Assembly: GCA_900315675.1 (NCBI GenBank)
Contig: OMZY01000010.1
Location: 102,450 to 166,449, forward strand
Source: an uncultured Eubacteriales bacterium
GTDB lineage: Bacteria > Bacillota > Clostridia > Christensenellales > Aristaeellaceae
Direction: 5' to 3'
DNA length: 64,000 nt
The notes below the pieces were generated by a model. The model worked only from the letters and a program-made list of their open reading frames with translations, was not told the DNA's origin and did not search any database. Positions 1 through 64,000 of the stretch are shown here, piece after piece. Made by a program: the position numbers and the translations under genes. Every line of letters starts with the position of its first letter. The first letter of the stretch is position 1.

Positions 1-876
1 ATCCTTTCCATATACCGTTTCCATGTTGTCCGGATCGACATTCCAGTTTCCGAAGACAGTATCTTTCCCGTATTCATCCACCAGATACGCGATCATACCG
101 GACGCTTCGCAAAGAGAAAGTTCTTCCGGCTTCAGGTTCTGATCCATTTCTTCCGTGCGCACGATTATTTCATTCATAACGGCATAGTATCGTTGTCCGA
201 CCAGATCGCCTTTTGCCGCAAGCACACCCAGTCCGATATCCAGTTTCCGGGGATCGATGCAATTCTCCGCTTTGTCCCATGCCAGATCCCACATCACCGG
301 GGGATATCCGGCTTTTTCAAATGCCATATTTACAGACCGTCCCAGCCGGTTTTTACAAACATGATCGGCAACATAATCCGCCATGCCTTCCGCCCAGAAA
401 CCGAATCGCGTACGGGGTTGAGCACAGTGCATGGTCAGATAGTGTACATACTCGTGCAGCAGTGCGGCGCGTGCGTCATTCCATCCGCTGAAGAGCTTGA
501 TGAAATTATCCCTTCTGTTGTAGTACGCAGAAGCATTTTTTGATTTTTCTGCTTTGTTGCAGAAATCAGTATGAATATCAATCGGCTGAATTTCATCAGT
601 GATATATCCCGCAAGGGCTGCACGCGCGTCGGCAAAGTCCGCTTCCGCATCGTCAAGAATTGCATACAAACCTTCATAGTATGCCTCTTCGCCAAGCAGT
701 TCGATATCAGCTTTCGAAATATACCATACAGCATTAGGTGTCCGGATGATCCAGGGATAGCTTTCTTTATTCCAGCCTGTGTATTCTTCTTTCTGATACC
801 CTGTCTGCTCCGCACAGCATATGACGGGCAGCGAAAGAAGCAGAGCCGCAAGAAGTAACGCTATGATTCGCTTCAT
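1..876 (-). CDS. Secreted HExxH metallopeptidase-like protein (C-terminus beyond window)
   Basis: The frame opens at the ATG complementary to 874-876, behind a GGAGGG ribosome binding site, and stays open to the left edge, so the C-terminus is missing. The first ~22 residues form a hydrophobic signal peptide ending near CCAEQ. HEYVH at about residues 141-145 and a downstream WAEGMADY (Glu near residue 163) match the HExxH plus Glu zinc-binding pattern of gluzincin-type peptidases; the short spacing between them resembles minimal gluzincin domains. It probably acts outside the cell or at the surface. The substrate is unknown. The domain assignment is by motif only. Confidence 0.72.
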   Translation of the reverse strand, partial: MKRIIALLLAALLLSLPVICCAEQTGYQKEEYTGWNKESYPWIIRTPNAVWYISKADIELLGEEAYYEGLYAILDDAEADFADARAALAGYITDEIQPIDIHTDFCNKAEKSKNASAYYNRRDNFIKLFSGWNDARAALLHEYVHYLTMHCAQPRTRFGFWAEGMADYVADHVCKNRLGRSVNMAFEKAGYPPVMWDLAWDKAENCIDPRKLDIGLGVLAAKGDLVGQRYYAVMNEIIVRTEEMDQNLKPEELSLCEASGMIAYLVDEYGKDTVFGNWNVDPDNMETVYGKD

Positions 877-935
877 ATTCCATCCCTCCGCAAAGATCTT
901 CTTATATCATAGTTCCTGGGTGCTGTTTTTCCCCT

Positions 936-1898
936 TTATTCCGCCGCTACCCGGCGGAGAAAATCCCGCTGCTTTTCCGTCAGCGCCGCGTCTCCCGCCT
1001 CCCGCAGGGCTTCCACATGTTCCACCCGGCTGGCTCCCACCAGCGGAAACGTCGGAAAAGGCTGGGCGGTCAGCCAGGCCAGAGCCACGCTGCCCACTGA
1101 CAGTCCGGTTTCTTCCTGCACCTTCCGGATGCCGTCCAGGATGGACCTGTTCTCCGGACTGTCAAATTCCTTCTTCAGGCTTTCCATCAGCGCCGCCTCT
1201 CCGCCTTTTTCCAGGCGGGTAAAGTAGGCATGGGCCTGGGAGGAGAAACAGCAGCAGATCATGCCTGTCTCCGCATGCATCTGCCAGGTTTCCGCGTCCA
1301 TACCGCGGGTGGTGTCATCCAGAAAGAAATGCTGCCTGGCCAGGCTGAACTGGGGCTGGTTGGCAATCAGCCGGGTCAGCCCGTGAGCGTCTGCATAGGC
1401 ATTGGCCTCCCGGATCCGCTCCGGTCTCCAGTTGGAAACGCCGATCATCCGGGCAGCACCGTCCTCAATCAGGCTCTGTAGGGTCTCCATAATGCCGCCC
1501 ACCGGCCGTGACTCATCGTCCCGGTGCAGCCAGTAGATTTCCACATGGTCCGTCCGCAGGTCCTCCAGGCTTGCCGCCATGTCGCTTCGCACTTCCTCCG
1601 GACTCAGCCGGCTGTGATGCAGGTCCGTGAAAGGCGGATGACCGCCCTTCGTGCTCAGGAAAATCCGGTCCCGGTTCCCCCGGTCCTCCATCCATCGGCC
1701 TACAATCTTTTCGCTTTCCCCGTTCCGGGGCGTAACAAAGTCCCCGTAAACCCGGGCTGTGTCGATAAAGTTGCCCCCGATTGATACATAAGCGTCCATC
1801 AGTTCCCTTGCCAGGCTTTCCGGATGTCTCCCGCCGAATTCCGCCGTCCCGAAGCCGATGACGGAAACCGGATACGCCCCGAACAACTGTGTTCTCAT
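936..1898 (-). CDS. Aldo/keto reductase
   Basis: A 320-residue NAD(P)H-dependent oxidoreductase of the AKR superfamily, expected to reduce aldehydes or ketones in the cytoplasm. The catalytic tetrad can be read: Asp and Tyr in DTARVYGD (about residues 46-53), Lys in LSTKGGHP (near 84) and His in YWLHRD (near 124). Length is typical of the (beta/alpha)8 barrel, and the C-terminal VGASRVEHVEAL segment fits the cofactor-binding end. The start at 1898 has a GGAGGAATG-type ribosome binding site. Substrate is not predictable. It is probably monocistronic, with the HAD gene lying 125 bp upstream on the same strand. Confidence 0.93.
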   Translation of the reverse strand: MRTQLFGAYPVSVIGFGTAEFGGRHPESLARELMDAYVSIGGNFIDTARVYGDFVTPRNGESEKIVGRWMEDRGNRDRIFLSTKGGHPPFTDLHHSRLSPEEVRSDMAASLEDLRTDHVEIYWLHRDDESRPVGGIMETLQSLIEDGAARMIGVSNWRPERIREANAYADAHGLTRLIANQPQFSLARQHFFLDDTTRGMDAETWQMHAETGMICCCFSSQAHAYFTRLEKGGEAALMESLKKEFDSPENRSILDGIRKVQEETGLSVGSVALAWLTAQPFPTFPLVGASRVEHVEALREAGDAALTEKQRDFLRRVAAE

Positions 1899-2023
1899 GG
1901 TTTCATTCCTCCGCCCGCATTTTCTGAAGCAAACAGTTCTCTTTTAGTGTGCAGGATATTTGCCAGGCCCGGAAAGAGTTTCATTCATCAATCCATACCT
2001 CTGAACCGTCACAGGCTGAAATA

Positions 2024-2638
2024 TCAGAACACGGACAGCAGTTCAGACAGGCTGTTCACTTCATAATCCGGGGTCTCACACTCTCCCTGGATGTTCCAGT
2101 ACTTTCCGTACCCTTGCCGGATCCGGACCGTTTTCATACCCAGCTTCTTTGCCGGAACGATATCATTGTCGATCCGGTCCCCGATCATGACGGCCTGTTC
2201 CGGAGCGCAGCCGGCCCTGGCCAGGGCGATTCTGAATATCCCGGGGTTCGGTTTCGCAACGCCCTCTTCCGCCGATGAGACAAACACATCAAAATACCGG
2301 CGGATCCCCATGGCTTCCAGCCTTTGTTCCGCCCCGGGGATCTGATTGGCGATAATTCCCAGATGATACTTTTCCCCCAGGACCCGCAGGCATTTCACGG
2401 TATCGGGATACAATTCCTCATATGCGGGAGACCATTCGGGATATTCCACGCCGAGAAGCTGCATCACTTCCCGGTGACCTCTTTTGTTCTGCCTGTAAAA
2501 CCCGATCGCCCGGGTTATGACAGACTCCGCAGACATGCCGGCAGCGTCGGCGATTTTCTGAAAGAGATCCCCGTACACTTTGGTTTCGTCCACCAGGGTG
2601 GATCCGATATCAAAAAACAGCCATTTGACGCCGTCCAT
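2024..2638 (-). CDS. HAD-superfamily hydrolase
   Basis: About 204 residues. Motif I is WLFFDIGSTL near the N-terminus (nucleophile Asp), the motif III Lys is in the VAKPNPGIF segment, and motif IV is MIGDRIDNDIVPAKKLGM, all typical of HAD subfamily I phosphatases with a helical cap (residues ~20-90). It probably dephosphorylates a small cytosolic metabolite. I chose the ATG at 2638 because GGAG lies six bases upstream; GTG 2653 and ATG 2650 are in-frame alternatives. The motif I order DxGST rather than DxDGT is common in the YjjG/epoxide-hydrolase-like branch. The substrate is not recognisable. Confidence 0.9.
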   Translation of the reverse strand: MDGVKWLFFDIGSTLVDETKVYGDLFQKIADAAGMSAESVITRAIGFYRQNKRGHREVMQLLGVEYPEWSPAYEELYPDTVKCLRVLGEKYHLGIIANQIPGAEQRLEAMGIRRYFDVFVSSAEEGVAKPNPGIFRIALARAGCAPEQAVMIGDRIDNDIVPAKKLGMKTVRIRQGYGKYWNIQGECETPDYEVNSLSELLSVF

Positions 2639-2649
2639 ACGTTTCTCCA

Positions 2650-2766
2650 TCACTCCCGGTTTGTCGTTGGTTCATTATATTCAATATTACTGAGCAATAC
2701 CGGCTCCCGCCGTCCTTCCGGCGGAAGCTCTGTTTTCCGGACAGTTTTTTCTTTACCCTTCATCAT
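2650..2766 (-). CDS. Possible 38-codon coupled ORF
   Basis: A short frame whose ATG overlaps the stop of the upstream DUF4375-like gene (ATGA), and whose TGA overlaps the first possible start of the HAD gene. The double overlap would suit translational coupling. The product (starting MMKGKEK) is hydrophilic, matches nothing I know, and the stretch also contains a GC-rich inverted repeat. Chance is a real alternative. Confidence 0.2.
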   Translation of the reverse strand: MMKGKEKTVRKTELPPEGRREPVLLSNIEYNEPTTNRE

Positions 2767-3290
2767 GGCATATCCCATATTTCGGGATGAAGATTCGCAT
2801 AATCGATAATACGCTGATTGAAATCCGTTTCCTCCCAAATCCTCATGTATGGATCATCAAATGCGTCATAACGATACCACTCATAAGCTTCTGCATATTC
2901 AGGATCACGCTCTCTGTATGAAGTAATGACATCAAGCGTAATATCATTATCCGACAGGAAGCTTTCGTACAGGTCTGCGACGTCGGACATCCCCACTGTT
3001 TTCAGCGCATCGGGAAGAAGCTTCGCATAGTTTGCTCCGCAATTCCAGAAGAACTGACACAGCCCGCCGTTCTGTATCTCCATATCGAACATGAGAACGA
3101 CATACAACGCTCTGCCTGCTTCAGAATATTTGGGAAACAATGCGTCATCCGGGTCAGGATAATTGTCAATCATTCTGATGTACAGTTCCTCGAATTGATC
3201 ATAATGGAAGTCTTTCATCACACTATCCCCCCACACATTCAGCGGCATCAGGCACAGAATCAGCATCCACACCAGTATCAGGCGTTTCAT
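2763..3290 (-). CDS. Secreted DUF4375 (DMP19-like) protein
   Basis: 175 residues. A signal peptide (MKRLILVWMLILCLMP) is followed by a helical domain with the MFDMEIQNGGLCQFFWNCGA signature of the DUF4375/DMP19-like family, whose members carry an 'E-x-NGG-x-QFF-N' core and appear in many bacteria without an assigned biochemical role. The start at 3290 is preferred over the GTG at 3296 because GAGGAG sits eight bases upstream. The exported form is less usual for this family, which is commonly cytoplasmic. The molecular function is unknown. Confidence 0.8.
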   Translation of the reverse strand: MKRLILVWMLILCLMPLNVWGDSVMKDFHYDQFEELYIRMIDNYPDPDDALFPKYSEAGRALYVVLMFDMEIQNGGLCQFFWNCGANYAKLLPDALKTVGMSDVADLYESFLSDNDITLDVITSYRERDPEYAEAYEWYRYDAFDDPYMRIWEETDFNQRIIDYANLHPEIWDMP

Positions 3291-3363
3291 GGTCACCGCT
3301 CCTCTCAGAATGAGCCAGCGCTTTTGTCTTCTTTTCTACCGTTCTCTGTTTACTTAATCAAAT

Positions 3364-3945
3364 TCATGAATCCAGTATTGCCAGGTCTGATTTCTCATAA
3401 CGATTATGACCTTTCAGACTCTTTTTATATTTCCAGCATTTAATGGCATCCTCCAGAGTTTTTCCTGCATTGTCTGCAAAAAAATCACGGATGTATGTAT
3501 TGTATTCAAACTGCTTTCCGATGGAGCTCTTTTCAAACTTTTTAGCTTTATGAATCTCATTGTAAGCAGCTACAGCATCTGCATAAGTTTTCCCTGCGTT
3601 GGATTTCAACCATTGCTGAAACCGGACATTGAAAGAAAAGCCGTTACCAATTTGTTTTATAAAAAATGCCCGATGAGTTTCCGTACACACAAAGCCCTTC
3701 TCAATGATGCTTTCCAGAGTTATTTCGGATGCAGTGGCTTTATGATTTGCAATTCGTTTTGCTATGGGTTGCTGAACTTTGCCTGAATCAAGGAAACAAG
3801 CGATCCTCTCTGTCAGTTCCTGCTTTCCACCGGATGCAGGCAAATGGTTTTCACGGCAGAATACCACCAGTTCCTCTTTCAGATAGTAGTATTCCCGGAA
3901 AGTTCGGCTATCCAGATTGATGGTTATTTCAGGTCGTGATTCCAT
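3364..3945 (-). CDS. SAP-domain/DUF6434-like protein
   Basis: 193 residues with no signal peptide. Residues ~20-52 (YYYLKEELVVFCRENHLPAS..KQELTERIACFL) look like a SAP-type helix-extension-helix nucleic-acid-binding motif. The C-terminal half has two similar W-x(4)-AGKT-x-(A/E)DA segments (LKSNAGKTYADAV and FADNAGKTLEDAI), typical of the DUF6434 domain that accompanies SAP modules. A nucleic-acid-related role is inferred only. AGGAGGAATC precedes the ATG. It follows the flavoprotein gene by 12 bp and is likely co-transcribed with it. The local sequence is AT-richer than its neighbours, suggesting transfer. Confidence 0.75.
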   Translation of the reverse strand: MESRPEITINLDSRTFREYYYLKEELVVFCRENHLPASGGKQELTERIACFLDSGKVQQPIAKRIANHKATASEITLESIIEKGFVCTETHRAFFIKQIGNGFSFNVRFQQWLKSNAGKTYADAVAAYNEIHKAKKFEKSSIGKQFEYNTYIRDFFADNAGKTLEDAIKCWKYKKSLKGHNRYEKSDLAILDS

Positions 3946-3957
3946 GATTCCTCCTGT

Positions 3958-4524
3958 TCAACGATGATATGCTCCAATAATATGCCTGAGTGTACGATCT
4001 ATCTGTCCGGCGAGATCCGGATCATTCTGAACGGAGACCGTGTTCGTATTGAGTGATCTTATATAGTCTGAAGCCGGATCAAATTCTGCGTTCAGAAACC
4101 GAAAGGCAGTTTTTGCGATGTTGACCGCGGGATCCGGAGAGCCATCTCCGCCGCCTGCCAATACAAGAATGCCTTTCTTTGGTTTCAGACTGCCGGGGAT
4201 CCTCAGGAAATAACGGTTGCTCCATATATAATTCAATCTGCTGATGACTGAAAAAAGAGGAGGAGTCACAAAAGACATATATAAAGGTGAAGCAATAATC
4301 AGAACGTCATAGTCATCTTTCCACAGTATCTCCATTTCATCCTGAATGCAGCACCCTTCCTTTTCCCAGCAATACCTGCAGTCATTGCAGGGATGAATGT
4401 TCGCCGCATAGGTGTCAAGGCTTACAAACTCGGTTCCGCAGGGGAATTTGCTTTTCAATGCGCCCAGAATATAAGCCGTATCACCGTTTGACCGGGGAGA
4501 CCCATTCAAAATCAGTACTTTCAC
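3958..4524 (-). CDS. Flavodoxin-family NAD(P)H-dependent oxidoreductase (iron-sulfur flavoprotein type)
   Basis: 188 residues. The N-terminal LILNGSPRSNGDT is the FMN phosphate-binding loop of the NADPH-dependent FMN reductase/flavodoxin-fold family. CNDCRYCWEKEGCCIQDEM (about residues 52-70) is the cysteine cluster seen in the iron-sulfur flavoprotein branch, and ASPLYMSFVTPP is the usual second FMN-contact loop. It should bind FMN, and possibly a 4Fe-4S cluster, in the cytoplasm and carry out small-molecule reduction. Translation begins at GTG 4524 behind GAGGAG. It forms a two-gene unit with the SAP-like gene downstream. Confidence 0.88.
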   Translation of the reverse strand: MKVLILNGSPRSNGDTAYILGALKSKFPCGTEFVSLDTYAANIHPCNDCRYCWEKEGCCIQDEMEILWKDDYDVLIIASPLYMSFVTPPLFSVISRLNYIWSNRYFLRIPGSLKPKKGILVLAGGGDGSPDPAVNIAKTAFRFLNAEFDPASDYIRSLNTNTVSVQNDPDLAGQIDRTLRHIIGAYHR

Positions 4525-4594
4525 TCAAAACTCCTCTATGCTTCAAAGCCGGGAACTTGTCACTGCCTGGCTGACCGGTTCGCCGGATGTCCGC

Positions 4595-5185
4595 TTAATC
4601 CTGTCTGTTCTTTTCCCCGTCAGCCGCTTTCCGGTCTTTCCTCAGCAGGCTGAGGATCTGGATATCGATCAGGCTGCCCCGGCACATTTCATGCTCCCGC
4701 AGCAGGCCTTCCAGCCTGAAGCCCAGTTTTTCGAGCAGGGAACGGGACGCGGTATTGGGCGTTTCCACAAAAGCCTCGATCCGGTTGACGTCTGAAACGG
4801 TAAAGGCATAGTCAATGATCAGCGAAAGCGCCTCTGACATGAAGCCTTTGCCCCAGTAATGCCGGTTCAGGTCATATCCGGTTTCAATCCGTTTATGATA
4901 ATCCGAAATGGCGTGGAAGCCGCAGGTCCCGATAAGTTTCCCGCTTTCCTTCAGCACGATTCCCCAGCGCATTCCGTTCTGATCCCGGATTTCATTCTGA
5001 TACCCGCTGATCATCTGCTCCGCTTCGGACAGGTCCTGAAAAGCAAACCGATCGTCAAAATACAGCATGACCTCCGGGTCTGAATAAATCTCAAAAATAT
5101 CCGATACGTCCCGGGCGGTAATTTCCCGCAGCAGGAGCCTTTGGGACTGAAGCTCCCTGTAGTTCCGAAACAGTTCTTCCTTCAT
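4595..5185 (-). CDS. GNAT N-acetyltransferase (RimJ/RimL type)
   Basis: 196 residues of the RimJ/RimL branch of GNAT acetyltransferases. The N-terminus has QRLLLREITARDVSDIFEIY, the acetyl-CoA pyrophosphate loop is in NRHYWGKGFMSEAL, and VETPNTASRSLLEKLGF is the C-terminal family signature. Members acetylate ribosomal protein N-termini or small amines; the substrate here is unknown. The C-terminus carries a charged tail (LLRKDRKAADGEKNRQD). The gene lies beside a 31-bp palindrome at 5203-5233. It is the first of nine GNAT-type genes in the window. Confidence 0.93.
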   Translation of the reverse strand: MKEELFRNYRELQSQRLLLREITARDVSDIFEIYSDPEVMLYFDDRFAFQDLSEAEQMISGYQNEIRDQNGMRWGIVLKESGKLIGTCGFHAISDYHKRIETGYDLNRHYWGKGFMSEALSLIIDYAFTVSDVNRIEAFVETPNTASRSLLEKLGFRLEGLLREHEMCRGSLIDIQILSLLRKDRKAADGEKNRQD

Positions 5186-5202
5186 TTTCCGTTTACTCCT
5201 TT

Positions 5203-5233
5203 GGGAACGACAGGGACTGTCCCTGTCGTTCCC
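5203..5233. repeat. 31-bp palindrome, copy 1
   Basis: A near-perfect palindrome with 15-nt arms beginning GGGAACGACAGGGAC and a single central unpaired base. A second copy, differing at the centre and at one arm position, lies at 5558-5588. The two copies enclose the small zinc-ribbon gene at 5237-5446. It could act as a bidirectional hairpin. Confidence 0.85.
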
Positions 5234-5236
5234 GAA

Positions 5237-5446
5237 TCAGCCTTTTCTCAGGATGGAAGGATCTTCCACGCGAAGATTCTCAATGTTTCCGCATTGCGAA
5301 CAGGCGTCACAGATCACGCCCGTTTTTCTCTTGATTACTTTCGCCGCATCTTCCATCGGAACAAAGATAACCGAATGATGGCTGGCCGCGTCCAGCATCA
5401 CGCCCTCAACCAGTACTCCGCCGCATTTACTGCATTTCTTATCCAT
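5237..5446 (-). CDS. Small zinc-ribbon protein
   Basis: A 69-residue protein with two CxxC pairs: CSKCGG (residues ~5-10) and CDACSQCGN (~46-54). This is a zinc-ribbon arrangement around a short hydrophobic core (VIFVPMEDAAKVI). The strong ribosome binding site AGGAGG, seven bases before the ATG, supports real translation. It has no signal peptide. Proteins of this size and pattern are usually conserved hypotheticals; no function can be assigned. The gene is framed by two copies of a 31-bp palindrome and might be a small mobile cassette. Confidence 0.8.
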   Translation of the reverse strand: MDKKCSKCGGVLVEGVMLDAASHHSVIFVPMEDAAKVIKRKTGVICDACSQCGNIENLRVEDPSILRKG

Positions 5447-5557
5447 AGTATCTCCTCCTGTATTTTTTTATATTATTTACCGTTTTGGAGGATAAAAAAC
5501 AGAATCAGTTCTGAAAGATACCTTATGCTAATTCACTGCAAAGAGAAAAAACTTTGC

Positions 5558-5588
5558 GGGAACGATAGGGACAGTCCCTGTCGTTCCC
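5558..5588. repeat. 31-bp palindrome, copy 2
   Basis: The second copy of the palindrome at 5203-5233 (GGGAACGATAGGGAC and its complement). The one arm difference (T opposite G) would be a G-U pair in RNA, so the hairpin is preserved. Confidence 0.85.
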
Positions 5589-5589
5589 C

Positions 5590-6099
5590 TCAGTTCTTCC
5601 CCTTCAGTTCGGCAGCGAACACTTCCCGCGTGGGCCAGAAGGCGCACAGGTGCAGGCGGGTAATCCGGCCGGTAAACGGGTGAAAGGACTTTAGCAGCAG
5701 GGGCAGCGCCTCGCAAACCGTCTGCGGTTCATCAATGAAGATAGTGACATGAGGCGTCCAGGCATACTGCGGATCCGGATACCGGTCGCAGAAGCTGTGC
5801 AGGGCGTCCAGGGCGGCGGTGCGTTCCGGACTGCCGAAGAGCACCTTTCCCGGCGCGAAAAGCCCGAGGTGACTGATATGGACAGGGACCGGGGAAAACT
5901 CCCCGGCGGCTTTCCGGGCAAGCTCAATGGCCTCCTGCTCCTTTTTCAGGGGAAAACTGGCCAGGCTGATGTGGAAAGGAAGTCCCGGCGTCTGGATTCC
6001 CTTAAATCCCGCGAGATTCAGGCTTTTATACCAGTCCGCCATGAGCGTCTGGGAAACGTCATCCATATCCGCCATGAGGGTTAAAAACTGCTCTGCCAT
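5590..6099 (-). CDS. 2'-5' RNA ligase-like 2H phosphoesterase
   Basis: 169 residues with the two His-x-Ser/Thr motifs of the 2H phosphoesterase superfamily: HISLASF (about residues 43-49) and HVTIFID (about 123-129). These line the active site of LigT/2'-5' RNA ligase-like enzymes, which hydrolyse cyclic phosphodiesters or act on tRNA splicing-type ends. Length and the bilobal spacing are typical. The physiological substrate is unknown. GGAGG lies just before the ATG at 6099, and the stop is almost adjacent to the palindrome at 5558-5588, which may serve as its terminator. It is divergent from the PepSY-like gene at 6301. Confidence 0.87.
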   Translation of the reverse strand: MAEQFLTLMADMDDVSQTLMADWYKSLNLAGFKGIQTPGLPFHISLASFPLKKEQEAIELARKAAGEFSPVPVHISHLGLFAPGKVLFGSPERTAALDALHSFCDRYPDPQYAWTPHVTIFIDEPQTVCEALPLLLKSFHPFTGRITRLHLCAFWPTREVFAAELKGKN

Positions 6100-6300
6100 C
6101 TTTTTTCCTCCGAATTGTGACTGCCTGATTATCTGTTATTGTAACACCTTGGCCTGTCATAACGCCACAGTTGTTTGCACTTTTTACATTTTGAATGTGT
6201 CCGTTTTGGGAACTGGAGGGACGGGTACACCGTTATATAACCGAAATGCAATTCCCGCCAACCGCATTGTCCCGTACCGGGACGCGAAGGAGGAAACAGG

Positions 6301-8373
6301 ATGAAAAAGCGATTGATCGGCCTGATCATGGCCCTGGCATTACTGCTGAGCGCAACCGCGGCTACTGCCGCGGCGCCCCTGACGCTGCAGGAAATTATGG
6401 ACCGGGTGGTAGTCCCGATGGCCCTGGAAAACGACACGGGAGATGCGGGGATTACCCTTGACTTCAGCCATGAGCAGCTGGCTGAGATTGTGCGGGTAAT
6501 GGAGGAGAACGGCATCACCCTGCCGGAAAACAACACCGTGATGCAGTATGTGACAAGCGGCTGCGGATATTATGAAAGCAGTGTGGTCGGATACTTCTGC
6601 GATCAGGTCTTTGGGCCATCCGACACATGGACGGATGAGGAGCAAAGCTGGTATGACAGCCTGGAAGTCCGGATGGGGCATACTGAGGAGCAGATCTCCC
6701 ATGTGCCGGGAAAGGACAATATGACCCGGGAGGAAGCGGTTGCCTGGGCGTTCCGGAAAATCCGGGAGGAGCACGGGGAGAATCTGCCCCTGGAGAATCC
6801 GGATATCTGGCAGATGTCAGTCCGGTTCACCAATGATTATCCGACATACACCGGCGTGGCAGACGCATGGTCGGTCTCGCTGACCCCGAAGGACATAGGC
6901 CACGCGCGATACAATGTTTCGTTCGTTGACGCCGATCCCGAGGGAACCACCGAACTGTATTATATGGCGGTGAACCCGGACGATCCGCATACCCTTTTTC
7001 AGCTGCAGTCCAGTTTCGAGATGATTTACGGTCAGAATAAAGACTGGTCACAATCCGTCTGGCAGGCATACCATGAAATGCTGCAGCAGGCGGAGCTGGA
7101 CCCGGAAGACTACGACTATATCAATTATGTGGGATACCGGATGACCGGGTATCCCGAGCCGGAAGCAAATGAGATTCCCCGGGAGGAGGCCATCCGGATC
7201 GCGAAGGAAGCGATGACGAACAAGCGGGCGGCCTATAACAGCGCCGTGCTGACGGAATATGAAGGCGATCGTGCCTGGCTGGTTTCCTTTGTGATTCTGA
7301 CCCCGTTTAGTGATGAGGGCGAACCGGATGAAGAGGCCGGATACTATACGGTCAGCATTGACAGCGCAACCGGCGAGGTCCGGAGCCTGCGGACGGAAGG
7401 CTCTTACGAGCAAGCCATCTGCTATATTCCGGAAAAGGCATATAAGGAAACCCGGGATCTGCTGCCGAAGGAAGAGGATCTCCTCCCGCGGGCGGCGGAA
7501 GCTGCCCGGAAGGCGTACCCCGAGGCGGGAGATCCGCTGGATGAGAAAAACTACAGCCATTTTTCCGTCATGATCGGTCGTCCCTTTGTCCAGTTCACGG
7601 CCCTGAACCTGCAGCACAGCGATATCACAGTTCAGTTCACCCCGGAGGGAGAGGTCAGGGACGTAACCATGGATCCGCCCACAGACGGGGATAACCTGTT
7701 CAGCCGGTATTATTCACTTCACGGATCCATGCCGAAATGGGATCAGTCCGTATGGGTGCAGCTGGAAAAGGACATGAAGGAACTGGAGCCGGATGGAATC
7801 GAGGGCAAGGTGCTGAAGGCCACCCACTATCCGGAAGAAAGCTCCGTGACCATAAAGCATGAGGAAGCGCGGAAACTGGGACGGGAAACGACCGGAAAGC
7901 GGCTGACGGAAGTAAACAGCTGCGTGCTGGTGGACGCGAACCCCCATCCCGTATGGATTGTGAATCTGCTGACGGATGATGTACTGTCCATCGCCGCGAT
8001 TGACGCGGAAACCGGCGAAACCGTATTTACCCTGCCGGACCGGGCGGACTTTTCACCGCGGTACATGGCGTATTCCCTGCCGGAAACCTGGCGGAAGATC
8101 GAGATGGAGGAAATCGGGCCGGTGCGTCTGGCCCAGGCAGCGGTCATCGACAAGGTTTTCCCGGCGGATATTGAATGGCGGTCATACACGCCCGACAGCG
8201 GTGCCTCCTGGCATGATTACATAGGGATGAGCACGGGCTTCCTGTGGGATAATCAGGTGGACGGGCTGACCGTACGCTTTGTCAGTTTCTCGGAGGATGT
8301 GGACAGCTACGAGGTGGAGCTGGATGAAAACGGAAACGTGATCCGGTTTGAGGAGATCAAAGCCGGGAAGTAA
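6301..8373 (+). CDS. Large secreted protein with PepSY-like repeats
   Basis: 690 residues. A clear signal peptide (MKKRLIGLIMALALLLSATAATAAA) is followed by several PepSY/YPEB-like modules: a REEA(V/I)xxA helix followed by a beta sheet ending in a DxxTGEV turn. Such starts are visible near residues 141 (TREEAVAWAFRKI), 294 (PREEAIRIAKEAM) and 519 (KHEEARKLG), with SIDSATGEVRSL and AIDAETGETVF as matching turns. PepSY modules are often linked with inhibition of extracellular peptidases; no specific role can be stated. GAAGGAGGAAACAGG precedes the ATG. Probably co-transcribed with the small secreted protein downstream (49-bp gap). Confidence 0.85.
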   Translation: MKKRLIGLIMALALLLSATAATAAAPLTLQEIMDRVVVPMALENDTGDAGITLDFSHEQLAEIVRVMEENGITLPENNTVMQYVTSGCGYYESSVVGYFCDQVFGPSDTWTDEEQSWYDSLEVRMGHTEEQISHVPGKDNMTREEAVAWAFRKIREEHGENLPLENPDIWQMSVRFTNDYPTYTGVADAWSVSLTPKDIGHARYNVSFVDADPEGTTELYYMAVNPDDPHTLFQLQSSFEMIYGQNKDWSQSVWQAYHEMLQQAELDPEDYDYINYVGYRMTGYPEPEANEIPREEAIRIAKEAMTNKRAAYNSAVLTEYEGDRAWLVSFVILTPFSDEGEPDEEAGYYTVSIDSATGEVRSLRTEGSYEQAICYIPEKAYKETRDLLPKEEDLLPRAAEAARKAYPEAGDPLDEKNYSHFSVMIGRPFVQFTALNLQHSDITVQFTPEGEVRDVTMDPPTDGDNLFSRYYSLHGSMPKWDQSVWVQLEKDMKELEPDGIEGKVLKATHYPEESSVTIKHEEARKLGRETTGKRLTEVNSCVLVDANPHPVWIVNLLTDDVLSIAAIDAETGETVFTLPDRADFSPRYMAYSLPETWRKIEMEEIGPVRLAQAAVIDKVFPADIEWRSYTPDSGASWHDYIGMSTGFLWDNQVDGLTVRFVSFSEDVDSYEVELDENGNVIRFEEIKAGK

Positions 8374-8422
8374 AGACAGAAACCGCCCTGCGGGGTTATG
8401 GATTCAAAAGGAGAAAGAAGAA

Positions 8423-9043
8423 ATGAAAAAGACAATCGTTTTGATCCTTGTACTTATACTGTGCGCGGTATCCGCTGCCCTGGCCGAGGAGAGCAGTCTT
8501 CCCGCCTTCGCCAGCTTCGGAGAAGCGGAAAAAGCATCCGTTCTCTGTGCAAGTGTCTTTGGAAAACGCAACACCACGGCCGTGGAGGCAGGCGGGAAAC
8601 TGTACGGGGTTGTCACAGAGTCGGATGATAAAGCAGAGGAGCTGTACGACAATTACACCCAGCTGCACAGAACAGAAACGGAAGCCAGGGAAGAAAACTT
8701 GCGGATCGCTTTCAAAGTATTCCATGAATACATCCGGACCCTGCCTGTAACTGAAGTTTTTGAAATCACGGATGTTCCCCTGACAGAGGAGGAAAAGAAA
8801 GACTTGATCGGAAAGCCCCTGAGAGAAGTATGCAAAATGGATGATGGCGTGGAATTTTGTTATCTGGATCTCACTCCACCGAAAGAAGATGATCCCCTTT
8901 GTTTTAACCTGTACCGGAATTCTTTCATTTACTCCGTGTACGTCAACGAGTCCCGGGAAGTTTTCAATAATCTGAAAGAAAATGAGTATAAAGACAAACT
9001 GACCGTCAGGGAAATTCAGTACCTGTATCCCTATGTGCAATGA
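8423..9043 (+). CDS. Secreted protein of unknown function
   Basis: 206 residues. The signal peptide MKKTIVLILVLILCAVSAALA is followed by a mixed alpha/beta domain with no motif I recognise. The start at 8423 was chosen because AAGGAGAAAG precedes it and the signal peptide begins there, although the frame is open further upstream. It follows the 690-residue PepSY-like protein and ends in a strong hairpin terminator, so the two probably form one secreted-protein operon. Confidence 0.8.
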   Translation: MKKTIVLILVLILCAVSAALAEESSLPAFASFGEAEKASVLCASVFGKRNTTAVEAGGKLYGVVTESDDKAEELYDNYTQLHRTETEAREENLRIAFKVFHEYIRTLPVTEVFEITDVPLTEEEKKDLIGKPLREVCKMDDGVEFCYLDLTPPKEDDPLCFNLYRNSFIYSVYVNESREVFNNLKENEYKDKLTVREIQYLYPYVQ

Positions 9044-9046
9044 AAG

Positions 9047-9082
9047 ACAGAGCCTGCCGGGCGGCAGGCTCTGTTCTATTTT
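9047..9082 (+). terminator. Rho-independent terminator
   Basis: The inverted repeat ACAGAGCCTGCC/GGCAGGCTCTGT is followed by a T-rich stretch, immediately after the stop at 9043. Confidence 0.8.
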
Positions 9083-9083
9083 G

Positions 9084-9108
9084 GACACTGGGGTCTGTCC
9101 CCGGTGTC
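9084..9108. repeat. GACACTGGGG palindrome
   Basis: GACACTGGGG and its near-complement CCCCGGTGTC form a short hairpin. A related palindrome (GGACACTGGGGACAGTGTCC) lies at 11065-11084, so this belongs to a dispersed small-palindrome family. Confidence 0.6.
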
Positions 9109-9177
9109 TGGCCTGCAATCATTTTTCTGCCGTGCTCCTGCAAAAAACGGCCGCCGGGGCTGTTCCCGACGGCCGCC

Positions 9178-9216
9178 CCGCAGATTCCGGAGTGAAGGAT
9201 TCTGCGGGTATTTTTT
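9178..9216 (+). terminator. Hairpin with T-run
   Basis: An imperfect CCGCAGATTCC/GGATTCTGCGG stem is followed by GTATTTTTTT. A second GC-rich hairpin (around 9147-9176) precedes it. There is no gene between 9044 and 9329. Confidence 0.6.
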
Positions 9217-9329
9217 TCTTTTGGGAATCAGCGGTATGTGGTACTATTTGAACACGGCAGCCGGGACGATCATTACGAAGAACTTTACATTTCCTGCTCC
9301 GGAAAGAATTGTTCATGGAAGGCAGAAAG

Positions 9330-9782
9330 ATGTCAGCGAAAGACTACATTCGATGGATCAGAAGCAAAGTCGGCCATGAGAAGATCATCCTGACTTTTGC
9401 GGGTGGATGCATCTTTGACGATCAGGGGAAAGTTCTCCTGCAGCGAAGAGGAGACAGTCATAAATGGGGCTTCCCCGGCGGAGCAATTGAGCCGGGAGAA
9501 ACTCCGGAGATGACTGCAGTCCGGGAAGCCAAAGAAGAAACCGGCCTTGATGTTTCCATCGGACACCTGATCGGTGTTTATACGGATCCGGATATTGTCT
9601 ACTCCAACGGGGATCGGGCACAGAGCATCGTAATCGCCTATGAGCTCCGGACTGTCGGCGGCGTGCTCGCCTGCGACCAGGCAGAAACATTGGAGTTGAA
9701 GTATTTCTCAAAAGAAGAAAAGCCGCAGCTGTTTACCGGATCACACGAAGCTCTGTGGAATGATATATTCAGAGATGATTGA
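9330..9782 (+). CDS. Nudix hydrolase
   Basis: About 150 residues with a complete Nudix box (GGAIEPGET...REAKEETGL), the metal-binding helix that hydrolyses nucleoside diphosphates linked to another group. The N-terminal segment [16 protein letters not shown] is characteristic of a common Firmicutes Nudix subfamily. I chose the ATG at 9330 because GGAAGG lies seven bases upstream; ATG 9315 and TTG 9309 are in-frame alternatives. The substrate is unknown, with housecleaning of nucleotide derivatives most likely. The GNAT gene starts 14 bp downstream, so the two are likely co-transcribed. Confidence 0.92.
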
Positions 9783-9796
9783 TGGAGGTGCATGCT

Positions 9797-10306
9797 ATGA
9801 TATACCGCCTTCCTTGCATCAGCGATGAAAAGATGCTCCGGGAATATGTTCTGGAGCATCATGACCATGGCGAAACCGGCATCAGCGCCAGCCTGGGTCT
9901 ATCATCTTCTGATTATTCCGAGTGGGTGGAAAAAATACAGAGAAACGCGTTAACCGGTGATGAAACCTGGGGAAAATCATTGCTGTATCTTTGCTTTGAT
10001 CAGGACCGTCTGATTGGTCTGCTGAGCATTCGATATGAATTGCCCGGGGAACTGTCTGAAAAATATGGAGATATTGGTTACGGAGTGCGGCCGTCTGAAC
10101 GGAACAAAGGCTATGCAACCGCCATGCTCCGATACGCTTTGTCAGTATGCAAAGAAAAAGGAATGGGAAAAGTGGTTCTCGGCTGCTATAAAGACAACCT
10201 TGCTTCAGCAGCGACAATCAGGAAAAACGGTGGCGTCCTTACTGTGGAGAACAGCAATTACAAAGAAAACAAAATCAGCCAGTATTATTCAATAACTCTG
10301 TCGTAA
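9797..10306 (+). CDS. GNAT N-acetyltransferase
   Basis: 169 residues with a GNAT fold. The acetyl-CoA loop is seen in RPSERNKGYATAMLRYAL (about residues 98-115) and the late beta strand is followed by NLASAATIRKNGGVL, the usual helix of the family. It resembles the RimJ/RimL-related group that acetylates small molecules or protein N-termini. GGAGG eight bases before ATG 9797 supports this start over the upstream in-frame ATGs. It is likely translated from the same message as the Nudix gene. The substrate is unknown. Confidence 0.9.
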   Translation: MIYRLPCISDEKMLREYVLEHHDHGETGISASLGLSSSDYSEWVEKIQRNALTGDETWGKSLLYLCFDQDRLIGLLSIRYELPGELSEKYGDIGYGVRPSERNKGYATAMLRYALSVCKEKGMGKVVLGCYKDNLASAATIRKNGGVLTVENSNYKENKISQYYSITLS

Positions 10307-10518
10307 AATCGGGAGACAGGCAGATGTTTATGGGAAACAACTGGGACCTCTGATTGCTCAAAAACTGATACATTGGGAACTACAACCCCTGCAGACCCCT
10401 GTTTTTCAGGCTGAAAGCACGAAACGCAAACTGAAGTTGCGCAAAAGCAAACCTGGGTTGGTGGAAAAAAAGAAACCGGGACGATACAAAAAAGGCATCA
10501 AAACAAGGAGACCTGACC

Positions 10519-11061
10519 ATGAGCTTTGGAAACAATCTGAAACTGATCCGGAAAGAAAAAGGAATCACCCAGGAACAACTGGCCGAGATGCTGAACGTGT
10601 CCCGGCAGGCGGTATCCAAATGGGAATCGGACAGCGGTTATCCGGAAACCGACAAACTGCTGCTTTTAGCCGGGAAACTGAACGTTTCCCTTGACTTTCT
10701 GATGGATAACAAGCCGAAAGACGAAAGCGAACAGGAAGAGAAAACCGCCGTTTTCCAGGGCGAAAACACAATTCTGATCGCCACCTATGACAAAAGCCAG
10801 ACGGTGCGCTGCCTGTCGGTCCGATACAGCAAAATCGTCTTCCCGGCAAAGAACGAACCTGCGTACATCCTCCAGGCGGTGGATCGGATCGGCTTTTTCG
10901 GCGCCCACAGTGTGATCCTTGGCTGGTATGAGGATGAGGAGGCAGTCCGGAAAGAAGTGGACGGGATCCTCTCCGCAATGAACGAAGGGCAGCAGACATA
11001 CAGCCTGCAGTATTTTGCAGATGTAAGGATCACCGCCTGGGGAACCGCGGCGCGGAAATAA
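10519..11061 (+). CDS. XRE-family transcriptional regulator
   Basis: 180 residues. Residues 1-60 form a Cro/C1-type helix-turn-helix (LKLIRKEKGITQEQLAEML, then SRQAVSKWESD), the usual XRE signature. Residues ~62-180 form a C-terminal domain of unknown type, possibly a small beta-rich ligand or oligomerisation domain (TVRCLSVRYSKIVF...). AAGGAGACC precedes the ATG. The target is unknown. The adjacent YitT/YczE-like membrane protein gene is read from its own promoter. About 210 bp upstream (10307-10518) hold no gene I can recognise. Confidence 0.9.
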   Translation: MSFGNNLKLIRKEKGITQEQLAEMLNVSRQAVSKWESDSGYPETDKLLLLAGKLNVSLDFLMDNKPKDESEQEEKTAVFQGENTILIATYDKSQTVRCLSVRYSKIVFPAKNEPAYILQAVDRIGFFGAHSVILGWYEDEEAVRKEVDGILSAMNEGQQTYSLQYFADVRITAWGTAARK

Positions 11062-11064
11062 AGT

Positions 11065-11084
11065 GGACACTGGGGACAGTGTCC
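11065..11084. repeat. 20-bp palindrome GGACACTG...CAGTGTCC
   Basis: A palindrome directly after the XRE gene and just before a sigma-A promoter. It is related to the hairpin at 9084-9108 and may act as a weak terminator. Confidence 0.6.
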
Positions 11085-11091
11085 ATTAGTA

Positions 11092-11121
11092 TTGACCGTC
11101 CTCCCTTTGCTTTGGTATGAT
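11092..11121 (+). promoter_or_regulatory. Sigma-A promoter, TATGAT class
   Basis: TTGACC (11092-11097), an 18-bp spacer and TATGAT (11116-11121) lie upstream of the membrane protein gene at 11155. The sequence CTTTGGTATGATC recurs at other promoters in the window. Confidence 0.75.
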
Positions 11122-11154
11122 CGTCACAAACGCGGAGAAGGCGGGGTGCGGAGT

Positions 11155-11805
11155 ATGAAGAAGCAGCAAAGCACTGGCAGTATGGTCAGGCGATATGCGC
11201 TGTTCCTGACCGGTCTGTTTATCGCCTCCCTGGGCGTGGCCTTTTCCACAAAGGCGGGACTGGGCACCTCTCCGGTGGCCTCGGTACCCTATTCGGTTTC
11301 CCTGGTCAGCCCCCTGCTTTCCTTCGGCAGCTGGCTCAACCTGCTCAGCCTGATCCAGATCCTGGTCCAGGTGGCAGTGCTGAAGGGAAAATGCAACTGG
11401 CTGGAGATCGCCGTCCAGACCGTGCTGGCCTTTGTTTACGGCTACCTGACAGACTTTTCCTGCTGGCTGATCCGCGGCATCCCCGTAAACGGATATGCGG
11501 CGCAGTTCGGATACATGCTGCTGGGCTGTGTAATCCTGGCCTTCGGCATCTGGGTGCAGTTCCGGGGCGGCGTCGCCATGCTGCCCGGGGAAGCCATGAA
11601 CCGGGCGATCAGCAAAGTGATCGGCCGGAGATATGAAAACGTAAAAATCTTTTTTGATATCCTGTACATCACCCTGGCCGCCCTGATCTGCCTGGTGTTC
11701 CTGGGCGAACTGAAGGGCGTGCGGGAAGGCAGCGTGATCGCCGCCCTGGCGGTAGGCGTCATCATCCGGCTGTTCAACCGGGCGTATAAAAAGCTGCGCG
11801 GATAA
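11155..11805 (+). CDS. YczE/YitT-type integral membrane protein
   Basis: 216 residues with five or so hydrophobic membrane spans. The first span contains LFIASLGVAFSTKAGLGTSP, a signature of the YczE/YyaS/YitT-like membrane family. A conserved GGVAMLPGEAMNRAI loop and a final span before the positively charged end (RAYKKLRG) support this. Family members lack a firm biochemical role; some influence secretion or efflux. ATG 11155 has a purine-rich site upstream (GGTGCGGAG) and lies 34 bp after a clear promoter. Probably monocistronic. Confidence 0.85.
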   Translation: MKKQQSTGSMVRRYALFLTGLFIASLGVAFSTKAGLGTSPVASVPYSVSLVSPLLSFGSWLNLLSLIQILVQVAVLKGKCNWLEIAVQTVLAFVYGYLTDFSCWLIRGIPVNGYAAQFGYMLLGCVILAFGIWVQFRGGVAMLPGEAMNRAISKVIGRRYENVKIFFDILYITLAALICLVFLGELKGVREGSVIAALAVGVIIRLFNRAYKKLRG

Positions 11806-11863
11806 AAAAACGCCGCGGTTTCACATTATTTCATATTGTTTCAGTTGCCCGCACCGAAAACCC

Positions 11864-12153
11864 GTGATAAGGTTATCCTGCGCAAGCGATACAAGGGAGC
11901 GCAGTCGAAGGACCTCGAACGTTATACGGAACATCGTAGCGTATAAGTGTCATCCTGAGCGGAGTCGAAGGATCTACTCAGTAGCAAAAGTCTTCTCGAA
12001 CGTTACTCGGAACCCCGTCGCGTCCAGTGTGTCATCTCGACCGTAGTGGAGAGATCTCCTCACCCGTACACGCTCGGGAACCTAACCGGAACATCATATA
12101 TAAAAACCACGAATAATTCTGCATTCTGCATTTGGCGTCGCCTATGCGACGCC
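11864..12153. repeat. Dispersed-repeat island 1
   Basis: The 446-bp gap between 11805 and 12252 holds no credible gene. It contains the hairpin repeats TGTCATCCTGAGC-GGA-GTCGAAGGATC (about 11949) and TGTCATCTCGACC-GTA-GTGGAGAGATC (about 12030), a short tandem ATTCTGC tract (12115-12133) and a perfect GGCGTCGC/GCGACGCC hairpin (12134-12153). The same families recur at 54.8-55.2 and 58.4-59.0 kb. Confidence 0.75.
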
Positions 12154-12197
12154 ACTGTTCCTGCCCAAAACTTCATTCAAAAAAACTTCACATTTTT

Positions 12198-12225
12198 TGT
12201 AAGATTTCTTCTGCTTATACGTCTA
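12198..12225 (+). promoter_or_regulatory. Candidate ECF-sigma autoregulatory promoter
   Basis: TGTAAG (12198-12203), a 16-bp spacer and CGTCTA (12220-12225) resemble ECF-type promoters (AAC-like -35, CGTC-type -10). It lies 27 bp before the ECF sigma gene, as expected for self-activation. The assignment is by inspection. Confidence 0.45.
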
Positions 12226-12251
12226 ACAAAGTGAAAGGAGGGAGAAAGCGG

Positions 12252-12743
12252 ATGCAGGACGGTTCTTTTGACCGGATCTACCAGGACTATTTTGACCCGG
12301 TATACCGGTATGTGCTTTCCCTCTCCGGCAACCAGGCCGTCGCCGAGGAAATCACCCAGGAAACCTTCTTCAGGGCGTTGCGGAACCTGGACAGTTTCCA
12401 GGGAAAAAGCAGCCTGAAAACCTGGCTGTGCTCCATCGCCCGGAACCTCTGGATATCGGAACAGCGGAAAAAGAAAGAGCGGCCGCTCAGTGATACCCTC
12501 CCCCTTTCCGATGATTCTCCCGGGCCGGAGGAATCCATTATGCGGCAGGATGAAAGCATGCGCGTTCATCACCTGCTGCACCGGCTGGAGGAGCCGTACC
12601 GGGAGGTTTTCACCCTGCGCACCCTGGGGCAGCTGAGTTTCCGGGATATCGGCGAAATATTCGGCAAAACAGATAACTGGGCCTGCGTGGTCTACCACCG
12701 GGCCCGTGCGATGATCAGAAAAGAAATGGAGGAACAGGCATGA
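12252..12743 (+). CDS. ECF-type RNA polymerase sigma factor
   Basis: 163 residues. Region 2 is FDRIYQDYFDPVYRYVLSL...EITQETFFRALRNL (residues ~7-55), with TWLCSIARNLW following. Region 4 is a helix-turn-helix, REVFTLRTLGQLSFRDIGEI (residues ~117-140), followed by WACVVYHRARAMIRKE. It directs RNA polymerase to a small set of promoters. The start at 12252 has an AAAGGAGGGAG site upstream; the frame is open earlier but without a binding site. The last codons overlap the anti-sigma gene (ATGA), the classic sigma/anti-sigma arrangement. Confidence 0.92.
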   Translation: MQDGSFDRIYQDYFDPVYRYVLSLSGNQAVAEEITQETFFRALRNLDSFQGKSSLKTWLCSIARNLWISEQRKKKERPLSDTLPLSDDSPGPEESIMRQDESMRVHHLLHRLEEPYREVFTLRTLGQLSFRDIGEIFGKTDNWACVVYHRARAMIRKEMEEQA

Positions 12744-13705
12744 AGATTCCATGCTCCATGGTTCGGGATCTGCTGCCGCTGTATGCGGAAGAGATGACCG
12801 AAGAAGAAACGCGGGCCCTGGTGGATGAGCACCTGGAGGAATGCTCCGAGTGCAGCAAAAGGCTGGAGGAAATCAGGGCGGCAGCCGCCGTGCCGGCCGA
12901 AAACACAGCCGTTGATACAGCCAAGCCGCTGCTGGCCCTGAAAAAAACGATCAACAAACGGCGGCGGATCACCGCCGCCATCGCGGCGCTGTGCGTCTTT
13001 ATCCTCCTGTTCTCGGCTTTCCACCGCATAAACGAATGGCATCAGGTACCCTGGGAAGAGGGACTGATTCAAGTGATTGGCATCGAAAAAATGGCGGATG
13101 TTGAAAAGCGGAACAGCCCCTTCCCGGAGGAAGAGGAAGCAATTAGGCTTCCTGATGAATCGATGGGACTGACCATTCAGTTCGACAGCAAAATCAGTGG
13201 GATCCATTCCACGATGGAAAAAAACGAAAACGGCACAACCGAAATCATCCAGGGCTGGAGCAGTAACCCCAATAAAAAGCTGACCGGAGATTACAGTGAA
13301 TGCACCATCAATCCGGTTCCGGACCGGCTGCTTTACGATACCGGCAACGGACAGATCCTGCTGTGGGGCGAGCCGGCGGACGGCAGCGTTGTCATCATGC
13401 CCCGGCTGGCCCTGGCAAGCTACGCGATTCTCGCCTGCTGCCTGGCTTCCCTTTCCGCGCTGCTCTGGTTCCTGTTCCGGAATAAGAAAGACGCATTTAT
13501 ATTCCGCCAGATCTTCTTTGCACCCGCATCCTATCTGGCCGGACATTTGCTGATCAAAGGCTTTCACGCGAGAACCTTCTTTTTAGAGGATGATCTGGGC
13601 AATATTCTCCTGGTCGGTGCCGCTGTCTACGCCCTGCTGACGCTGGGCTGGACAGCCTGGCAGCAGCGGAAACGGGACAAAGGAACGGAGCCACTGCAGA
13701 ATTGA
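12740..13705 (+). CDS. Membrane anti-sigma factor with zf-HC2 domain
   Basis: 321 residues. The N-terminal domain (residues 1-45) carries MVRDLLPLYAEEM and VDEHLEECSECSKRLEE, the zinc-binding H-x3-C-x2-C pattern of putative zinc-finger anti-sigma factors. A first membrane span (ITAAIAALCVFILLFSAF) is at ~74-93, an extracytoplasmic domain follows, and two or three further hydrophobic spans lie near the C-terminus. It should hold the upstream ECF factor inactive at the membrane until an envelope signal arrives. It starts inside the sigma gene (4-nt overlap), implying translational coupling. The additional C-terminal spans are less common. Confidence 0.88.
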   Translation: MKIPCSMVRDLLPLYAEEMTEEETRALVDEHLEECSECSKRLEEIRAAAAVPAENTAVDTAKPLLALKKTINKRRRITAAIAALCVFILLFSAFHRINEWHQVPWEEGLIQVIGIEKMADVEKRNSPFPEEEEAIRLPDESMGLTIQFDSKISGIHSTMEKNENGTTEIIQGWSSNPNKKLTGDYSECTINPVPDRLLYDTGNGQILLWGEPADGSVVIMPRLALASYAILACCLASLSALLWFLFRNKKDAFIFRQIFFAPASYLAGHLLIKGFHARTFFLEDDLGNILLVGAAVYALLTLGWTAWQQRKRDKGTEPLQN

Positions 13706-13730
13706 CGGGCCTCCCCCGCTCTGGTATGAT
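13702..13730 (+). promoter_or_regulatory. Sigma-A promoter, TATGAT class
   Basis: TTGACG (13702-13707), a 17-bp spacer and TATGAT (13725-13730). The -35 box overlaps the stop codon of the anti-sigma gene, and the promoter drives the VOC gene at 13761. Confidence 0.7.
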
Positions 13731-13760
13731 CGGAGAAGCGCTGGATACGGAGGGGAAAGA

Positions 13761-14138
13761 ATGATCACAGGAATACACCATGTTTCCATGAAATGCGGGA
13801 CGGAAGAGGAGCTCCGGAAGGCAAAGGAATTCTACCTGGGGATTCTCGGGCTGACCGTGAAACGGGAATGGCCGGAGGGCGTCATGATCGACGCCGGAAA
13901 CTGCATGATTGAGATTTTCAGCAACGGACCCGGGATCCGGGAGAAAGGCGCCATCCGCCACATTGCCTTCGGGACGGACAACGCGGACGCCATGGTACAG
14001 AAAGTGAAGGACGCGGGATACGAAGTGTTCATTGAGCCGAACGATATTGTGATCCGCTCCGAACCGGAGTTTCACGCAAGGATGGCCTTCTGCTACGGCC
14101 CTCTGGGAGAGCAGATTGAGTTTTTCCAGGAGCAATAA
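13761..14138 (+). CDS. VOC-family (glyoxalase/bleomycin-resistance fold) protein
   Basis: 125 residues with two beta-alpha-beta-beta-beta modules. The N-terminal ITGIHHVSMKC supplies the first metal-ligand His, IRHIAFGTDN the second-module His, and GPLGEQIEFFQ the C-terminal Glu, as in glyoxalase-I-like VOC proteins. It may isomerise, cleave or bind a small molecule; the substrate cannot be read from sequence. GGAGGGGAAAGA precedes the ATG. It is monocistronic, between a TATGAT-class promoter and a strong terminator at 14171-14203. Confidence 0.9.
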   Translation: MITGIHHVSMKCGTEEELRKAKEFYLGILGLTVKREWPEGVMIDAGNCMIEIFSNGPGIREKGAIRHIAFGTDNADAMVQKVKDAGYEVFIEPNDIVIRSEPEFHARMAFCYGPLGEQIEFFQEQ

Positions 14139-14170
14139 CAAATTCAGCTGATTCCGCCTGCGGGCGGCCG

Positions 14171-14203
14171 GAACGAAAGGAGGTTTCCTTTCGTTCTTTT
14201 TTT
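14171..14203 (+). terminator. Rho-independent terminator
   Basis: GAACGAAAGG/CCTTTCGTTC stem followed by seven T residues, downstream of the VOC gene. Confidence 0.85.
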
Positions 14204-14231
14204 GACGGAAGAAGCAGGGATCTGATATGAT
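14202..14231 (+). promoter_or_regulatory. Sigma-A promoter, TATGAT class
   Basis: TTGACG (14202-14207), an 18-bp spacer and TATGAT (14226-14231), starting in the T-run of the preceding terminator. It drives the methyltransferase gene at 14322. A hairpin with a GACGGTT loop (14261-14286) lies in the leader. Confidence 0.7.
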
Positions 14232-14260
14232 CCCGGTTGTGAAAAGGAAAAACCAGACGA

Positions 14261-14286
14261 GAACGGAGGGACGGTTCCTTTCGTTC
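14261..14286. repeat. Hairpin with GACGGTT loop
   Basis: GAACGGAGG and CCTTTCGTTC flank the loop GACGGTT, followed by TTTT. The same loop with unrelated arms occurs at 38251-38277 and, split by an IS, at 35119-35136 with 36887-36903. Lying in the methyltransferase leader, it could attenuate transcription. Confidence 0.6.
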
Positions 14287-14321
14287 TTTTCACCGGACAA
14301 AAAAATAAGGACGGCACAAAC

Positions 14322-15050
14322 ATGACGAACACTGTACAGAATTACCGAAACATGGTGGAGCAGCCCTGGGGCAGAATGTTCTATGAACTGATTTACCGGC
14401 AGCTGAACCTGCCCGATGACAGAAGGCTGAAGATCCTGGACTTCGGCGCCGGGTTCTGCCTGACGGCGGACCACTACGCCAAACACCATGCGGTGACCGC
14501 GGTGGAGCCGAACGAAGAGATGGCCGCCCTGCGCGTGAAAGAGAATGACTACACCCTGGTGCCGCAGGGCGCGGAATACCTGGCCGGGCTGGAGAGCGGC
14601 ATATTTGACGTTGTGATCTGCCACAACGTACTGGAATATGTGGAGGACGCGGACAGCGTGCTGAGGCAGCTGGTCCGAGTACTGAAACCTGGCGGGATCC
14701 TGTCGGTCATCAAGCACAATTTGCCCGGGAAGGTCATGTTCTCCGCGGTGCTGGCCGATGACCCGAAGGCCGCGCTGGAGCTGCTGGATCCTGATCATAC
14801 CCAGGACAGCCCCTTTGGAACCCGGAACATGTACAGCAACGAATCCCTTGTCAGCCAACTCGGTGAAGGGATGAAGCCTGTTGAAACCTATGGCATCCGG
14901 GCCTTTTTCGGCCTTTCCTCCAACAATGAAATCAAATATACGGAGGAATGGTACAACGCCATGCTGGAACTGGAAACCCGGGCGGCAGCCATGGACGAAT
15001 ACCGGAAAATCGCATTTTTCCATCAACTGATCTTTCAGAAGAAGTCCTGA
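14322..15050 (+). CDS. SAM-dependent methyltransferase
   Basis: 242 residues of the class I methyltransferase fold. Motif I is ILDFGAGFCLTADHYAKH (about residues 43-60), the acidic end of strand 2 is TAVEPNEEMA, and the motif IV region is FDVVICHNVLEYVEDAD with the downstream LKPGGILSVIKHN, typical of Methyltransf_11 proteins. The acceptor is unknown. It has its own TATGAT-class promoter and a leader hairpin. The next gene, encoding a secreted protein, begins 116 bp downstream. Confidence 0.9.
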   Translation: MTNTVQNYRNMVEQPWGRMFYELIYRQLNLPDDRRLKILDFGAGFCLTADHYAKHHAVTAVEPNEEMAALRVKENDYTLVPQGAEYLAGLESGIFDVVICHNVLEYVEDADSVLRQLVRVLKPGGILSVIKHNLPGKVMFSAVLADDPKAALELLDPDHTQDSPFGTRNMYSNESLVSQLGEGMKPVETYGIRAFFGLSSNNEIKYTEEWYNAMLELETRAAAMDEYRKIAFFHQLIFQKKS

Positions 15051-15166
15051 CACGAAAACAGGCCGCCGGGAAGCAAAGCCGGGACTTTCTCCGTTAGATA
15101 CAGTGAGCGCCGGACAGCATCCGGCATGCCCACAATACGCATTTCTGGAAAAAAGGAGGACTCCCG

Positions 15167-15796
15167 ATGAAGAAGATTCTGTGTATGGTTCTTTGCCTGT
15201 GCCTGCTGATTCCCGCCATGGTCTGCGCGGAACGGAAGGTGGTTACGGCGGTTGCGGCCGAGATTAACCCGGACAATCTGAAATCCGTGCTGGTAGACGC
15301 GCGGATCCGGGCATACAGCAAGGAAGACAGCACGATTACCGTGGACATCATCACCCCGGAAAAGTTTGACCCGGAGGAGATCAAAAGCCTGGCGGAAGGT
15401 GACGGAATCTATACCCAGGGACATGAGATGACCGTTGAATCCATCAACACATATGACACTTTCCTCACAATCGGTTCAGGCGAGGAAGTCCTGACCCTTT
15501 ATACCGATATGGAACCTTACGGATCCTATGACGGTGACTTTCCGCTGTGGACCACGCTGGCCACCGTGACAATTCCCGTATATGATGATGTCATATACCT
15601 GGATGATGTAGACCCGGCTACCGGTGATTCCCTGCCCCTGCCCACGGTTCACAGCGCTGAGGAATTTCGGACCGGCCTGGCTGCCGACGACGCTGAAAAG
15701 CCTGCGTTTGCCGCCAACTATTACACCATGGTATTCAATTCCGAAGGCAATCTGATTGAGGTTCGGCGTCAGTACGTAAACACGAACTGGCAGTAA
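15167..15796 (+). CDS. Secreted protein of unknown function
   Basis: 209 residues. The signal peptide MKKILCMVLCLCLLIPAMVCA is followed by a beta-rich domain with no motif I recognise. AAAGGAGGACTCCCG precedes the ATG. It ends in a hairpin terminator at 15812-15846. The Cys-rich signal sequence (CMVLCLCLL) is odd, but I see no good lipobox. The function cannot be inferred. Confidence 0.8.
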   Translation: MKKILCMVLCLCLLIPAMVCAERKVVTAVAAEINPDNLKSVLVDARIRAYSKEDSTITVDIITPEKFDPEEIKSLAEGDGIYTQGHEMTVESINTYDTFLTIGSGEEVLTLYTDMEPYGSYDGDFPLWTTLATVTIPVYDDVIYLDDVDPATGDSLPLPTVHSAEEFRTGLAADDAEKPAFAANYYTMVFNSEGNLIEVRRQYVNTNWQ

Positions 15797-15811
15797 TCCT
15801 GCCGGCAGAAC

Positions 15812-15846
15812 GGTACCGAGGCCAATCGGCCCCGGTATCTTTTTGT
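15812..15846 (+). terminator. Rho-independent terminator
   Basis: GGTACCGAGGCC and GGCCCCGGTATC pair imperfectly, followed by TTTTTG. It lies after the secreted protein and directly before the next promoter. Confidence 0.75.
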
Positions 15847-15875
15847 TTGACGGGAACCCTGTCCTCTGATATGAT
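15847..15875 (+). promoter_or_regulatory. Sigma-A promoter, TATGAT class
   Basis: TTGACG (15847-15852), a 17-bp spacer and TATGAT (15870-15875), 85 bp upstream of the GNAT-like gene at 15961. Confidence 0.7.
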
Positions 15876-15960
15876 TTTTCCAATTATCCGCCAGATTGAA
15901 ACAGATACGGGGTTTCTGTCAGTTTTTTCAGATCTGTCAATAACACGGAGGTTATCCGAA

Positions 15961-16821
15961 ATGCTGCGCGTTTGTTCAAAAGAAGAATTTCTCCGGTATG
16001 CGGATTTCGCGTATGAGCTGGCCCTGGACCCGGCAAGGTCCGGCTATCCGACATACCGTGACGGTACCAAGACCAGGGAAGATTTTATAGAGCGCTGCCT
16101 GAAGGCGTTTGAACGGGATACAGAAGAAATGCTCCTGTTTGAGCAGGAAGGCAAAGTGCAGGGTATGATCCACTACTACTGGATTCCGGAGGATCACTAT
16201 CTGCAGACCACCTGCTGCAATACAGGCACAGGAACAGAGCAGGCGCTGAAAGAGTTTCTGGCCTACATCGGCGGACGCTTCCAGGGATATGATGTTTACC
16301 TGGGCTTCTCCGCTGAAAACGAGACTGCTCTGAAATACCTGGCCGGGCAGGGATTCGAGTGCATTGAAGAAAGCTACAACAATATCGCCTTCCTGGAACA
16401 GAGCGGCGACATACCGGACTGCGGCGAAGCCATCCGGATCAGCCGGGAAAACTACGGCCTTTTCCAGGCGCTGCATAAACAGATCGAAGGCGAAATGTAC
16501 TGGAATTCCGAAAGGATCCTGGCAAACCTGGATGAGTGGATCATCTGGGTGAAGGAGGAAGCCGGGAAGCCCCGGGGAGCAATCTATTACACAGCCCCGG
16601 AGGGCGACGGTTGGAGCGAGATATTCGGAATTGACCTGGACCGCAATGAGTACAACCGGGAGCTGGTGAAGGACCTGCTCTGTACGGCGCTGGCGGATAT
16701 GAAGCGGAGCGGCGTGCGATACGTCGGCATCTTCGGAGAAGAAGCGGAGGAAGACGCCATAAAGGAAAGCGGCTTCCGGTGCGTGGATAAATACATCTGT
16801 TACCACACCCGGCTGGACTGA
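15961..16821 (+). CDS. GNAT-fold protein, two-domain
   Basis: 286 residues, longer than a single GNAT domain. The N-terminal half (to ~140) contains LLFEQEGKVQGMIHYYWIPE and VYLGFSAENETALKYLAGQGF. The C-terminal half (from ~150) has IWVKEEAGKPRGAIYYTAPEG, FGIDLD and ESGFRCVDKY. Each half repeats the strand order of an acetyltransferase, suggesting a duplicated fold in which one half may be inactive. The canonical Q/R-x-x-G-x-G/A loop is not obvious, so activity is uncertain. GGAGG precedes ATG 15961. The kinase gene follows 21 bp later and may be co-transcribed. Confidence 0.78.
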   Translation: MLRVCSKEEFLRYADFAYELALDPARSGYPTYRDGTKTREDFIERCLKAFERDTEEMLLFEQEGKVQGMIHYYWIPEDHYLQTTCCNTGTGTEQALKEFLAYIGGRFQGYDVYLGFSAENETALKYLAGQGFECIEESYNNIAFLEQSGDIPDCGEAIRISRENYGLFQALHKQIEGEMYWNSERILANLDEWIIWVKEEAGKPRGAIYYTAPEGDGWSEIFGIDLDRNEYNRELVKDLLCTALADMKRSGVRYVGIFGEEAEEDAIKESGFRCVDKYICYHTRLD

Positions 16822-16842
16822 ACATAAAGGGAGAATAAAGCA

Positions 16843-17445
16843 ATGGCAAACCTGATTGTGGTATGCGGCCCGCACGCGGTCGGCAAGATGACCGTGGCGG
16901 AAAGCCTGCGGGACAAGCTGCGGTACAACATGATGATGAATCATGACAGCATTGAGCTGTCGGACCGGATCTTCGGCTTTGCCACGCCCGCCCAGAAAGA
17001 ACTCAATGAAGATATCCGGCAGAAGGTGTTCTTCCTGGCCGTAAAGCACAATGTGGACATGATTTTCACCTATGTCTGCGCATTTGACGAGCCGGAAGAG
17101 CGCGAATACCTGACGGAACTGAAGGATCTGTTTGAGCAAAGCGGCGGACAGTTCTATTTTGTGGAATTGTCCGCGGACATCGAAACCCGGCTGGCGCGGA
17201 ACGAAACACCGCACCGGATGGAGCGGAAAGCCTCCAAGCGGGACGTGGCCTGGAGCCGCGCGAACCTGCTGGACGGTGCGGCAAAATACCGGCTGAACTC
17301 CGCCGAGGGCGAAGTCTGGTTTGAAAACCACCTGAAGATCGACAACAGCCATCTGGAGCCGGATCAGGTGGCGGACCTGGTGATCGAAAAGTATCATCTG
17401 AAAGCGAATGAGAAAGAGGAAAAAGAATACCGCTTCGGCGTATAA
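16843..17445 (+). CDS. P-loop kinase-like ATPase
   Basis: 200 residues. The Walker A motif is VVCGPHAVGKMT (about residues 6-17), followed by a helix, MMNHDSIELSDRIF, and a predicted Walker B strand at DMIFTYVCAFDEPEE. LSADIETRLARNETPHR resembles the lid/substrate region of small-molecule kinases related to shikimate, gluconate or zeta-toxin kinases. The substrate is unknown. AAAGGGAGAATAAAGCA precedes the ATG. It lies 21 bp after the GNAT-like gene. Confidence 0.8.
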   Translation: MANLIVVCGPHAVGKMTVAESLRDKLRYNMMMNHDSIELSDRIFGFATPAQKELNEDIRQKVFFLAVKHNVDMIFTYVCAFDEPEEREYLTELKDLFEQSGGQFYFVELSADIETRLARNETPHRMERKASKRDVAWSRANLLDGAAKYRLNSAEGEVWFENHLKIDNSHLEPDQVADLVIEKYHLKANEKEEKEYRFGV

Positions 17446-17494
17446 TACAATCAAAGGCTGAAAGCATCCCGGACGCAGACAGGAGGATACGGTT

Positions 17495-18328
17495 ATGAAA
17501 TGCAGATGGACCGCGTTTGTTCTCGTGTTATGTATGGTTGCGGCTGTTATGGTTCCCGCTGCGGCGGAAGATCTTTCCGCGGCTCCGGCCCAGTCTCAGA
17601 TTGAGCGGATTGTGGTGTCCTATGCAGACAGCGGAACAAGGGATGACCGGGCGCTGGAAGCTTTGTCCGTCCTCGATCCGTCCCTTGGGGAAAAATGGAG
17701 CCGGATCATGGATCTTTGGGAGGCGCCCGTAACGGTCACACCCGATCTTCCGGATAACCTGCCTGAAGATGATTCCCTGTGCCTGGTCGGTCTTGGTTTC
17801 CAGCTGAACCCGGACGGCACCATGCGGGAAGAACTGATTGAGCGGCTGAAAGTCATGCTGTCTGCCGCGGAAAAGTATCCGCGCGCGCTGATTATCTGCA
17901 CCGGTGGCGGCACAGCTCCTGACGATCCGTCCGCAACGGAGGCGGGGCGTATGGCCGAATGGCTGGAAGCCCGGGGCGTGGATCCTTCCCGCCTGATTGT
18001 CGAAGATCAGTCCCTGACAACCGCCCAGAACGCAATCTTCAGCTTCGATATCCTGGCGGAAAAATACCCGCAGGTTAAACAGCTTGCTATCGTCTCCAGC
18101 GACTATCATATTGCCACAGGCGTATTGCTGTTTGGTGCGGAAGCCATTCTCCGCGGCAGCGGCATGGAAATTGCCGGCAATGCCGCCTGGCATGCGCCGT
18201 CCGGTTCACTGTCCGCCATGTTCCAGGCCGGCGCCCTGATCGAGCTGTCCGGGGACGTGGAAACAGCCTTTAAGATCTACTATGAAACCTACGACATACA
18301 CGAGCTGCCGCCGCTGCATACGAACTGA
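17495..18328 (+). CDS. Exported YdcF/SanA-like (DUF218) protein
   Basis: 277 residues. The signal peptide ends near AAAEDLSAAP, and a DUF218 domain spans about residues 90-250: CLVGLGFQLNPDGTM, LIICTGGGTAPDDPSATEA, VEDQSLTTAQNAIFS and IVSSDYHIATGVLLF are the four conserved blocks of the YdcF/ElyC/SanA family. Relatives affect envelope precursors and vancomycin-barrier function in other bacteria, but the exact reaction here is unknown. AGGAGGATACGGTT precedes the ATG. It probably forms one unit with the HIT and nucleotidyltransferase genes downstream. Confidence 0.88.
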   Translation: MKCRWTAFVLVLCMVAAVMVPAAAEDLSAAPAQSQIERIVVSYADSGTRDDRALEALSVLDPSLGEKWSRIMDLWEAPVTVTPDLPDNLPEDDSLCLVGLGFQLNPDGTMREELIERLKVMLSAAEKYPRALIICTGGGTAPDDPSATEAGRMAEWLEARGVDPSRLIVEDQSLTTAQNAIFSFDILAEKYPQVKQLAIVSSDYHIATGVLLFGAEAILRGSGMEIAGNAAWHAPSGSLSAMFQAGALIELSGDVETAFKIYYETYDIHELPPLHTN

Positions 18329-18368
18329 CAGCGGAATCTGCAGATAAAAACAGAGAGGAATAATCAAA

Positions 18369-18773
18369 ATGAGCGACTGTATCTTCTGCAAAATCGCTTC
18401 CGGCGAAATCCAGGGCATGCGCGTATACGAAGACGCGGAGACCCTGGCCTTTATGGATCTGGCGAAAGATGTGGACGGCCACGTGCTGGTGATCCCGAAA
18501 AAGCACTGCAAAAACATCCTGGACTGCGACACGGAGACCCTGAGCGCCGTGATGAACACGGTGAAAAAGGTTTCCCTGCACCTGACGGAAAAATGCGGAT
18601 ATGACGGGGTGAACCTGCTGAACGCCAGCGATGAAAGCGCCGGCCAGTCCATGCCCCACTTCCATATCCATATCATTCCGCGCAGGAAGAACGACGGGAT
18701 CGATGCCTGGCCGGCCTTTGAAGGCGCGAAGGAAGAGATTGCCGACGTTTTCGAACGCATCCGGATGCTGTAA
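18369..18773 (+). CDS. HIT-family (HinT-like) nucleotide hydrolase
   Basis: 134 residues. The histidine triad HFHIHIIP (about residues 97-104) carries the catalytic and phosphate-binding histidines, and CIFCKIASGEIQ at the N-terminus is the standard HinT/PKCI-like opening. It hydrolyses purine nucleoside phosphoramidates or related adducts in the cytoplasm. Slightly extended at the C-terminus compared with HinT (~113 residues). Expected in an operon with the DUF218 gene (40 bp upstream) and the nucleotidyltransferase (30 bp downstream). Confidence 0.94.
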   Translation: MSDCIFCKIASGEIQGMRVYEDAETLAFMDLAKDVDGHVLVIPKKHCKNILDCDTETLSAVMNTVKKVSLHLTEKCGYDGVNLLNASDESAGQSMPHFHIHIIPRRKNDGIDAWPAFEGAKEEIADVFERIRML

Positions 18774-18803
18774 GCCCCTTGTGACCCGGGAGGTGGATGA
18801 AAA

Positions 18804-19577
18804 ATGCTGAGCCGCGATGAAATCATCTGGCACCTGAAGGACTTTGCCATCCGGAAGCCCTATGTGTTCGCTATGTGGCTGGAGGGCGCGGACGGCGTCG
18901 GGGCCGTGGATGAATACTCCGATATTGACTTCTGGTTTGACGTGGCAAAAGAACAGCAGGAATCCTTCCTGCTGGAGTGCATTGATGAACTGCGGAAGCT
19001 GGGACCCGTTGATTCCCGGATGGATGAAATCCGGAAGGAGATTGCCCAGAGCAACATCCACCTGGCGAACACGCCGGAATACCTGACCCTGGACCTGTGC
19101 GTACAGTCCCACGAAATCAGGGGCCGGGAGGTGACCTGCTTCGATCCCGCGGACCGCGTGGAGCAGCCGCTGGTGCTCTTTGACAAGGACAACATCATCC
19201 GTTTTGAGAAAAGGCCGCCGGTCAGCGCCGCCGAGCTTTCTGCCGTGTTTGATAACTGCAGAAACCGGATCCTGCAGGAAAGCAGGGTCCGCAAGTATAT
19301 AAAACGGGGCCTGTACCTGGAGGCATATGCCAAATACCTGGACAACATTGCCGAACCCCTGGTGACCATCGCCCGGCTGATCTGGCTGCCCGAACATTAT
19401 GACTATTCCCTGTGCCACATTTCCGCACACCTGCCGGACACTGTAGTAGAGGAACTTGAAAGGCTGTACCGGGTCCGGAGTCTGGAGGATATTGAACAGA
19501 ACCTGGACTACGCGAAGGAGCTGCTGGTCCGGTATGAAAAGCAATGGAATGATTCCCTGCGTTCGTCCCGGGGATAA
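18804..19577 (+). CDS. Nucleotidyltransferase-domain protein
   Basis: 257 residues. The N-terminal domain has LEGADGVGAVDEYSDIDF (residues ~24-41), the G-(G/S)-x(n)-DxD motif of the Pol-beta nucleotidyltransferase superfamily, followed by a helical C-terminal domain containing RIWLP-like antibiotic-nucleotidyltransferase features (YLDNIAEPLVTIARLIWLPE). It is similar in layout to aminoglycoside or lincosamide nucleotidyltransferases and DUF4037 proteins. The target, a small molecule or tRNA-like substrate, is unknown. AGGAGG-like GGGAGGTGG lies before the ATG. Confidence 0.85.
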   Translation: MLSRDEIIWHLKDFAIRKPYVFAMWLEGADGVGAVDEYSDIDFWFDVAKEQQESFLLECIDELRKLGPVDSRMDEIRKEIAQSNIHLANTPEYLTLDLCVQSHEIRGREVTCFDPADRVEQPLVLFDKDNIIRFEKRPPVSAAELSAVFDNCRNRILQESRVRKYIKRGLYLEAYAKYLDNIAEPLVTIARLIWLPEHYDYSLCHISAHLPDTVVEELERLYRVRSLEDIEQNLDYAKELLVRYEKQWNDSLRSSRG

Positions 19578-19599
19578 ACGCGTCTGACATCCATATCGA

Positions 19600-19631
19600 C
19601 AAAAAAGAACGAAAGACGATGCCTTTCGTTC
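19600..19631 (-). terminator. Rho-independent terminator (convergent)
   Basis: GAACGAAAG/CTTTCGTTC stem with an A-run on the left (T-run on the minus strand), ending the XRE gene at 19643. It uses the same arms as the hairpin at 14171. Confidence 0.8.
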
Positions 19632-19642
19632 CGGTTTCGCTT

Positions 19643-20206
19643 TTACAGCTCTATAACCGCATACCTGCCGGAATAGGCGTCCCGGATGGCCTTCAGAACT
19701 TCTTCAGCTTCCTCCCGGGAGTCGTAATCTCCAACGGTTACCGTCTTCCCTTCCGGCTCCTTAACGTTGACCAGCCACCGGTCCGGTACGCCGGCATAGG
19801 TTTCCGGTCCGTTCAGGAATGCTTCCCCCGCCATATTGATGGACCGGACCCCGTGCCCGTCCTTGCAGACGACCGTAAGCTGACGTCTGGCCGGCGTACT
19901 ACCGCCGGACAGGTGACCGACAGCTTCCTGCACCGCCCGGGGCAGAATCTTCGTAAGCTCCGACCGGATCGTTTCCCGGACAAGGTCTGTCAGGTTCTCC
20001 TGATCCGGCGCCGTTTGGACTCCAAAAAGCGCGTCCAGTGAAACGCCCAGCGCTGCGGCTATATCCGGAATCATATCGGCACCGGGAAGTGACGCGCCTG
20101 CCTCCCATTTGGAAACAGTACGGTTGGAAACACCGAGCATATCCCCCAGTTGTTCCTGGGTCAGGCCCTTCTGTTTACGGAAACTCGCAATCTGTTCGCC
20201 GATCAT
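19643..20206 (-). CDS. XRE-family transcriptional regulator
   Basis: 187 residues. The N-terminal helix-turn-helix is IASFRKQKGLTQEQLGDML with SNRTVSKWEAG (residues ~5-38). The long C-terminal part ends in a possible small beta domain (RWLVNVKEPEGKTVTVGDY). The start at 20206 has AGGAGGATAAG upstream; the frame is open further but without a site. It is transcribed toward the nucleotidyltransferase gene and ends in a shared hairpin. The target is unknown. Its upstream region, 20207-20409, also holds the start of the divergent acetyltransferase gene, a natural candidate target. Confidence 0.9.
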   Translation of the reverse strand: MIGEQIASFRKQKGLTQEQLGDMLGVSNRTVSKWEAGASLPGADMIPDIAAALGVSLDALFGVQTAPDQENLTDLVRETIRSELTKILPRAVQEAVGHLSGGSTPARRQLTVVCKDGHGVRSINMAGEAFLNGPETYAGVPDRWLVNVKEPEGKTVTVGDYDSREEAEEVLKAIRDAYSGRYAVIEL

Positions 20207-20409
20207 GATCTTATCCTCCTTCTGTTGCTGCCCACAGAATATCATTCCGTGCAGGCGAAAACAACACACAGATTGTTGAATCAGGAAGAGAATTTTGGAA
20301 CTGTCCGGAGAATTGACGTTACGCTTCCCTTCCCGCCCGTTTTCTGTTATCTTTATCATCAGGCACTCAATATACATACCACATCATCTGTTCTGTGCGA
20401 GGCTGAAAA

Positions 20410-20934
20410 ATGGAAACAATATTTGAAACAAAGCGGCTGGCTGTCCGGAAGTTCCGGGAGAAGGACGCCCGGCCGCTGTATGAAAATCATATGGATGAGG
20501 AAGTCCGGACATGGTTCCCCAATGAATGCTATGCCGATGAGGCCGAGGCGCTGGACGCCATCCGCTTCTATACGGACTGTGTGGACAACGGTCACCTGCC
20601 TTTTGTGCTGGCGGTGGAGCTGAAGGAAACCGGCGAGCTGATCGGCGACACCGGTATCAGCGAAGTGGACGGACACCCGGAGGAGACCGAAATCGGCTAC
20701 TGCGTCGGGGAAAAGTACCGCGGGAAGGGGTATGCCTCGGAGCTTCTGGAGGCCATATCCGGGTTTGTGGTTTCCCGCTTCGGCATCCGGAAGATTTACG
20801 GCCGGGTAGTGCACGGCAACGGAGCTTCCGCCAGGGTGCTGGAGAAAAGCGGATACCGGTTCGTCAAAGAGGAATTCGGCGCGGAAGATGATCCTTACGG
20901 CAATGGCATGCTGGTTTATCTGAAAGAATCCTGA
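20410..20934 (+). CDS. GNAT N-acetyltransferase (RimJ/RimL type)
   Basis: 174 residues. The N-terminus is FETKRLAVRKFREKDARPLYE, the acetyl-CoA loop is VGEKYRGKGYASELLEAISGF (about residues 96-116), and VHGNGASARVLEKSGYR is the C-terminal family block. These are the standard landmarks of the RimJ/RimL-like branch. The substrate is unknown. It is divergent from the XRE regulator at 19643-20206, which may control it. Confidence 0.93.
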   Translation: METIFETKRLAVRKFREKDARPLYENHMDEEVRTWFPNECYADEAEALDAIRFYTDCVDNGHLPFVLAVELKETGELIGDTGISEVDGHPEETEIGYCVGEKYRGKGYASELLEAISGFVVSRFGIRKIYGRVVHGNGASARVLEKSGYRFVKEEFGAEDDPYGNGMLVYLKES

Positions 20935-21091
20935 CATACAAATGCGGTGGAAGAGCAGTTGTTGTTCAGCTGCGATCCTGACTGCCGGAGACGGGAACCG
21001 GTAAAGCGCGGAACTCCGGAACGGGAAACTCATTTCCGCCGTTGGATAATCAGCAGCCGGAATAACATAAAGAAAGCGGGGAAATCATCTC

Positions 21092-22123
21092 ATGAAGCTC
21101 TGTAAAGCGTTCCGCATACTGCTTGCCCTGATCCTGATCCCGGCGGTCTGTGTCTATCCCGCCCTTTCACCGGCCGAAACCGCATGGGAAACCATGAAGC
21201 TTCCTGTCGCGGGTGTTGAGATTGATTTCCCGCCGGCTTCAGAGCTCAGCGGCACGCTGATCCCGAGCTATGAAGTTGAGCTGGATACCGGCGTCGTTTA
21301 TTCCGAAGTGCAATATTTCGGCATTCCGAAGGAAAAGGCTGATTTTCTTCTTTCCCGGCCTGGAATCCCTTTAACAGAGGAACAATGGAATCTGGTCGAC
21401 GGCGCATGTCCTGCCCTGCTGGATATTCTCTGCATGGAGGCAGGAAAAACTCCGGAAGATCTGCATCCCGATCTGAAAGAGATGCTGGCGCCGGAATCTT
21501 TTGAAGAACTGGGAACCTGCGGAGAACGCAGCTATTTCATCCGCTATCTTCCGGATCTGGATGAAACGGGAAGGAATCTTTCTGCGGAGGCAAAAGCGGA
21601 ACTGGAAGCCCTGGTGCAAAGTTGCAGGGAGCCGGGCAGAATCCGGATGATTGAGCCGGAGAATACAGCCGGTAAACTTCTGAAATTTGAAACAACGGAT
21701 CTTGAGGGCAATCCGGTTCGGTCCGGAGAGTTTTTCGGCAAAAGTACCCTGACAATGGTGAATGTATGGACCACCTGGTGCGGGCCGTGCATCCGCGAGT
21801 TGGTGTCCCTGGAAAACCTGAGCCGGAGAATGCGGGAGAAAAATGTCGCGGTAGTCGGCCTTGTAATGGACATCCGGGACCGGGAGGACAGCGAAACGAT
21901 CCTTGAGGCACAGCAGATTCTCCGCCGGGAGGGAGCGGAGTATATGAACCTTATTCCCTGGGAAGGCATTGACAGCGTGCTGGCGGTCTACTCTTTCCCC
22001 ACCTCCTATTTCATCGATTCCGCTGGGCGGATCGTGTATGAAGACTCGGCCGGCTCCCAGAGTTCCTATGAATATGAGAAGACTATTGATAAAATCCTGG
22101 CCGAAATGGAGCAGGAAAAATAA
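21092..22123 (+). CDS. Exported TlpA-like thioredoxin-fold protein
   Basis: 343 residues. A signal peptide (ILLALILIPAVCVYPA) is followed by a ~170-residue N-terminal region of unknown type. A TlpA/ResA-type thioredoxin domain runs from about residue 200: MVNVWTTWCGPCIRELVSLE contains the redox WCGPC motif (near residue 228), and SFPTSYFIDSAGRIVYED is the cis-Pro segment. It should catalyse thiol-disulfide exchange outside the membrane, perhaps in maturation of exported proteins. AAGCGGGGAAATC precedes the ATG. The extended N-terminal domain is unusual for this family. Confidence 0.9.
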   Translation: MKLCKAFRILLALILIPAVCVYPALSPAETAWETMKLPVAGVEIDFPPASELSGTLIPSYEVELDTGVVYSEVQYFGIPKEKADFLLSRPGIPLTEEQWNLVDGACPALLDILCMEAGKTPEDLHPDLKEMLAPESFEELGTCGERSYFIRYLPDLDETGRNLSAEAKAELEALVQSCREPGRIRMIEPENTAGKLLKFETTDLEGNPVRSGEFFGKSTLTMVNVWTTWCGPCIRELVSLENLSRRMREKNVAVVGLVMDIRDREDSETILEAQQILRREGAEYMNLIPWEGIDSVLAVYSFPTSYFIDSAGRIVYEDSAGSQSSYEYEKTIDKILAEMEQEK

Positions 22124-22169
22124 ATCGACGGCAGGATCGCAGCCGGTCTGTATGAAAGCGTGAAACAAA

Positions 22170-22610
22170 ATGGCGAATGAAATCACTATAAAAGAAGAAA
22201 GACTATCCGCGGAAGAATATATCGATTTTCTGAAGAGGACCGACCTGGGATCACAGTACCCGAAGGAACGGTTTGAAGAAAGAATCAGGAAGCTGGTCAA
22301 AAATGTATCCATCAGCCTGGTGGCAAGGAACGAGAACAACCTGATCGTGGGCGTCCTGTTCGGCCTGACTGATTTCTGCTACTGGCTGTATATCACTGAC
22401 CTGGGCGTAGACCGGGCCTATGAGCGGCAGGGCATCGCAACGAAGCTGATGAAAACGGCGCATGAGCTTGCCGGCGGTGAAAAGGATATCGCGGTCTATC
22501 TTATTGCGAACGAGGACGCGGTGCCGTTTTATCAGAAGCTCGGGATGAAACGTGCGGACGACGTCATGAAATACAACCATATCGAATGGACGGAATGGAC
22601 CGTCCGGTAA
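22170..22610 (+). CDS. GNAT N-acetyltransferase
   Basis: 146 residues. Central strand ISLVARNENNLIVGVLFGLTD is followed by the acetyl-CoA loop LGVDRAYERQGIATKLMKTAH (about residues 73-93), then VPFYQKLGMKRADD near the end. This is a compact single-domain GNAT, probably acting on a small amine or a protein. It lies 46 bp after the TlpA-like gene and 37 bp before another GNAT gene, so the three are probably co-transcribed. Confidence 0.92.
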   Translation: MANEITIKEERLSAEEYIDFLKRTDLGSQYPKERFEERIRKLVKNVSISLVARNENNLIVGVLFGLTDFCYWLYITDLGVDRAYERQGIATKLMKTAHELAGGEKDIAVYLIANEDAVPFYQKLGMKRADDVMKYNHIEWTEWTVR

Positions 22611-22647
22611 ACTGCACGAATAAGCGCTGATACAGGGAGGAACCGCT

Positions 22648-23031
22648 ATGGAATACAGAGTGGACGACCGGGAGCTGGACGCCGCCCGTTTTATTGCCTT
22701 TGTGAATCAGGTATGGCCGGGCAGTTATGACGAGGAAAAGACCCGGAGCGCGCTGTCAAAAACGCTGAACATCACCGCCTGGGACGGCGATGTGCTGGCC
22801 GGCTGCCTGCGCATCCTGACGGACGGCTGCTTCTTCGGGACCATTACGGAACTGCTGGTCCTGCCGGAATATCAGAAAAAAGGGATCGGCAGCAAACTGC
22901 TTCAGCTGGCGAAGGAAAACACCCCTACCACGCTGTACTTCGGCGCCCAGCCGGGCGTTGAAGAGTTCTATGAAAAGAACGGCTGTCAGAAGGGATTCCA
23001 GTCCTACACCATCAGAAAGAAACGGCAGTAA
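22648..23031 (+). CDS. GNAT N-acetyltransferase
   Basis: 127 residues. GCLRILTDGCFFGTITELLV leads into the acetyl-CoA loop LPEYQKKGIGSKLLQLAK (about residues 72-89), and EEFYEKNGCQKGFQSY is the C-terminal block. AGGGAGGAACCGCT precedes the ATG. It is immediately downstream of the GNAT gene at 22170. The sequence is distinct enough that this is not a recent duplicate. The substrate is unknown. Confidence 0.92.
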   Translation: MEYRVDDRELDAARFIAFVNQVWPGSYDEEKTRSALSKTLNITAWDGDVLAGCLRILTDGCFFGTITELLVLPEYQKKGIGSKLLQLAKENTPTTLYFGAQPGVEEFYEKNGCQKGFQSYTIRKKRQ

Positions 23032-23040
23032 AAGAAACAT

Positions 23041-23117
23041 CCGCCGGCAGGCCGGGGCTGGTATGCGCACCGATCACCGCGTTCAGGCTCCCGATGGCGA
23101 TTTCCGGGAAGTCCGGC
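23041..23117 (-). pseudogene. degV 3'-end fragment
   Basis: About 77 bp match the 3' part of the degV gene at 25642-26547 (25683-25753) with roughly nine in ten bases identical. The reading frame is still open (DFPEIAIGSL...VIGAHT), and the degV terminator arm CCGCCGGCA is attached. It has no start and no upstream remainder, so it is a remnant or transposed tail of a degV paralogue. Confidence 0.7.
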
Positions 23118-23189
23118 GTTTTTTTTGCAATGAAATGAAAAATTGTTGCTTTTTTTGTCGTTTTTTTGCAAATTTCAGCATTTAATCCA

Positions 23190-23218
23190 TTGCTATATAC
23201 CCCTTGGCTATGTACAAT
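23190..23218 (+). promoter_or_regulatory. Sigma-A promoter
   Basis: TTGCTA (23190-23195), a 17-bp spacer and TACAAT (23213-23218), upstream of the surface-protein gene at 23287. The preceding 23118-23170 is T-rich. Confidence 0.55.
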
Positions 23219-23286
23219 ACTCTATGACATGCTGCCCCCGGACAGTGAATTCCGGCATAAAACACGCGAAATGAGGGCTCCATCTT

Positions 23287-25557
23287 ATGGTTGGGAAAAA
23301 GTTTATAGTCTGCCTGCTGTGCCTTGCACTTGTTATTCCCTGCGCTTCTGCGCTGGCGACATCTGTTGAGTCGTATCCCCTCTGGATCGGCGGAGTGCAG
23401 ATAACCGCTGCAAACTGCAGCGATCTGGCAAACAACCACTGGAGCTATCAGCCTGCGACCCATACCCTTACGCTGGACGGCTACACCTACAGCGGACAGG
23501 GATATCAGTATAAAAATGGCCATTATGCCGTGATCTATTATAACGGATCAGATGCCCTGACCGTCTCACTGTCCGGAAAAAACGTGCTCACCCTGGCAAT
23601 GAACTTTTCATATGATGATGATCAGGTAGTCCGCAGCGATAATGCCGCCGGGAGCGCGATAACCTTCACCGGTTCCGGCAGCCTGGAAGCCACTGTGCTG
23701 GATTTCTGGGGCGGCCCGGCACTTTACAGCACCGGCCCGATCATTTTCAGCGGCGGCTCAGTGAAAGCCGTCGGCGGAGGCAGTGCAGTCAAGTCAGATA
23801 ATATAGTAACGATCACATCAGGAATTACTTCCGTGATCATGCGTGCGGAACTGGATAGCGGAAAAGCTGTGCCCCTTAAGTTGATAAACGAAACAGCCGG
23901 AGTCGGCTATGATCAATGGATGCGTCCGTCAGAGATAAAAGCCAGCACATCCGGTGCGATGCTCAATTACAGGGAATTGTCTTTCCCTGCCAAGACCTAT
24001 ACCGTTCAATATGACGCCAACGGCGGAACCGGCACCATGGAACCGGATACAGTCCAGGAAGGGCAGGGTCTTCTGCTGCCCTGGTGCTCTTTTGATCCGC
24101 CGGAGGGACAGACTTTCAGTTTCTGGGATGTCAGCGGCATTGACCTGATTGGCATGCCGCAAGATTATGCAGCCATCACCAGTTCCTGCGCGATGGACGG
24201 AATCATTACTGTAACGGCAAAATGGGCAGACGCTCCGGCTCCTGTTATCCAGACAGAACCTGAAGGCCTGTCCCTGGCCTATACCGGTTCCGCGATGGAA
24301 CTTGTTACCGCCGGTGAAGTGGCCAAAGAAAATCTACATACAGTGGGCAGAATGCAGTATGCCCTTGGCAAAGATGCGGAAACCGCTCCGGTTTCCGGCT
24401 GGCGTGACGAACTCCCCACCGGTACCGACGCGAAAACCTATTATGTCTGGTACAGGGGCACAGGCGATGAAAATCACAGCAACACCAAAAAGAAATGCGT
24501 CACCGCGTCCATCAGCAAAAAAGAGGCGACAGTCACCGCACTGGCCCAGACCATCAATGAAGGCAGCACAGTGGATTCCGATGCGAAATATGCCGAACTG
24601 TCCGGTATGGTGAATGGCCATACCATCGGCTCGGTTACGTTGACGGCTGACGGCAGCAAGGTCGTTCCTTCCAAGGCGAAGATCCTGGACGGCGAGGGCA
24701 ATGATGTTACAGGAAATTATACGCTTACCTATAAAGAGGGGACCCTGACTGTCCGGGGTAAAACCGGCGTAAAGATTACCTTCAGCGTTGTCAACGGTGA
24801 ATGGGATAACGGCGGAAGCGACGACATAGAAGTCCTGCTGGACGGATTCGAGGGAGATCAGCTGAAGCTCCGGGCGCCGCAGATTCCGGGTGTGGGATCC
24901 AAACCCGCGGAAAGCTGCCAGGCCGGCAGCTGGGATGTGATTCCGGATACAGAAACGGAGTTCACAAAGGATGCCGCCTTTGTTTACACCTACAAGGAGG
25001 TGATCTCCTACTCCGCAACGGGAGAGCAGAAGATCACCCATACCCGTGGCAGCGGTAAAGACGCCGTATTTACCTTTAAGCGGAACATTCATGATGCGGA
25101 AACATATGAAAACTTTGTCCGTGCCGCCATCGACGGAAAAATCATCAGCGAAGGCAGCTATCTCAAGGCGCCCGGCAGCCTGGTCCTGACCCTGAAGTCA
25201 GACTATCTGGATACGCTCGCAGACGGAGCGCACAAAGTCGGTATCACCTTTACCGATGGAGAAGCCGAAGCGGAAATAGACATCACGCAGCCTGCTCCCA
25301 CGGCTGCGCCAACCCCGTCTCCGACTCCCGATCCTACGGCTCCGCCGACCTCCTCTCCGACTCCCGCTCCTACGGCTCCGCCGACCTCCTCTCCGGCTCC
25401 TTCTCCTACGGCTGCCCCCACCCCGACGGTTACGCCGCAGCCTGTTCCGCTGACCGGCGATCAAAGCCAGCCGGCAGTCTGGATCATTCTGATCCTGGTC
25501 AGCCTGGCAGGCCTGTCTGCCGTTATCACCGGGTTGAAGAAGTCCCGGAAGAAATAA
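23287..25557 (+). CDS. Sortase-anchored surface protein
   Basis: 756 residues. Signal peptide (residues ~1-24), then a beta-helix-like region with carbohydrate-adhesion style repeats, a Listeria/InlB B-repeat-like segment (YTVQYDANGGTGTME, near 240) and an MBG-like domain (about 400-490). A Pro/Thr/Ser stalk (~680-715) includes two exact 36-bp DNA repeats (25333-25404). The C-terminus has VPLTGDQ, a hydrophobic span (WIILILVSLAGLSAVI) and the basic tail KKSRKK, the (L/V)PxTG cell-wall sorting signal of sortase substrates. It is probably displayed on the peptidoglycan as an adhesin. No sortase gene lies in the window. Confidence 0.87.
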   Translation: MVGKKFIVCLLCLALVIPCASALATSVESYPLWIGGVQITAANCSDLANNHWSYQPATHTLTLDGYTYSGQGYQYKNGHYAVIYYNGSDALTVSLSGKNVLTLAMNFSYDDDQVVRSDNAAGSAITFTGSGSLEATVLDFWGGPALYSTGPIIFSGGSVKAVGGGSAVKSDNIVTITSGITSVIMRAELDSGKAVPLKLINETAGVGYDQWMRPSEIKASTSGAMLNYRELSFPAKTYTVQYDANGGTGTMEPDTVQEGQGLLLPWCSFDPPEGQTFSFWDVSGIDLIGMPQDYAAITSSCAMDGIITVTAKWADAPAPVIQTEPEGLSLAYTGSAMELVTAGEVAKENLHTVGRMQYALGKDAETAPVSGWRDELPTGTDAKTYYVWYRGTGDENHSNTKKKCVTASISKKEATVTALAQTINEGSTVDSDAKYAELSGMVNGHTIGSVTLTADGSKVVPSKAKILDGEGNDVTGNYTLTYKEGTLTVRGKTGVKITFSVVNGEWDNGGSDDIEVLLDGFEGDQLKLRAPQIPGVGSKPAESCQAGSWDVIPDTETEFTKDAAFVYTYKEVISYSATGEQKITHTRGSGKDAVFTFKRNIHDAETYENFVRAAIDGKIISEGSYLKAPGSLVLTLKSDYLDTLADGAHKVGITFTDGEAEAEIDITQPAPTAAPTPSPTPDPTAPPTSSPTPAPTAPPTSSPAPSPTAAPTPTVTPQPVPLTGDQSQPAVWIILILVSLAGLSAVITGLKKSRKK
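25333..25404 (+). repeat. 36-bp tandem repeat in Pro-rich stalk
   Basis: Two near-identical 36-bp units beginning CCTACGGCTCCGCCG, with a third partial unit from 25405. They encode PTAPPTSSPTPA and are likely prone to expansion or contraction. Confidence 0.8.
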
Positions 25558-25599
25558 ATGAAAAGCGCCTGCACTGTTCGGCAATAAAAGCGCACAAAA

Positions 25600-25633
25600 A
25601 TCCGCCGGCAATGATTGCCGGCGGATTTATCTT
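25600..25633. terminator. Bidirectional hairpin terminator
   Basis: ATCCGCCGGCAAT/ATTGCCGGCGGAT perfect stem with A-run to the left and T-rich sequence to the right, between the convergent surface-protein and degV genes. Confidence 0.85.
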
Positions 25634-25641
25634 TATCTTGT

Positions 25642-26547
25642 TTACATCGGTTTCCGTTCGCCGCAGTAATAGAACACTGCCAGCAGGCCGGGACCGGTAT
25701 GCGCGCCGATCACCACGCCCAGGCTGCCGATGGCGATTTCCGGGAAGTCCGGCCGTTCCGCGCGGATCTTGTCCTTTATCCACTCCGCGTCTTCCAGGCA
25801 GTCAGCATGCAGGATGAGCATCTGCTGATCCGGAGACTCAAAGCCCTCCAGGTCGCTCAGGATGCTGTCCCGGATCTGGCGAAGCGCGGCGTGGCGTCCC
25901 CTCGCCTTTTTCACAACGTCCAGCGTTCCCCCGTCCGGCACATACAGCACCGGTTTTATGTTCAGCAAGGAACCCACCAGCGCGGAGGCGTTGGAAACCC
26001 GTCCGCCCCGCTTGAGGTAGTTCAGGTCATCCACGGTGAACCGGTGGGCAATCTTCAGCTTGTTGGCTTCGCACCACTCGGTCACCTGTTCAAAGGACTC
26101 CCCTGCCTCCATATGCTTTACCGCGCCCATCACCAGCAGGCCCAGGCCGCCGGAAATGCAGCGCGTATCCAGCACGCGGAGGGTCCGGTCCGGGAACTCG
26201 GCCGCGATCTTTCCGGCCGCACTGTTCGCGTTCACATAGGAAACGGACATCTTTTCGGACATGTCCAGGAAAAGCACGTTTTTCCCGGTTTCCATGAGTG
26301 ATTTAAAAAACTCGTAGTAGGTGTATTCGTTGATCATGGAGGTCCTCAGGTCATCCCCCTTGCGCATGCCTGAGAACATGGCGCGGCGGCCTTCCTCGCT
26401 GCAGTCATCCTGGCGCAGGTCGCCGTTTACGGTAAAGCTGTAGCTGATGAAGGGAACGTGATGCTCCTCCAGCCATTCCCGGGGAAGGTCAGAAGTGGAG
26501 GATGTCGCGACGATATAGTCCTGTGAGGTACCGTTATCCTTGTTCAT
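25642..26547 (-). CDS. DegV-family fatty-acid-binding protein
   Basis: 301 residues. The N-terminal STSDLPREWLEEHHVPFISYSF and TSMINEYTYYEFFKSLM, and later FTVDDLNYLKRGGRVSN...GSLLNIKPVL, are hallmark DegV-family blocks. Related FakB proteins bind an acyl chain and present it to the FakA kinase; whether this one does so is inference. The start at 26547 has AAGGA nine bases upstream. It is divergent from a GntR regulator, and the shared region carries two CTGTTCGGAACA operator-like sites, one at each transcription start. Confidence 0.92.
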   Translation of the reverse strand: MNKDNGTSQDYIVATSSTSDLPREWLEEHHVPFISYSFTVNGDLRQDDCSEEGRRAMFSGMRKGDDLRTSMINEYTYYEFFKSLMETGKNVLFLDMSEKMSVSYVNANSAAGKIAAEFPDRTLRVLDTRCISGGLGLLVMGAVKHMEAGESFEQVTEWCEANKLKIAHRFTVDDLNYLKRGGRVSNASALVGSLLNIKPVLYVPDGGTLDVVKKARGRHAALRQIRDSILSDLEGFESPDQQMLILHADCLEDAEWIKDKIRAERPDFPEIAIGSLGVVIGAHTGPGLLAVFYYCGERKPM

Positions 26548-26590
26548 GATTCTGTATCCTTTCCAACGCATTGGGACATTTACCTGATTT

Positions 26591-26605
26591 CTGTTCGGAA
26601 CAAAG
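26591..26605. promoter_or_regulatory. Operator-like site 1 (CTGTTCGGAACA)
   Basis: CTGTTCGGAACAAAG lies just downstream of the -10 region of the leftward degV promoter (-35 TTGACA complementary to 26627-26632). The first twelve bases are identical to site 2 at 26751. Confidence 0.6.
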
Positions 26606-26715
26606 TCTATACTCCGTGAAGCGCCTTGTCAAGAAAAACAACGGTTTCCCGGATTCCGGCAATCTGTCAACCGCATGTTTATCATATCTTTGCTTTCTCC
26701 CGCCCGCGTGTGAAC

Positions 26716-26745
26716 TTGACACAGCCTTTCGGATTACAGTATCAT
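26716..26745 (+). promoter_or_regulatory. Promoter of gntR-like gene
   Basis: TTGACA (26716-26721), an 18-bp spacer and TATCAT (26740-26745). Operator-like site 2 overlaps the expected transcription start. Confidence 0.65.
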
Positions 26746-26750
26746 TGTCT

Positions 26751-26763
26751 CTGTTCGGAACAG
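26751..26763. promoter_or_regulatory. Operator-like site 2 (CTGTTCGGAACAG)
   Basis: A perfect 13-bp inverted repeat at about +1 of the regulator's promoter, matching site 1. It fits autoregulation by the adjacent GntR protein. Confidence 0.65.
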
Positions 26764-26806
26764 ATCGTAAAAATAGGTTTTTCACAGCTGAAAGGAGTAC
26801 CCGTCT

Positions 26807-27538
26807 ATGGTTTTTCATAAGATCAGGTCCCTGAGCATGACTGAACTGTTTGTCCGCGAGATCAAACGGATGATTCTCATGGGCGAATTGAAGATCGGCG
26901 ACCGGCTGCCGCCGGAGCGGGAGCTGGCCCAGAAGATGGGCCTGAAGCTCACCGTGGTGAACAGCGGCATCGCCCAGCTGCAGCAGATGGGATTCCTGAA
27001 GGCTGCTCCCCGGCAGGCCGTATATGTTGAGGATTATCTCACCAACGGCAATATCCGCACGATGATGGAGATGATCGACTTTACGGATCACGTCATTGAC
27101 GAGGACCTGCTGGAACTGATGATCCATATACGTGCCACGCTGGAACAGTTCATTTTCCGCAAGGCCTGCGAAAGCTGCTCGGAGGAGCATGTGAAGGAGC
27201 TGGAAGCCCTGGTGGAACAGTCCCGCGCCGCGGAAGATGAAAATGACATTCCGGAGCTTTGCTACCGTTTCTATCACCAGACGGCCAAATACTGCGGCAA
27301 TCCCTTCTTCCCCATGTTCATCCAGACCTTCCGGGACGGTTATCTCTATTTTATCCGCTACAGTCTCGACAACGGAATCTTCAGCCGCGAATGGCTGTGC
27401 GCCCATGAAAAATCCTTGATTGAATTCATCCGGAAACGGGACGCGGAAGCCATGGACCGGGAAGTGCTCAAAGGCATCCAGACCTGGAACGATTCCTTCC
27501 GGAAGTCTGATAAATTCCGAATGCAGCAGAGTGAATGA
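26807..27538 (+). CDS. GntR-family transcriptional regulator (FadR-like)
   Basis: 243 residues. A winged helix is at residues ~10-75 (ELFVREIKRMILMGELKIGDRLPPERELAQKMG), followed by an all-helical FCD/FadR-type effector domain (IRATLEQFIFRKACE...). The usual 'R-x-x-(V/L)-R-x-A' recognition helix is replaced by KLTVVNSGIAQLQQMG. It probably responds to a small organic acid or acyl ligand. AAAGGAG precedes the ATG. Divergent to degV and followed 16 bp later by a phosphatase-like gene, so it may regulate both directions and itself. Confidence 0.9.
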   Translation: MVFHKIRSLSMTELFVREIKRMILMGELKIGDRLPPERELAQKMGLKLTVVNSGIAQLQQMGFLKAAPRQAVYVEDYLTNGNIRTMMEMIDFTDHVIDEDLLELMIHIRATLEQFIFRKACESCSEEHVKELEALVEQSRAAEDENDIPELCYRFYHQTAKYCGNPFFPMFIQTFRDGYLYFIRYSLDNGIFSREWLCAHEKSLIEFIRKRDAEAMDREVLKGIQTWNDSFRKSDKFRMQQSE

Positions 27539-27554
27539 ACGGAGGAATAAAGAC

Positions 27555-28163
27555 ATGAAGCAGATTTTTACCGTGCAGCATACCCAGTCCGAACACCATG
27601 TCAACGGCATGGTGGGATCCTGGACCGACTGGAACCTGACGGAGCTGGGAAAGCAGCAGGCGGACCGCATTGCGGAAAAACTGAAGCAGGAGCTGTCCGG
27701 CAAGGAAGTGGCGCTGTACACTTCTGACCTGAAGCGTGCCCGGCAGACCGCGGACAGCATCGCGGATCTTCTGCAGGTCGCTCCGATTGAGGCCCCGGAG
27801 TTGCGGGAGCGCAATCTCGGGAAATGCTGCGGAAAGTCCGTGCAGTGGCTGCGCGAAAACCTGGAATGCAATGAAAAAACGGTTGATGACCGCCTGTTTT
27901 CAGACGCGGAAAGCCGCCGGGATGAATGGAACCGGCTCCGGCCGTTCTTTGACCGGGTCATGGCGGATGACAGTGAAAACATCGTAATTGTTTCCCACGG
28001 TGATCTGCTGAGTGTTTTCAACGCCATGTTCCTCGGCCTGGACGTGGAATTCATGAACAGCTGCGAACTGTTTGGCTTTGCCGGCAGTGTATCGCAGATG
28101 ATCGTACGGGATGACGGGAAACGGATGATCCGCCGGATCGGCGATATGTCCTTTGTAAAATAA
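27555..28163 (+). CDS. Histidine phosphatase superfamily protein
   Basis: 202 residues. The N-terminal motif FTVQHTQSEHHVNG occupies the place of the family's RHGE motif: the catalytic His is present, but the preceding Arg is Gln and the Gly is Thr. The second conserved His is in IVIVSHGDLLS, and LYTSDLKRARQTA supplies the usual arginines. This variant occurs in a recognisable Firmicutes branch. It probably hydrolyses a phosphomonoester; the substrate is unknown. GGAGGAATAAAGAC precedes the ATG, and the gene is in an operon with the GntR regulator. Confidence 0.88.
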   Translation: MKQIFTVQHTQSEHHVNGMVGSWTDWNLTELGKQQADRIAEKLKQELSGKEVALYTSDLKRARQTADSIADLLQVAPIEAPELRERNLGKCCGKSVQWLRENLECNEKTVDDRLFSDAESRRDEWNRLRPFFDRVMADDSENIVIVSHGDLLSVFNAMFLGLDVEFMNSCELFGFAGSVSQMIVRDDGKRMIRRIGDMSFVK

Positions 28164-28255
28164 AACTTTTAAAAAATGTGGAAGGATGACCTAACATCTC
28201 TCCCGTTTCACAGACTATATAAGTGAAAGCATTGATCAATTGCTTGGAGACACCG

Positions 28256-29887
28256 ATGGAAAAAAAGGACCTGCTGAACTTCATCGATGACGGGCTGCTG
28301 GAAAAACTGTACGGATTCTGCTACGCCCGGACAAACGACAGCTACGAGGCAGAAGCGCTGTGCTCGGATATTGTTTTTGCGCTCGTAAAAGCGGCCGGCA
28401 CGGAAGGTACGATCGATGATGTTTACCCGTTCATCTGGAAAGTGGCGCGGAACGTCTACGCTGACTTCTCCGAAAAACGCAGCAGACGCACGGATCTGTT
28501 TGACAGCCGTGATCCGGAAGAAGCACTGTGCGGCATAGCGGCAGCTGAAAAAGAGGATATGTCTGAAACCTTATCCCTGATCTTCCGCCGGATTGCTTTT
28601 CTGACAAAAGCCTACCGTGAAGTGATGATCGCGTTCTATCTGGACGGGTTCTCCACAGCCGCCATTGCCCAGCGTCTGAGTGTTACGGAAAGCACGGTCC
28701 GTCAACGGTTGTTTTCTGCAAGGCAGAAAATCAGAAGCGAGGTGGAAGAAATGACAGATAAGCTTGTGAAGCCTGTGGCGCTGGATAATATCAATTTTGT
28801 GTTCTGGGGAAACGGAATGCCTTCCTGGGGAGATCCGCGCATGGTATGCACGCGGCAGTTTTCCCGGCACATTGTCTGGCTTTGCCGCAAAAAGGCGAAA
28901 AGCGCGTCAGAGATCGCCGCGGAACTGAACGTTCCCACGGTATATGTGGAGGAAGAACTGGAGATCCTGACAAAAGGTGAAAACGGTGAGTACGGTCTGC
29001 TGCGCCGCCTGGACAACGGGAAATACGCGATCAACTTTGTTCTCCTGGAAAAGGATGTGTTCGATAAAGCAACGTCGCTGTACACCGCCCGGATTCCGGA
29101 AATCTGTGATGCTATCATAAAATATATTGAAAAACATAAGGATGAATATCTTGCCTTCCCGTACCTGAACAAAAAAGTGGACCTGAATCTGATCCTCTGG
29201 CAGCAGATCAGGCACCTGGCTTCGGTGTACTGCAACGCTGTCTGCGGGTACCTGGAACATAAGTATTTCAGGGATGTGAAGAAACCGGACAGGCCCTTTA
29301 CGGTATACGGATATGAGGATCACGGGGTTTATTTCGGCGGGGGCTGCGACGGAGCTAACGCCTATAACCTCTGCGGATATTCCGAGGTCCATGTGGAAAA
29401 CATCTATATCACGCGCATTCGGAAGCATTTTCCCTTCGGCGTGGATATCTCCAATGATCCGCAGCTGCAGCTGGCCATCCGTGCAATCGAAGGTGTGAGT
29501 GTGAACGCACTGACCGAAAAGGATAAGGAGCATGCGGCCAAAGCCATCGAGAGCGGATATATTTATCGCGACGGGGACATGCTGTATACCAAGATCCTTG
29601 TCAGTGACCTGAAGGATCGCCATCTGTTCGATCTGAGCTATCGTCTGGACACCGCGGGCTTTGCCAAAGAAGCGGAAGACACGGCGGATAAGCTCGCAGC
29701 CCTTTTCAGGAAAGCAATCCCCGATTACCTCATGGGTGAATGGGGATGTGCCAATGCGCTGGCCAACGGGCCGGTTCTGGACGCTGTAGTGGACTGCCTG
29801 ATCGAAAAAGGGATGCTCGTACCGCCGGAAAACGGAATCGGTGCGGAAGGCTGCTATATGTTTGTTTCCAAAAACAACTCCAATTGA
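28256..29887 (+). CDS. Sigma-70-like protein with long C-terminal extension
   Basis: 543 residues. Residues ~1-75 resemble ECF sigma region 2 (FIDDGLLEKLYGFCYARTND...DDVYPFIWKVARNVYADF). Residues ~112-165 resemble region 4 (YREVMIAFYLDGFSTAAIAQ then STVRQRLFSARQKIR). About 370 residues follow, with winged-helix-like segments (KKAKSASEIAAELNVPTVYVEEELEIL) and an uncharacterised domain. Normal ECF factors are ~160-200 residues. GGAG lies nine bases before ATG 28256. The downstream transglutaminase-like gene is 42 bp away with a similar leader, suggesting a functional pair. Possible role: a ligand-sensing one-component sigma factor (inference). Confidence 0.8.
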   Translation: MEKKDLLNFIDDGLLEKLYGFCYARTNDSYEAEALCSDIVFALVKAAGTEGTIDDVYPFIWKVARNVYADFSEKRSRRTDLFDSRDPEEALCGIAAAEKEDMSETLSLIFRRIAFLTKAYREVMIAFYLDGFSTAAIAQRLSVTESTVRQRLFSARQKIRSEVEEMTDKLVKPVALDNINFVFWGNGMPSWGDPRMVCTRQFSRHIVWLCRKKAKSASEIAAELNVPTVYVEEELEILTKGENGEYGLLRRLDNGKYAINFVLLEKDVFDKATSLYTARIPEICDAIIKYIEKHKDEYLAFPYLNKKVDLNLILWQQIRHLASVYCNAVCGYLEHKYFRDVKKPDRPFTVYGYEDHGVYFGGGCDGANAYNLCGYSEVHVENIYITRIRKHFPFGVDISNDPQLQLAIRAIEGVSVNALTEKDKEHAAKAIESGYIYRDGDMLYTKILVSDLKDRHLFDLSYRLDTAGFAKEAEDTADKLAALFRKAIPDYLMGEWGCANALANGPVLDAVVDCLIEKGMLVPPENGIGAEGCYMFVSKNNSN

Positions 29888-29929
29888 AAACATTGATTAA
29901 TCGCATGGAGGCATTGGGAGGAAGCCAAT

Positions 29930-30721
29930 ATGTCAATTGACAGAAATGAAATGATACAGAAGCTGCAGGCTTGCAAATCTTACACAAACGAACCGTTTCC
30001 CTACAAATCCGGAAAGCTGGTCAATCCGCTTCATTCCCGTATGATCCGCAGGTACTTCAAAAAAAGCGCCGGACTGGATCTGGACGCCATTGCCGCCTCC
30101 GGCCTGTCCACCTGGGAAAAGGTGCTGAAAGTCAGTGAATTCGTTTCCGCGCACATTCCGCATGACAACCAGAAGGAACCGATGAAGGAGCTCAACGCCT
30201 TCACCCTGTGGCAGTATGCGCAGCGCGTTCCGACCGGCTTCAACTGCCGCTGGCACGCCATTCTGCTCAGTGAACTGCTGCTCTCCATCCGGATCAAAAA
30301 CCGTTTTGTAACCTGCATGCCCGAAGATAAAAGCGATCAGGACTGCCATGTTGTCAATCTGGTATGGCTGCCGGAACTGAACAAATGGGCCATGATTGAT
30401 TCCGATATGCAGGAATACGTGACAGCGCCGGACGGAACGCCCCTTTCCCTGGAGGAAATGCGTGCGGAAGTCATCGCCGGACGTGAACTGAACGTTCATC
30501 GGAATTCCGACCAGGCCGGTGTGGAATACATGCAGGCATACTGGGCAAAGAACCTGTACTGGTTCACGATCCATATGACATACGGTTACGGTCTTGAGGG
30601 AGCCCGAATGCTCCCTGACAAATACGTTTCCCTTGTGCCTCCGGATTATCGCATTCCTCTCAGGCACAGCTTTGCTGCTCAAAACGTAACAACCAACGCT
30701 TCTGCGTTCTGGCGGGGATAA
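29930..30721 (+). CDS. Transglutaminase-like (papain-fold) protein
   Basis: 263 residues. Cys in GFNCRWHAILLSELL (about residue 104), His in DQDCHVVNLVWLPELN (about 141) and Asp in AMIDSDMQEY (about 155) form the Cys-His-Asp triad of the transglutaminase-like superfamily. No signal peptide is visible, so a cytoplasmic peptidase, amidase or transferase is more likely than a cross-linker. GGGAGGAAGCC precedes the ATG. It is co-directional with and 42 bp after the long sigma-like gene, and is followed by a strong terminator at 30758-30801. Confidence 0.82.
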   Translation: MSIDRNEMIQKLQACKSYTNEPFPYKSGKLVNPLHSRMIRRYFKKSAGLDLDAIAASGLSTWEKVLKVSEFVSAHIPHDNQKEPMKELNAFTLWQYAQRVPTGFNCRWHAILLSELLLSIRIKNRFVTCMPEDKSDQDCHVVNLVWLPELNKWAMIDSDMQEYVTAPDGTPLSLEEMRAEVIAGRELNVHRNSDQAGVEYMQAYWAKNLYWFTIHMTYGYGLEGARMLPDKYVSLVPPDYRIPLRHSFAAQNVTTNASAFWRG

Positions 30722-30757
30722 AATCAAAACAGAAGGAACATGATACCGTTCCATGAA

Positions 30758-30801
30758 ACAGGATGGAGACAGGAGCATTTTCCTGTCTCCGTCCTGTTTT
30801 C
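30758..30801 (+). terminator. Rho-independent terminator
   Basis: A long ACAGGATGGAGACAGGA / TCCTGTCTCCGTCCTGT stem followed by TTTT, 36 bp after the transglutaminase-like gene. Confidence 0.88.
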
Positions 30802-30814
30802 TCTCCTCTCTGGT

Positions 30815-30844
30815 TTGACTGAACGCGCAGGCTTTTGGTATGAT
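30815..30844 (+). promoter_or_regulatory. Sigma-A promoter, TATGAT class
   Basis: TTGACT (30815-30820), an 18-bp spacer and TATGAT (30839-30844). The surrounding sequence is homologous to the promoter at 38430-38458. Confidence 0.75.
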
Positions 30845-30856
30845 CGTTGCAAGCGC

Positions 30857-31033
30857 ATGTCAGTATTTTATCCTTTGTCTTTTCACCTGGCGCTGATTGT
30901 TGTCTTTTCCTTTACCGGTCTGGTCAGTGTCAAATTGATTCTGCTCAACAGCAGGGTAAAAAACATTGGTTTCGGTTTTCCGCAGAAAACAAGCTGGGAG
31001 ATGATGAAAAAGTGCCTGGGAGAATGCAGATGA
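30857..31033 (+). CDS. Possible small membrane protein
   Basis: A 58-residue frame with one long hydrophobic segment (FHLALIVVFSFTGLVSVKLIL) and a charged tail (EMMKKCLGECR). It begins about 13 bp after a strong promoter's -10 box and has no clear ribosome binding site, so a near-leaderless start would be needed. Its TGA overlaps the ATG of the next membrane protein (ATGA), which favours translational coupling. It could instead be untranslated leader. Confidence 0.35.
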   Translation: MSVFYPLSFHLALIVVFSFTGLVSVKLILLNSRVKNIGFGFPQKTSWEMMKKCLGECR

Positions 31034-31626
31034 AATCAACTGATGAGAATACTGTCTGGGAGCCGGAGGAGGCCTATCGGGAAGCCCGGTCAGCCAATCT
31101 CCGTCTGCTGATCGTGATTCTGTTGATTATTGCCGCCGGTACAGCATGGATCATGGGAATTATGGTGCATCAGAAAAGAACCGGAGAGGTGTTGCTGAAC
31201 GCCTCCATGACCTTTGAGGAAGCGGACAAACTGCTCCGGGATTCCGGTTACAACCCTATGGGACTGAGCTACCGGAACGGGAAAAAGGTTCTCCAGACCT
31301 ACGACAGCCGGGCTGTATTCAGCTGCTTACCGGCGTATTCCATGCTGGAAAACAACGAGGAGAATAACCAAAGGATTCTCCGCCTGGACCATGTCTTTGA
31401 GGAAGACGGAAAGCATTCCATGGCCGATCCGGGCGAGGTCTTCCGGAAACTGAAAGAAGGCCTGACAAAACAGCACGGTGTTCCGGAGGAGAAGTCTGAC
31501 GTCGCCGATAAATACCTGCAGTGGGAAAGGAAGGATAATGGGCTGATTCTGCTGGGATATTTGAGCCCGTCGCTGCCTGTCCTGTGCTATATCTGGACAG
31601 ACAGCGGGAGTTCCCTGCAAACCTGA
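31030..31626 (+). CDS. Single-pass membrane protein of unknown function
   Basis: 198 residues. A charged N-terminus is followed by one membrane span (LRLLIVILLIIAAGTAWIMG, about residues 22-41) and a ~150-residue extracytoplasmic domain beginning LLNASMTFEEADKLLRDSGY. No family is recognised. GGGAG nine bases upstream supports ATG 31030 over ATG 31024. The next gene starts 20 bp downstream, so the unit may also include it. Confidence 0.75.
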   Translation: MKSTDENTVWEPEEAYREARSANLRLLIVILLIIAAGTAWIMGIMVHQKRTGEVLLNASMTFEEADKLLRDSGYNPMGLSYRNGKKVLQTYDSRAVFSCLPAYSMLENNEENNQRILRLDHVFEEDGKHSMADPGEVFRKLKEGLTKQHGVPEEKSDVADKYLQWERKDNGLILLGYLSPSLPVLCYIWTDSGSSLQT

Positions 31627-31646
31627 GGAAGGTTATCTGCCTGTTG

Positions 31647-32174
31647 ATGAATATGGAAAAACTGTTCTTAACGCACTATTATTTCCCTGGGACAGACCCG
31701 TGGAAAAACATCATGCTGCTTCCCAAAGAGGAAGCATTCCGTGTTGCGGCCGAGCTTGCCGCGCAGCATCCGGATACTGCCAGTTTCGGCCGGTTTGCCG
31801 ATTTCGTGAATTACTATCCCCTGCGGGATGAGGCGGACCGCTTTGTACGGGAAACTTTCATTCGGCTGGGCGGCAGTCCGAAGCTGCCTCACCCCTATTG
31901 CTTTACGCTCATGGAATGCGAATACCTTCGGAACTGGTTCAGCGGCGGGGAAAAGATCGTCCTGGATCTGTCTTCCCTTCCGGACGATCAGGTCAGTTTC
32001 ACGCTCGGGGACAGCTGCGCGCTGCTCTCCCGGAAGGCAACAGCGGCAGTACTGACAAAAAGCATGCTCCTGGACCAGCTCCGGAAAGCCGGTTCTGTCG
32101 AAGACTTCCTGAAAACCCTGCCTGAAGGGTATGCCTATGTGGAAGCCCAGCTGTGGGACCGGATCACCGGATAA
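31647..32174 (+). CDS. Conserved hypothetical protein
   Basis: 175 residues. It starts MNMEKLFLTHYYFPGTDPWK, then LPKEEAFRVAAELAAQHPDT and FADFVNYYPLR, and ends with VEAQLWD. I recognise this pattern from uncharacterised Clostridia proteins, but it has no assigned function. It has no signal peptide or membrane span. The binding site GAGGAAGG is somewhat far (about 14 nt) from ATG 31647; ATG 31653 is an alternative. Probably co-transcribed with the membrane protein upstream. Confidence 0.72.
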   Translation: MNMEKLFLTHYYFPGTDPWKNIMLLPKEEAFRVAAELAAQHPDTASFGRFADFVNYYPLRDEADRFVRETFIRLGGSPKLPHPYCFTLMECEYLRNWFSGGEKIVLDLSSLPDDQVSFTLGDSCALLSRKATAAVLTKSMLLDQLRKAGSVEDFLKTLPEGYAYVEAQLWDRITG

Positions 32175-32204
32175 CCGGCCATACAGATCTTTTTCATTTT
32201 TCGA

Positions 32205-33068
32205 ATGGAGTTCATGTATACAAAAACAGATATGAATAATATTTTATCTTCAGCCCATGTCCATACCACCTTCTGCGACGGGAAAACACCCGCCCAGGAG
32301 ATGGCTGATAAAGCCTGTGAAATGGGCTTTGTATCCCTGGGTTTCTCTTCCCACGCGCCTCAATTGTTCGATCCGGCGCATTGTGTGGATCCGTCCCGGG
32401 AAGAGGATTACAAAAAGGAAATCCGCAGGATCCAACGTGAATACCGTGGCCGTATGGCGGTATATCTCGGCATGGAACGTGATATGCTGAGTTGCGCGTC
32501 TCCGGATGATTATGATTACTTTATCGCTTCCGTGCATTATTTCCACACGCCGGACGGCGGTTTCTCCGGCGTGGACGCTCCCCCGGAAGTCATGCGGAAA
32601 TATGTGGATGAATACTGTGGCGGGGACGGGCTTGAAATGGCGCGGCGTTATTTCTCGCTGTTCCGTGACTATGTACTGGCGTCAAAGCCGGCCATCATCG
32701 GACACTATGACCTGGTCAGGTATAACAACGCGAACCTCCGCCTGTATGATGAGGATTCCCCGGCCTACCGCGGCATGGCTCTTGACGCCCTGCGGGCCAT
32801 GGCTAAAACAGGCGCGCTGCTGGAAGTCAACACAGGAGGCGTAGCCAGGGGATATATGACCTCCCCCTATCCCGCGGCATTTTTGCTGAAGGAATGGAAA
32901 AACTGGGGCGGCGAAGTGATCGTCAATTCCGACTGCCATGACGCCAGGCTGCTGGATGGCGGCTATATCCAGGCACAAGAAATACTTCTGTCGCTGGGTT
33001 ATGATCACGTGGTCAGGCTTGGCAGCAACCCGGAAAAAGGAATGTGGGAACGGATCAAACTGCGCTAA
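32205..33068 (+). CDS. PHP-domain histidinol-phosphatase-like enzyme
   Basis: 287 residues. The four PHP metal-binding motifs are present: AHVHTTFCDG near the N-terminus, FSSHAP, then IGHYDLVRY and VNSDCHDARLLDGG. This matches the HisK-type histidinol phosphatase branch of polymerase and histidinol phosphatases. No his operon is nearby, so either an orphan histidine-biosynthetic phosphatase or another sugar/amino-alcohol phosphatase is possible. The start is uncertain, since no good ribosome binding site precedes 32205, 32214 or 32232. Confidence 0.88.
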   Translation: MEFMYTKTDMNNILSSAHVHTTFCDGKTPAQEMADKACEMGFVSLGFSSHAPQLFDPAHCVDPSREEDYKKEIRRIQREYRGRMAVYLGMERDMLSCASPDDYDYFIASVHYFHTPDGGFSGVDAPPEVMRKYVDEYCGGDGLEMARRYFSLFRDYVLASKPAIIGHYDLVRYNNANLRLYDEDSPAYRGMALDALRAMAKTGALLEVNTGGVARGYMTSPYPAAFLLKEWKNWGGEVIVNSDCHDARLLDGGYIQAQEILLSLGYDHVVRLGSNPEKGMWERIKLR

Positions 33069-33104
33069 TGGATTCAGGACAAAGCACAGTTTTCGGAGGA
33101 TCGT

Positions 33105-33173
33105 ATGAAAATTGAACTGGAACCCCTGCTATTGATGCTGACGATACTGATTGTTCTCCTGAGTAAAGCATAA
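33105..33173 (+). CDS. 22-residue hydrophobic peptide
   Basis: The frame begins behind TTCGGAGGATCGT, an excellent ribosome binding site with seven-base spacing, and encodes an acidic start (MKIELE) followed by ~14 hydrophobic residues (LLLMLTILIVLL) and SKA. Composition and site strength fit a small membrane peptide, such as a type I toxin or a transporter subunit-like peptide. No promoter or antisense RNA could be shown. The function is unknown. Confidence 0.5.
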   Translation: MKIELEPLLLMLTILIVLLSKA

Positions 33174-33327
33174 TCGCTCCTGAGATTAACCTGATATGCT
33201 CCTGTTCAGCTCCTGAAAAAGCAGATACAAAAAGCGACTCAATCCGTTATAAATCAATAGACTGAGTCAAAATTGAATTCTTATATTCGTGTTATTCGCC
33301 TGTTATCAGGCATTTGATGTTTCTGTT

Positions 33328-34074
33328 TTATTTGAGATATAGAGCATTCAGAGTTTCGAGCGATGTCTGCATATCAAGCGGCAAATCAAGCTGTTCAAAT
33401 GGTATTTTCTCTTCAGCTACTTCCCTCAAAAACCTTTCTGTTTTTTCTTTAACCAGGCCAGTAATTGTTATCTGCTTACTTCTGTCCGCAATCTGCAGAA
33501 GACGGAATACATCGTATTTATGTTTTTTCAGATCCTTTTCATTTACATGTTCTCCGTTGGCTTTTCGGTCCTTCAAGTCCAGCCAGGCATACATTTTGAA
33601 TGGAATCAGATATTCCGCATCCAAAACGCTTATTCCGTTCACCGTTTTTCGTCCTGCCAGCATAAACTGGTAGTAATCATCATTCAGCATGATAGCTGAA
33701 AGGCTGGATGTATCATCATCAATATGCAATGGAACAATTCCTTCCGGTACCTGCTTAATATAATCCGGCTCCCTTGAGAACAATTCGATCATAACCGGAT
33801 ATCCAGACTTTGGTTCTGTAAATCGATAAAAGTGCACCTGGTCACTGTTTTTCCAGCCACACTTATATCCACCTTCTTTAATATAGTCCCAGAATACTTT
33901 CGCGAATTCCTGGTACCTGGCTTCCATAATCAGGATCATATCAATATCCTTAGTTGCCCTGAATTGAAGTCCTGCTTCAGACATCAGAATATCGCTGGCT
34001 GCGCCGCCAATCACTGTATAACAATCCGGATAGTCCCTAAACTTCTCTAAGAAGCTTTCCATTCCGTTTACCAT
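33328..34074 (-). CDS. AbiEii-like nucleotidyltransferase (putative toxin)
   Basis: 248 residues. VIGGAASDILMSEAGLQFRA then TKDIDMIL gives the G-G-x(n)-(D)xD nucleotidyltransferase motif (residues ~22-48), followed by ISVLDAEYLIPFKMYAWLDL and DVFRLLQI, in the layout of AbiEii/AbiGii-type toxins. AbiE toxins transfer nucleotides to tRNA acceptor ends; the substrate here is not shown. The start overlaps the last codons of the upstream wHTH gene by seven bases, as in type IV toxin-antitoxin pairs. AT-rich, in the accessory island. Confidence 0.75.
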   Translation of the reverse strand: MVNGMESFLEKFRDYPDCYTVIGGAASDILMSEAGLQFRATKDIDMILIMEARYQEFAKVFWDYIKEGGYKCGWKNSDQVHFYRFTEPKSGYPVMIELFSREPDYIKQVPEGIVPLHIDDDTSSLSAIMLNDDYYQFMLAGRKTVNGISVLDAEYLIPFKMYAWLDLKDRKANGEHVNEKDLKKHKYDVFRLLQIADRSKQITITGLVKEKTERFLREVAEEKIPFEQLDLPLDMQTSLETLNALYLK

Positions 34075-35027
34075 TCGTATTCCTCCAAATATTCCTCAAT
34101 TGCACCTTCAATACGTTCATCCGCATTGTTTTCAAACGACATTGCCAGTGATACTGGATCCACACGATCGTTTTTTGCAAACAGTTTCGGGTTATATTTC
34201 CACAACTCCAGTTGTATAGCTTTGCTATATATATCCCAACGAATATCCACCTCAGTTATTTCATCCATTTTGATTTCATTTTTCCATACAGCAAAGACAG
34301 GAATTGTCGGCTTATTCAGCATTGTTATTTCTGCAAGAGCCGTTTCGCCCGCAGCCAGACAGAAAAAATAGCTCATGTTATTTTCAACAGTAACAACACT
34401 ATGCACCGGATTGATCAGATAGGGTTTTGCCTTTCTGTAAAGATCAATACCCGTACCTTCTGTCTGCATCAGGTATTCCTTCCCCATTTTCTTTTGTGAT
34501 ATAAGGCCCATTTGTTCCAGTTGTTCACTTGCTCTTGTCAAAGAAGTTCTGGTCACAGCGATGGCTTCAGCTGCATCCTTCTTCATGACAGGTTTATTGT
34601 TATGTCTGTAAAGCAAATACAGGAAAAGAGCCTGAGTTACCGGCATCATCTTCTCAGCTTTTATTTTTTTCATATGAGCAATCTGGTTCCTGAGTGAAAT
34701 TCCAAGAAATGGAAGATACAGCTGCCCGGAATCAGAAATGAAAGGAATATTCCTGGCAATCAGGCTGTCTCGTTGAAGCTTACTGAGATTTTGAAAGCCA
34801 AAGGCTACCGGCAGCCCATACTTCTCACCGATTATCTTTTCCTGTTTTTCAAAAGCAACAACTCCATATTTCTCATCTGAAGAAATGCAGACCAGTATAA
34901 ATTCCATTTTGTTATAAGATAACTTGTAGAAAGATCTGTGGGAAGTCAGGTAAAGGGGCAGGTTATTAACGGTCATTTCTTCTTTTTTGAAATTCAGTCC
35001 AAAGAGGTTCTGATAATCACCAATCAT
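34068..35027 (-). CDS. wHTH regulator, putative AbiE-like antitoxin
   Basis: 319 residues. A MarR-like winged helix sits in the middle (MPVTQALFLYLLYRHNNKPV...AEAIAVTRTSLTRASEQLEQMG, about residues 128-175). The flanking regions, one N-terminal and one C-terminal, have unknown folds. AbiEi-type antitoxins similarly combine a wHTH with a second domain and repress their own promoter. GGAGGTGG precedes the ATG. The promoter contains a perfect 21-bp palindrome (35060-35080) between its -35 and -10 boxes, a probable autoregulatory operator. The gene overlaps the nucleotidyltransferase downstream. Confidence 0.72.
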   Translation of the reverse strand: MIGDYQNLFGLNFKKEEMTVNNLPLYLTSHRSFYKLSYNKMEFILVCISSDEKYGVVAFEKQEKIIGEKYGLPVAFGFQNLSKLQRDSLIARNIPFISDSGQLYLPFLGISLRNQIAHMKKIKAEKMMPVTQALFLYLLYRHNNKPVMKKDAAEAIAVTRTSLTRASEQLEQMGLISQKKMGKEYLMQTEGTGIDLYRKAKPYLINPVHSVVTVENNMSYFFCLAAGETALAEITMLNKPTIPVFAVWKNEIKMDEITEVDIRWDIYSKAIQLELWKYNPKLFAKNDRVDPVSLAMSFENNADERIEGAIEEYLEEYEW

Positions 35028-35057
35028 ATTTCCACCTCCAATACCATAATTTTCTAC

Positions 35058-35109
35058 ATAATAACATTAATAATGTTATTAATCAAGTTTTTATGTTACT
35101 AATGTTATT
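35058..35109 (-). promoter_or_regulatory. Promoter and operator of the AbiE-like pair
   Basis: On the minus strand, TTGATT (35081-35086) and TATTAT (35058-35063) are 17 bp apart. The perfect palindrome AATAACATT-AAT-AATGTTATT (35060-35080) fills the spacer, and a third AATGTTATT half-site lies at 35101-35109. Confidence 0.7.
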
Positions 35110-35136
35110 TTCTCGAGAGGAGACAGGGGACGGTTC

Positions 35137-36885
35137 GAGACCACTGAAGAAGTGACCTCATAACAACCGTTCCTTGCCTCTTTCTTTCGTTAATCGTTAA
35201 GCTGCGACTTTCAGTTTCCGGAATAGCCGGATTTTCGGGAAAAGAGAGAAAATGAGGGCGGTACACCCCGCATTTTCCCGATCATTTTCCTTAATCAGGT
35301 TCGCTATTCGCTTCAGATTCACCGCAATTGCAGTGAACTTTGCCTGGAAGGCCATACTTCGAAGGCCCCAGCCTTTGGCCCGGGCTAATCCATGGAATCG
35401 TTTCATTTCAGCATTCTTCCATTCCTCTGCCGCACGCTTCTTGTATTTCTTCAGGAATTCCGGTGACTTCTGGCGCTGACTTTCCTGGTAATATACGGGC
35501 GTGTTCTCAGAAATCTGGAAGCGTCTTCCTCCCGATGCCCGACCCATACATTCTTCCCGGTGAGGGCAATCCATGCATCCTTCTTTGTCGAAGGTGTATA
35601 CAAAGACCTTGTATGGTTTCCCGTTTTTCTTCTTGGTTTTGCTGGTCTTCTTCACCGTCCTGTTTCCGATTCTGCAAAACCATTCATCACTATCTTTGTT
35701 GTAGGCGAATTGATCCTCATCCACCTTGTATGTTTTTGCATTTACCGGGATAACGCTTTCAATCTTTTTCTGTTCCAGTTCATCCAGGATATCTTTCCGG
35801 AAGTAAGCTTTGTCGGCGGTAACTGCTTCAACTTTTACCCCTGCGTCCTCGGTCCTTTCAAGAAGCTCATGGAATTCCGTTCCGTCCACATACTCTCCAC
35901 TGTGTACGTCTACCGCTGTAATGATTCGCTCATCGGTTGTCATGGTATACTCTGTTTTGTATCCGAAGAAGGAATCAGTCTTGGATTTGTATCCAACCCG
36001 GGCATCCTAGTCCACCAGGGAGCGCAGACCTTTCTGGAGGATAAACTTCTCGTCCGAAAAAATTTCCTTTACTTCCTCAATGATTCCTTTAGTGACAGTT
36101 CCGGCATATGGTTCCGCAGCTTCAACGGTTTTCTCCAGGTATTCTTTCATGGCCCGCTTGGCTTCTTTGTGATCCTGAATTTCTTTGTAATCCGGGATGT
36201 TTGTATCTATGCCTGCCGGCAGTTGTCCGTTGTGATCCGCTTCGAGCGCTGCGAAAATCTTGGCCGCCAGATGCTTCATAATCCTTTCCGGAACCTGTTT
36301 CCTGCAGTTGGCTTCCGTATGAGTGGTATCTACCGCCAGCGTCGTTCCCTTGATGATTCCCTTTTCCACGCATTGCCGGACGATTTCCGAAAGGATCTCG
36401 TCCAGGGAAATATCCTTGAGGCGCTGTGTGCGAAACTTGGCCAGAAGGCTCGGATCCGGAAGCGGATCGTCCGGATTTAATCCCAGGAACCAGAGGTATG
36501 CCAGATTACAGTTGGCTTCCTCAATTACTTTGACATCCGACAGGTCGTATAACCTTTCCAGGATGCACAGTTTGGCCATGAGCTCCGGCTCTTTGGCCGG
36601 CCTGCCAAAGGATGCGCAGTAGCTGTCAGCCACCAGTTCATTGATGAAGCTGAAGTCCACTGCATTTGCTATCCGTTTGAGCAGATGATCTTCCGGTATT
36701 CTGTCATACAGGACAGAAAAGAAGTTTGTCTGGCTCTGATTCGGTCGAAGCATCTTTGTTTTTCCTCTCATTTGATGCTTCTATTATACCACGAAACCCG
36801 TTGATTTTAAAGGGATTGAGGACTTTCGAGGTGTTCTGAAATTGTTTTTGGGTGCTTATGTTGCTCGGACTTTTTCAGTGGTCTC
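35137..36885 (-). mobile_element. IS1182-like insertion sequence
   Basis: About 1.75 kb. Terminal inverted repeats GAGACCACTGAA(G/A)AAGT lie at 35137-35153 and 36869-36885. It encodes one transposase gene with an internal stop. The same 8 bp, GACGGTTC, lie at 35129-35136 and 36887-36894, consistent with target duplication. The element interrupts a dispersed palindromic repeat whose intact copy is at 38251-38291. Confidence 0.85.
35197..36771 (-). pseudogene. IS1182-family transposase with in-frame TAG
   Basis: The frame from ATG 36771 reads the IS1182-type N-terminal domain (NQSQTNFFSVLYDRIPEDH, LAKLCILERLYDLSD, TTHTEANC). It meets TAG at 36007-36009 and continues in the same frame with DARVGYKSKTDSFFGYK, ITAVDVHSGEYVDG and the C-terminal PHREECMGRASGGR region to 35197. 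All family landmarks are otherwise present (about 523 codons in total), so a single nonsense mutation or an obligate readthrough is the only visible lesion. The TAG falls just before the conserved catalytic-region segment, so the N-terminal product alone should be inactive. Confidence 0.85.
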
Positions 36886-36948
36886 AGACGGTTCTCTGTC
36901 TCCTTTGAGGTAAATAGAGATTCGTGTTTCTTACAGCGAGGGTAAATA

Positions 36949-37377
36949 ATGATCAGTATACGCCATTTTACAGAACAGGATGCAACAATCATTCAGCAAA
37001 AGCAGTATACAGAAACCTCGATAACTGACATTTATGAAATGATTGCAGAATGGAAATCAAATACATACCAAGGTAAGTATTTTGAGATGTTTGCTATCAC
37101 AGCAGATGACGCAATCGTTGGCAGTGCTTCACTGTATGAGCACTCGAAAAGCGTTGTTTCAATCGGTGTGGAAGTATATCCTGACCAGAGAAGAAACGGA
37201 TATGCTGCTGAAGGGATGCGTCTGATTATGAATCACGCAAGGGATCTTGGTTATCGTATCATTCAGGATCAAGTGCGAACTGACAATCAGGCAAGTATTG
37301 CCTTACATAACAGTCTGGAATTTGAGACAGATGGATATGTCTTCAAAAATGCAAAAGACAAAGATGTTCTTCGATAG
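36949..37377 (+). CDS. GNAT N-acetyltransferase
   Basis: 142 residues. Central strand FAITADDAIVGSASLYEHSK is followed by the acetyl-CoA loop VYPDQRRNGYAAEGMRLIMNHA (about residues 80-101) and NQASIALHNSLEFETDGYVF. The gene is AT-rich compared with the flanking core genome and lies between the IS element and the Phd/Doc pair, so it is part of the accessory island. GCGAGGGTAAATA precedes the ATG. The substrate is unknown. Confidence 0.9.
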   Translation: MISIRHFTEQDATIIQQKQYTETSITDIYEMIAEWKSNTYQGKYFEMFAITADDAIVGSASLYEHSKSVVSIGVEVYPDQRRNGYAAEGMRLIMNHARDLGYRIIQDQVRTDNQASIALHNSLEFETDGYVFKNAKDKDVLR

Positions 37378-37533
37378 TCGGGAATCTCGGAAAATAATCT
37401 TCCTATGATCATTTCCGACGTATAATGATGATTTGAAAACCGAGGACTTTTCTGTCGACTTATGTAATTTAGACTATGCCTATTATCAGCTTTTGAAATT
37501 ATCGGTCATTTACAAATATAGCAGCAATCGTGA

Positions 37534-37556
37534 ATAGGTTGTTTTATACCTATAAT
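37534..37556 (+). promoter_or_regulatory. Phd/Doc promoter with operator-like repeat
   Basis: ATAGGT and ACCTAT (37534-37539, 37548-37553) form an inverted repeat overlapping the TATAAT box at 37551-37556, the expected position for autorepression by the Phd antitoxin. The -35 region is weak. The gap 37378-37588 is otherwise AT-rich and empty. Confidence 0.45.
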
Positions 37557-37588
37557 TATGCTATCATAAGAACGGAAGGAGGTACGAA

Positions 37589-37834
37589 ATGATGAAAATC
37601 GATACGAATTCCATTGTAACCGCTACCGAAGCCAATCAGAACTTCTCCCGTGTGGCCAGGCTTGCTGAAAAGCGGGGAAAGGTTGTCGTTTTCAAAAACA
37701 ACCGTCCAAAACTGCTTGTGATCGACCTGGATACCGAGCCTCAGATCGAGATGAGTGAAGATGAAAAACTGGAGTTTGTTGCCGGGCGGATTCTGCGGGA
37801 ACATCGGGCTGCATTTGAGGAACTGGCAAAATGA
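37589..37834 (+). CDS. phd: Phd/YefM-type antitoxin
   Basis: 81 residues. The N-terminal half (SIVTATEANQNFSRVARLAEKRGKVVVFKNNRPKLLVIDL) is the Phd/YefM DNA-binding and dimerisation fold. The C-terminal tail (EDEKLEFVAGRILREHRAAFEELAK) is helical and charged, as expected for the toxin-neutralising segment. AAGGAGG lies six bases before the first ATG. Its last codons overlap the start of the Doc-like toxin (ATGA). Confidence 0.9.
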   Translation: MMKIDTNSIVTATEANQNFSRVARLAEKRGKVVVFKNNRPKLLVIDLDTEPQIEMSEDEKLEFVAGRILREHRAAFEELAK

Positions 37835-38208
37835 TTAAGTTCTCAAAAGAAAAAGTATTGCTGCTGCATCAGATCATGGCCGAAGCAACCGGCGGCAGTG
37901 TTGGCGCGAGGGATGAAAGTTTGCTGGATTCAGCGCTTGAGGGAGCCTTCGCCGGATTCGGTGACCAGGAATTTTATCCGACCAAAGAAGAAAAAGGAGC
38001 AAGGCTTGGTTATACGCTAATTTCAAACCATGCTTTTGTTGACGGTAACAAACGAATCGGCATATATATCATGCTGTCTTTCCTGGAAATGAATGGAATC
38101 CGCTTGCAATGTACCGATGACGAACTGGTTGATATCGGCCTGTCTGTTGCTTCCGGCCGGATGAAATACGAAGAATTGCTCCAGTGGGTTCTGGATCACA
38201 AAGCATAA
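37831..38208 (+). CDS. doc: Doc-type Fic-domain toxin
   Basis: 125 residues. HAFVDGNKRIGIYIML is the Fic/Doc active-site motif HxFx(D/E)GNKR (about residues 69-77), within the compact Doc fold. Doc proteins phosphorylate elongation factor Tu, whereas other Fic proteins AMPylate; the K in GNKR fits the Doc branch. It overlaps the antitoxin by four bases, the usual translational coupling of phd-doc. A palindromic repeat and a hairpin terminator follow. Confidence 0.93.
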   Translation: MIKFSKEKVLLLHQIMAEATGGSVGARDESLLDSALEGAFAGFGDQEFYPTKEEKGARLGYTLISNHAFVDGNKRIGIYIMLSFLEMNGIRLQCTDDELVDIGLSVASGRMKYEELLQWVLDHKA

Positions 38209-38248
38209 TCAGCAGAAATGCTCTGGATTTGTTATTAGGAGAAGACAG

Positions 38249-38291
38249 GAGGAGACAGGCGACGGTTCTCTGTCTCCTTTGAGGTAAATAG
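38249..38291. repeat. Dispersed hairpin repeat with GACGGTT loop, intact copy
   Basis: GGAGACAG and CTGTCTCC flank a loop containing GACGGTT, followed by TTTGAGGTAAATAG. The same sequence, cut in two by the IS element, is at 35119-35136 and 36887-36917. It could act as a terminator for the doc gene. Confidence 0.8.
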
Positions 38292-38294
38292 AAA

Positions 38295-38327
38295 ATCCGA
38301 ACCCACAAAAGGGTTCGGATTCTTTTT
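38295..38327 (+). terminator. Rho-independent terminator
   Basis: ATCCGAACCC/GGGTTCGGAT perfect stem followed by TCTTTTTT. Confidence 0.88.
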
Positions 38328-38429
38328 TGCGGAGCATGCAATTACGTATCCGAACCCGGATTCATATTTGTAGACGGAATTTTTTGATTGTGTGTTTCCA
38401 TGGAACAGGATTCCCTCGCCTGTTTCAGT

Positions 38430-38458
38430 TTGACTGGACGCATACGCTTTGGTATGAT
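38430..38458 (+). promoter_or_regulatory. Sigma-A promoter, TATGAT class
   Basis: TTGACT (38430-38435), a 17-bp spacer and TATGAT (38453-38458), upstream of the GNAT gene at 38542. The block is homologous to that at 30815-30844. Confidence 0.75.
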
Positions 38459-38541
38459 CTTTGCAAACTTGTCATTCCATTTGCTTTCTTGGATTGTCCA
38501 GTGAGGGCAAACGAAAACTATACTTCGGAGGAGATCCCTGA

Positions 38542-39129
38542 ATGGATAAAATCATTATCAAGCCTTTGACGCCCGAATTGACTGCTGATTATCTGGACTT
38601 TTTCGATCATCGGGCGTTTACAGATAACAATCCGAACGGCCCATGTTATTGCACTTCTCCTAACCAGGATGAAGAGAGTATCCAACAGATGGTTAGCGAG
38701 TTTAAAACACACGGTGTAAAAGATACGATACGCAAATATGCGGTAGAGATGCTGAATAACAACAAGATTCATGGGTATCTCGCTTATGATGGAAATCTGT
38801 CCATTGGATGGTGCAATGCGGCAGATATGGAAAGCTATGCCGGCTTTGTTCCGGACTTCGCAAGAAATAACACATGCGGAAAAACCGTTTCTATTGTTTG
38901 TTTTGAAATTGCACCGGGATACCGTGGTATGGGTATAGCTTCAGCATTTATTGACAGAGTCTGCAATGATGCAAAATCAAAAGGGTATGTAGCTGTTGAA
39001 GGATATGCCAAAGTCTCTGATAAACGCGATGACTTTGATTATCAAGGTCCTGTCCGGCTCTATCAAAAAGCTGGATTTGTTGAGGTTGCGAGAGAAAACG
39101 GACAGATTGTCATGCGTAAAGTGTTGTAA
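38542..39129 (+). CDS. GNAT N-acetyltransferase
   Basis: 195 residues. GNLSIGWCNAADMESYAGFV and CFEIAPGYRGMGIASAFIDRV (acetyl-CoA loop, about residues 113-133), then YVAVEGYAKVSD and QGPVRLYQKAGFVEVAREN, are typical of a GNAT subfamily common in Firmicutes. GGAGGAGATCCCTGA precedes the ATG. It is AT-rich and co-directional with the next two genes, forming a small island operon. The substrate is unknown. Confidence 0.9.
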   Translation: MDKIIIKPLTPELTADYLDFFDHRAFTDNNPNGPCYCTSPNQDEESIQQMVSEFKTHGVKDTIRKYAVEMLNNNKIHGYLAYDGNLSIGWCNAADMESYAGFVPDFARNNTCGKTVSIVCFEIAPGYRGMGIASAFIDRVCNDAKSKGYVAVEGYAKVSDKRDDFDYQGPVRLYQKAGFVEVARENGQIVMRKVL

Positions 39130-39167
39130 TGATGTTGACTGATTAGCTTAATGATAAGGAGTACTAT

Positions 39168-39719
39168 ATGAATCTTATAAAAATGTTTAATAATATGCAT
39201 CCCGGATTCTTTGATGACTCCGGAATAAAAGGAATGCCAAAGGATTGGACGTTTTCGGAGCTGATAATGGATTTACGCAATGATTCACCGCGTGAAGTAG
39301 TGCCTCCTTGCCCTGAGAATATTACCTTTGGCGAATATAAAGGCGATATCAGCAAACTGAAGAATGCTGTAAATGAAGTGGATGAGGACTGGGTACAGTA
39401 TTTCGGAGAATGGAGCAGGGTTTTTTGTGCCTTTGATCAGGATAAGGTAATTGCATTCTGCATATTAAGTGATTTGGGAATACAGGATAATCTTAAGGTA
39501 GGCGGACCGGGTTGTGTCGGAACCATTCCAGCGTATCGGGAGAAGGGCATTGGACTTGAGTTGGTCAGGAGAGCTACCGATTTACTGAAAAAGGAAAAAT
39601 ACGATATTTCATGGATACATTATACCCATCTCGAAAACTGGTACAAAAAACTGGGATACAAAACCGTTCTGAAATGGAACTCTGACGGAATTGTTATGGA
39701 GAAACAACATGAAGAATAA
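39168..39719 (+). CDS. GNAT N-acetyltransferase
   Basis: 183 residues with a GNAT core in the C-terminal two thirds. RVFCAFDQDKVIAFCILSDL is followed by the acetyl-CoA loop VGTIPAYREKGIGLELVRRA (about residues 122-141) and ISWIHYTHLENWYKKLGYKT. The first ~60 residues are a family-specific extension. Eleven bases at its 3' end overlap the P-loop kinase gene, implying tight coupling. The substrate is unknown. Confidence 0.9.
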   Translation: MNLIKMFNNMHPGFFDDSGIKGMPKDWTFSELIMDLRNDSPREVVPPCPENITFGEYKGDISKLKNAVNEVDEDWVQYFGEWSRVFCAFDQDKVIAFCILSDLGIQDNLKVGGPGCVGTIPAYREKGIGLELVRRATDLLKKEKYDISWIHYTHLENWYKKLGYKTVLKWNSDGIVMEKQHEE

Positions 39720-40290
39720 CATTATTATCGCAGGGGTTCCAAGAGCCGGGAAAAGTACTGTTTCACATCTGCTTTCAAAACAATTCGGTTACCAGCATAT
39801 CAGTATGGATTCCATCATCGCAGGCTTTGAGAAATGTTTCCCTGAAACCGGAGTAAATACATATCAGGGACTGTCATCGCTGGATACATTGCGTGTAATC
39901 AGCGGCAAAATGGCGCCTTTTGTCCGCGCCATGCTGGACAGCAGTGAATACGATGAGTTTGAACCCGGTATGGTTCTGGATATGTATCAGCTTCTGCCGG
40001 AAGATTATGATAAACACATTCGCGGAGCGAATTGTGAGATCGCTTATTTTATTACATCAGATGTTTCGCCGGAAGAGCGCTTCCTGATTCAGAAAAAATA
40101 TGACATAGAAAAAGATTACTCTTTCTATAAATCCGACGAAGAACTTCGCGAGGGTGCTGAATGCATTGTGGAGCAGAGCATTATTATGAGGAAACAGTGT
40201 GAGCAGTTAGGGCTGAAGTATTATGAAACAGCAACCGAACGTGAAAAAAACATACAGCGATTTCTTGATGAATATGGTTTCACGAAATGA
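39709..40290 (+). CDS. P-loop kinase-like protein
   Basis: 193 residues. Walker A is IIIAGVPRAGKSTVSHLL (about residues 5-22), followed by YQHISMDSIIAGFEKCF with an Asp likely to contact the substrate, and a lid region near DVSPEERFLIQKKYDIEKDYS. The fold resembles small adenylate-, shikimate- or zeta-toxin-type kinases. The start at 39709 overlaps the acetyltransferase gene by eleven bases. An acetyltransferase-kinase pair suggests antibiotic or small-molecule modification, but that is inference. Confidence 0.82.
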   Translation: MKNNIIIAGVPRAGKSTVSHLLSKQFGYQHISMDSIIAGFEKCFPETGVNTYQGLSSLDTLRVISGKMAPFVRAMLDSSEYDEFEPGMVLDMYQLLPEDYDKHIRGANCEIAYFITSDVSPEERFLIQKKYDIEKDYSFYKSDEELREGAECIVEQSIIMRKQCEQLGLKYYETATEREKNIQRFLDEYGFTK

Positions 40291-40437
40291 ATGAAATATG
40301 TTGACTGTAATATACAATTGCAAGTACTGTCGATGGTTATGATCATCTTTGGCATGAAATAGTACATTAACTTTTGATTTTTCGTTCCACTGGGAGGAGA
40401 AAAAAGAAGATAGAAATGGCCCGTTGAACTATGGGAG

Positions 40438-41586
40438 GTGGTTATTGAAGATGCGGATAAAAACTTACTATTGATTATTGTTGCTTTAGTCCTTTTGATT
40501 TCTGCTTCTGCGCAGGCAGAGTATACACAATATCGATTGACAGAGCCATCTGAAAAGTATGCGGGAGCCTATGTAACCGTTTATCCTTTAGACCCTCATA
40601 ATGTTATTGTACGTATGGCTCCTCCGGAAGAAGCACCATGGCGTGTGGATTGGTACAGGGATGGTCAGTTGATTCGGAGTCTCTCAGCGACAGGCGATTA
40701 TGACAGAGTTTCTCCTGCCAGTCCAATCATCGAAAGAGATGGATCATTCACCATGCTTTGCCGAATCCCTGGAAAAGGACAGGAGACTGAGAAATTTCCT
40801 CAGCTAAATGCGACTGCTCAATGGACTGATGAGGGATTGTCTTACATTAGTCCACTAAAAGAACAGCTTAAGGCAGCACGTTGCGGGAACCGTATTACAT
40901 TTTATGAGACGGATCAGTATGTCCGTATTTCTTACAATAGAAAGGATACGCTTGTTTCCCGTGAATTAGCCGATTCATTTAAGATAAAGACTACCCGCAC
41001 ATCGTGTATAGCGCTTGCTGATGAAGTATTTCTGATTCCGACCCGGAACGACGGGTTGATTTGTCTTGATCATGGAAACATTCGGTATAAACTTGATGAT
41101 TCTTTCCTTGGAAACGAAATGCTTGCAGATGGGCAGGAAGGTTTTTTCTCCTGTTGTTGGGATTATGTTGAATGGACATCAGACAGGGATTATTCCCCTG
41201 TAAGGCTTGTTCACTTCGACAGAAACGGACAAACCGACCGAAATTATCAGTTGTTTGGAGACCGTGTGGTAATTACACCGTATCAAACATTTATCAATGC
41301 ACAGAATGATACAATTACCCTGTATGGCAGCGCAGTTGATTCTTCAAGAGGTATTATTGCCGTATTTGCAATGACTCTGGATAAAGGAATGAATGTTACC
41401 GGGTTAGATGTGTGGGACATTGATTCGGAATACAACGGCTGCGAAGCATCCGTTTGCCTGAGCCCCGGAGGATTCCCCTACGCGTACCTCTTCAATCGAA
41501 ACCATCCCGAATCAATCCAGCCTGCAGTTGTTCCGATTTCCATGCTGGAACGAAGCTCTGAGGATTATGGTATCACTCTGAAGTAG
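40438..41586 (+). CDS. Exported protein of unknown function, disrupted start suspected
   Basis: 382 residues from GTG 40438. A signal-peptide core LLLIIVALVLLISASAQA is followed by a beta-rich domain (VYPLDPHNVIVRM..., possibly propeller-like) with no recognised family. The N-terminus read from GTG is acidic (VIEDADK), which is wrong for a signal peptide. An overlapping frame (TTG 40444/ATG 40450) gives KMRIK and would join the hydrophobic core if one A were added to the A-run near 40458. GGGAGG precedes both. Either a one-base deletion or a sequencing error may have damaged the start. Confidence 0.65.
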   Translation: MVIEDADKNLLLIIVALVLLISASAQAEYTQYRLTEPSEKYAGAYVTVYPLDPHNVIVRMAPPEEAPWRVDWYRDGQLIRSLSATGDYDRVSPASPIIERDGSFTMLCRIPGKGQETEKFPQLNATAQWTDEGLSYISPLKEQLKAARCGNRITFYETDQYVRISYNRKDTLVSRELADSFKIKTTRTSCIALADEVFLIPTRNDGLICLDHGNIRYKLDDSFLGNEMLADGQEGFFSCCWDYVEWTSDRDYSPVRLVHFDRNGQTDRNYQLFGDRVVITPYQTFINAQNDTITLYGSAVDSSRGIIAVFAMTLDKGMNVTGLDVWDIDSEYNGCEASVCLSPGGFPYAYLFNRNHPESIQPAVVPISMLERSSEDYGITLK

Positions 41587-41784
41587 CATGATGGCAAGGA
41601 ATATCGGAAAAGAAGTTTCTTATGATTTCATGAAATTCAGATACTCTCACAGCTTTCTTCTCTAACAGCAACATAATATTTTGCCTGTTCATATGTTGTG
41701 TAGTGACCGTATCTTTTTTACATCCGTGGAGACAATCATGTCACTATGCTGACCTGTCCGAAGAGCTCCAAATAACCGCAAAGC

Positions 41785-41815
41785 AATAAAAATCCGAACC
41801 CTCAGAGGGTTCGGA
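41785..41815 (-). terminator. Hairpin terminator
   Basis: ATCCGAACCC/GGGTTCGGAT stem with the T-run on the minus-strand side (A-run at 41788-41792). Confidence 0.65.
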
Positions 41816-41876
41816 TACGGATGCAAAAAGCGGAGCGGGCAAACAAAGGGAGTGACTCCCCGGTGGGGAGTGAGGG

Positions 41877-41998
41877 AAACGGTAGCCCAGTGGGTTGTCC
41901 GCTGAAAGCGGAAGTGACCCGAACGAGTCAATCGAAGCAAGCAGCGGGTTGATGCGTCAGCGATGCCCGCTGTGCCGACTGAGATTGCGGAAGAGTGC
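41877..41998. repeat. Structured dispersed element E, copy 1
   Basis: Blocks GGTAGCCCAGTGGGT, then hairpin TCCGC/GCGGA, GACCCGAACGAGTCAATCGAA, a GCAGCGGG/CCCGCTGT hairpin, and ATTGCGGA recur at 58865-58975 with different but still pairing hairpin arms. The 950-bp gap 41587-42535 otherwise holds only the tRNA-Ser locus and hairpins. Confidence 0.55.
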
Positions 41999-42045
41999 TT
42001 ACCCATTGAGCGAACGGGTGGATCCCACCCAGCTCCGCACGCAAT

Positions 42046-42074
42046 TGGAAAAGCACCTGCAATAATGCAGGTGC
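42046..42074 (-). terminator. tRNA-Ser terminator
   Basis: GCACCTGC/GCAGGTGC stem with T-run on the minus strand, eleven bases after the tRNA 3' end. Confidence 0.8.
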
Positions 42075-42084
42075 CCAATTCGCG

Positions 42085-42173
42085 CGGAGCGGGTGGGATT
42101 CGAACCCACGTGCCGGTAAAACCGACTAACTGATTTCGAGTCAGCCCCGTTATGACCACTTCGATACCGCTCC
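42085..42173 (-). tRNA. tRNA-Ser (CGA)
   Basis: 89 nt. Acceptor stem GGAGCGG/CCGCTCC, discriminator G, anticodon loop CTCGAAA with anticodon CGA (reads UCG), a long variable arm (AGTCGGTTTTACCGGCA) typical of class II tRNA-Ser, and T-arm GTGGGTTCGAATCCCAC. CCA is not encoded. The promoter (TTGTCA, 17 bp, TATAAT; 42188-42216) lies just upstream. Confidence 0.95.
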
Positions 42174-42187
42174 ACGGCAACGGGCGA

Positions 42188-42216
42188 ATTATAGCACACC
42201 ACCCGTTATTTGACAA
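42188..42216 (-). promoter_or_regulatory. tRNA-Ser promoter
   Basis: On the minus strand, TTGTCA (42211-42216) and TATAAT (42188-42193) are 17 bp apart, fifteen bases before the tRNA 5' end. Confidence 0.8.
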
Positions 42217-42229
42217 GCCGGGAGCCATT

Positions 42230-42262
42230 AGAAAAAGCCGAACCTACAATAGATTCGGCTTT
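42230..42262 (-). terminator. Terminator of the split tRNA-Ser unit
   Basis: AAGCCGAA/TTCGGCTT stem with T-run on the minus strand. Confidence 0.7.
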
Positions 42263-42269
42263 GAAACAT

Positions 42270-42482
42270 CATGCGGATGGGTGGGATTCGATACCGTTCG
42301 CTCAATCGTCGCCTCTCGCGCTTGGCGCGCGCTCGATGCTCGTTTCGCGCTAACAAACTCGCCTCATTTCCGGCTTCGCCGGACAGCACACCGTGCTGAC
42401 ATTCGGCTCGTTTGCCACGTGCCGGTAAAACCGACTAACTGATTTCGAGTCAGCCCCGTTATGACCACTTCGATACCGCTCC
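42270..42482 (-). pseudogene. Duplicated tRNA-Ser(CGA) interrupted in its T-arm
   Basis: 42415-42527 repeats 42106-42218 (variable arm through anticodon arm, D-arm, 5' acceptor and promoter) with a single mismatch. Where the T-loop should follow, about 120 bp of GC-rich sequence intervene before GAATCCCACC resumes at ~42281-42290. The 3' acceptor strand (CATCCGC) no longer pairs with GGAGCGG. It is probably non-functional as a tRNA, but it is transcribable from an intact promoter (42497-42525). Confidence 0.8.
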
Positions 42483-42496
42483 ACGGCAACGGGCGA

Positions 42497-42525
42497 ATTA
42501 TAGCACACCGCCCGTTATTTGACAA
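42497..42525 (-). promoter_or_regulatory. Promoter of the split tRNA-Ser unit
   Basis: TTGTCA (42520-42525), 17 bp, TATAAT (42497-42502), a duplicate of the tRNA-Ser promoter. Confidence 0.75.
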
Positions 42526-42535
42526 GCTTGAGCCG

Positions 42536-43954
42536 TCAGTCGTCAAAGGTGAAGCGGTCCATTTCCGCCTTTCCTTCGGCCGTTTCAAAGACAAAGTATA
42601 CCGCATGCTTTCCGGTGATGCCTCCGTTCAGCGGTACGGTCACTTCCCCGTTCACCGCTTCCAGCCGGGCAATCTCCCGTCCTCCGGGTGCATCCAGGCG
42701 AACGCTGACATTCACGCTTGCGTCCGCCGTGATAACTGCCGTGAGGGTCCTGGGGGTATTCAGACCGAACTGCAGATACCGGAAGCCGATCACAGTGCCG
42801 TCCGTAATGTTCATGATCCGGGCGGATACATCCTCCCGCTGCTCATAGACGGGCTCAATCCAGGCCTTTTCCTTTCCGCCGTACATATGGCAGGCATAGC
42901 CGGCTGAAATCCATTCCCGGGCGTTGATGCCGTTGATCTGCGGCCCCTGGGAGGTCATCTCCACAGGGCGGGAAGCCACCGGCTCACCGTCCAGGTAATC
43001 CACTTTGCCGATCCAGACTTTTCCGTTCTTTCCCTGGACAACATCCACCGGTTCCAGCATCGCCTGACGGGAATACTCGTCCTGCCCGGTCTGCCGGTGA
43101 TAGAACACATACCACTGGCCGTTCACTTCCATGACGGAGCCGTGGTTGTTGCCCCAACGGAAGGTCATGGTTCCCTTCCCTTCCGCGTCCGTCAGGATTT
43201 CACCGCCGTTTAAGCTGATATCTCCGCCCCACTGCCAGCCGCCCAGCGGCCAGTCGCTCCACATATAGGAGAGGAAACCGTTGCAGTCCTCATAGACGCC
43301 CAGTTCCGGCACCGGTTCATTGACACGGCGGGAATAAATATACACATACTTGCCGAAGATCTTCCGCGGACTGGAAGCTTCAAAGAAGCATTCCCATCCG
43401 AAGGCGTCATCTTCCGGCGCCCAGGAAGCCCGGCAGTGCGGAATCGGATTCTCCCGCAGCGATCCCGGAACAATTGTCGCCATGTCCTCGTTCAGTTCCG
43501 CGCAGTAGGCCTTGCAGAAACCCCAGTAGGCATACACCCGGCCGTCGTCATCCACCAGGATACCCGGGTCAAAGCCCAGCTCGGTCAGCACCGGATCCGT
43601 AAAGGGCCCCCAGGGCTTGTCAGCCTTTGCCACCATGATCCGGGAACCCTTCTGCTCCGCGGCATACATATAATATGTATCGCCCTTCTGCACTACGTCC
43701 GGGGCATAGAGGATACTGTTATCCGCCGCCCGGTAGCAGGTTCCGTGGCAGGTCCAGTCCGTCAGGTCCGTTACAGGCGCCGACCAGACCACATAATCCC
43801 TTCCGCAGTATTCCTTCCGTTCCGTATCATGGGAACCGTATACGTATACCCGTGTCTCCCCTTTATAGGTGAAGACCCGCGGTTCTCCGTCCGGCACATG
43901 CTCCCACAGGGGCATATAGGGATTGGCACCTTTGACAAACGTCTTCCGGTTCAT
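42536..43954 (-). CDS. Glycoside hydrolase family 43 enzyme with CBM6-like domain
   Basis: 472 residues. The five-bladed GH43 catalytic domain (about 1-320) shows the base Asp in WEHVPDGEPRVF, the middle Asp in FDPGILVDDDGRVYAYWG and the acid Glu in CFFEASSPRK. The C-terminal ~130 residues resemble a CBM6-type module (SVRLDAPGGREIARL ... GKHAVYFVFE...MDRFTF). It should cleave arabinofuranosyl or xylosyl linkages of plant hemicellulose. There is no signal peptide, so it probably acts on imported oligosaccharides. AAAGGAGACGACAG precedes ATG 43954. The gene is isolated from other carbohydrate genes. Confidence 0.93.
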   Translation of the reverse strand: MNRKTFVKGANPYMPLWEHVPDGEPRVFTYKGETRVYVYGSHDTERKEYCGRDYVVWSAPVTDLTDWTCHGTCYRAADNSILYAPDVVQKGDTYYMYAAEQKGSRIMVAKADKPWGPFTDPVLTELGFDPGILVDDDGRVYAYWGFCKAYCAELNEDMATIVPGSLRENPIPHCRASWAPEDDAFGWECFFEASSPRKIFGKYVYIYSRRVNEPVPELGVYEDCNGFLSYMWSDWPLGGWQWGGDISLNGGEILTDAEGKGTMTFRWGNNHGSVMEVNGQWYVFYHRQTGQDEYSRQAMLEPVDVVQGKNGKVWIGKVDYLDGEPVASRPVEMTSQGPQINGINAREWISAGYACHMYGGKEKAWIEPVYEQREDVSARIMNITDGTVIGFRYLQFGLNTPRTLTAVITADASVNVSVRLDAPGGREIARLEAVNGEVTVPLNGGITGKHAVYFVFETAEGKAEMDRFTFDD

Positions 43955-44052
43955 ATCTGTCGTCTCCTTTATTCTGTCTTTTTTCAGCATATCGGATACG
44001 CCGGATGAAGTCAATGAAAGAAAGCGGATTTTCCTGCTTTTTGTCTTGTATT

Positions 44053-44063
44053 TATGCTATAAT
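44053..44063 (+). promoter_or_regulatory. Extended -10 promoter
   Basis: TATGCTATAAT (TATAAT at 44058-44063) with a TGn extension and a weak -35, 100 bp upstream of the SH3-like gene. Confidence 0.5.
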
Positions 44064-44162
44064 ACATATAAATCCGGATATTGAAAGAAAAACGTGCTCA
44101 TCCCCGTTAAATTCAGTGAAAAGGTTTTTTGGCTCTGTTCATTCTGAAGGGAGGAAATCATC

Positions 44163-44891
44163 ATGAAAAAACGTATCCTGGCCGCGGCATCCGCTCTTGT
44201 TCTGCTGCTTCTGCTCGTCTCCGCCGCTGGCGCTGACGGCCCTTCCACCTGGGATCCCGTAAACCAGGCTTATATGTACAACGAAGAGCATTACGGCGTG
44301 GTCATCTGTACCAAAATGAATGTCCGGAACAGGCCGGCCACCAGCGGCACCACCTACGGTTCCATCCGCAACGGCCAGCCGGTGAAGATCCTGGGTACCT
44401 CCCAGGACGGAAACTTCTACCTGCTGGATCTGGCTTCCTGCGGCATCGCCAGCAGTGAGTATTACGGCTACGCCAAGTCCAGCCTCATCAAAATGGATCC
44501 GGAGTATATCATCGCCTCCCGCCTGCTGAATCTCTATGCCACGCCCTGGGGCGACGGCCTGAAGAACGGCGAGCAGAACAACCGCGCCTTCCTGGTGATC
44601 TCCGCGGTTCCCGGCTGGTATGCCGTCCAGGCAACAGATTCCACTCCCGGTTCCGCCTTTATCCGGGCAAAGGACATCGCCCTGGATAATTCCGGCCGGT
44701 ATGTGGTCACCTGGGATACCGATCTGTATGATGACAACACCATGGCAAAGTCCGGAGTTGTGAAGCGTTTCACCGTCGGCAGCCTCATCGGCATCAGCGG
44801 GGAATTCTCCCGGATGGTGTTCAATGAAGGCAAAGACAATGAATTCCGTGCCTGGGTCAAAAGCCAGTTTGTTGCCCCTGTGATTAACTGA
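44163..44891 (+). CDS. Secreted SH3b-like protein
   Basis: 242 residues. Signal peptide MKKRILAAASALVLLLLLVSA, then a bacterial SH3-type domain (about residues 40-110): VICTKMNVRNRPATSGTTYG, NGQPVKILGTSQDGNFYLL and SEYYGYAKSSLI are the classic strands. A second degenerate copy may follow (RLLNLYATPWGDG...AFIRAKDI). SH3b domains usually bind peptidoglycan, so it is likely to be cell-wall associated. GGAGG precedes the ATG. It ends in a strong hairpin and is monocistronic. Confidence 0.87.
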   Translation: MKKRILAAASALVLLLLLVSAAGADGPSTWDPVNQAYMYNEEHYGVVICTKMNVRNRPATSGTTYGSIRNGQPVKILGTSQDGNFYLLDLASCGIASSEYYGYAKSSLIKMDPEYIIASRLLNLYATPWGDGLKNGEQNNRAFLVISAVPGWYAVQATDSTPGSAFIRAKDIALDNSGRYVVTWDTDLYDDNTMAKSGVVKRFTVGSLIGISGEFSRMVFNEGKDNEFRAWVKSQFVAPVIN

Positions 44892-44910
44892 TTTTCCCCT
44901 TCTTTCCCGG

Positions 44911-44937
44911 CGGCCGCGTACAGCGGCCGTTTTTTTA
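44911..44937 (+). terminator. Rho-independent terminator
   Basis: CGGCCGC/GCGGCCG stem followed by seven T residues. Confidence 0.9.
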
Positions 44938-44980
44938 CAACATTGTTACCTGCCGTTGCACGGTTTCCGTACCGCTTTGC

Positions 44981-45009
44981 TTGTTTTCAAACCTTCTCTT
45001 TGCTATAAT
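44981..45009 (+). promoter_or_regulatory. Sigma-A promoter
   Basis: TTGTTT (44981-44986), a 17-bp spacer and TATAAT (45004-45009) with a TGC extension, upstream of the gene at 45073. Confidence 0.75.
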
Positions 45010-45072
45010 AGGCGTGTTGTGAACCCGGCCAAATGCCGGTACAGGACCTTGAAACACGGAAACGGTATTGGG

Positions 45073-46644
45073 ATGAATATGAAAAGATTCACGAAATTTA
45101 TTCTCTGCCTGGCAATGCTGGTGTTGCTGCTGCTCGGTGCGTCAGCCTCGGCGGAGACTACAGTGACCTTCTCCCCTGAAAACCCGAAAATGGGCGAATA
45201 TGTGGATGTGACGGTCACACCCGGACGGGAAGGCGCCGTCGGCGTCCGGTATGAACTGAGCACCTCCCAGGGTGCGGTCTTTAAGGATAAGGACAAGGAG
45301 TTCACCAAACACTACACCGCTTCCTTCCGTCCCCGCGAGGAAACCAAATACACCCTGACCGCCATCATCTCCTACGGCAAAAAGGATGTGGAAACCGTCA
45401 GCGTCACCATTCCCGTCTCCGGATCCGTTCCGGTGCAGGAAGGCCCGGATGTTCTCTACAGCCAGAAGGACGGCTGGTGGCACGATAAGGTTTATTCCAA
45501 AAAGCATCACCGTTCCCTGGAAAAGGCCGGATGCGCCATCTTCACCCTGAGTCATGCCCTGCAGCATATGGGCGTCACCGGGGACGAAGTGCTTCCGGAC
45601 AAGCTGGGCACAAAGTACTCCGGCATGTATATTGAGGGACGCGGCACCGATAACGAACGCCTGCTGATGACCGCGGGCGAACACTTCGGTTTCCAGACCC
45701 ACCACGACCTGGTGGAATCGGAAAAGGAGCTGGCCCTCTGGCTTAAACGGGGAGACCGTTTCAGCTTTATGATCGTCATCGGGCACATCGCCCTGGCGGA
45801 CGGCCTGAGCGAGGACGGCACCAAGGTCCATGTGGTGGACTCCGCTCCCGGCGCCACCGCCGAGCGGATCAAAAAAGCCTCCATGTATATTCAGAAGGAT
45901 GACGGCACCTTTACCGCGGTTGCCTCTCCTGAGGAAATTCCCGGCTGCCGCTGGTTCTTTGAAACCGGCGAGTACGGCGGCCTGGAATACTGGCTGGATC
46001 TTTCCTACTGTGCGAAGCAGGGCATGCGGCCCTTGCGGAATTCCTGGATGACGCTGGACGGCCAGTCCGTCACGGATATGGAATACGCCGGCGCCCTGGT
46101 CTCCAAGGTGACCGTCGCGGGCTCTGAGGAAGCGCAGCGGGTGAACACCCGGGATCTGCAGTGGACCACAGACGGCGCGGACGCTCCACAGCTGGCCCTG
46201 ATCACCGGAAAGAAAGGCGCCTCCTTCACCGACGGCAACGGAAAGAAGAAGGACGGCATCTCCAAGCCCATCCCCTACGGCACCATGGTGTTCGTCATCG
46301 GGATGACGGATAAGCAGTTCTACATTCCCTGGAAGGACAGCTACGGATTTATCAGCCGGGAATCGGCGGAGCTGCTTCCCGTATCGCAGGACAGCTTCCG
46401 CACAGGGCTGATCTCCCTGAACGGCAAAACCGCCGGCACTTCTCCCATAACGGTCCGGAAGGAACCTTCCGCCAAAGCAAAAAGTATCGGGGAATGGAAG
46501 CCGGGCACCCCTGTCGCCGTTCTATACGATAAAGGGGAATTCTACTTCGTGGAAGGCAAAGGCCTCCGCGGATGGCTACATCAAAAATATCTGAAACTGG
46601 AAGGGGAAGAGAACGATGGGCAGAAAGTCGACGAAGGAGAATAA
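45073..46644 (+). CDS. Secreted C39-like peptidase with SH3-like C-terminus
   Basis: 523 residues. A signal peptide (FILCLAMLVLLLLGASASA) is followed by a beta-sandwich-like region (~25-120). A papain-like/C39 domain has Cys in EKAGCAIFTLSHALQHMGV (about residue 160) and His in IVIGHIALADGL (about 238). A C-terminal SH3-like region has ITVRKEPSAKAKSIGEW and RGWLHQKYLKL. It is likely a cell-wall-associated cysteine peptidase; the substrate is unknown. ATG 45073 was chosen for the signal peptide; ATG 45079 is possible. The gene overlaps the next one by 29 bp. Confidence 0.85.
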   Translation: MNMKRFTKFILCLAMLVLLLLGASASAETTVTFSPENPKMGEYVDVTVTPGREGAVGVRYELSTSQGAVFKDKDKEFTKHYTASFRPREETKYTLTAIISYGKKDVETVSVTIPVSGSVPVQEGPDVLYSQKDGWWHDKVYSKKHHRSLEKAGCAIFTLSHALQHMGVTGDEVLPDKLGTKYSGMYIEGRGTDNERLLMTAGEHFGFQTHHDLVESEKELALWLKRGDRFSFMIVIGHIALADGLSEDGTKVHVVDSAPGATAERIKKASMYIQKDDGTFTAVASPEEIPGCRWFFETGEYGGLEYWLDLSYCAKQGMRPLRNSWMTLDGQSVTDMEYAGALVSKVTVAGSEEAQRVNTRDLQWTTDGADAPQLALITGKKGASFTDGNGKKKDGISKPIPYGTMVFVIGMTDKQFYIPWKDSYGFISRESAELLPVSQDSFRTGLISLNGKTAGTSPITVRKEPSAKAKSIGEWKPGTPVAVLYDKGEFYFVEGKGLRGWLHQKYLKLEGEENDGQKVDEGE

Positions 46645-47116
46645 ATCCATCTGGCAGACCACGCGTGAGGATCTTGGCCTGACGCGGGAAAAGGCCGGGG
46701 AACTGGTTCCCGGTTTCTCTCCGGAGCGCATTGAAAAGATCGAGAACGGACGCACGCAGATCCAGCCTGAGGACGTCATTCTTCTGGCCGAGCACTACCG
46801 TGCTCCTTCCCTGCTCAACTATTATTGCTGCAATGAGTGCCCCATCGGTGAAACCCAGGTCATCCGCGCCGAATCCAAGGAGCTGACCCAGATCGCCGTG
46901 GAAACCCTGAATGCCGTCAACCAGATGGACCGCATCAAGAACCGCCTGCTGGAGATCGCCGAGGACGGCCAGGTGCGCAAGGATGAGTATGAGGACTTCA
47001 TGAAGATCAAGGGCGTCCTGGACCGCATCGCCCAGAGCGTTTCCAACCTGCGGCTGTGGATGGACGAGCAGATCGCCGAGAACAAGTTCGGCACTGCCCA
47101 GCCGCCGCTCAACTGA
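46616..47116 (+). CDS. XRE-family helix-turn-helix regulator
   Basis: 166 residues. The N-terminal half is a Cro/C1-like helix-turn-helix (TREDLGLTREKAGELVPG, ERIEKIENGRTQIQPEDVILL). The C-terminal half is helical (AVETLNAVNQMDRIKNRLLEIAED...), probably a coiled-coil oligomerisation region. A CCNECPIGE cysteine cluster lies between them and could bind metal. GAAGGGGAAGAGAACG precedes the ATG. It starts inside the 3' end of the peptidase gene in another frame (29-nt overlap), so the two are translated from one message. Confidence 0.87.
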   Translation: MGRKSTKENKSIWQTTREDLGLTREKAGELVPGFSPERIEKIENGRTQIQPEDVILLAEHYRAPSLLNYYCCNECPIGETQVIRAESKELTQIAVETLNAVNQMDRIKNRLLEIAEDGQVRKDEYEDFMKIKGVLDRIAQSVSNLRLWMDEQIAENKFGTAQPPLN

Positions 47117-47135
47117 CTGGTTCCCGGAAAACATA

Positions 47136-47170
47136 AAAAAAGAGGCTCTGCCGTTTGGCAGAGCCTTTTC
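47136..47170. terminator. Bidirectional terminator
   Basis: GGCTCTGCC-GTTT-GGCAGAGCC with an A-run on the left and T-run on the right, between the convergent XRE and ispH/rpsA genes. Confidence 0.9.
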
Positions 47171-47178
47171 TGTAAGGA

Positions 47179-49299
47179 TTATTCCTTCACTTCTTCAACC
47201 GCTTCTTCAGCAGCCTTCTTGGCTTTCTTGGCGGTCTTCTTCGCTTCTTCGACGACTTCCTCGGCCTTCTCCTCTACAGTTTCCGCGGCTTCTTCAGCAG
47301 CCTCGGCGAACTTTTCGGAAACGGAATCTTCGGTGGCAACCACTTCATATTCCACGTCCGCGGCAGCAGTCTCAGCGGCTTCTTCAGCCACGGGTTCGGG
47401 CTCGATGGCCTGACGGATGCTCAGGCTGATGCGCTTCTTCTCGGGATCCACGCCCAGCACCTTAACCTTCACTTCATCGCCGACCTTCACAGCGTCTTCC
47501 ACCTTGGCCACGCGGGCAGTGGAGCACTGGCTGATGTGAACCAGACCGTCCAGGCCGGGCTCCAGTTCCACAAAGGCACCGAAGTCGGTGATGCGGACCA
47601 CTTTGCCATCCACCACTTCGCCCACGGGGAACTTCTCAACCGCGCCGTCCCACGGATGGGGCTGCAGCTGCTTGTAACCCAGCTGAATGCGTTCGCGTTC
47701 GGGATCCAGGGACAGGATCTTCACGTCCACTTCCTGGTTGGGCTTCACAACTTCACTGGGATGCTTGATGCGGCCCCAGCTCAGGTCTGTGATGTGGATC
47801 AGACCATCCACACCGCCGACATCCACGAAAGCACCGAAGTCGGTCAGGCGGCGGACGATGCCATGGATGACCATGCCCTCTTCCAGGCGCTCCCAGGCTT
47901 CCTTCTTCTTCGCGGCGGCTTCTTCAGCCACAACAGCCTTGCGGCTGGCAACAACGCGTTTCTTCTGAGGATCCACTTCCAGGATCTTCAGCTTCATTTC
48001 CTTGCCGACGAAGTCAGCGATCTTCTCAACATAGCGCTGGCTCAGCTGGCTGGCGGGCACGAAAGCGCGTACGCCGGAAATATCAGCGATCAGGCCGCCC
48101 TTAACGGCTTCCTTACCGACAGCGTCCACATACTCGCCCGCTTCGTACTTCTCCATCATGGCGTCCCACGCCTTGCGGTTGACGATATTGCGCTGGCTCA
48201 GCAGCACATTGCCTTCTCCGTCGTTGACCTTAACGACTTCGACTTCAATCTCGTCATCCAGTTTGACATCCTGATCTACCAGGTCGCTGCGTTTGATCAG
48301 TCCGTCGGCCTTGTAGCCAATGCTTACGCATACTTCGTCCTCGGTGATCTGCACGACCTTGCCGGTCAGGGTCTGTCCGGGCCGGATCCTCACCAGAGTA
48401 GATTCGACTTCCGCCATGAAGTCATTGTTTGTTTCCACCTCCGTGGCAGGGGTCAGGTCCTTGTTCTCCATGTCGCTCATGCGTGTGACAACCTCCTTAA
48501 GTGAATCCGTCGGCGTAGATGCACCGGCGGTGATTCCAATCATTTCGGAATCCGTATTTGCAAAGGCGGGCGGAATCTCCGCCGCACTCTCTACCAAAAT
48601 AGTTCTGGGACAGGCGTTCCTGCAGATGTCGTACAGTTTCCGGGTGTTGGCGCTGTTCCGGCCGCCCACCACAATCATGGCGTCCACCCGCTCCGCCAGT
48701 TCCCGGGCTTCCTTCTGCCGGATCTCCGTGGCGTTGCAGATGGTGCATCTGCTGTCCGGATTGCTGACCTTTTTCTCCAGCACCGTCAGGATCTCCTGCC
48801 ATCTGCTGTGGGGAAAAGTCGTCTGGCAGACAACCACAGCCCGTTCCATTTCCGGCAGCTGTCCGGCCTCTTCCGGGCTGGCGACGAACTTCACTTCGCC
48901 GTGTGCCCATCCGGCTGTGCCCCGCACCTCCGGGTGATCCCTTTCTCCTACCAGGATCACGGGAGTCCCGTCCCGGGAGCCTTCCTCCACAATGCGGTGA
49001 AGCTTGTCCACGAAGGGGCAGGTCAGATCCAGCACTTCGTTGCCGGCTGCCTTCAGCTCTTCCAGCACCTGCGGGGAAACCCCGTGGCTGCGGATCAACA
49101 CCCTGCGGCCGTGCGCTTCCGCGGGATCCCCGATCGGTTCCAGTCCGCGTTCCGCCAGGCGGCGGATCACTTCCGGGTTATGGATCAGTTCTCCCAGCGT
49201 ACAGGAGGGAATCCCGTCTGTAGCCATCGCTTCCGCCTTCTCCACTGCACGGCTGACGCCCATACAGAAACCGGCGTGCGCTGCTACCTCAACAGGCAT
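47179..49299 (-). CDS. ispH: IspH (HMBPP reductase) fused to ribosomal protein S1
   Basis: 706 residues in two parts. Residues ~1-280 are IspH, the last enzyme of the MEP isoprenoid pathway: the [4Fe-4S] cysteines lie in [25 protein letters not shown] and [14 protein letters not shown]. Residues ~300-640 hold four S1 RNA-binding domains (for example [20 protein letters not shown] and [20 protein letters not shown]), as in 30S protein S1. The tail is Ala/Glu/Lys-rich. This bifunctional fusion is known from Clostridia. It is the last gene of the cmk-plsC operon on this strand. The S1 part may be a regulatory rather than canonical ribosomal protein. Confidence 0.95.
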
Positions 49300-49395
49300 A
49301 TTCCCTTTCCTTTCAAAAAAATTACATTCAACTAGGATATTTCTTCTTTATTATATACATTTCCTGCCGGTTTTACAATTTTTTTGGAGTATTTT

Positions 49396-50043
49396 TCAAA
49401 TTTTTTCCGTTCCGGCGTCCCGGATCATCCCCCGGAAGGTCTCCCGGAGGCGTTCGTTCATCTTTTCGCAGGTCTCAGCGTTGATTCCCTCGGCCAGCAG
49501 ATCATCGTACGGAACGGGTTCTCCGACATACAGGTTGGTCACTTTGAACAGGCTCAGTTTCCGGTCAAAATAGATCGGGATCACCGGTGCCTTGGACCGC
49601 ATGGCGATCAGCGCCGTTCCGGATTCAATATGCTCCATCTGTCCCTCATGGTGGCGTGTGCCCTCCGGGAAGATCAGCAGGATCTTTTTCATCTTCACGG
49701 CCTTCATGCAGGCGCGCATCGCTTCCATGTCGGATTCATGCCGCCCCACCAGGATGCAGTGCAGCCGGACCAGCAGATTCCGCAGGAACTTGCTGTTCCC
49801 CGCCAGCTCCTTCTTAGCCAGGAAAACAATCTGATGCTTCGGGATCCCCATGGCCATCACCACGGGATCCAGCGCGTGCCGGTGATTGGCAATCACCACG
49901 AACGGCGGATCCTGCCGCAGCCGCTCCTTGTGATGGAAACAGACCGGCATCAGGGTATGAAATACAATATGGGCCAGCACACGGGCAATCTCATAGATAA
50001 TCCCGCGTTTTTCAGTCACCGGCTCCAGTTTCTTCTCAGCCAT
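49396..50043 (-). CDS. plsC: 1-acyl-sn-glycerol-3-phosphate acyltransferase
   Basis: 215 residues. The acyltransferase motif I NHRHALDP (about residues 53-60), motif III FPEGTRHHEG and the APVIPIYF strand identify the PlsC/LPLAT family, which converts lysophosphatidic acid to phosphatidic acid at the membrane. The N-terminal hydrophobic segment (IARVLAHIVFHTLMPV) is the membrane anchor. The ATG at 50043 overlaps the end of cmk by eight bases. In Clostridia the order cmk-plsC-ispH/rpsA is a common operon, which supports the assignment. Confidence 0.93.
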   Translation of the reverse strand: MAEKKLEPVTEKRGIIYEIARVLAHIVFHTLMPVCFHHKERLRQDPPFVVIANHRHALDPVVMAMGIPKHQIVFLAKKELAGNSKFLRNLLVRLHCILVGRHESDMEAMRACMKAVKMKKILLIFPEGTRHHEGQMEHIESGTALIAMRSKAPVIPIYFDRKLSLFKVTNLYVGEPVPYDDLLAEGINAETCEKMNERLRETFRGMIRDAGTEKI

Positions 50044-50707
50044 GGCGTTTTTCCTCCACAATTCTGAGGATTTCTTCCACCACCTCGTCAAAAGTCAGGT
50101 GGGTGGAATCCACCAGCACTGCGTCCTCCGCCTGCCGGAGCGGCTCCACCGGGCGGTTCATGTCCTGCTCGTCCCGCTTGATCACCGCTTCCAGCACTTC
50201 TTCAAACGTGTCCGTGCTGCCCTTGCTCTGCATTTCCAGGAACCGTCTGCGGGCACGCTCTTCCGCCGACGCCGTCAGGTAGATTTTGGCAGTCGCGTTC
50301 GGCAGTACAGTAGTACAAATATCTCTGCCGTCCAGCAGCATATCCGTTTCGGACGCCAGCTTCTGCTGCAGGCGTACCATGGCCTTGCGCACGTCGGCGT
50401 ACCGGCTCACGGTGGAGGCGGCCATGCTGACTTCCGGGGTCCGGATCAGGCCGGTCACGTCCTCCCCTTCCACAAAGGTATGCTGCCCGTCGGCCTCATG
50501 GCTGACGGTAAAATTCAGGCTGTTGCACAGGGCGACAATCGCCGGCTCGTCCTGAAGATCCATATTCCTTCTGATGGCTGTCAGGCCCAGTGCCCGGTAC
50601 ATCGCTCCGGTATCCAGATGCAGGATGCCCAGTCTGGCGGCCACCGCGTCCGCCACCGTGCTCTTGCCGGCACCTACCGGCCCGTCAATACCAACGTTCA
50701 GCCTCAT
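50036..50707 (-). CDS. cmk: Cytidylate kinase
   Basis: 223 residues. The N-terminal IDGPVGAGKSTVADAVA is the Walker A motif, LHLDTGAMYRALGL the CMP-binding DTGAMYR motif and LDGRDICTTVLPNA the GRDIGT-like block. RRFLEMQSKGS...IKRDEQDMNRPVEPL is the C-terminal lid and family signature. It phosphorylates CMP and dCMP. A sigma-A promoter (TTGAAT-N17-TATAAT) lies at 50771-50799 on the minus strand. GGAGG precedes the ATG. It is the first gene of the cmk-plsC-ispH/rpsA operon. Confidence 0.96.
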   Translation of the reverse strand: MRLNVGIDGPVGAGKSTVADAVAARLGILHLDTGAMYRALGLTAIRRNMDLQDEPAIVALCNSLNFTVSHEADGQHTFVEGEDVTGLIRTPEVSMAASTVSRYADVRKAMVRLQQKLASETDMLLDGRDICTTVLPNATAKIYLTASAEERARRRFLEMQSKGSTDTFEEVLEAVIKRDEQDMNRPVEPLRQAEDAVLVDSTHLTFDEVVEEILRIVEEKRHG

Positions 50708-50770
50708 GCTGTTTATCCTCCTGTAAGCGGGATTTTCTCCCGTATCTCCCGGTTTTGTATAACCTTTTAT

Positions 50771-50799
50771 ATTATACTATTCGGGGCTTTATTATTCAA
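50771..50799 (-). promoter_or_regulatory. Sigma-A promoter of the cmk operon
   Basis: On the minus strand, TTGAAT (50794-50799) and TATAAT (50771-50776) with a 17-bp spacer. Confidence 0.75.
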
Positions 50800-50887
50800 T
50801 CCGCACCGTATTTTCACTGATTTTTTCATGTTTTTGCATCCCAGAGAATTTTACAATTGTCAACCTGTCTGATTTATGTTTTTGTAG

Positions 50888-50916
50888 TTGACACATTTAA
50901 ACCGTACTTTTATAAT
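50888..50916 (+). promoter_or_regulatory. Consensus sigma-A promoter of the abrB-like gene
   Basis: TTGACA (50888-50893), a 17-bp spacer and TATAAT (50911-50916), a perfect consensus, 42 bp before the ATG. It is divergent from the cmk promoter. Confidence 0.9.
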
Positions 50917-50957
50917 GACCTTGAACTGATTCATCCCCCAGTAAGGAGGTTTTTACC

Positions 50958-51200
50958 ATGAAAACAACTGGAGTTACCCGCCAGCTGGATGCCCTGGGAC
51001 GTATCGTCCTGCCCGTAGAACTTCGCCGTACGCTGGATATCGGTCCCAAGGACACCCTCGAAATTCTCGTGGAGGGCAATTCCATCGTCCTGCGTAAGTA
51101 CGAAGCGGACTGCCAGTTCTGCGGAGGGAAAAGCGGCCTGACCGAATACCGCAGTAAGCTGATCTGCCGCCGCTGCCTCAAGGAAATCAAGGCAATCTGA
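50958..51200 (+). CDS. AbrB/SpoVT-type transition regulator with zinc ribbon
   Basis: 80 residues. The N-terminal ~48 residues (TGVTRQLDALGRIVLPVELRR ... IVLRKYE) form the AbrB/SpoVT swapped-hairpin DNA-binding domain. The C-terminal part has CQFCGG and CRRCLK, a CxxC-x(n)-CxxC zinc-ribbon pair, as in the AbrB-like proteins of Clostridia. It probably acts as a global growth-phase or sporulation-related regulator. AAGGAGG precedes the ATG. A perfect consensus promoter and strong terminator indicate high, monocistronic expression. Confidence 0.92.
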   Translation: MKTTGVTRQLDALGRIVLPVELRRTLDIGPKDTLEILVEGNSIVLRKYEADCQFCGGKSGLTEYRSKLICRRCLKEIKAI

Positions 51201-51222
51201 GTCTTCCTTTCCATATGTTTTT

Positions 51223-51254
51223 CATCCCGGATCCTGATCCGGGATGATTTTTGT
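51223..51254 (+). terminator. Rho-independent terminator
   Basis: CATCCCGGATC/GATCCGGGATG stem followed by ATTTTTG. Confidence 0.88.
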
Positions 51255-51258
51255 TTTC

Positions 51259-51287
51259 TTGAAGTTTCCTCTCCCACAGCGTATAAT
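51259..51287 (+). promoter_or_regulatory. Sigma-A promoter
   Basis: TTGAAG (51259-51264), a 17-bp spacer and TATAAT (51282-51287), 80 bp upstream of yfbR. Confidence 0.75.
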
Positions 51288-51367
51288 AAAATCTGTTATC
51301 CGGATCCCTTTCCTGTGTTTCGGGACTGCGGTGAAGGGTTCGTGAATCATGTTTTCCGGAGGTTTAC

Positions 51368-51964
51368 ATGTCCTTTCCGTTTTTCGCCTATCTTTCCCGG
51401 CTCAGGCTGATCCATCGCTGGAGCCTCATGCGCAACACCGTTCCGGAGAATGACGCTGAGCATTCCCTGCAGGTTGCCATGATTGCCCATGCCATCGCCA
51501 TCATCGCCCGGGACCGTTATGGTAAGGATGTCGATCCGGAGCATGTGCTTTCTCTGGCGGTTTATCACGACGCGACAGAGGTGATGACCGGCGACCTGCC
51601 CACCCCTGTCAAGTATCACAGTGATGAACTGCGCGGTGCCTATCACCGGCTGGAGGAGCTCTCCGCGGACAGGCTGCTGGCGCTCCTGCCGGAGGATCTG
51701 CAGCCCGCCTACAACCCGTACATGAAGCAGGCTTCCGGTTATGAGCATACCCTGGTCAAGGCCGCCGACCGCATTTCCGCCTGCATCAAGTGCATGGAGG
51801 AGCAGCGCGCCGGCAACCGAGAATTCGATTATGCCGCGGAAAACATCCGGGACAGCATCGCTTCCATCGACCTGCCGGAGGTCAAGGATTTCCTGAGGGA
51901 TTTCCTGCCCGCCTTTGACATGACCCTGGACGAGCTGAACCATCCCTCCGGTGAAAACCGCTGA
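51368..51964 (+). CDS. yfbR: 5'-deoxynucleotidase (HD domain)
   Basis: 198 residues. RWSLMRNTVPENDAEHSLQVA contains the first metal-binding His, VYHDATEVMTGDLPTPVKYH supplies the HD pair, and AADRISACIKCMEEQRAGN the distal Asp. The pattern matches YfbR-type 5'-deoxynucleotidases, which remove phosphate from deoxynucleoside monophosphates. GGAGGTTTAC precedes the ATG. It has its own promoter; no operon partner is seen. Confidence 0.92.
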   Translation: MSFPFFAYLSRLRLIHRWSLMRNTVPENDAEHSLQVAMIAHAIAIIARDRYGKDVDPEHVLSLAVYHDATEVMTGDLPTPVKYHSDELRGAYHRLEELSADRLLALLPEDLQPAYNPYMKQASGYEHTLVKAADRISACIKCMEEQRAGNREFDYAAENIRDSIASIDLPEVKDFLRDFLPAFDMTLDELNHPSGENR

Positions 51965-52062
51965 ACCTTTCAGCGGAACAAACAGTCCTTTTATACCGTC
52001 TGTTTATTTGTAAGCTGTTCACGGATGATGATGTTTTCCATGGCATGAAGGATCCTGGCATC

Positions 52063-52104
52063 ATTATGAATTATGAATTATGAATTATGAATTGTGAATT
52101 GAAA
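52063..52104. repeat. ATTATGA heptad tract
   Basis: Four ATTATGA units plus degenerate ATTGTGA copies lie just upstream of the LCP gene's ribosome binding site. Similar AATT-centred heptads occur at 55221-55254 and 59000-59034. Confidence 0.8.
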
Positions 52105-52119
52105 CGGAGGGTTTTGCCC

Positions 52120-53337
52120 ATGAAACGTATTCTGGCCCTGTTCCTGGCCCTGCTGATGTTCCTTCCTGTCTTCTCCCTCGCCGAAGAGGACGAGTTTGAA
52201 GAGGAGTACGAGGAAGAGTACGAAGAGCTGGACGAGGAAGAGGATGAAATTCCGGAGGAAGTCCTGAATGCCGAGCCGGTTTCCGAGGAACTGCAGGAAG
52301 AAATCCGCAATGCCCTGGAAAACGCGGACTTTGTTCCCACCAGCGAGCTGGACGAGAACAACCTGTTCATCAACCGCAACCTGCCGGAAAACGTGATCAA
52401 TATCCTGCTGCTGGGCGTGGATACCCGCAACGCGGAGCTGATTGAGGAAGACGTCAAGCTGGCGGACGTTCAGATCATCCTTTCCCTGAATACGGAAACC
52501 GGCGATGTCAAGCTTTCCTCCATTCTCCGTGATACGGTCGTCGTCAATCCCTTCACCGGCGTCCGTTCTCCCATCAACTACTCCCTGCGTTCCTTTGACA
52601 GCAAGGGAAAATTCCATGACGATCCCCAGCGCGCCATCGCAACGGTGAACTATAACTTCGAAATGAACATCCAGTACTACGTCATGATCAACTTCCGCGG
52701 CGTGGCTGCCATCGTGGATCAGCTCGGCGGTATTGATATGGAACTGACCGAAGGCGAAGCGGCGAACATCAACTACTACCTGAAAAAGAACGCCAAGTCC
52801 ATTCTGAAGCACTATGACACCAAGGAAGCCAAGGCTGCCCGCGTGGAGCTGAAGGTGGAAGACGGCGTCCAGCACCTGGACGGCCTGCAGGCCCTGATGT
52901 ATGCCCGGCTGCGCCAGAACAAGACAAAGAAAAAGTACAACCTGGGTGACGACTGGCAGAGAACCGCCCGTACCCGCAACCTGCTGGACAAGCTCCTGCA
53001 GAAGGTGCTGAAGGGTAACACGGACATCATCGATCTGGTGAGCTTCTCCGTGGAATACATCAACTCCAACATGAACCCTGCCACCATGTTTGACCTGATC
53101 CGCACCGTCCTGGGCGGCAACATCATCAGCAAGCTCGGATCCGGCGATTCCATTATGGAACAGTTCCGCATCCCCATGGGCAGCGCGGATGACAACACCA
53201 AGACCTGGTCCTACGTCCAGGAAAAAGGCGACCTGTACGGCAAGATCTGGCTGAGCAAGACCAACGGCAATCTCCAGAAGAACATCGAAGGTCTGCATGA
53301 GTTCATCTACGGCAAGTATTATCCCGCCGGCGAATAA
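52120..53337 (+). CDS. LytR-CpsA-Psr (LCP) family protein
   Basis: 405 residues. Signal peptide/anchor (MKRILALFLALLMFLPVFSLA), a very acidic stretch (DEFEEEYEEEYEELDEEEDE), then an LCP domain (about 95-330). NILLLGVDTRN, ADVQIILSLNTETGDVKLSSILRD, INYSLRSFDSKG, YVMINFRGVAAIVDQLGGID and DGLQALMYARLRQ are its conserved blocks. LCP enzymes attach teichoic-acid-like or capsular polymers to peptidoglycan. The start at 52120 has ACGGAGGG upstream. It is a tandem paralogue of the gene at 53482. Confidence 0.95.
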   Translation: MKRILALFLALLMFLPVFSLAEEDEFEEEYEEEYEELDEEEDEIPEEVLNAEPVSEELQEEIRNALENADFVPTSELDENNLFINRNLPENVINILLLGVDTRNAELIEEDVKLADVQIILSLNTETGDVKLSSILRDTVVVNPFTGVRSPINYSLRSFDSKGKFHDDPQRAIATVNYNFEMNIQYYVMINFRGVAAIVDQLGGIDMELTEGEAANINYYLKKNAKSILKHYDTKEAKAARVELKVEDGVQHLDGLQALMYARLRQNKTKKKYNLGDDWQRTARTRNLLDKLLQKVLKGNTDIIDLVSFSVEYINSNMNPATMFDLIRTVLGGNIISKLGSGDSIMEQFRIPMGSADDNTKTWSYVQEKGDLYGKIWLSKTNGNLQKNIEGLHEFIYGKYYPAGE

Positions 53338-53353
53338 TCATTCCCGCCGGTTC

Positions 53354-53386
53354 AAAACGGGCAGCTTCCGGGCCGCCCGTTTTTCT
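53354..53386 (+). terminator. Rho-independent terminator
   Basis: AAAACGGGC/GCCCGTTTT stem followed by TTCTT, between the two LCP genes. Confidence 0.85.
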
Positions 53387-53481
53387 TATGCTGCGGAGAA
53401 TCGGAAAGTATTTCTGCAACGTTTTCCCTGTTCACGCCGTTATATGATATGATAATGTATCATATCCGCTGGAGGTATTTT

Positions 53482-54735
53482 ATGAAACGTCTTTTCGCCC
53501 TCATCCTTTCGCTGGTCCTGCTTCTTCCCGTCTTTTCATACGCTGAGCAGGGCGACGGAGATCTTCCCTTCGATGAAGAAACGGAAGATCTGGACCTGGA
53601 TGAGGATTTTTCCTTTGATGAGGAAGGCAACCTGCTCCTCCGGGATGAGGAAACCGGTGAAACATACAGTCTCTCCGCCTTCAACGAAGAGGATATTGAA
53701 AAGCTTGCTTCTCAGTATGAAACGGATGACACCATTGATCCCAATGAACTGGAGATCAATGAAAACCTGCCGGACGATATCATCAATATCCTGCTGATCG
53801 GTCTGGATGTCCGTGGAACCAAGAAGGAAAAGCTCCTGACGGAGCAGGGCAAGTATTCCAAGCGTTCAGATGTGCTGATCGTGCTTTCCCTGAACCTGAA
53901 AGACGGATCCATCAAGCTTTCCTCCATCGCCCGCAACACCTATGTGGAGGTACCCGGCCGGAAGAAAAAGACCATCATTGCCAACAGCTACGGCCACGCG
54001 AACTATGATTCAAACGGCAAATTCAAGTCCTGGACCGATACGCCGGAAACCTGCATCCGCACAGTCAATCACAATTTTGAGCTGAACATCCAGCATTATG
54101 TTGCCATCAACTTCTACGGCGTCGCGCAGATCATCGAAGCGCTCGGCGGCGTTGATATTGACCTGACCAAGACGGAAGCCACCGCCATTAACACCTACCT
54201 GTCCACCGGAACCATCAAAAACTCCAAGGGTGAAAAGATTTCCCACGGCAAAGCCATCGCCAATTCCTATGACGACAAAAACGGCAAACGGGATAAGCTG
54301 AAAAAGCAAACCGGCGTACAGCACCTGGACGGCATCCAGGCCCTGATGTATGCCCGGCTCAGAAGCATTGACAGCGATTTCGTCCGTACCGCCCGTACCC
54401 GTCACCTGCTTGATTGTCTGCTGAAGCAGTCTCTGGAGAAAATCAAAGCCAACAAGCTGAACGTGCTGGACCTGGTATCCGATGCCATCGCCTATCCGGT
54501 GACCAACCTCAACCCCAGCACCATCATGCAGCTGATCGGTAAGGTGATGTCCTCCGATGTCATGGATCACCTTGATTCCACGGATTCAATCATCACCGAG
54601 TTCCGGATTCCGATTGACGGCTACTGGAAGTACGACACAATCGACGGCGCCAGCGTCACCGTGATGAAAGACAAGCAGTACACCGTCGAATCCCTCCATG
54701 AATTCATCTACGGCCAGTACTACCCCGCCCAATAA
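53482..54735 (+). CDS. LytR-CpsA-Psr (LCP) family protein
   Basis: 417 residues. The same layout as its neighbour: signal sequence, acidic stretch (DEETEDLDLDEDFSFDEEG), and an LCP domain with NILLIGLDVRGTKKE, SDVLIVLSLNLKDGSIKLSS, HYVAINFYGVAQIIEALGGVD and LDGIQALMYARLR. An insertion (STGTIKNSKGEKISHGKAIA) distinguishes it. It is expected to transfer a glycopolymer to the cell wall outside the membrane. GGAGGTATTTT precedes the ATG. The separate terminators and intergenic AT-rich region suggest an independent promoter, so the pair is a tandem duplication rather than one operon. Confidence 0.95.
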   Translation: MKRLFALILSLVLLLPVFSYAEQGDGDLPFDEETEDLDLDEDFSFDEEGNLLLRDEETGETYSLSAFNEEDIEKLASQYETDDTIDPNELEINENLPDDIINILLIGLDVRGTKKEKLLTEQGKYSKRSDVLIVLSLNLKDGSIKLSSIARNTYVEVPGRKKKTIIANSYGHANYDSNGKFKSWTDTPETCIRTVNHNFELNIQHYVAINFYGVAQIIEALGGVDIDLTKTEATAINTYLSTGTIKNSKGEKISHGKAIANSYDDKNGKRDKLKKQTGVQHLDGIQALMYARLRSIDSDFVRTARTRHLLDCLLKQSLEKIKANKLNVLDLVSDAIAYPVTNLNPSTIMQLIGKVMSSDVMDHLDSTDSIITEFRIPIDGYWKYDTIDGASVTVMKDKQYTVESLHEFIYGQYYPAQ

Positions 54736-54753
54736 TTCTCTTTGTAAATCATC

Positions 54754-54790
54754 AAAGCGGATGACCACCCGGTCATCCGCTTTATTCTGT
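54754..54790 (+). terminator. Rho-independent terminator
   Basis: AAAGCGGATGACC/GGTCATCCGCTTT stem followed by ATTCT. Confidence 0.85.
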
Positions 54791-54829
54791 CCCAAATCCA
54801 TTCCTCCATCTGCCTATTCCCAACCGGAA

Positions 54830-55254
54830 CTCCAACGCCTCCACTTGTCATTTCGACCGACCGAAGGGAGTGGAGAAATCTCCTCACTAGCACACATTCG
54901 GGAACCCAACCGGAACTCCGCTACCTCCACGTTATAGTGTCATTCCGAGCAACGTCGAGGAATCCCTTGCTACGTCCGAAGGACGATAAAACTTCCATTA
55001 TTCAACGGCGTAATGCGGGAATATGACTGCGGGACAGATTTATCCGTCACGGCCGTCAGGCTGTGACCGTAAGTCTGTCCCCTCTGTCACGTTCCCGCAA
55101 GGAACTCCACTACCTCCACGTTATAGTGTCATTCCAAGCAACGTCGAGGAATCCCTTGCTACGTCCGAAGGACGCATTCAATCAAGAAAACCACTTCCGT
55201 CCGGAAGTGGTTTTCTCCCCAATTATTAATTCTTAATTCTTAATTGTTAATTGA
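54830..55254. repeat. Dispersed-repeat island 2
   Basis: There is no gene between 54736 and 55246. The island contains hairpin repeats of the GTCATTTCGACC type (54846), two copies of the GTCATTCCGAGCAACGTCGAGGAATC type (split by an ACG-rich spacer; about 54938 and 55128), a 50-nt hairpin GGGACAGATTTATCCG... (55031-55081), a terminator-like stem (55186-55215) and an AATTCTT heptad tract (55221-55254) touching the flippase 3' end. Confidence 0.8.
55186..55217. terminator. Bidirectional hairpin
   Basis: GAAAACCACTTCC/GGAAGTGGTTTTC perfect stem followed by TCC. It is placed to end the minus-strand flippase transcript. Confidence 0.75.
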
Positions 55255-56656
55255 ATACGTTCCCTTTCCCCTTTACCTTCCACCATCCCAGGCAAAGCGC
55301 CCCGTACACCGCAACTCCCGTCACCGTCATGATGCCCAGGTTCACCCAGTTGTTCACCGGCAGCAGTCCCGCCACCAGCCTCACGCACACCATCATGATC
55401 CCGCCGATCACCGCATAGGCCAGCACATATCCCATGAACCGCTTATACGGCAGTTCCTTCCGCAGGATAATAAACTGCACCACCGGCACGGTCAGTTCCG
55501 CCGCCAGCGTCCCGACCACCGCGCCCATGCTTCCCATGGAACGGATCAGGCAGGCGTTGACGATCAGGTTCACCGCCGCGCCGCTGCAGACGCTTTTCAC
55601 CAGGATATGATCCCGCTTCTGGGGCAGCACCACCTGGGTCCGGATCACGTTCGCAAACCCGATCATAATCAGCGTGAAGCCCAGCGGCACCATCAGCACG
55701 CCGGATGCAGCCGCTTTCTCATAGAACAGCGGCGCAAAGCGTTCAGCCACAGCCGCCAGTCCGAAAGCCATCGCGCTGACCATGCAAATAATCAGGTTCA
55801 TGCTCTTGTCGATGTTACGGGCAATCTTTTCTGTTTCGCCCTTTTCCTGCAGATTGGAAACCTTGGCCATCATCACTGTTCCGATGGCGGAGATAAATCC
55901 GCTCAGGCAGTAAACAATCTTTTCCGCGCTCTCATACAGGCCGTTCTGATCTTTCCCGGCAATATAGAGCACCATGATCTTATCCATCTTCCGGTAGACG
56001 CTCACAGCAGCTACGGAAATAAACAGCACAGCACAGGGACGCAGATGCTTCAGCGTCTCCTTCATGGAAACGCGGTGATAGCTCACTTTCCCCTTCAGCG
56101 TCAGCGCGCAGCTCAGATTGCCGATCAACGTCGCCAGGCTCCAGACGAAGCCGTAGATCCACAGATCATCGATGCTTTTCACAAAGATGAAGGCGCTGGC
56201 CGCTGCCGCAAGCTTCACAAAGGTATTCCGCAGGGCAATGGACTTGAACTGGTCCAGGCCCATCAGACACCATTCAAAGTTGCACAGGCAGCTGACGCTC
56301 ATCATCGTCATGTGCAGGGCAATGGTCTTTTCTTCCCCGGCAATCAGGAATACATAGCCGAACCAGAAAAGCAGGGCAAAGCTAGCCACCATCAGCTGCA
56401 TCTGCCAGATGCCGGAAAAAGTCCGGTCCAGCTTTGCCCGGTCATCCCGGGCCTGCGCAATCGTCCGGACGCCGTAATCCGCCAGGCCGAGCAAGCCGAT
56501 CAGGCAGAAAATCTCGCTCCAGGCCCAGGCGCCGGAATAAAGGCCCACGCCGTCCTTGCCCACGACCCGATCCAGATACGGTGCCGTAACCAGCGGCAGC
56601 AGGAGCGAGAACACCCGGTATGCGACATTGTATGCCGCGTTCTTTCTGGTACTCAT
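55247..56656 (-). CDS. Polysaccharide flippase (Wzx/MOP superfamily)
   Basis: 469 residues with about 12-14 hydrophobic spans. The N-terminus NAAYNVAYRVFSLLLPLVTAPYLDRVVG and LGLADYGVRTIAQARDD are characteristic of oligosaccharide flippases (Polysacc_synt/RfbX-like). It should move lipid-linked glycan units across the membrane, possibly the polymers later attached by the LCP proteins encoded upstream. The start lies four bases after the mgtE stop, so it is the second gene of an mgtE-flippase operon. The last codons run into the AATTCTT heptad tract. Confidence 0.9.
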   Translation of the reverse strand: MSTRKNAAYNVAYRVFSLLLPLVTAPYLDRVVGKDGVGLYSGAWAWSEIFCLIGLLGLADYGVRTIAQARDDRAKLDRTFSGIWQMQLMVASFALLFWFGYVFLIAGEEKTIALHMTMMSVSCLCNFEWCLMGLDQFKSIALRNTFVKLAAAASAFIFVKSIDDLWIYGFVWSLATLIGNLSCALTLKGKVSYHRVSMKETLKHLRPCAVLFISVAAVSVYRKMDKIMVLYIAGKDQNGLYESAEKIVYCLSGFISAIGTVMMAKVSNLQEKGETEKIARNIDKSMNLIICMVSAMAFGLAAVAERFAPLFYEKAAASGVLMVPLGFTLIMIGFANVIRTQVVLPQKRDHILVKSVCSGAAVNLIVNACLIRSMGSMGAVVGTLAAELTVPVVQFIILRKELPYKRFMGYVLAYAVIGGIMMVCVRLVAGLLPVNNWVNLGIMTVTGVAVYGALCLGWWKVKGKGNVFN

Positions 56657-56659
56657 ACT

Positions 56660-58036
56660 TTAAATCTTAAGCATGGCTGTGGCGATACCGAAATACACCA
56701 GCAGGCTCAGGGCGTCCACAATCGTTGTGATGAACGGACTGGCCATGACTGCCGGGTCAAAGCCCAGTTTCTTTGCCAGCATCGGCAGCGTACAGCCGAC
56801 CAGCTTCGCACACAGCACTGTCACTGCAAGCGTCAGGCCTACAACCACAGCAACCATAATGGTCACTTCGTTATTGTTCATAATCAGCCGGTCCACCAGC
56901 AGGACCTTGCCAACGCAGAGTACACTCAGCACCGTGCCGCAGATCAGCGCCGTCCGGATCTCTTTCCAGATCACCTTGCCCAGGTCCTTGAATTCCAGTT
57001 CACCCAGAGACAGCGCACGGATAACCGTAACAGAACTCTGGGAACCGCTGTTACCGCCGGTGTCCATCAGCATCGGGATAAAGGCAGCCAGGCAGGTCAT
57101 ACTTGCCAAGGCCTTTTCAAAACCTGAAATGATCATTCCCGTAAAGGTAGCGGAAATCATCAGCAGGGACAGCCAGGGAATCCGGTGAATGAACAGGTCC
57201 AGCGGCGAAGACCGCAGATAGGTCTTGTCGCTCGGCGTCATACCGGCCATGATTTCCATGTCCTCGGTGGTCTCTTCTTCCACAACGTCCATGGCGTCGT
57301 CGAATGTTACGATACCGACCATCCGGTTGTCGCTGTCCACTACCGGGATTGCCAGCAGGTTGTACTTGCTCATCATCTGGGCAACTTCTTCCTGGTCAGT
57401 ATGGGTGCTTACCGTGATCAGGTTCGTATCCATGATGCTGTCAATCGTCTGCAGGTCGCTGGGTGCCAGCAGCAGGCTCTTGACGCTCACCGTACCGACC
57501 AGCAGCCGGTTCTGCAGCACATAACAGGTATAAATGGTTTCCTTGTCTACGCCCGTGCGGCGGATCCGCAGGATTGCGTCTCCCACCGTCATATCCGGCG
57601 TCAGTTTCACGTACTCCGTGGTCATCACGGAGCCCGCGGAGTCTTCCGGATACTGCAGGATTTCGTTGATCTCCTTGCGCATTTCCGGATCCGCCTGGGC
57701 CAGAATTCGCTGTACCACGTTCGCGGGCATCTCTTCGACGATGTCCACGGCGTCATCGACGTACAGCTCGTCCATCACCTGGCGCAGTTCCTTATCGCTG
57801 ATGCCCCGGATCAGGGATTCCTGTTCCTCGCTCTCCATTTCAACGAAGCTTTCCGCGGCAAGCTCTTTCGGCAGCAGCCGGAAAAGCAGCGGCTGTTTGT
57901 CCGGTTCAACACCAGAAAAAACCGCAGCAATATCCGCGGGATTCATCGTGACGAGGATATCCCGGATTGTGGAGTATTTTTTGTCAGCGAGTAAGGTTTG
58001 TAAAGTGTTTTCGACTGTGACAGAATGTTCCGCCAT
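56660..58036 (-). CDS. mgtE: Magnesium transporter
   Basis: 458 residues. The N-terminal MgtE domain (about 1-125) is an acidic superhelix (ADIAAVFSGVEPDKQPLLFRLL), followed by two CBS domains (about 135-255; VMTTEYVKLTPDMTVGDAI, LAIPVVDSDNRMVGIVTFDD) and five C-terminal membrane spans (about 280-455; MLMDTGGNSGSQSSVTVIRAL is the pore signature). It imports Mg2+ and is gated by intracellular Mg2+. The 285-nt leader carries a small upstream ORF and alternative stems, so expression is probably also regulated at the RNA level. Confidence 0.97.
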   Translation of the reverse strand: MAEHSVTVENTLQTLLADKKYSTIRDILVTMNPADIAAVFSGVEPDKQPLLFRLLPKELAAESFVEMESEEQESLIRGISDKELRQVMDELYVDDAVDIVEEMPANVVQRILAQADPEMRKEINEILQYPEDSAGSVMTTEYVKLTPDMTVGDAILRIRRTGVDKETIYTCYVLQNRLLVGTVSVKSLLLAPSDLQTIDSIMDTNLITVSTHTDQEEVAQMMSKYNLLAIPVVDSDNRMVGIVTFDDAMDVVEEETTEDMEIMAGMTPSDKTYLRSSPLDLFIHRIPWLSLLMISATFTGMIISGFEKALASMTCLAAFIPMLMDTGGNSGSQSSVTVIRALSLGELEFKDLGKVIWKEIRTALICGTVLSVLCVGKVLLVDRLIMNNNEVTIMVAVVVGLTLAVTVLCAKLVGCTLPMLAKKLGFDPAVMASPFITTIVDALSLLVYFGIATAMLKI

Positions 58037-58172
58037 GCTTGCTCCCTCCCATTTGGTTAGAATGGTCAGTTGCCAGAAGCATATAATACCGGGCGCACAC
58101 CTTTCTGCCGGACCAATTCATTGGTTCGGATCAAAAGGCAAACCCGGTATCAGACATAGCGGCAGATTGAAT
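58037..58172 (-). promoter_or_regulatory. mgtE leader with alternative stems
   Basis: Between the leader ORF and mgtE, an 8-bp stem ATACCGGG (58143-58150) / CCCGGTAT (58086-58093) encloses a hairpin with ACCAAT/ATTGGT arms (58108-58129). A second segment, CCGCTATG (58155-58162), is complementary to CATAGCGG within the leader ORF (58229-58236). The mgtE ribosome binding site (GGGAGGGAGC) is at 58043-58052. Confidence 0.6.
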
Positions 58173-58259
58173 TTATGACACGCGGAACCGGAACGTCACG
58201 CCGCCCGGAACCCGCTGTCTTCGCCCAACCGCTATGCCGCTGCTACTCCCAGCGTCCAT
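58173..58259 (-). CDS. 28-residue leader peptide upstream of mgtE
   Basis: The ATG is preceded by AAGGAGGG with seven-base spacing and encodes a Gly/Ser-rich then Arg-rich peptide (starting MDAGSSSGIAVG, ending TFRFRVS). It lies in a strongly transcribed 285-nt leader, and its codons 8-11 can pair with the downstream leader. Such placement fits a translated attenuator controlling mgtE, comparable in logic (not sequence) to mgtL. The peptide itself matches no family I know. Confidence 0.6.
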   Translation of the reverse strand: MDAGSSSGIAVGRRQRVPGGVTFRFRVS

Positions 58260-58327
58260 GACATTCCCTCCTTGTTTTTTTCATTTTTTCAGCCGGTAAC
58301 AGATCACTCTGCCCGGCCGTTCAAACT

Positions 58328-58357
58328 ATTATAGTCTTATCTTTTTTTGCTTGTCAA
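58328..58357 (-). promoter_or_regulatory. Consensus sigma-A promoter of mgtE
   Basis: TTGACA (58352-58357) and TATAAT (58328-58333) with an 18-bp spacer on the minus strand, starting transcription near 58321. Confidence 0.85.
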
Positions 58358-58378
58358 TCCTTCAAATGTTTCGTTTTT

Positions 58379-59034
58379 CTTAATTGTTAAAATCTATAGT
58401 CATCTTCCCAAAAAGGAACTCCAACGCCTTCATGTGTCATCCTGGGGTTCGGAACGCCTGGAAATAGAGCCAGTGGCTCTATTTCAGTGGAGAACGGGCG
58501 GCAGCCCTGGGCCACGAAGTGAAACGCAGTGGAATCGAAGGATCTACTTTGTTGTATAACTCTCCCCGAACGTCCTTCGGAACAGCGCAGATCCCAGTGT
58601 GTCATCTCGACCAAGGCTGAAGGCCGCGTGGAGAGATCTCCTCACCCGTTCACGTTCGGGAACCCAACAGGAACTCTATCATAGCGGATAAAACATCTGC
58701 CACCCTCCTCGCCGCAAGGGAATGTGAAAGTGAGACAGACCTATCCGTCACGGCCGTCAGGCTGTGACCGTAGGTCTGTCCCATCTGTCATATTCCCATC
58801 AGGAACTCCAGCGCCTCCAGGTTATGGTGTCATTCCGAGCAACGTCGAGGGGAGCGAAGGAAGCGGTGACCCAGTGGGTCATTTGCCGTAAGGCAAAAGC
58901 GACCTGAACGAGTCAACCGAAAGGAAGAGCAAAGCCCGCTCCAAGGGCTTTGAGCGACCTTTGAGGTTGCGGATATCCCTTACTACCGCCATAGGCGGAA
59001 TAATTCTTAATTCTTAATTCTTAATTGTTAATTC
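58379..59034. repeat. Dispersed-repeat island 3
   Basis: There is no gene here. The island contains an enlarged GTCATCCTG...GAAGGATC hairpin unit (58438-58545), a GTCATCTCGACC unit (58599-58640), a long GACAGACCTATCCG hairpin (58732-58781), a GTCATTCCGAGC unit (from 58828) whose tip is extended by structured element E, and an AATTCTT heptad tract at the right end (59000-59034) that meets the LysR stop. Confidence 0.8.
58865..58975. repeat. Structured dispersed element E, copy 2
   Basis: GGTGACCCAGTGGGTC, hairpin TTTGCC/GGCAAA, GCGACCTGAACGAGTCAACCG, hairpin AAGCCCG/GGGCTTT and GGTTGCGGA. It is homologous to 41877-41998 with compensatory changes in both hairpins, inserted in the tip of a GTCATTCCGAGC repeat. 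Confidence 0.55.
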
Positions 59035-59957
59035 TGTATTGTTCCCAGATACTTCTTCAGTTCCCCGATATACATCTCGGCCATCTGGCTCAGGATCATA
59101 TTCTCCTTCACGATGTACCCGATCTCCATCCGCCCGGCAGCCACTTCCTCTTCCTTGTCCTCAAAGGCCACTGCCACGTAATCCGATCCGTTCAGTTCCT
59201 CGCAGATAATACCGCTGCACAGGGTATACCCGTTCAAACCGACCATCAGGTTCAGCATCGTCGCCCGGTCCGTCGCCTTGATCGTCCGGATATAGTCGTA
59301 TGTACTCAGAATTTCCTCGGAGAAATAGAACGCCCCGCTGGGTCCCTGCTCGAAGCTCAGGCAGGGATAGTCCTGCAGTTCCTCCAGCCGGATCGACTTC
59401 TGCTTTGCCAGCGGATGGCCTTTCCACAGGTACACATAGGGTTCGCAGTTGATCAGCGGGTGGAACTCCAGCTGGTTGCTCTTCAGGAATTTCCCGATGG
59501 CCTTGCGGTTAAAGTCACTCAGATACAGGATGCCCACTTCGCTCTTGCCCGCGGCCACATCTTCGATCACGTCCCGGGTCTTGCTTTCCCGGATCGCAAA
59601 CTCATATTCGTCCGTGTCGAACTGCTTCACCATCTCAACGAAGCTCTTTACGGCAAAGGAATAATGCTGGCAGGAAATGCCGAATTTCTTCCGCAGGTTT
59701 CCGCCTTTTCCATATTTTTCCAGCAGTCTGTCGTACTGGTTGACCACCTGCCGGGCATACTGGATAAACTCCGCTCCGTCATTGGTCAGGGTTACGCCTT
59801 TTCCGCCACGATTAAACAGTGTGATTCCCAGTTCCCTTTCCAGTTCACGGACCGCACTGGTCAGTGAAGGCTGCGTCACATACAGCACCTCGGCCGCTTT
59901 GTTCAGCGACCCTTTTTCAGAGATGGTGATCACATAGTTCAGCTGTTGAATTGTCAT
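59028..59957 (-). CDS. LysR-family transcriptional regulator
   Basis: 309 residues. The N-terminal winged helix is QQLNYVITISEKGSLNKAAE...VTQPSLTSAVRELERELGITLF (residues 1-60), followed by a two-lobe periplasmic-binding-like effector domain from ~90. ATG 59957 fits the usual MTIQQLNYV start; GTG 59966 is an alternative. No neighbouring gene points to its target. The last codons overlap the AATTCTT heptad tract of repeat island 3. Confidence 0.93.
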   Translation of the reverse strand: MTIQQLNYVITISEKGSLNKAAEVLYVTQPSLTSAVRELERELGITLFNRGGKGVTLTNDGAEFIQYARQVVNQYDRLLEKYGKGGNLRKKFGISCQHYSFAVKSFVEMVKQFDTDEYEFAIRESKTRDVIEDVAAGKSEVGILYLSDFNRKAIGKFLKSNQLEFHPLINCEPYVYLWKGHPLAKQKSIRLEELQDYPCLSFEQGPSGAFYFSEEILSTYDYIRTIKATDRATMLNLMVGLNGYTLCSGIICEELNGSDYVAVAFEDKEEEVAAGRMEIGYIVKENMILSQMAEMYIGELKKYLGTIQN

Positions 59958-60032
59958 CGTCCGCACGCTTCTCTCATAACGGTTTTTCTGGATCGTTCAT
60001 ACCCTACCACACATGCCGTGGATTGTCAAAAA

Positions 60033-60062
60033 GGACCGGCCGTTTCCGGCCGGTCCAGATTC
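60033..60062 (-). terminator. Rho-independent terminator
   Basis: GGACCGGCCG-TTTC-CGGCCGGTCC-type stem with T-run on the minus strand (A-run at 60028-60032), ending the giant surface-protein gene. Confidence 0.88.
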
Positions 60063-60072
60063 CGTTTGTCTC

Positions 60073-63000
60073 TTAGTCGAAGCAGTCACCCACGTGGTTG
60101 ATAATCACTTCCACTCCCAGGGGCGTCTCATACTCTTCGATGTAGATTTCCTCGCCGGGCAGTCTCGGTGTCTTGCCCTGCGTGGGCTTGTCCGGACGCT
60201 GCCAGGGCTTGTTGGTGAACACGGTCACAGTACCTTCGGTTTCCATGCTCTCCAGCTCATACCCGACCACTTCCTGCTCTGTCCAGGTGTATTCCGCCGG
60301 CTGACCGTTCACTATGGTGGGCAGTCCGGTGATGGTGGCCATCCAGCCGTTCTCCTCGCTCAGGATCACGCTCATACCGTTGCTCAGGGTCATGTGGACG
60401 CTTATAGGTCTGTTGAGATGCTTGTTGTTTTCATCGTTCCAGACCTTCCTCACAGACACGCTGGTCATTTCCGGCTGATACTTGTTCCGGATCGTGAATC
60501 CATGGATCTCAGACACATACCACGGAACCGGATCTTCTGTCACAGAGTAGTGAATCGGATGTCCGTTCACAAACTTGGGCAGATCGCCGAATGTCCGCTT
60601 CCAGCCGTTCGCCGCTGTCAGCTCGGCAGTCTTGACTTCCTCGCCGCCTGCAAGCAGATGCACCGTGATGCTCTTCGGCCGGTTGCCGTCCTTGTTGTCG
60701 TTATCGTCCCAGATCTTGACGACTTCAATTTCGGTCAGCATCTCTTCTTCATCCGGCTCTTCTTCAGGCACCTGGATATCGAATTCCTTCTCGATGATCA
60801 GCTTACCCGTGTCCTTGGTGTTGGTGATCACGAAGCCTGTGGAGGCATTGCCGGTAATCTTCGCCACATAGCCTTCCGGTATCTTGGTTTCAGCCACTGT
60901 GTACTTGATCTCCCGGGCCACTCCGGCTTCACGCACGTTCCTGCACAGCTTGGTCCAGCTGTACTTCCAGCCGTTGCCGGCGTTCAGTTTTACAGCGTCT
61001 CCCAGGGCCTTGCCGTCCGCGAAGAGCTGAACTTCAACATCATCCGGATGCTTACCGCTGTCCACCCAGACCTTTTCCACTTCAACCATGGTCTTATCCG
61101 CTTCGTGCGTGTTGGTCAGTGTTGTCAGCGATCCGTTGGTGACCGTACCCGTCAGGGCGTAGCCAACCACCGTCGGTTCCTTCCAGCTGTACACGATTTC
61201 CTTGCCGTTCCTGAATCTCAGCAGGCCGGTAAGCATCGCGGTCCAGTTGTTTTCCTCGTTCAGCATGACGAAGGTTCCGGTTCCCTCGCCGTCCGCCAGA
61301 AGCTCAACCTTCAGGCCGGTCGGACGCAGGCCGTCGCGGTTCTCTTCATCCTTCCAGACCTTCTTCAGTGCCGCGGTGACGTCTGCGATCGCGGTATTCT
61401 CAACATCCGCTGTCAGAACGCCTGTGCCCTTATCTGTGGTAAAGGCCAGTTCTCCGGAAGGCACATCGCCTGTCAGCTTTGTCAGTACATCGTCACGCTT
61501 ATCCACATCTGTCCAGAGGACCTCATGATCAGCGGTTACCGTAAAGGTAATGGGCTCAATGCTCTCATACCCGACGGGCGCCTGGGTCTCTGTCAGGATG
61601 TACTCACCGTCATCCAGACCGGTAAAGCTGAACCCGGTTCCGTCCGCGGTTGTTACACAGGCAACTTCCTGCTTCTTGTTGTTCTGCAGGACCTTCTCCA
61701 GCTTGAATGTTGCGCCGGCTAGAGCCTTTCCGTCTGGATCAACCTTGCTGACATCCACCTTGTAAGTGAAGCAGATGACGCTGTCGTCCTCGGTCTCCTC
61801 GGTGTCTTCACTCTGCTCGCCGTTTTCATTCAGTCTCGGATTGCAGCTGTATTCCAGATTGCCGGTATTTACGTTTCCGTGTCCGCCGATCACCGCGTTC
61901 TCGTTCAGTATCGCAGTGAAGTACACTTCAACGGTTCCGCTGTTCAGGGTAGTATCTGTAATCTTGCTCTTTCCGTCATTGAAGGTCACTGTCAGGTCGA
62001 ATGCCTGGTCACTGATCTTCTTCAGCGTATACCCGTTTGCAGCCAGAGCCTTTCCGTTCACTTCCACCTTCTCAATCTTTTCAAAGGTCAGGCCCTTTTC
62101 CATCTCATCGTGGAAGGTCACATGATACTTCCGGTAGTCCGTTACATTGTTTGCCAGGGTCGCTGTCAGTTTATACGGCACGCTGTCGCCGATGTCATAG
62201 TCGGCGCTGTCCTGCCATCCGGAAGTCTCTCCGGTCGTATCATTGACATCCTGGATCTTCTTCTCGAAGGAAGGCTTGTCAGGTTTCTTGTAGGTATTGG
62301 TCAGGCTCTGGAGGCCATCCTTGTATGCGACCACAGTCGTCAGTTCCGTCGCGTCCTCGGTGACTGTCACGGTCACAGCAACCTTACCATCCGCATACTT
62401 CATACCGGGTGTGTCACCGGGTACTTCAGCAATCTCATAGGTATAGGTTCCGGCTGTGTCATACGTGATCTCGCCAAATGCCGCCTTGCCTTCGGTTTCA
62501 CCCTTCTTCAGGCTGACAGATACCTCGTCGGATTCAGGCATCGGTGCGTCGCCCACAGGTGTGAGTTTGAAGACATACACGCCGTCCGGCGCTTCCTTGG
62601 CGTCCTCGCCTTCCATCTTCTTGGTGATTTCAGGTGCGGCTGTACCGGTCTTCCGCTCGTAGGTGTTCGTGAATTCAACGGTTACAGTATCATCCGCGAG
62701 GACAGCGTCACACACCTTGCTCGTCTCGCTGGTGGCTGTCAGGTTGAATCCTTCAACCTCTTCACCGCTCTCCGTGAAGGTGATTACCGTATCAACCGGC
62801 ACGTTTTCAATCACCCACTCGAAAGGTGTGGCAATACCGTCTCCTGCGTCCGCGTTCAGGGCAGTGAACTCATCCTTGTTGTAATCGTTGGTAATCTTGA
62901 AGCCGGCTGGGAGCTCGGTGATACCGTCGAAGATCTTGGTGACCTTGACAGAACCCACATCCTGCGTATTTGTGATCGTGATCTTTCCGGCAGTCAGGGC

Positions 63001-64000
63001 GCCAATCGTACTGGTATACCCAGCGACGTCCACTTCTTCCACATCATATACGATCTCAACCATCTTGCCGTCCACGGGCTTATAGGTCGGCAGATTCTTG
63101 AAGATGTAGCTCGTCTGTGCGGCAGTCAAGGTTGCAGTCTGATCCTTCACCGCTTCGCCGTCCGCTGTCAGCTGGACTTCGACTTCGATGCCTTCCGGCC
63201 AGGTCGTGCTGCCGTCAGCATTCGCCCAGGTCTTTTCAACTTCAATCTCTGTCGTCTTCTGGCTGTTGGTGATAGTGATCTTTCCTGCCGTCAGGGCACC
63301 CTTCACGGTTTCGTAGCCTGCGACGCTGACTTCTTCCACATCATATACGATCTCTGCCATCTTGTCGTCCACCTGCTTATGGGTCGGCAGATTCTTGAAG
63401 ATGTAGCTCGTCTGTGCTTCAGTCAGGGTTGCGATCTGATCCTTCACCGCTACGCCATCCGCTGTCAGCTGGACTTCGACTTCGATGCCTTCCGGCCAGG
63501 TCGTGCTGCTGTCAGCGTTCGCCCAGGTCTTTTCGACTTCGATGTCAGTAGTTTCCTGCGTATAAGCATTTGTAAATGTAATTGCAGCTTCACCGGCTTC
63601 ATTAACCTTTATCTTGCCAGCCGGATCCTTTTCTTCATCTTTGAAAGGATCTGCCACACTACTTACTGTTGTCTTGCGCGTATAGCCATCCACATTCACA
63701 CTGGTCGCAATTTCAGTCACCGTGTATTCGGTATTCGGCAGAATACCATCCTTCTGCGTCAGGGTGATTGTCTTCGGGCCATCCTCGAAGTCAGTCGGAT
63801 AGGACATCGTCACTTCCTTACTGTAATCATCCGACCCTTCCAATTTGAACTTAATCGTCATGTTGGCCAGAGTCCCGGCATTCACAGTAATGACCTTCGT
63901 GATATCCAGTTTTGCTTTGTCGTATGTGTTCGTTACATTGATTGTTCCGCCGGCTACGGTCGCTTCCACAGTGCTCGTTTCCGTCGCTCCGACCTTCATT
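60073..64000 (-). CDS. Giant Cna-B/pilin-like surface protein (N-terminus beyond window)
   Basis: At least 1,308 residues, open at the right edge. Domains in order from the visible N-terminal side: Cna-B-type beta domains including two ~97-residue tandem copies (IEVEKTWANADxSTTWPEG), a FctA/Spy0128-like pilin domain (PEITKKMEG...YTYEIAEVPGD), a fimbrial D2-like isopeptide domain (SFEKKIQDVN...), a SpaA-like domain (LAGATFKLEKV...GEYILTETQAPVGYE), and further Cna-B repeats. The end is YETPLGVEVIINHVGDCFD with no LPxTG signal or membrane span. It is likely a cell-surface adhesin or fibre with intramolecular isopeptide bonds. Confidence 0.9.
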   Translation of the reverse strand, partial: MKVGATETSTVEATVAGGTINVTNTYDKAKLDITKVITVNAGTLANMTIKFKLEGSDDYSKEVTMSYPTDFEDGPKTITLTQKDGILPNTEYTVTEIATSVNVDGYTRKTTVSSVADPFKDEEKDPAGKIKVNEAGEAAITFTNAYTQETTDIEVEKTWANADSSTTWPEGIEVEVQLTADGVAVKDQIATLTEAQTSYIFKNLPTHKQVDDKMAEIVYDVEEVSVAGYETVKGALTAGKITITNSQKTTEIEVEKTWANADGSTTWPEGIEVEVQLTADGEAVKDQTATLTAAQTSYIFKNLPTYKPVDGKMVEIVYDVEEVDVAGYTSTIGALTAGKITITNTQDVGSVKVTKIFDGITELPAGFKITNDYNKDEFTALNADAGDGIATPFEWVIENVPVDTVITFTESGEEVEGFNLTATSETSKVCDAVLADDTVTVEFTNTYERKTGTAAPEITKKMEGEDAKEAPDGVYVFKLTPVGDAPMPESDEVSVSLKKGETEGKAAFGEITYDTAGTYTYEIAEVPGDTPGMKYADGKVAVTVTVTEDATELTTVVAYKDGLQSLTNTYKKPDKPSFEKKIQDVNDTTGETSGWQDSADYDIGDSVPYKLTATLANNVTDYRKYHVTFHDEMEKGLTFEKIEKVEVNGKALAANGYTLKKISDQAFDLTVTFNDGKSKITDTTLNSGTVEVYFTAILNENAVIGGHGNVNTGNLEYSCNPRLNENGEQSEDTEETEDDSVICFTYKVDVSKVDPDGKALAGATFKLEKVLQNNKKQEVACVTTADGTGFSFTGLDDGEYILTETQAPVGYESIEPITFTVTADHEVLWTDVDKRDDVLTKLTGDVPSGELAFTTDKGTGVLTADVENTAIADVTAALKKVWKDEENRDGLRPTGLKVELLADGEGTGTFVMLNEENNWTAMLTGLLRFRNGKEIVYSWKEPTVVGYALTGTVTNGSLTTLTNTHEADKTMVEVEKVWVDSGKHPDDVEVQLFADGKALGDAVKLNAGNGWKYSWTKLCRNVREAGVAREIKYTVAETKIPEGYVAKITGNASTGFVITNTKDTGKLIIEKEFDIQVPEEEPDEEEMLTEIEVVKIWDDNDNKDGNRPKSITVHLLAGGEEVKTAELTAANGWKRTFGDLPKFVNGHPIHYSVTEDPVPWYVSEIHGFTIRNKYQPEMTSVSVRKVWNDENNKHLNRPISVHMTLSNGMSVILSEENGWMATITGLPTIVNGQPAEYTWTEQEVVGYELESMETEGTVTVFTNKPWQRPDKPTQGKTPRLPGEEIYIEEYETPLGVEVIINHVGDCFD
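62940..63560 (-). repeat. Tandem Cna-B repeat modules
   Basis: Two near-identical ~295-bp units encode successive copies of the IEVEKTW...YIFKNLPT...VYDVEEV domain, differing at a minority of positions. This is a recent or recombination-homogenised duplication inside the giant surface-protein gene. Confidence 0.8.

Follow-up and report, generated by a model that had tools for sequence, protein, structure and literature searches.

A uORF-bearing leader of mgtE as a candidate ribosome-dependent Mg2+ attenuator in Bacillota

The M-box (ykoK, RF00380) riboswitch controls mgtE in Firmicutes, and the question raised by the locus analysed here is how this gene may be controlled from a leader that holds no such element. 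The locus lies in a stretch of 64,000 nucleotides (hereafter the window) from an uncultured Eubacteriales bacterium of the family Aristaeellaceae (contig OMZY01000010.1), where the gene product scores 446 bits against the NCBIfam model TIGR00400 (cutoff 232.75). A preliminary description, made from the sequence alone, had reported ahead of mgtE a consensus promoter, a 28-codon upstream open reading frame (uORF) with a strong Shine-Dalgarno (SD) sequence and two RNA stems, and all of these were found where it had placed them (Table 1), the coordinates of the uORF and its SD being read directly. The TTGACA/TATAAT pair, with 12/12 consensus matches, is the sole promoter-like site in 58020-58420, where shuffled sequences gave a mean of 0.4, and from its position the leader is estimated to be ~285 nt long. 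The leader fold is stabler than those of dinucleotide shuffles (z -5.9, 100 shuffles). The Rfam check proposed in that description returned 0 families at gathering score for the window leader, on which ground a known riboswitch was rejected; RF00380 was without a match there, in agreement with the earlier remark that an M-box core is lacking. The low-scoring Rfam names NPPA-AS1_3 and SpR20 are regarded as chance. An intrinsic terminator was also rejected: a consensus scan of the window leader found 0 terminator-like sites (mean of shuffles 0.4), and control is therefore probably exerted at translation initiation or by Rho.

Table 1. Features of the mgtE leader in the window.
Feature	Position	Strand	Details or basis
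mgtE, Mg2+ transporter/channel, 458 aa	56660..58036	-	ATG at 58036; NCBIfam TIGR00400
Promoter: TTGACA 58357-58352, 18-nt spacer, TATAAT 58333-58328	58328..58357	-	sequence and promoter scan
uORF Shine-Dalgarno AAGGAGGG, 6 nt 5' of the ATG	58266..58273	-	sequence
uORF, 28 codons, MDAGSSSGIAVGRRQRVPGGVTFRFRVS	58173..58259	-	ATG 58259, stop TAA 58175-58173
P1 5' strand, uORF SD and AUG	58257..58271	-	duplex comparison, alignment A2
P1 3' strand, near the uORF end; paired 58200-58190 and 58187-58184	58184..58200	-	duplex comparison
P3 5' strand GGCATAGCGG, uORF codons 8-11	58229..58238	-	sequence and duplex comparison
P3 3' strand CCGCTATGTC, directly 3' of the uORF stop	58153..58162	-	sequence and duplex comparison
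Second stem, ATACCGGG 58150-58143 with CCCGGTAT 58093-58086, hairpin inside	58086..58150	-	sequence
Small hairpin, CCATT 58065-58061 with AATGG 58053-58049, abuts the mgtE SD	58049..58065	-	sequence
mgtE Shine-Dalgarno GGAGGG	58044..58049	-	sequence

Conservation of the uORF was followed within the genus and then beyond it. By blastn against 61 genomes, the leader is present in 31 of 36 same-genus relatives, the five members without a match being genomes 54-71% complete, and in 0/24 genomes of other families of the order. All 30 genus loci returned, the window included, lie directly upstream of mgtE and carry an unchanged GGAGG in the uORF SD (G003 and G008, blastn matches without a locus, are outside the 30). 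Scanning the GTDB genome collection with an exact pattern gave 31 stretches, every one before mgtE, of which 25 were elements already collected and six were new, giving 36 genus elements in total. All 31 are titled Clostridia or Clostridiales MAGs or isolates, and the animals named are goat, sheep, roe deer and water buffalo. A further genus element before mgtE, L069, with a uORF of 25 codons, is outside the counts of 36. In 36/36 elements a TATAAT lies within 140 nt 5' of the uORF, and in 36/36 the uORF is 25-29 codons long despite stops sitting in variable sequence, so the frame is kept in relatives. Counted from codon 25 in the 30 genus loci, the first in-frame stop comes within 1-5 codons, while the first stops of the other two frames are scattered over 1-66 codons, with one locus having no stop across the 300 nt examined; if counting begins at the ATG, one alternative frame stops at codon 4 in 30/30 loci, within the invariant block. 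The pattern of stops argues that the uORF is real and is retained under selection.

Related elements were sought with two sequence models. R1, built from the 30 genus sequences and searched against 396 genomes of the order (E <= 0.01), matched 16 genomes, eight in the genus and eight in other families, and seven of the latter eight matches stand directly before mgtE; no match came from the 20 genomes listed for other genera of the same family. Across 391 class genomes, R1 found six matches besides the window's own, five of them before mgtE. R2, built from the R1 set and the newly found non-genus elements, matched 22 of the same 391 class genomes; 16 remain when the window's own match and those used in the model are left out. 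Ten of these 16 precede mgtE, one (L101) precedes a P-type ATPase gene and five are false. Six candidates (L077, L088, L096, L097, L098 and L102) were dropped, as no mgtE adjoins them and they resemble coding sequence belonging to other genes. A pattern search of 60 class genomes matched five: the window's own, L080 (the same place as L086) before mgtE, and L078, L081 and L082, beside which no mgtE was found. The related elements outside the genus number 23, with 22 before mgtE and one before an mgtA-type ATPase gene, and the uORF measures 25-29 codons in 51 of all 59 elements (36 from the genus and 23 others). The L101 protein (464 aa to the locus end) is best matched by magnesium-translocating P-type ATPase models at 603 and 587 bits, which is below the curated cut-offs (975 and 610.75), as expected of a fragment. 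The form of the uORF that begins MDAGSSSG is patchy, with matches in 16/396 order genomes and 22/391 class genomes.

The wider set made it possible to compare codon positions in 29 representatives, six from the genus and 23 others. Entropies at positions 1/2/3 are 0.22/0.00/0.80 bits for codon 2, 0.22/0.72/1.64 bits for codon 3 and 0.22/0.00/1.74 bits for codon 4. Codons 2-4 vary mainly at third positions, which is the synonymous-biased conservation that the preliminary description had proposed to look for, and this variation is read as the signature of selection for Met-Asp-Ala-Gly; because the 23 non-genus elements were picked up by sequence models, part of their overall likeness stems from how they were chosen, but the third-position bias does not. 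At codons 5-8 the third-position entropies are 0.22, 1.18, 0.66 and 0.22 bits, codons 5 and 8 being nearly fixed, and serines there are written exclusively as AGT (41) and AGC (30). The third-position pattern of codons 5-8, together with the AGT/AGC use, fits a partial constraint at the RNA level. The C-termini of the uORFs differ, and L029 and L046 read the 3' strand of the stem described below in a shifted frame, leaving conservation at the N-terminus only.

The strongest conserved structure of the leader is, by the comparisons that follow, a covarying stem, P1, in which the SD and AUG of the uORF pair with the uORF's own last third. P1 was not among the stems listed by the preliminary description, which had proposed to examine covariation. 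P1 covaries; the listed pairing of CATAGCGG with CCGCTATG does not rise above shuffles in the window itself. On alignment A2, whose 31 sequences were fitted to a model and hence lean towards P1, the 16 pairs of P1 are formed in 90.3% of cells versus 80.3% in shuffles (0/500 as high) and 37.8-46.7% when the strands are slid out of register, and changes on both sides occur at 11/16 pairs in 39 cells, versus 5.6 pairs and 8.0 cells in shuffles. An alignment-free comparison of duplexes in 28 representatives (five from the genus and 23 others) gave averages of -18.5 kcal/mol for a leader's own P1 and -12.2 kcal/mol when partners were exchanged between families; a leader's own partner outdoes every swap in 14/28, and z falls below -2 against shuffles in 17/28. 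In the window (L001), P1 reaches z -3.9. Consensus folding of the genus set alone shows no double changes, the 5' strand being almost without variation within the genus, and other families are therefore needed to see the covariation. The same observations bear on a reading in which the uORF product is itself a functional small protein, with MgtE or something else as its target, and the position of the uORF is incidental. Codons 2-4 are conserved as protein, as such a product would have it, but the restriction of conservation to the N-terminus, the differing C-termini, the frame-shifted P1 3' strand in L029 and L046 and a start codon that can be hidden by P1 make this reading very improbable.

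Leaders of mgtE were also taken from samples that had not been selected with these models. The class sample comprised 109 genomes, with mgtE in 70 and the upstream DNA of 74 genes; the 74 loci exclude the window's own and two partial matches, some come from close relatives or the same genome, and three (L107, L112 and L134) contain elements already found by the models. Within 450 nt of mgtE there are 76 ORFs of 12-50 codons preceded by an SD, and 30/76 begin Met-Asp, in 29/74 loci, as compared with 0/25 on the reverse strand of the class loci and 0/20 (Fisher p 2.6e-4) in the DNA ahead of other genes, for which 71 regions were taken from loci already in the set, many of them of the window's genus. 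The enrichment was measured under a single SD rule and a single range of lengths, and some of the genomes that supplied the ORFs are related to one another. The phylum sample, with the phylum taken as Bacillota since its named contigs carry Clostridia in their titles, comprised 119 genomes, with mgtE in 76, and its best-scoring 29 loci besides the window's own, one of them of the window's class, were examined: Met-Asp uORFs occur in 14/29 loci and make up 15/44 SD-preceded short ORFs (e.g., MDADPGSSS and MDPDSCSSKK), versus 0/8 on the reverse strand.

Several peptide forms recur among these uORFs. Pro-Leu-Pro lies in the first ten residues of 8/30 class Met-Asp uORFs (e.g., MDSSPLP, MDSDPLP and MDYDPLP), and a proline falls within residues 3-8 in 17/30 class and 10/15 phylum Met-Asp uORFs. 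Asp or Glu as the fourth residue shows enrichment in the phylum sample (11/15 Met-Asp ORFs versus 7/29 others) and none in the class sample (5/30 versus 8/46). P1 has z below -2 in 20/34 class uORFs, these being 31 obtained by the Met-Asp rule with a limit of 52 codons (one of them, in L158, inside an M-box) and three with MN or MV starts added by hand (L134, L142 and L128). In the phylum sample the count is 11/15 for Met-Asp uORFs; two sets of non-Met-Asp ORFs of at least 20 codons gave 3/20 and 7/31 for comparison. The MDAGSSSG, MDxDP/S and MDxxPLP groups share a position and a Met-Asp start, and many of their uORFs also share P1. That the uORF arose by chance over an otherwise ordinary structured leader is extremely improbable. 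Short ORFs are indeed common, and the near-invariance of the 5' part within the genus may have any cause, but such an origin is contradicted by the stop-position control, by the Met-Asp enrichment controls and by the third-position variation outside the genus.

A second pairing, P3, joins uORF codons 5-14 to the segment directly 3' of the stop in many relatives. Own P3 duplexes average -21.6 versus -17.2 when swapped, the own partner outdoes every swapped one in 6/28 representatives, and z is below -2 against shuffles in 15/28. Examples are GACAUAAAAC/GUUUUAUGUC in L084 and GGCAUAGCGG/CCGCUAUGUC in the window, and the partners co-change in other families (e.g., L084, L086 and L093). The window's P3 is the first stem of the preliminary description, CATAGCGG at 58236-58229 with CCGCTATG at 58162-58155. 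Its position stands, as one case of P3, but its generality does not: the exact 8-bp stem is found in 6/36 genus elements (L001-L006), CCGCTATG alone in 11/36, the uORF segment of CATAGCGG pairs with different partners in other clades, and P3 in the window shows no excess over shuffles (z -0.1). The second stem, ATACCGGG/CCCGGTAT, is likewise in place but not conserved, being present in 5/36 genus elements (L001-L005), and by this distribution it is clade-specific. The leader combines a uORF with mutually exclusive pairings, of which P1 is supported strongly and P3 moderately and in other families.

The P1 and P3 strands interleave, and the two pairings stand above shuffles in 17/28 and 15/28, respectively. 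Together with the nearly fixed third positions of codons 5 and 8 and the AGT/AGC-only serines, which RNA pairing predicts, this could mean that the RNA itself senses Mg2+ through a pseudoknot-like P1/P3 structure stabilised by Mg2+, with the uORF mainly coupling folding to ribosome access. We hold such an RNA sensor to be unlikely, given the protein-level conservation at codons 2-4 and a Met-Asp enrichment that spans very different RNA sequences; in the f38 leaders, moreover, the P1 and P3 strands are nearly adjacent, which would leave scant space for a full pseudoknot.

The M-box itself is absent from the window's genus as far as surveyed, with none of 41 genomes (11 have a completeness of 90% or more) reaching the RF00380 threshold of 44 bits, and the uORF may therefore be the genus's main RNA-level control of mgtE. 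In the class sample the two elements can occur in tandem: a uORF lies between M-box and mgtE in 7/10 M-box leaders by eye, and in three by the fixed rule. L084 and L101 also have an M-box riboswitch upstream of the uORF. In L155, L158 and L160 the end of the uORF and a possible hairpin with the mgtE SD overlap or abut by eye, and for L158 and L160 the overlap is also seen in fold modelling; the arrangement of this M-box group suggests translational coupling. Among eight matches to mgtA-type genes, four have acidic uORFs (three distinct sequences: L178 = L179, L180 and L182) and four do not, as judged by eye. The short acidic uORFs before these mgtA-type P-type ATPase genes read MSDESSSGMEPDG (L178/L179), MDSDDHTRR (L180) and MDGSPDG (L182). 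That of L178/L179 starts MSDE and not Met-Asp, the ORF of L180 runs into the gene, and L178/L179 have a downstream AUGUCUUUGCUUCC segment resembling that of L101.

Fold modelling was used to ask what a ribosome on the uORF might do to the transporter gene. The minimum-energy fold of the window leader contains P3 and not P1, and the mgtE SD is mainly in local pairing in all three modelled states. With the uORF start occupied, the mgtE SD becomes harder to open in 31/36 genus elements. In the 23 non-genus elements the transporter SD becomes easier to open in 12 and harder in six, and in the class sample, where 26 of the 30 uORFs were modelled and the other four had no transporter start by the rule used, it becomes easier in 11 and harder in six. 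Pairing of a downstream segment with the transporter SD is above shuffles in 5/28. In these models, blocked-ribosome folding gives no uniform direction of switching across branches. A plain translational coupling has the class result in its favour: there an opened uORF start makes the transporter SD easier to reach in 11/26 leaders and harder in six, and several class-level uORFs end within ~25 nt of the transporter start or overlap it. The end of the uORF would then open a hairpin at the transporter ribosome-binding site, uORF translation would mean on, and a P1 tightened by Mg2+ would silence the uORF at high Mg2+. The 136 nt that separate the uORF stop from the mgtE ATG in the window and the opposite modelled effect in the genus speak against such coupling, which we judge to be quite unlikely.

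Known leaders of Mg2+ transporter genes offer a closer model. E. coli MgtL destabilises ribosomes at low Mg2+ (PMC8934632), ribosome drop-off at its EPDP motif alters the mRNA fold so that mgtA is transcribed (PMC11282234), and in the high-Mg2+ structure of the mgtA and corA leaders a predicted stem sequesters the SD of the uORF (PMC11552253). The window leader resembles the mgtL leader of mgtA (E. coli and Salmonella) in having a uORF before a Mg2+ transporter gene, an acidic residue 2 and alternative RNA structures, and some relatives add Asp4 or Pro-Leu-Pro; it differs in the gene, mgtE, in the phylum, in a window peptide without EPDP and in a conserved stem between the uORF start and its own 3' end. 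The preliminary description had called the peptide unrelated to MgtL. This holds for the window's branch, but in the wider mgtE leaders several uORFs, of the forms M-D-x-D-P/S and M-D-x-x-P-L-P, resemble E. coli MgtL in style (PMC8934632). The corL leader of corA (Salmonella and E. coli) is alike in its predicted stem on the uORF SD and in that uORF translation opposes transporter expression (PMC11552253); it belongs to Gammaproteobacteria and to corA, and the likeness considered here is one of arrangement.

Because this plan is shared with the MgtL/corL leaders, i.e., an acidic start, a start-hiding stem and an alternative pairing of the uORF body, we propose that the Mg2+ level is read through translation of the first codons. 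More specifically, and on comparative grounds, we lean, somewhat beyond an even judgment, towards the view that the mgtE leader is a ribosome-dependent Mg2+ attenuator built like the enterobacterial mgtL/corL leaders and widespread in the phylum Bacillota. Mg2+ as the signal is suggested by the identity of the gene, the M-box tandems and the likeness to MgtL. The first codons (Met-Asp-Ala-Gly in the window, and Met-Asp-x-Asp-Pro/Ser or Met-Asp-x-x-Pro-Leu-Pro in other leaders) would be poorly read by ribosomes at low Mg2+, as in MgtL; early pausing or drop-off, versus read-through to the stop, would select P1 or P3; and this choice would govern access either to the ribosome-binding site of mgtE or to Rho. 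Low Mg2+ would most likely turn mgtE on and efficient translation of the uORF would turn it off, the direction being the least certain step. The attenuator geometry put forward in the preliminary description is borne out in the retained uORF and in competing pairings that use uORF codons, but the best-supported pairing is the start-sequestering P1. Against an attenuator stand the patchy spread of the MDAGSSSG form, the lack of a uniform modelled direction, a minimum-energy fold of the window with P3 and not P1, local pairing of the mgtE SD in every modelled state, the low counts for downstream pairing with the transporter SD (5/28) and for P3 over all swaps (6/28), and the window peptide, MDAGSSSGIAV: it has Asp2 and neither a second acidic residue nor a nearby proline, and with one Asp and no early Pro it is a weak match to the destabilising EPDP motif.

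To our knowledge, ribosome-based sensing of Mg2+ through leader peptides is established mainly in enterobacteria. Among the open-licence papers listed by the literature searches, none describes the mgtE/uORF leader, and what appears to be new is the leader family itself, together with how widely it is spread, its link to mgtE and a start that locks itself. Two published elements come near it. The 'mgtE motif' (SRC-65-1) of the Breaker laboratory is also a structured mgtE leader with a start site in a stem, but it is reported only from Thioalkalivibrio, which belongs to another phylum, and its stem contains the main gene's own SD and AUG rather than those of a uORF (PMC11109978). The Mycobacterium M-box/uORF2 (Rv1805A) likewise has a conserved uORF 3' of an M-box, with mainly N-terminal conservation and a proline at position 7; it differs in belonging to Actinobacteria and the pe20 operon, and its peptide is termed mycobacteria-specific (PMC12810186). 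M-box leaders proper also stand before mgtE, and a uORF of the same kind can follow the M-box in them; the window leader differs in having no M-box. The suggestion of a possible new class in Clostridia is accordingly kept in one respect and not in another: the element has no matching description that was found and extends far beyond one genome, but its kind, leader-peptide attenuation of a Mg2+ transporter, is known. With slightly more belief than doubt, we regard it as an undescribed, phylum-wide Bacillota family of nascent-peptide Mg2+ sensors, in which Met-Asp peptides (MDAGSSSG, MDxDP/S and MDxxPLP) precede mgtE and some mgtA genes, a stem between the start and the end of the same uORF locks the start codon, and the uORF often stands behind an M-box and replaces it in the window's genus; it would be the counterpart of mgtL, either convergent or very old.

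If this is true, ribosomal sensing of Mg2+ would become a general bacterial strategy, having a counterpart in another phylum that spans many families and serves a transporter of unrelated type. The uORFs would then form a natural library of Mg2+-sensitive N-termini, and there would be an explanation of how mgtE could be controlled in bacteria without an M-box. Whether an M-box and a leader peptide act in series also becomes a testable question.

Several other features lie near mgtE. A 74-nt intergenic repeat occurs in three copies (54912-54985, 55101-55174 and 58802-58875, the latter two 97% and 66% identical to the first) and a 133-nt repeat in two (55017-55149 and 58718-58850, 85%), and these repeats flank mgtE and flippase-like genes on either side. 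Short tandem repeats of the AATTCTTAATT type lie near gene ends at 55221-55266 and 59002-59047. A very long ORF of repeated modules on the minus strand (60073-63999) runs to the window end and presumably resembles a Cna-B-type surface protein, and the gene adjoining it (59028-59966) is one that we take to encode a LysR-like regulator. Beyond the window, T-box leaders are found beside two mgtE loci, in both cases on the strand opposite to mgtE: L083 at 2142-2403 (+) and L157 at 128-344 (-).
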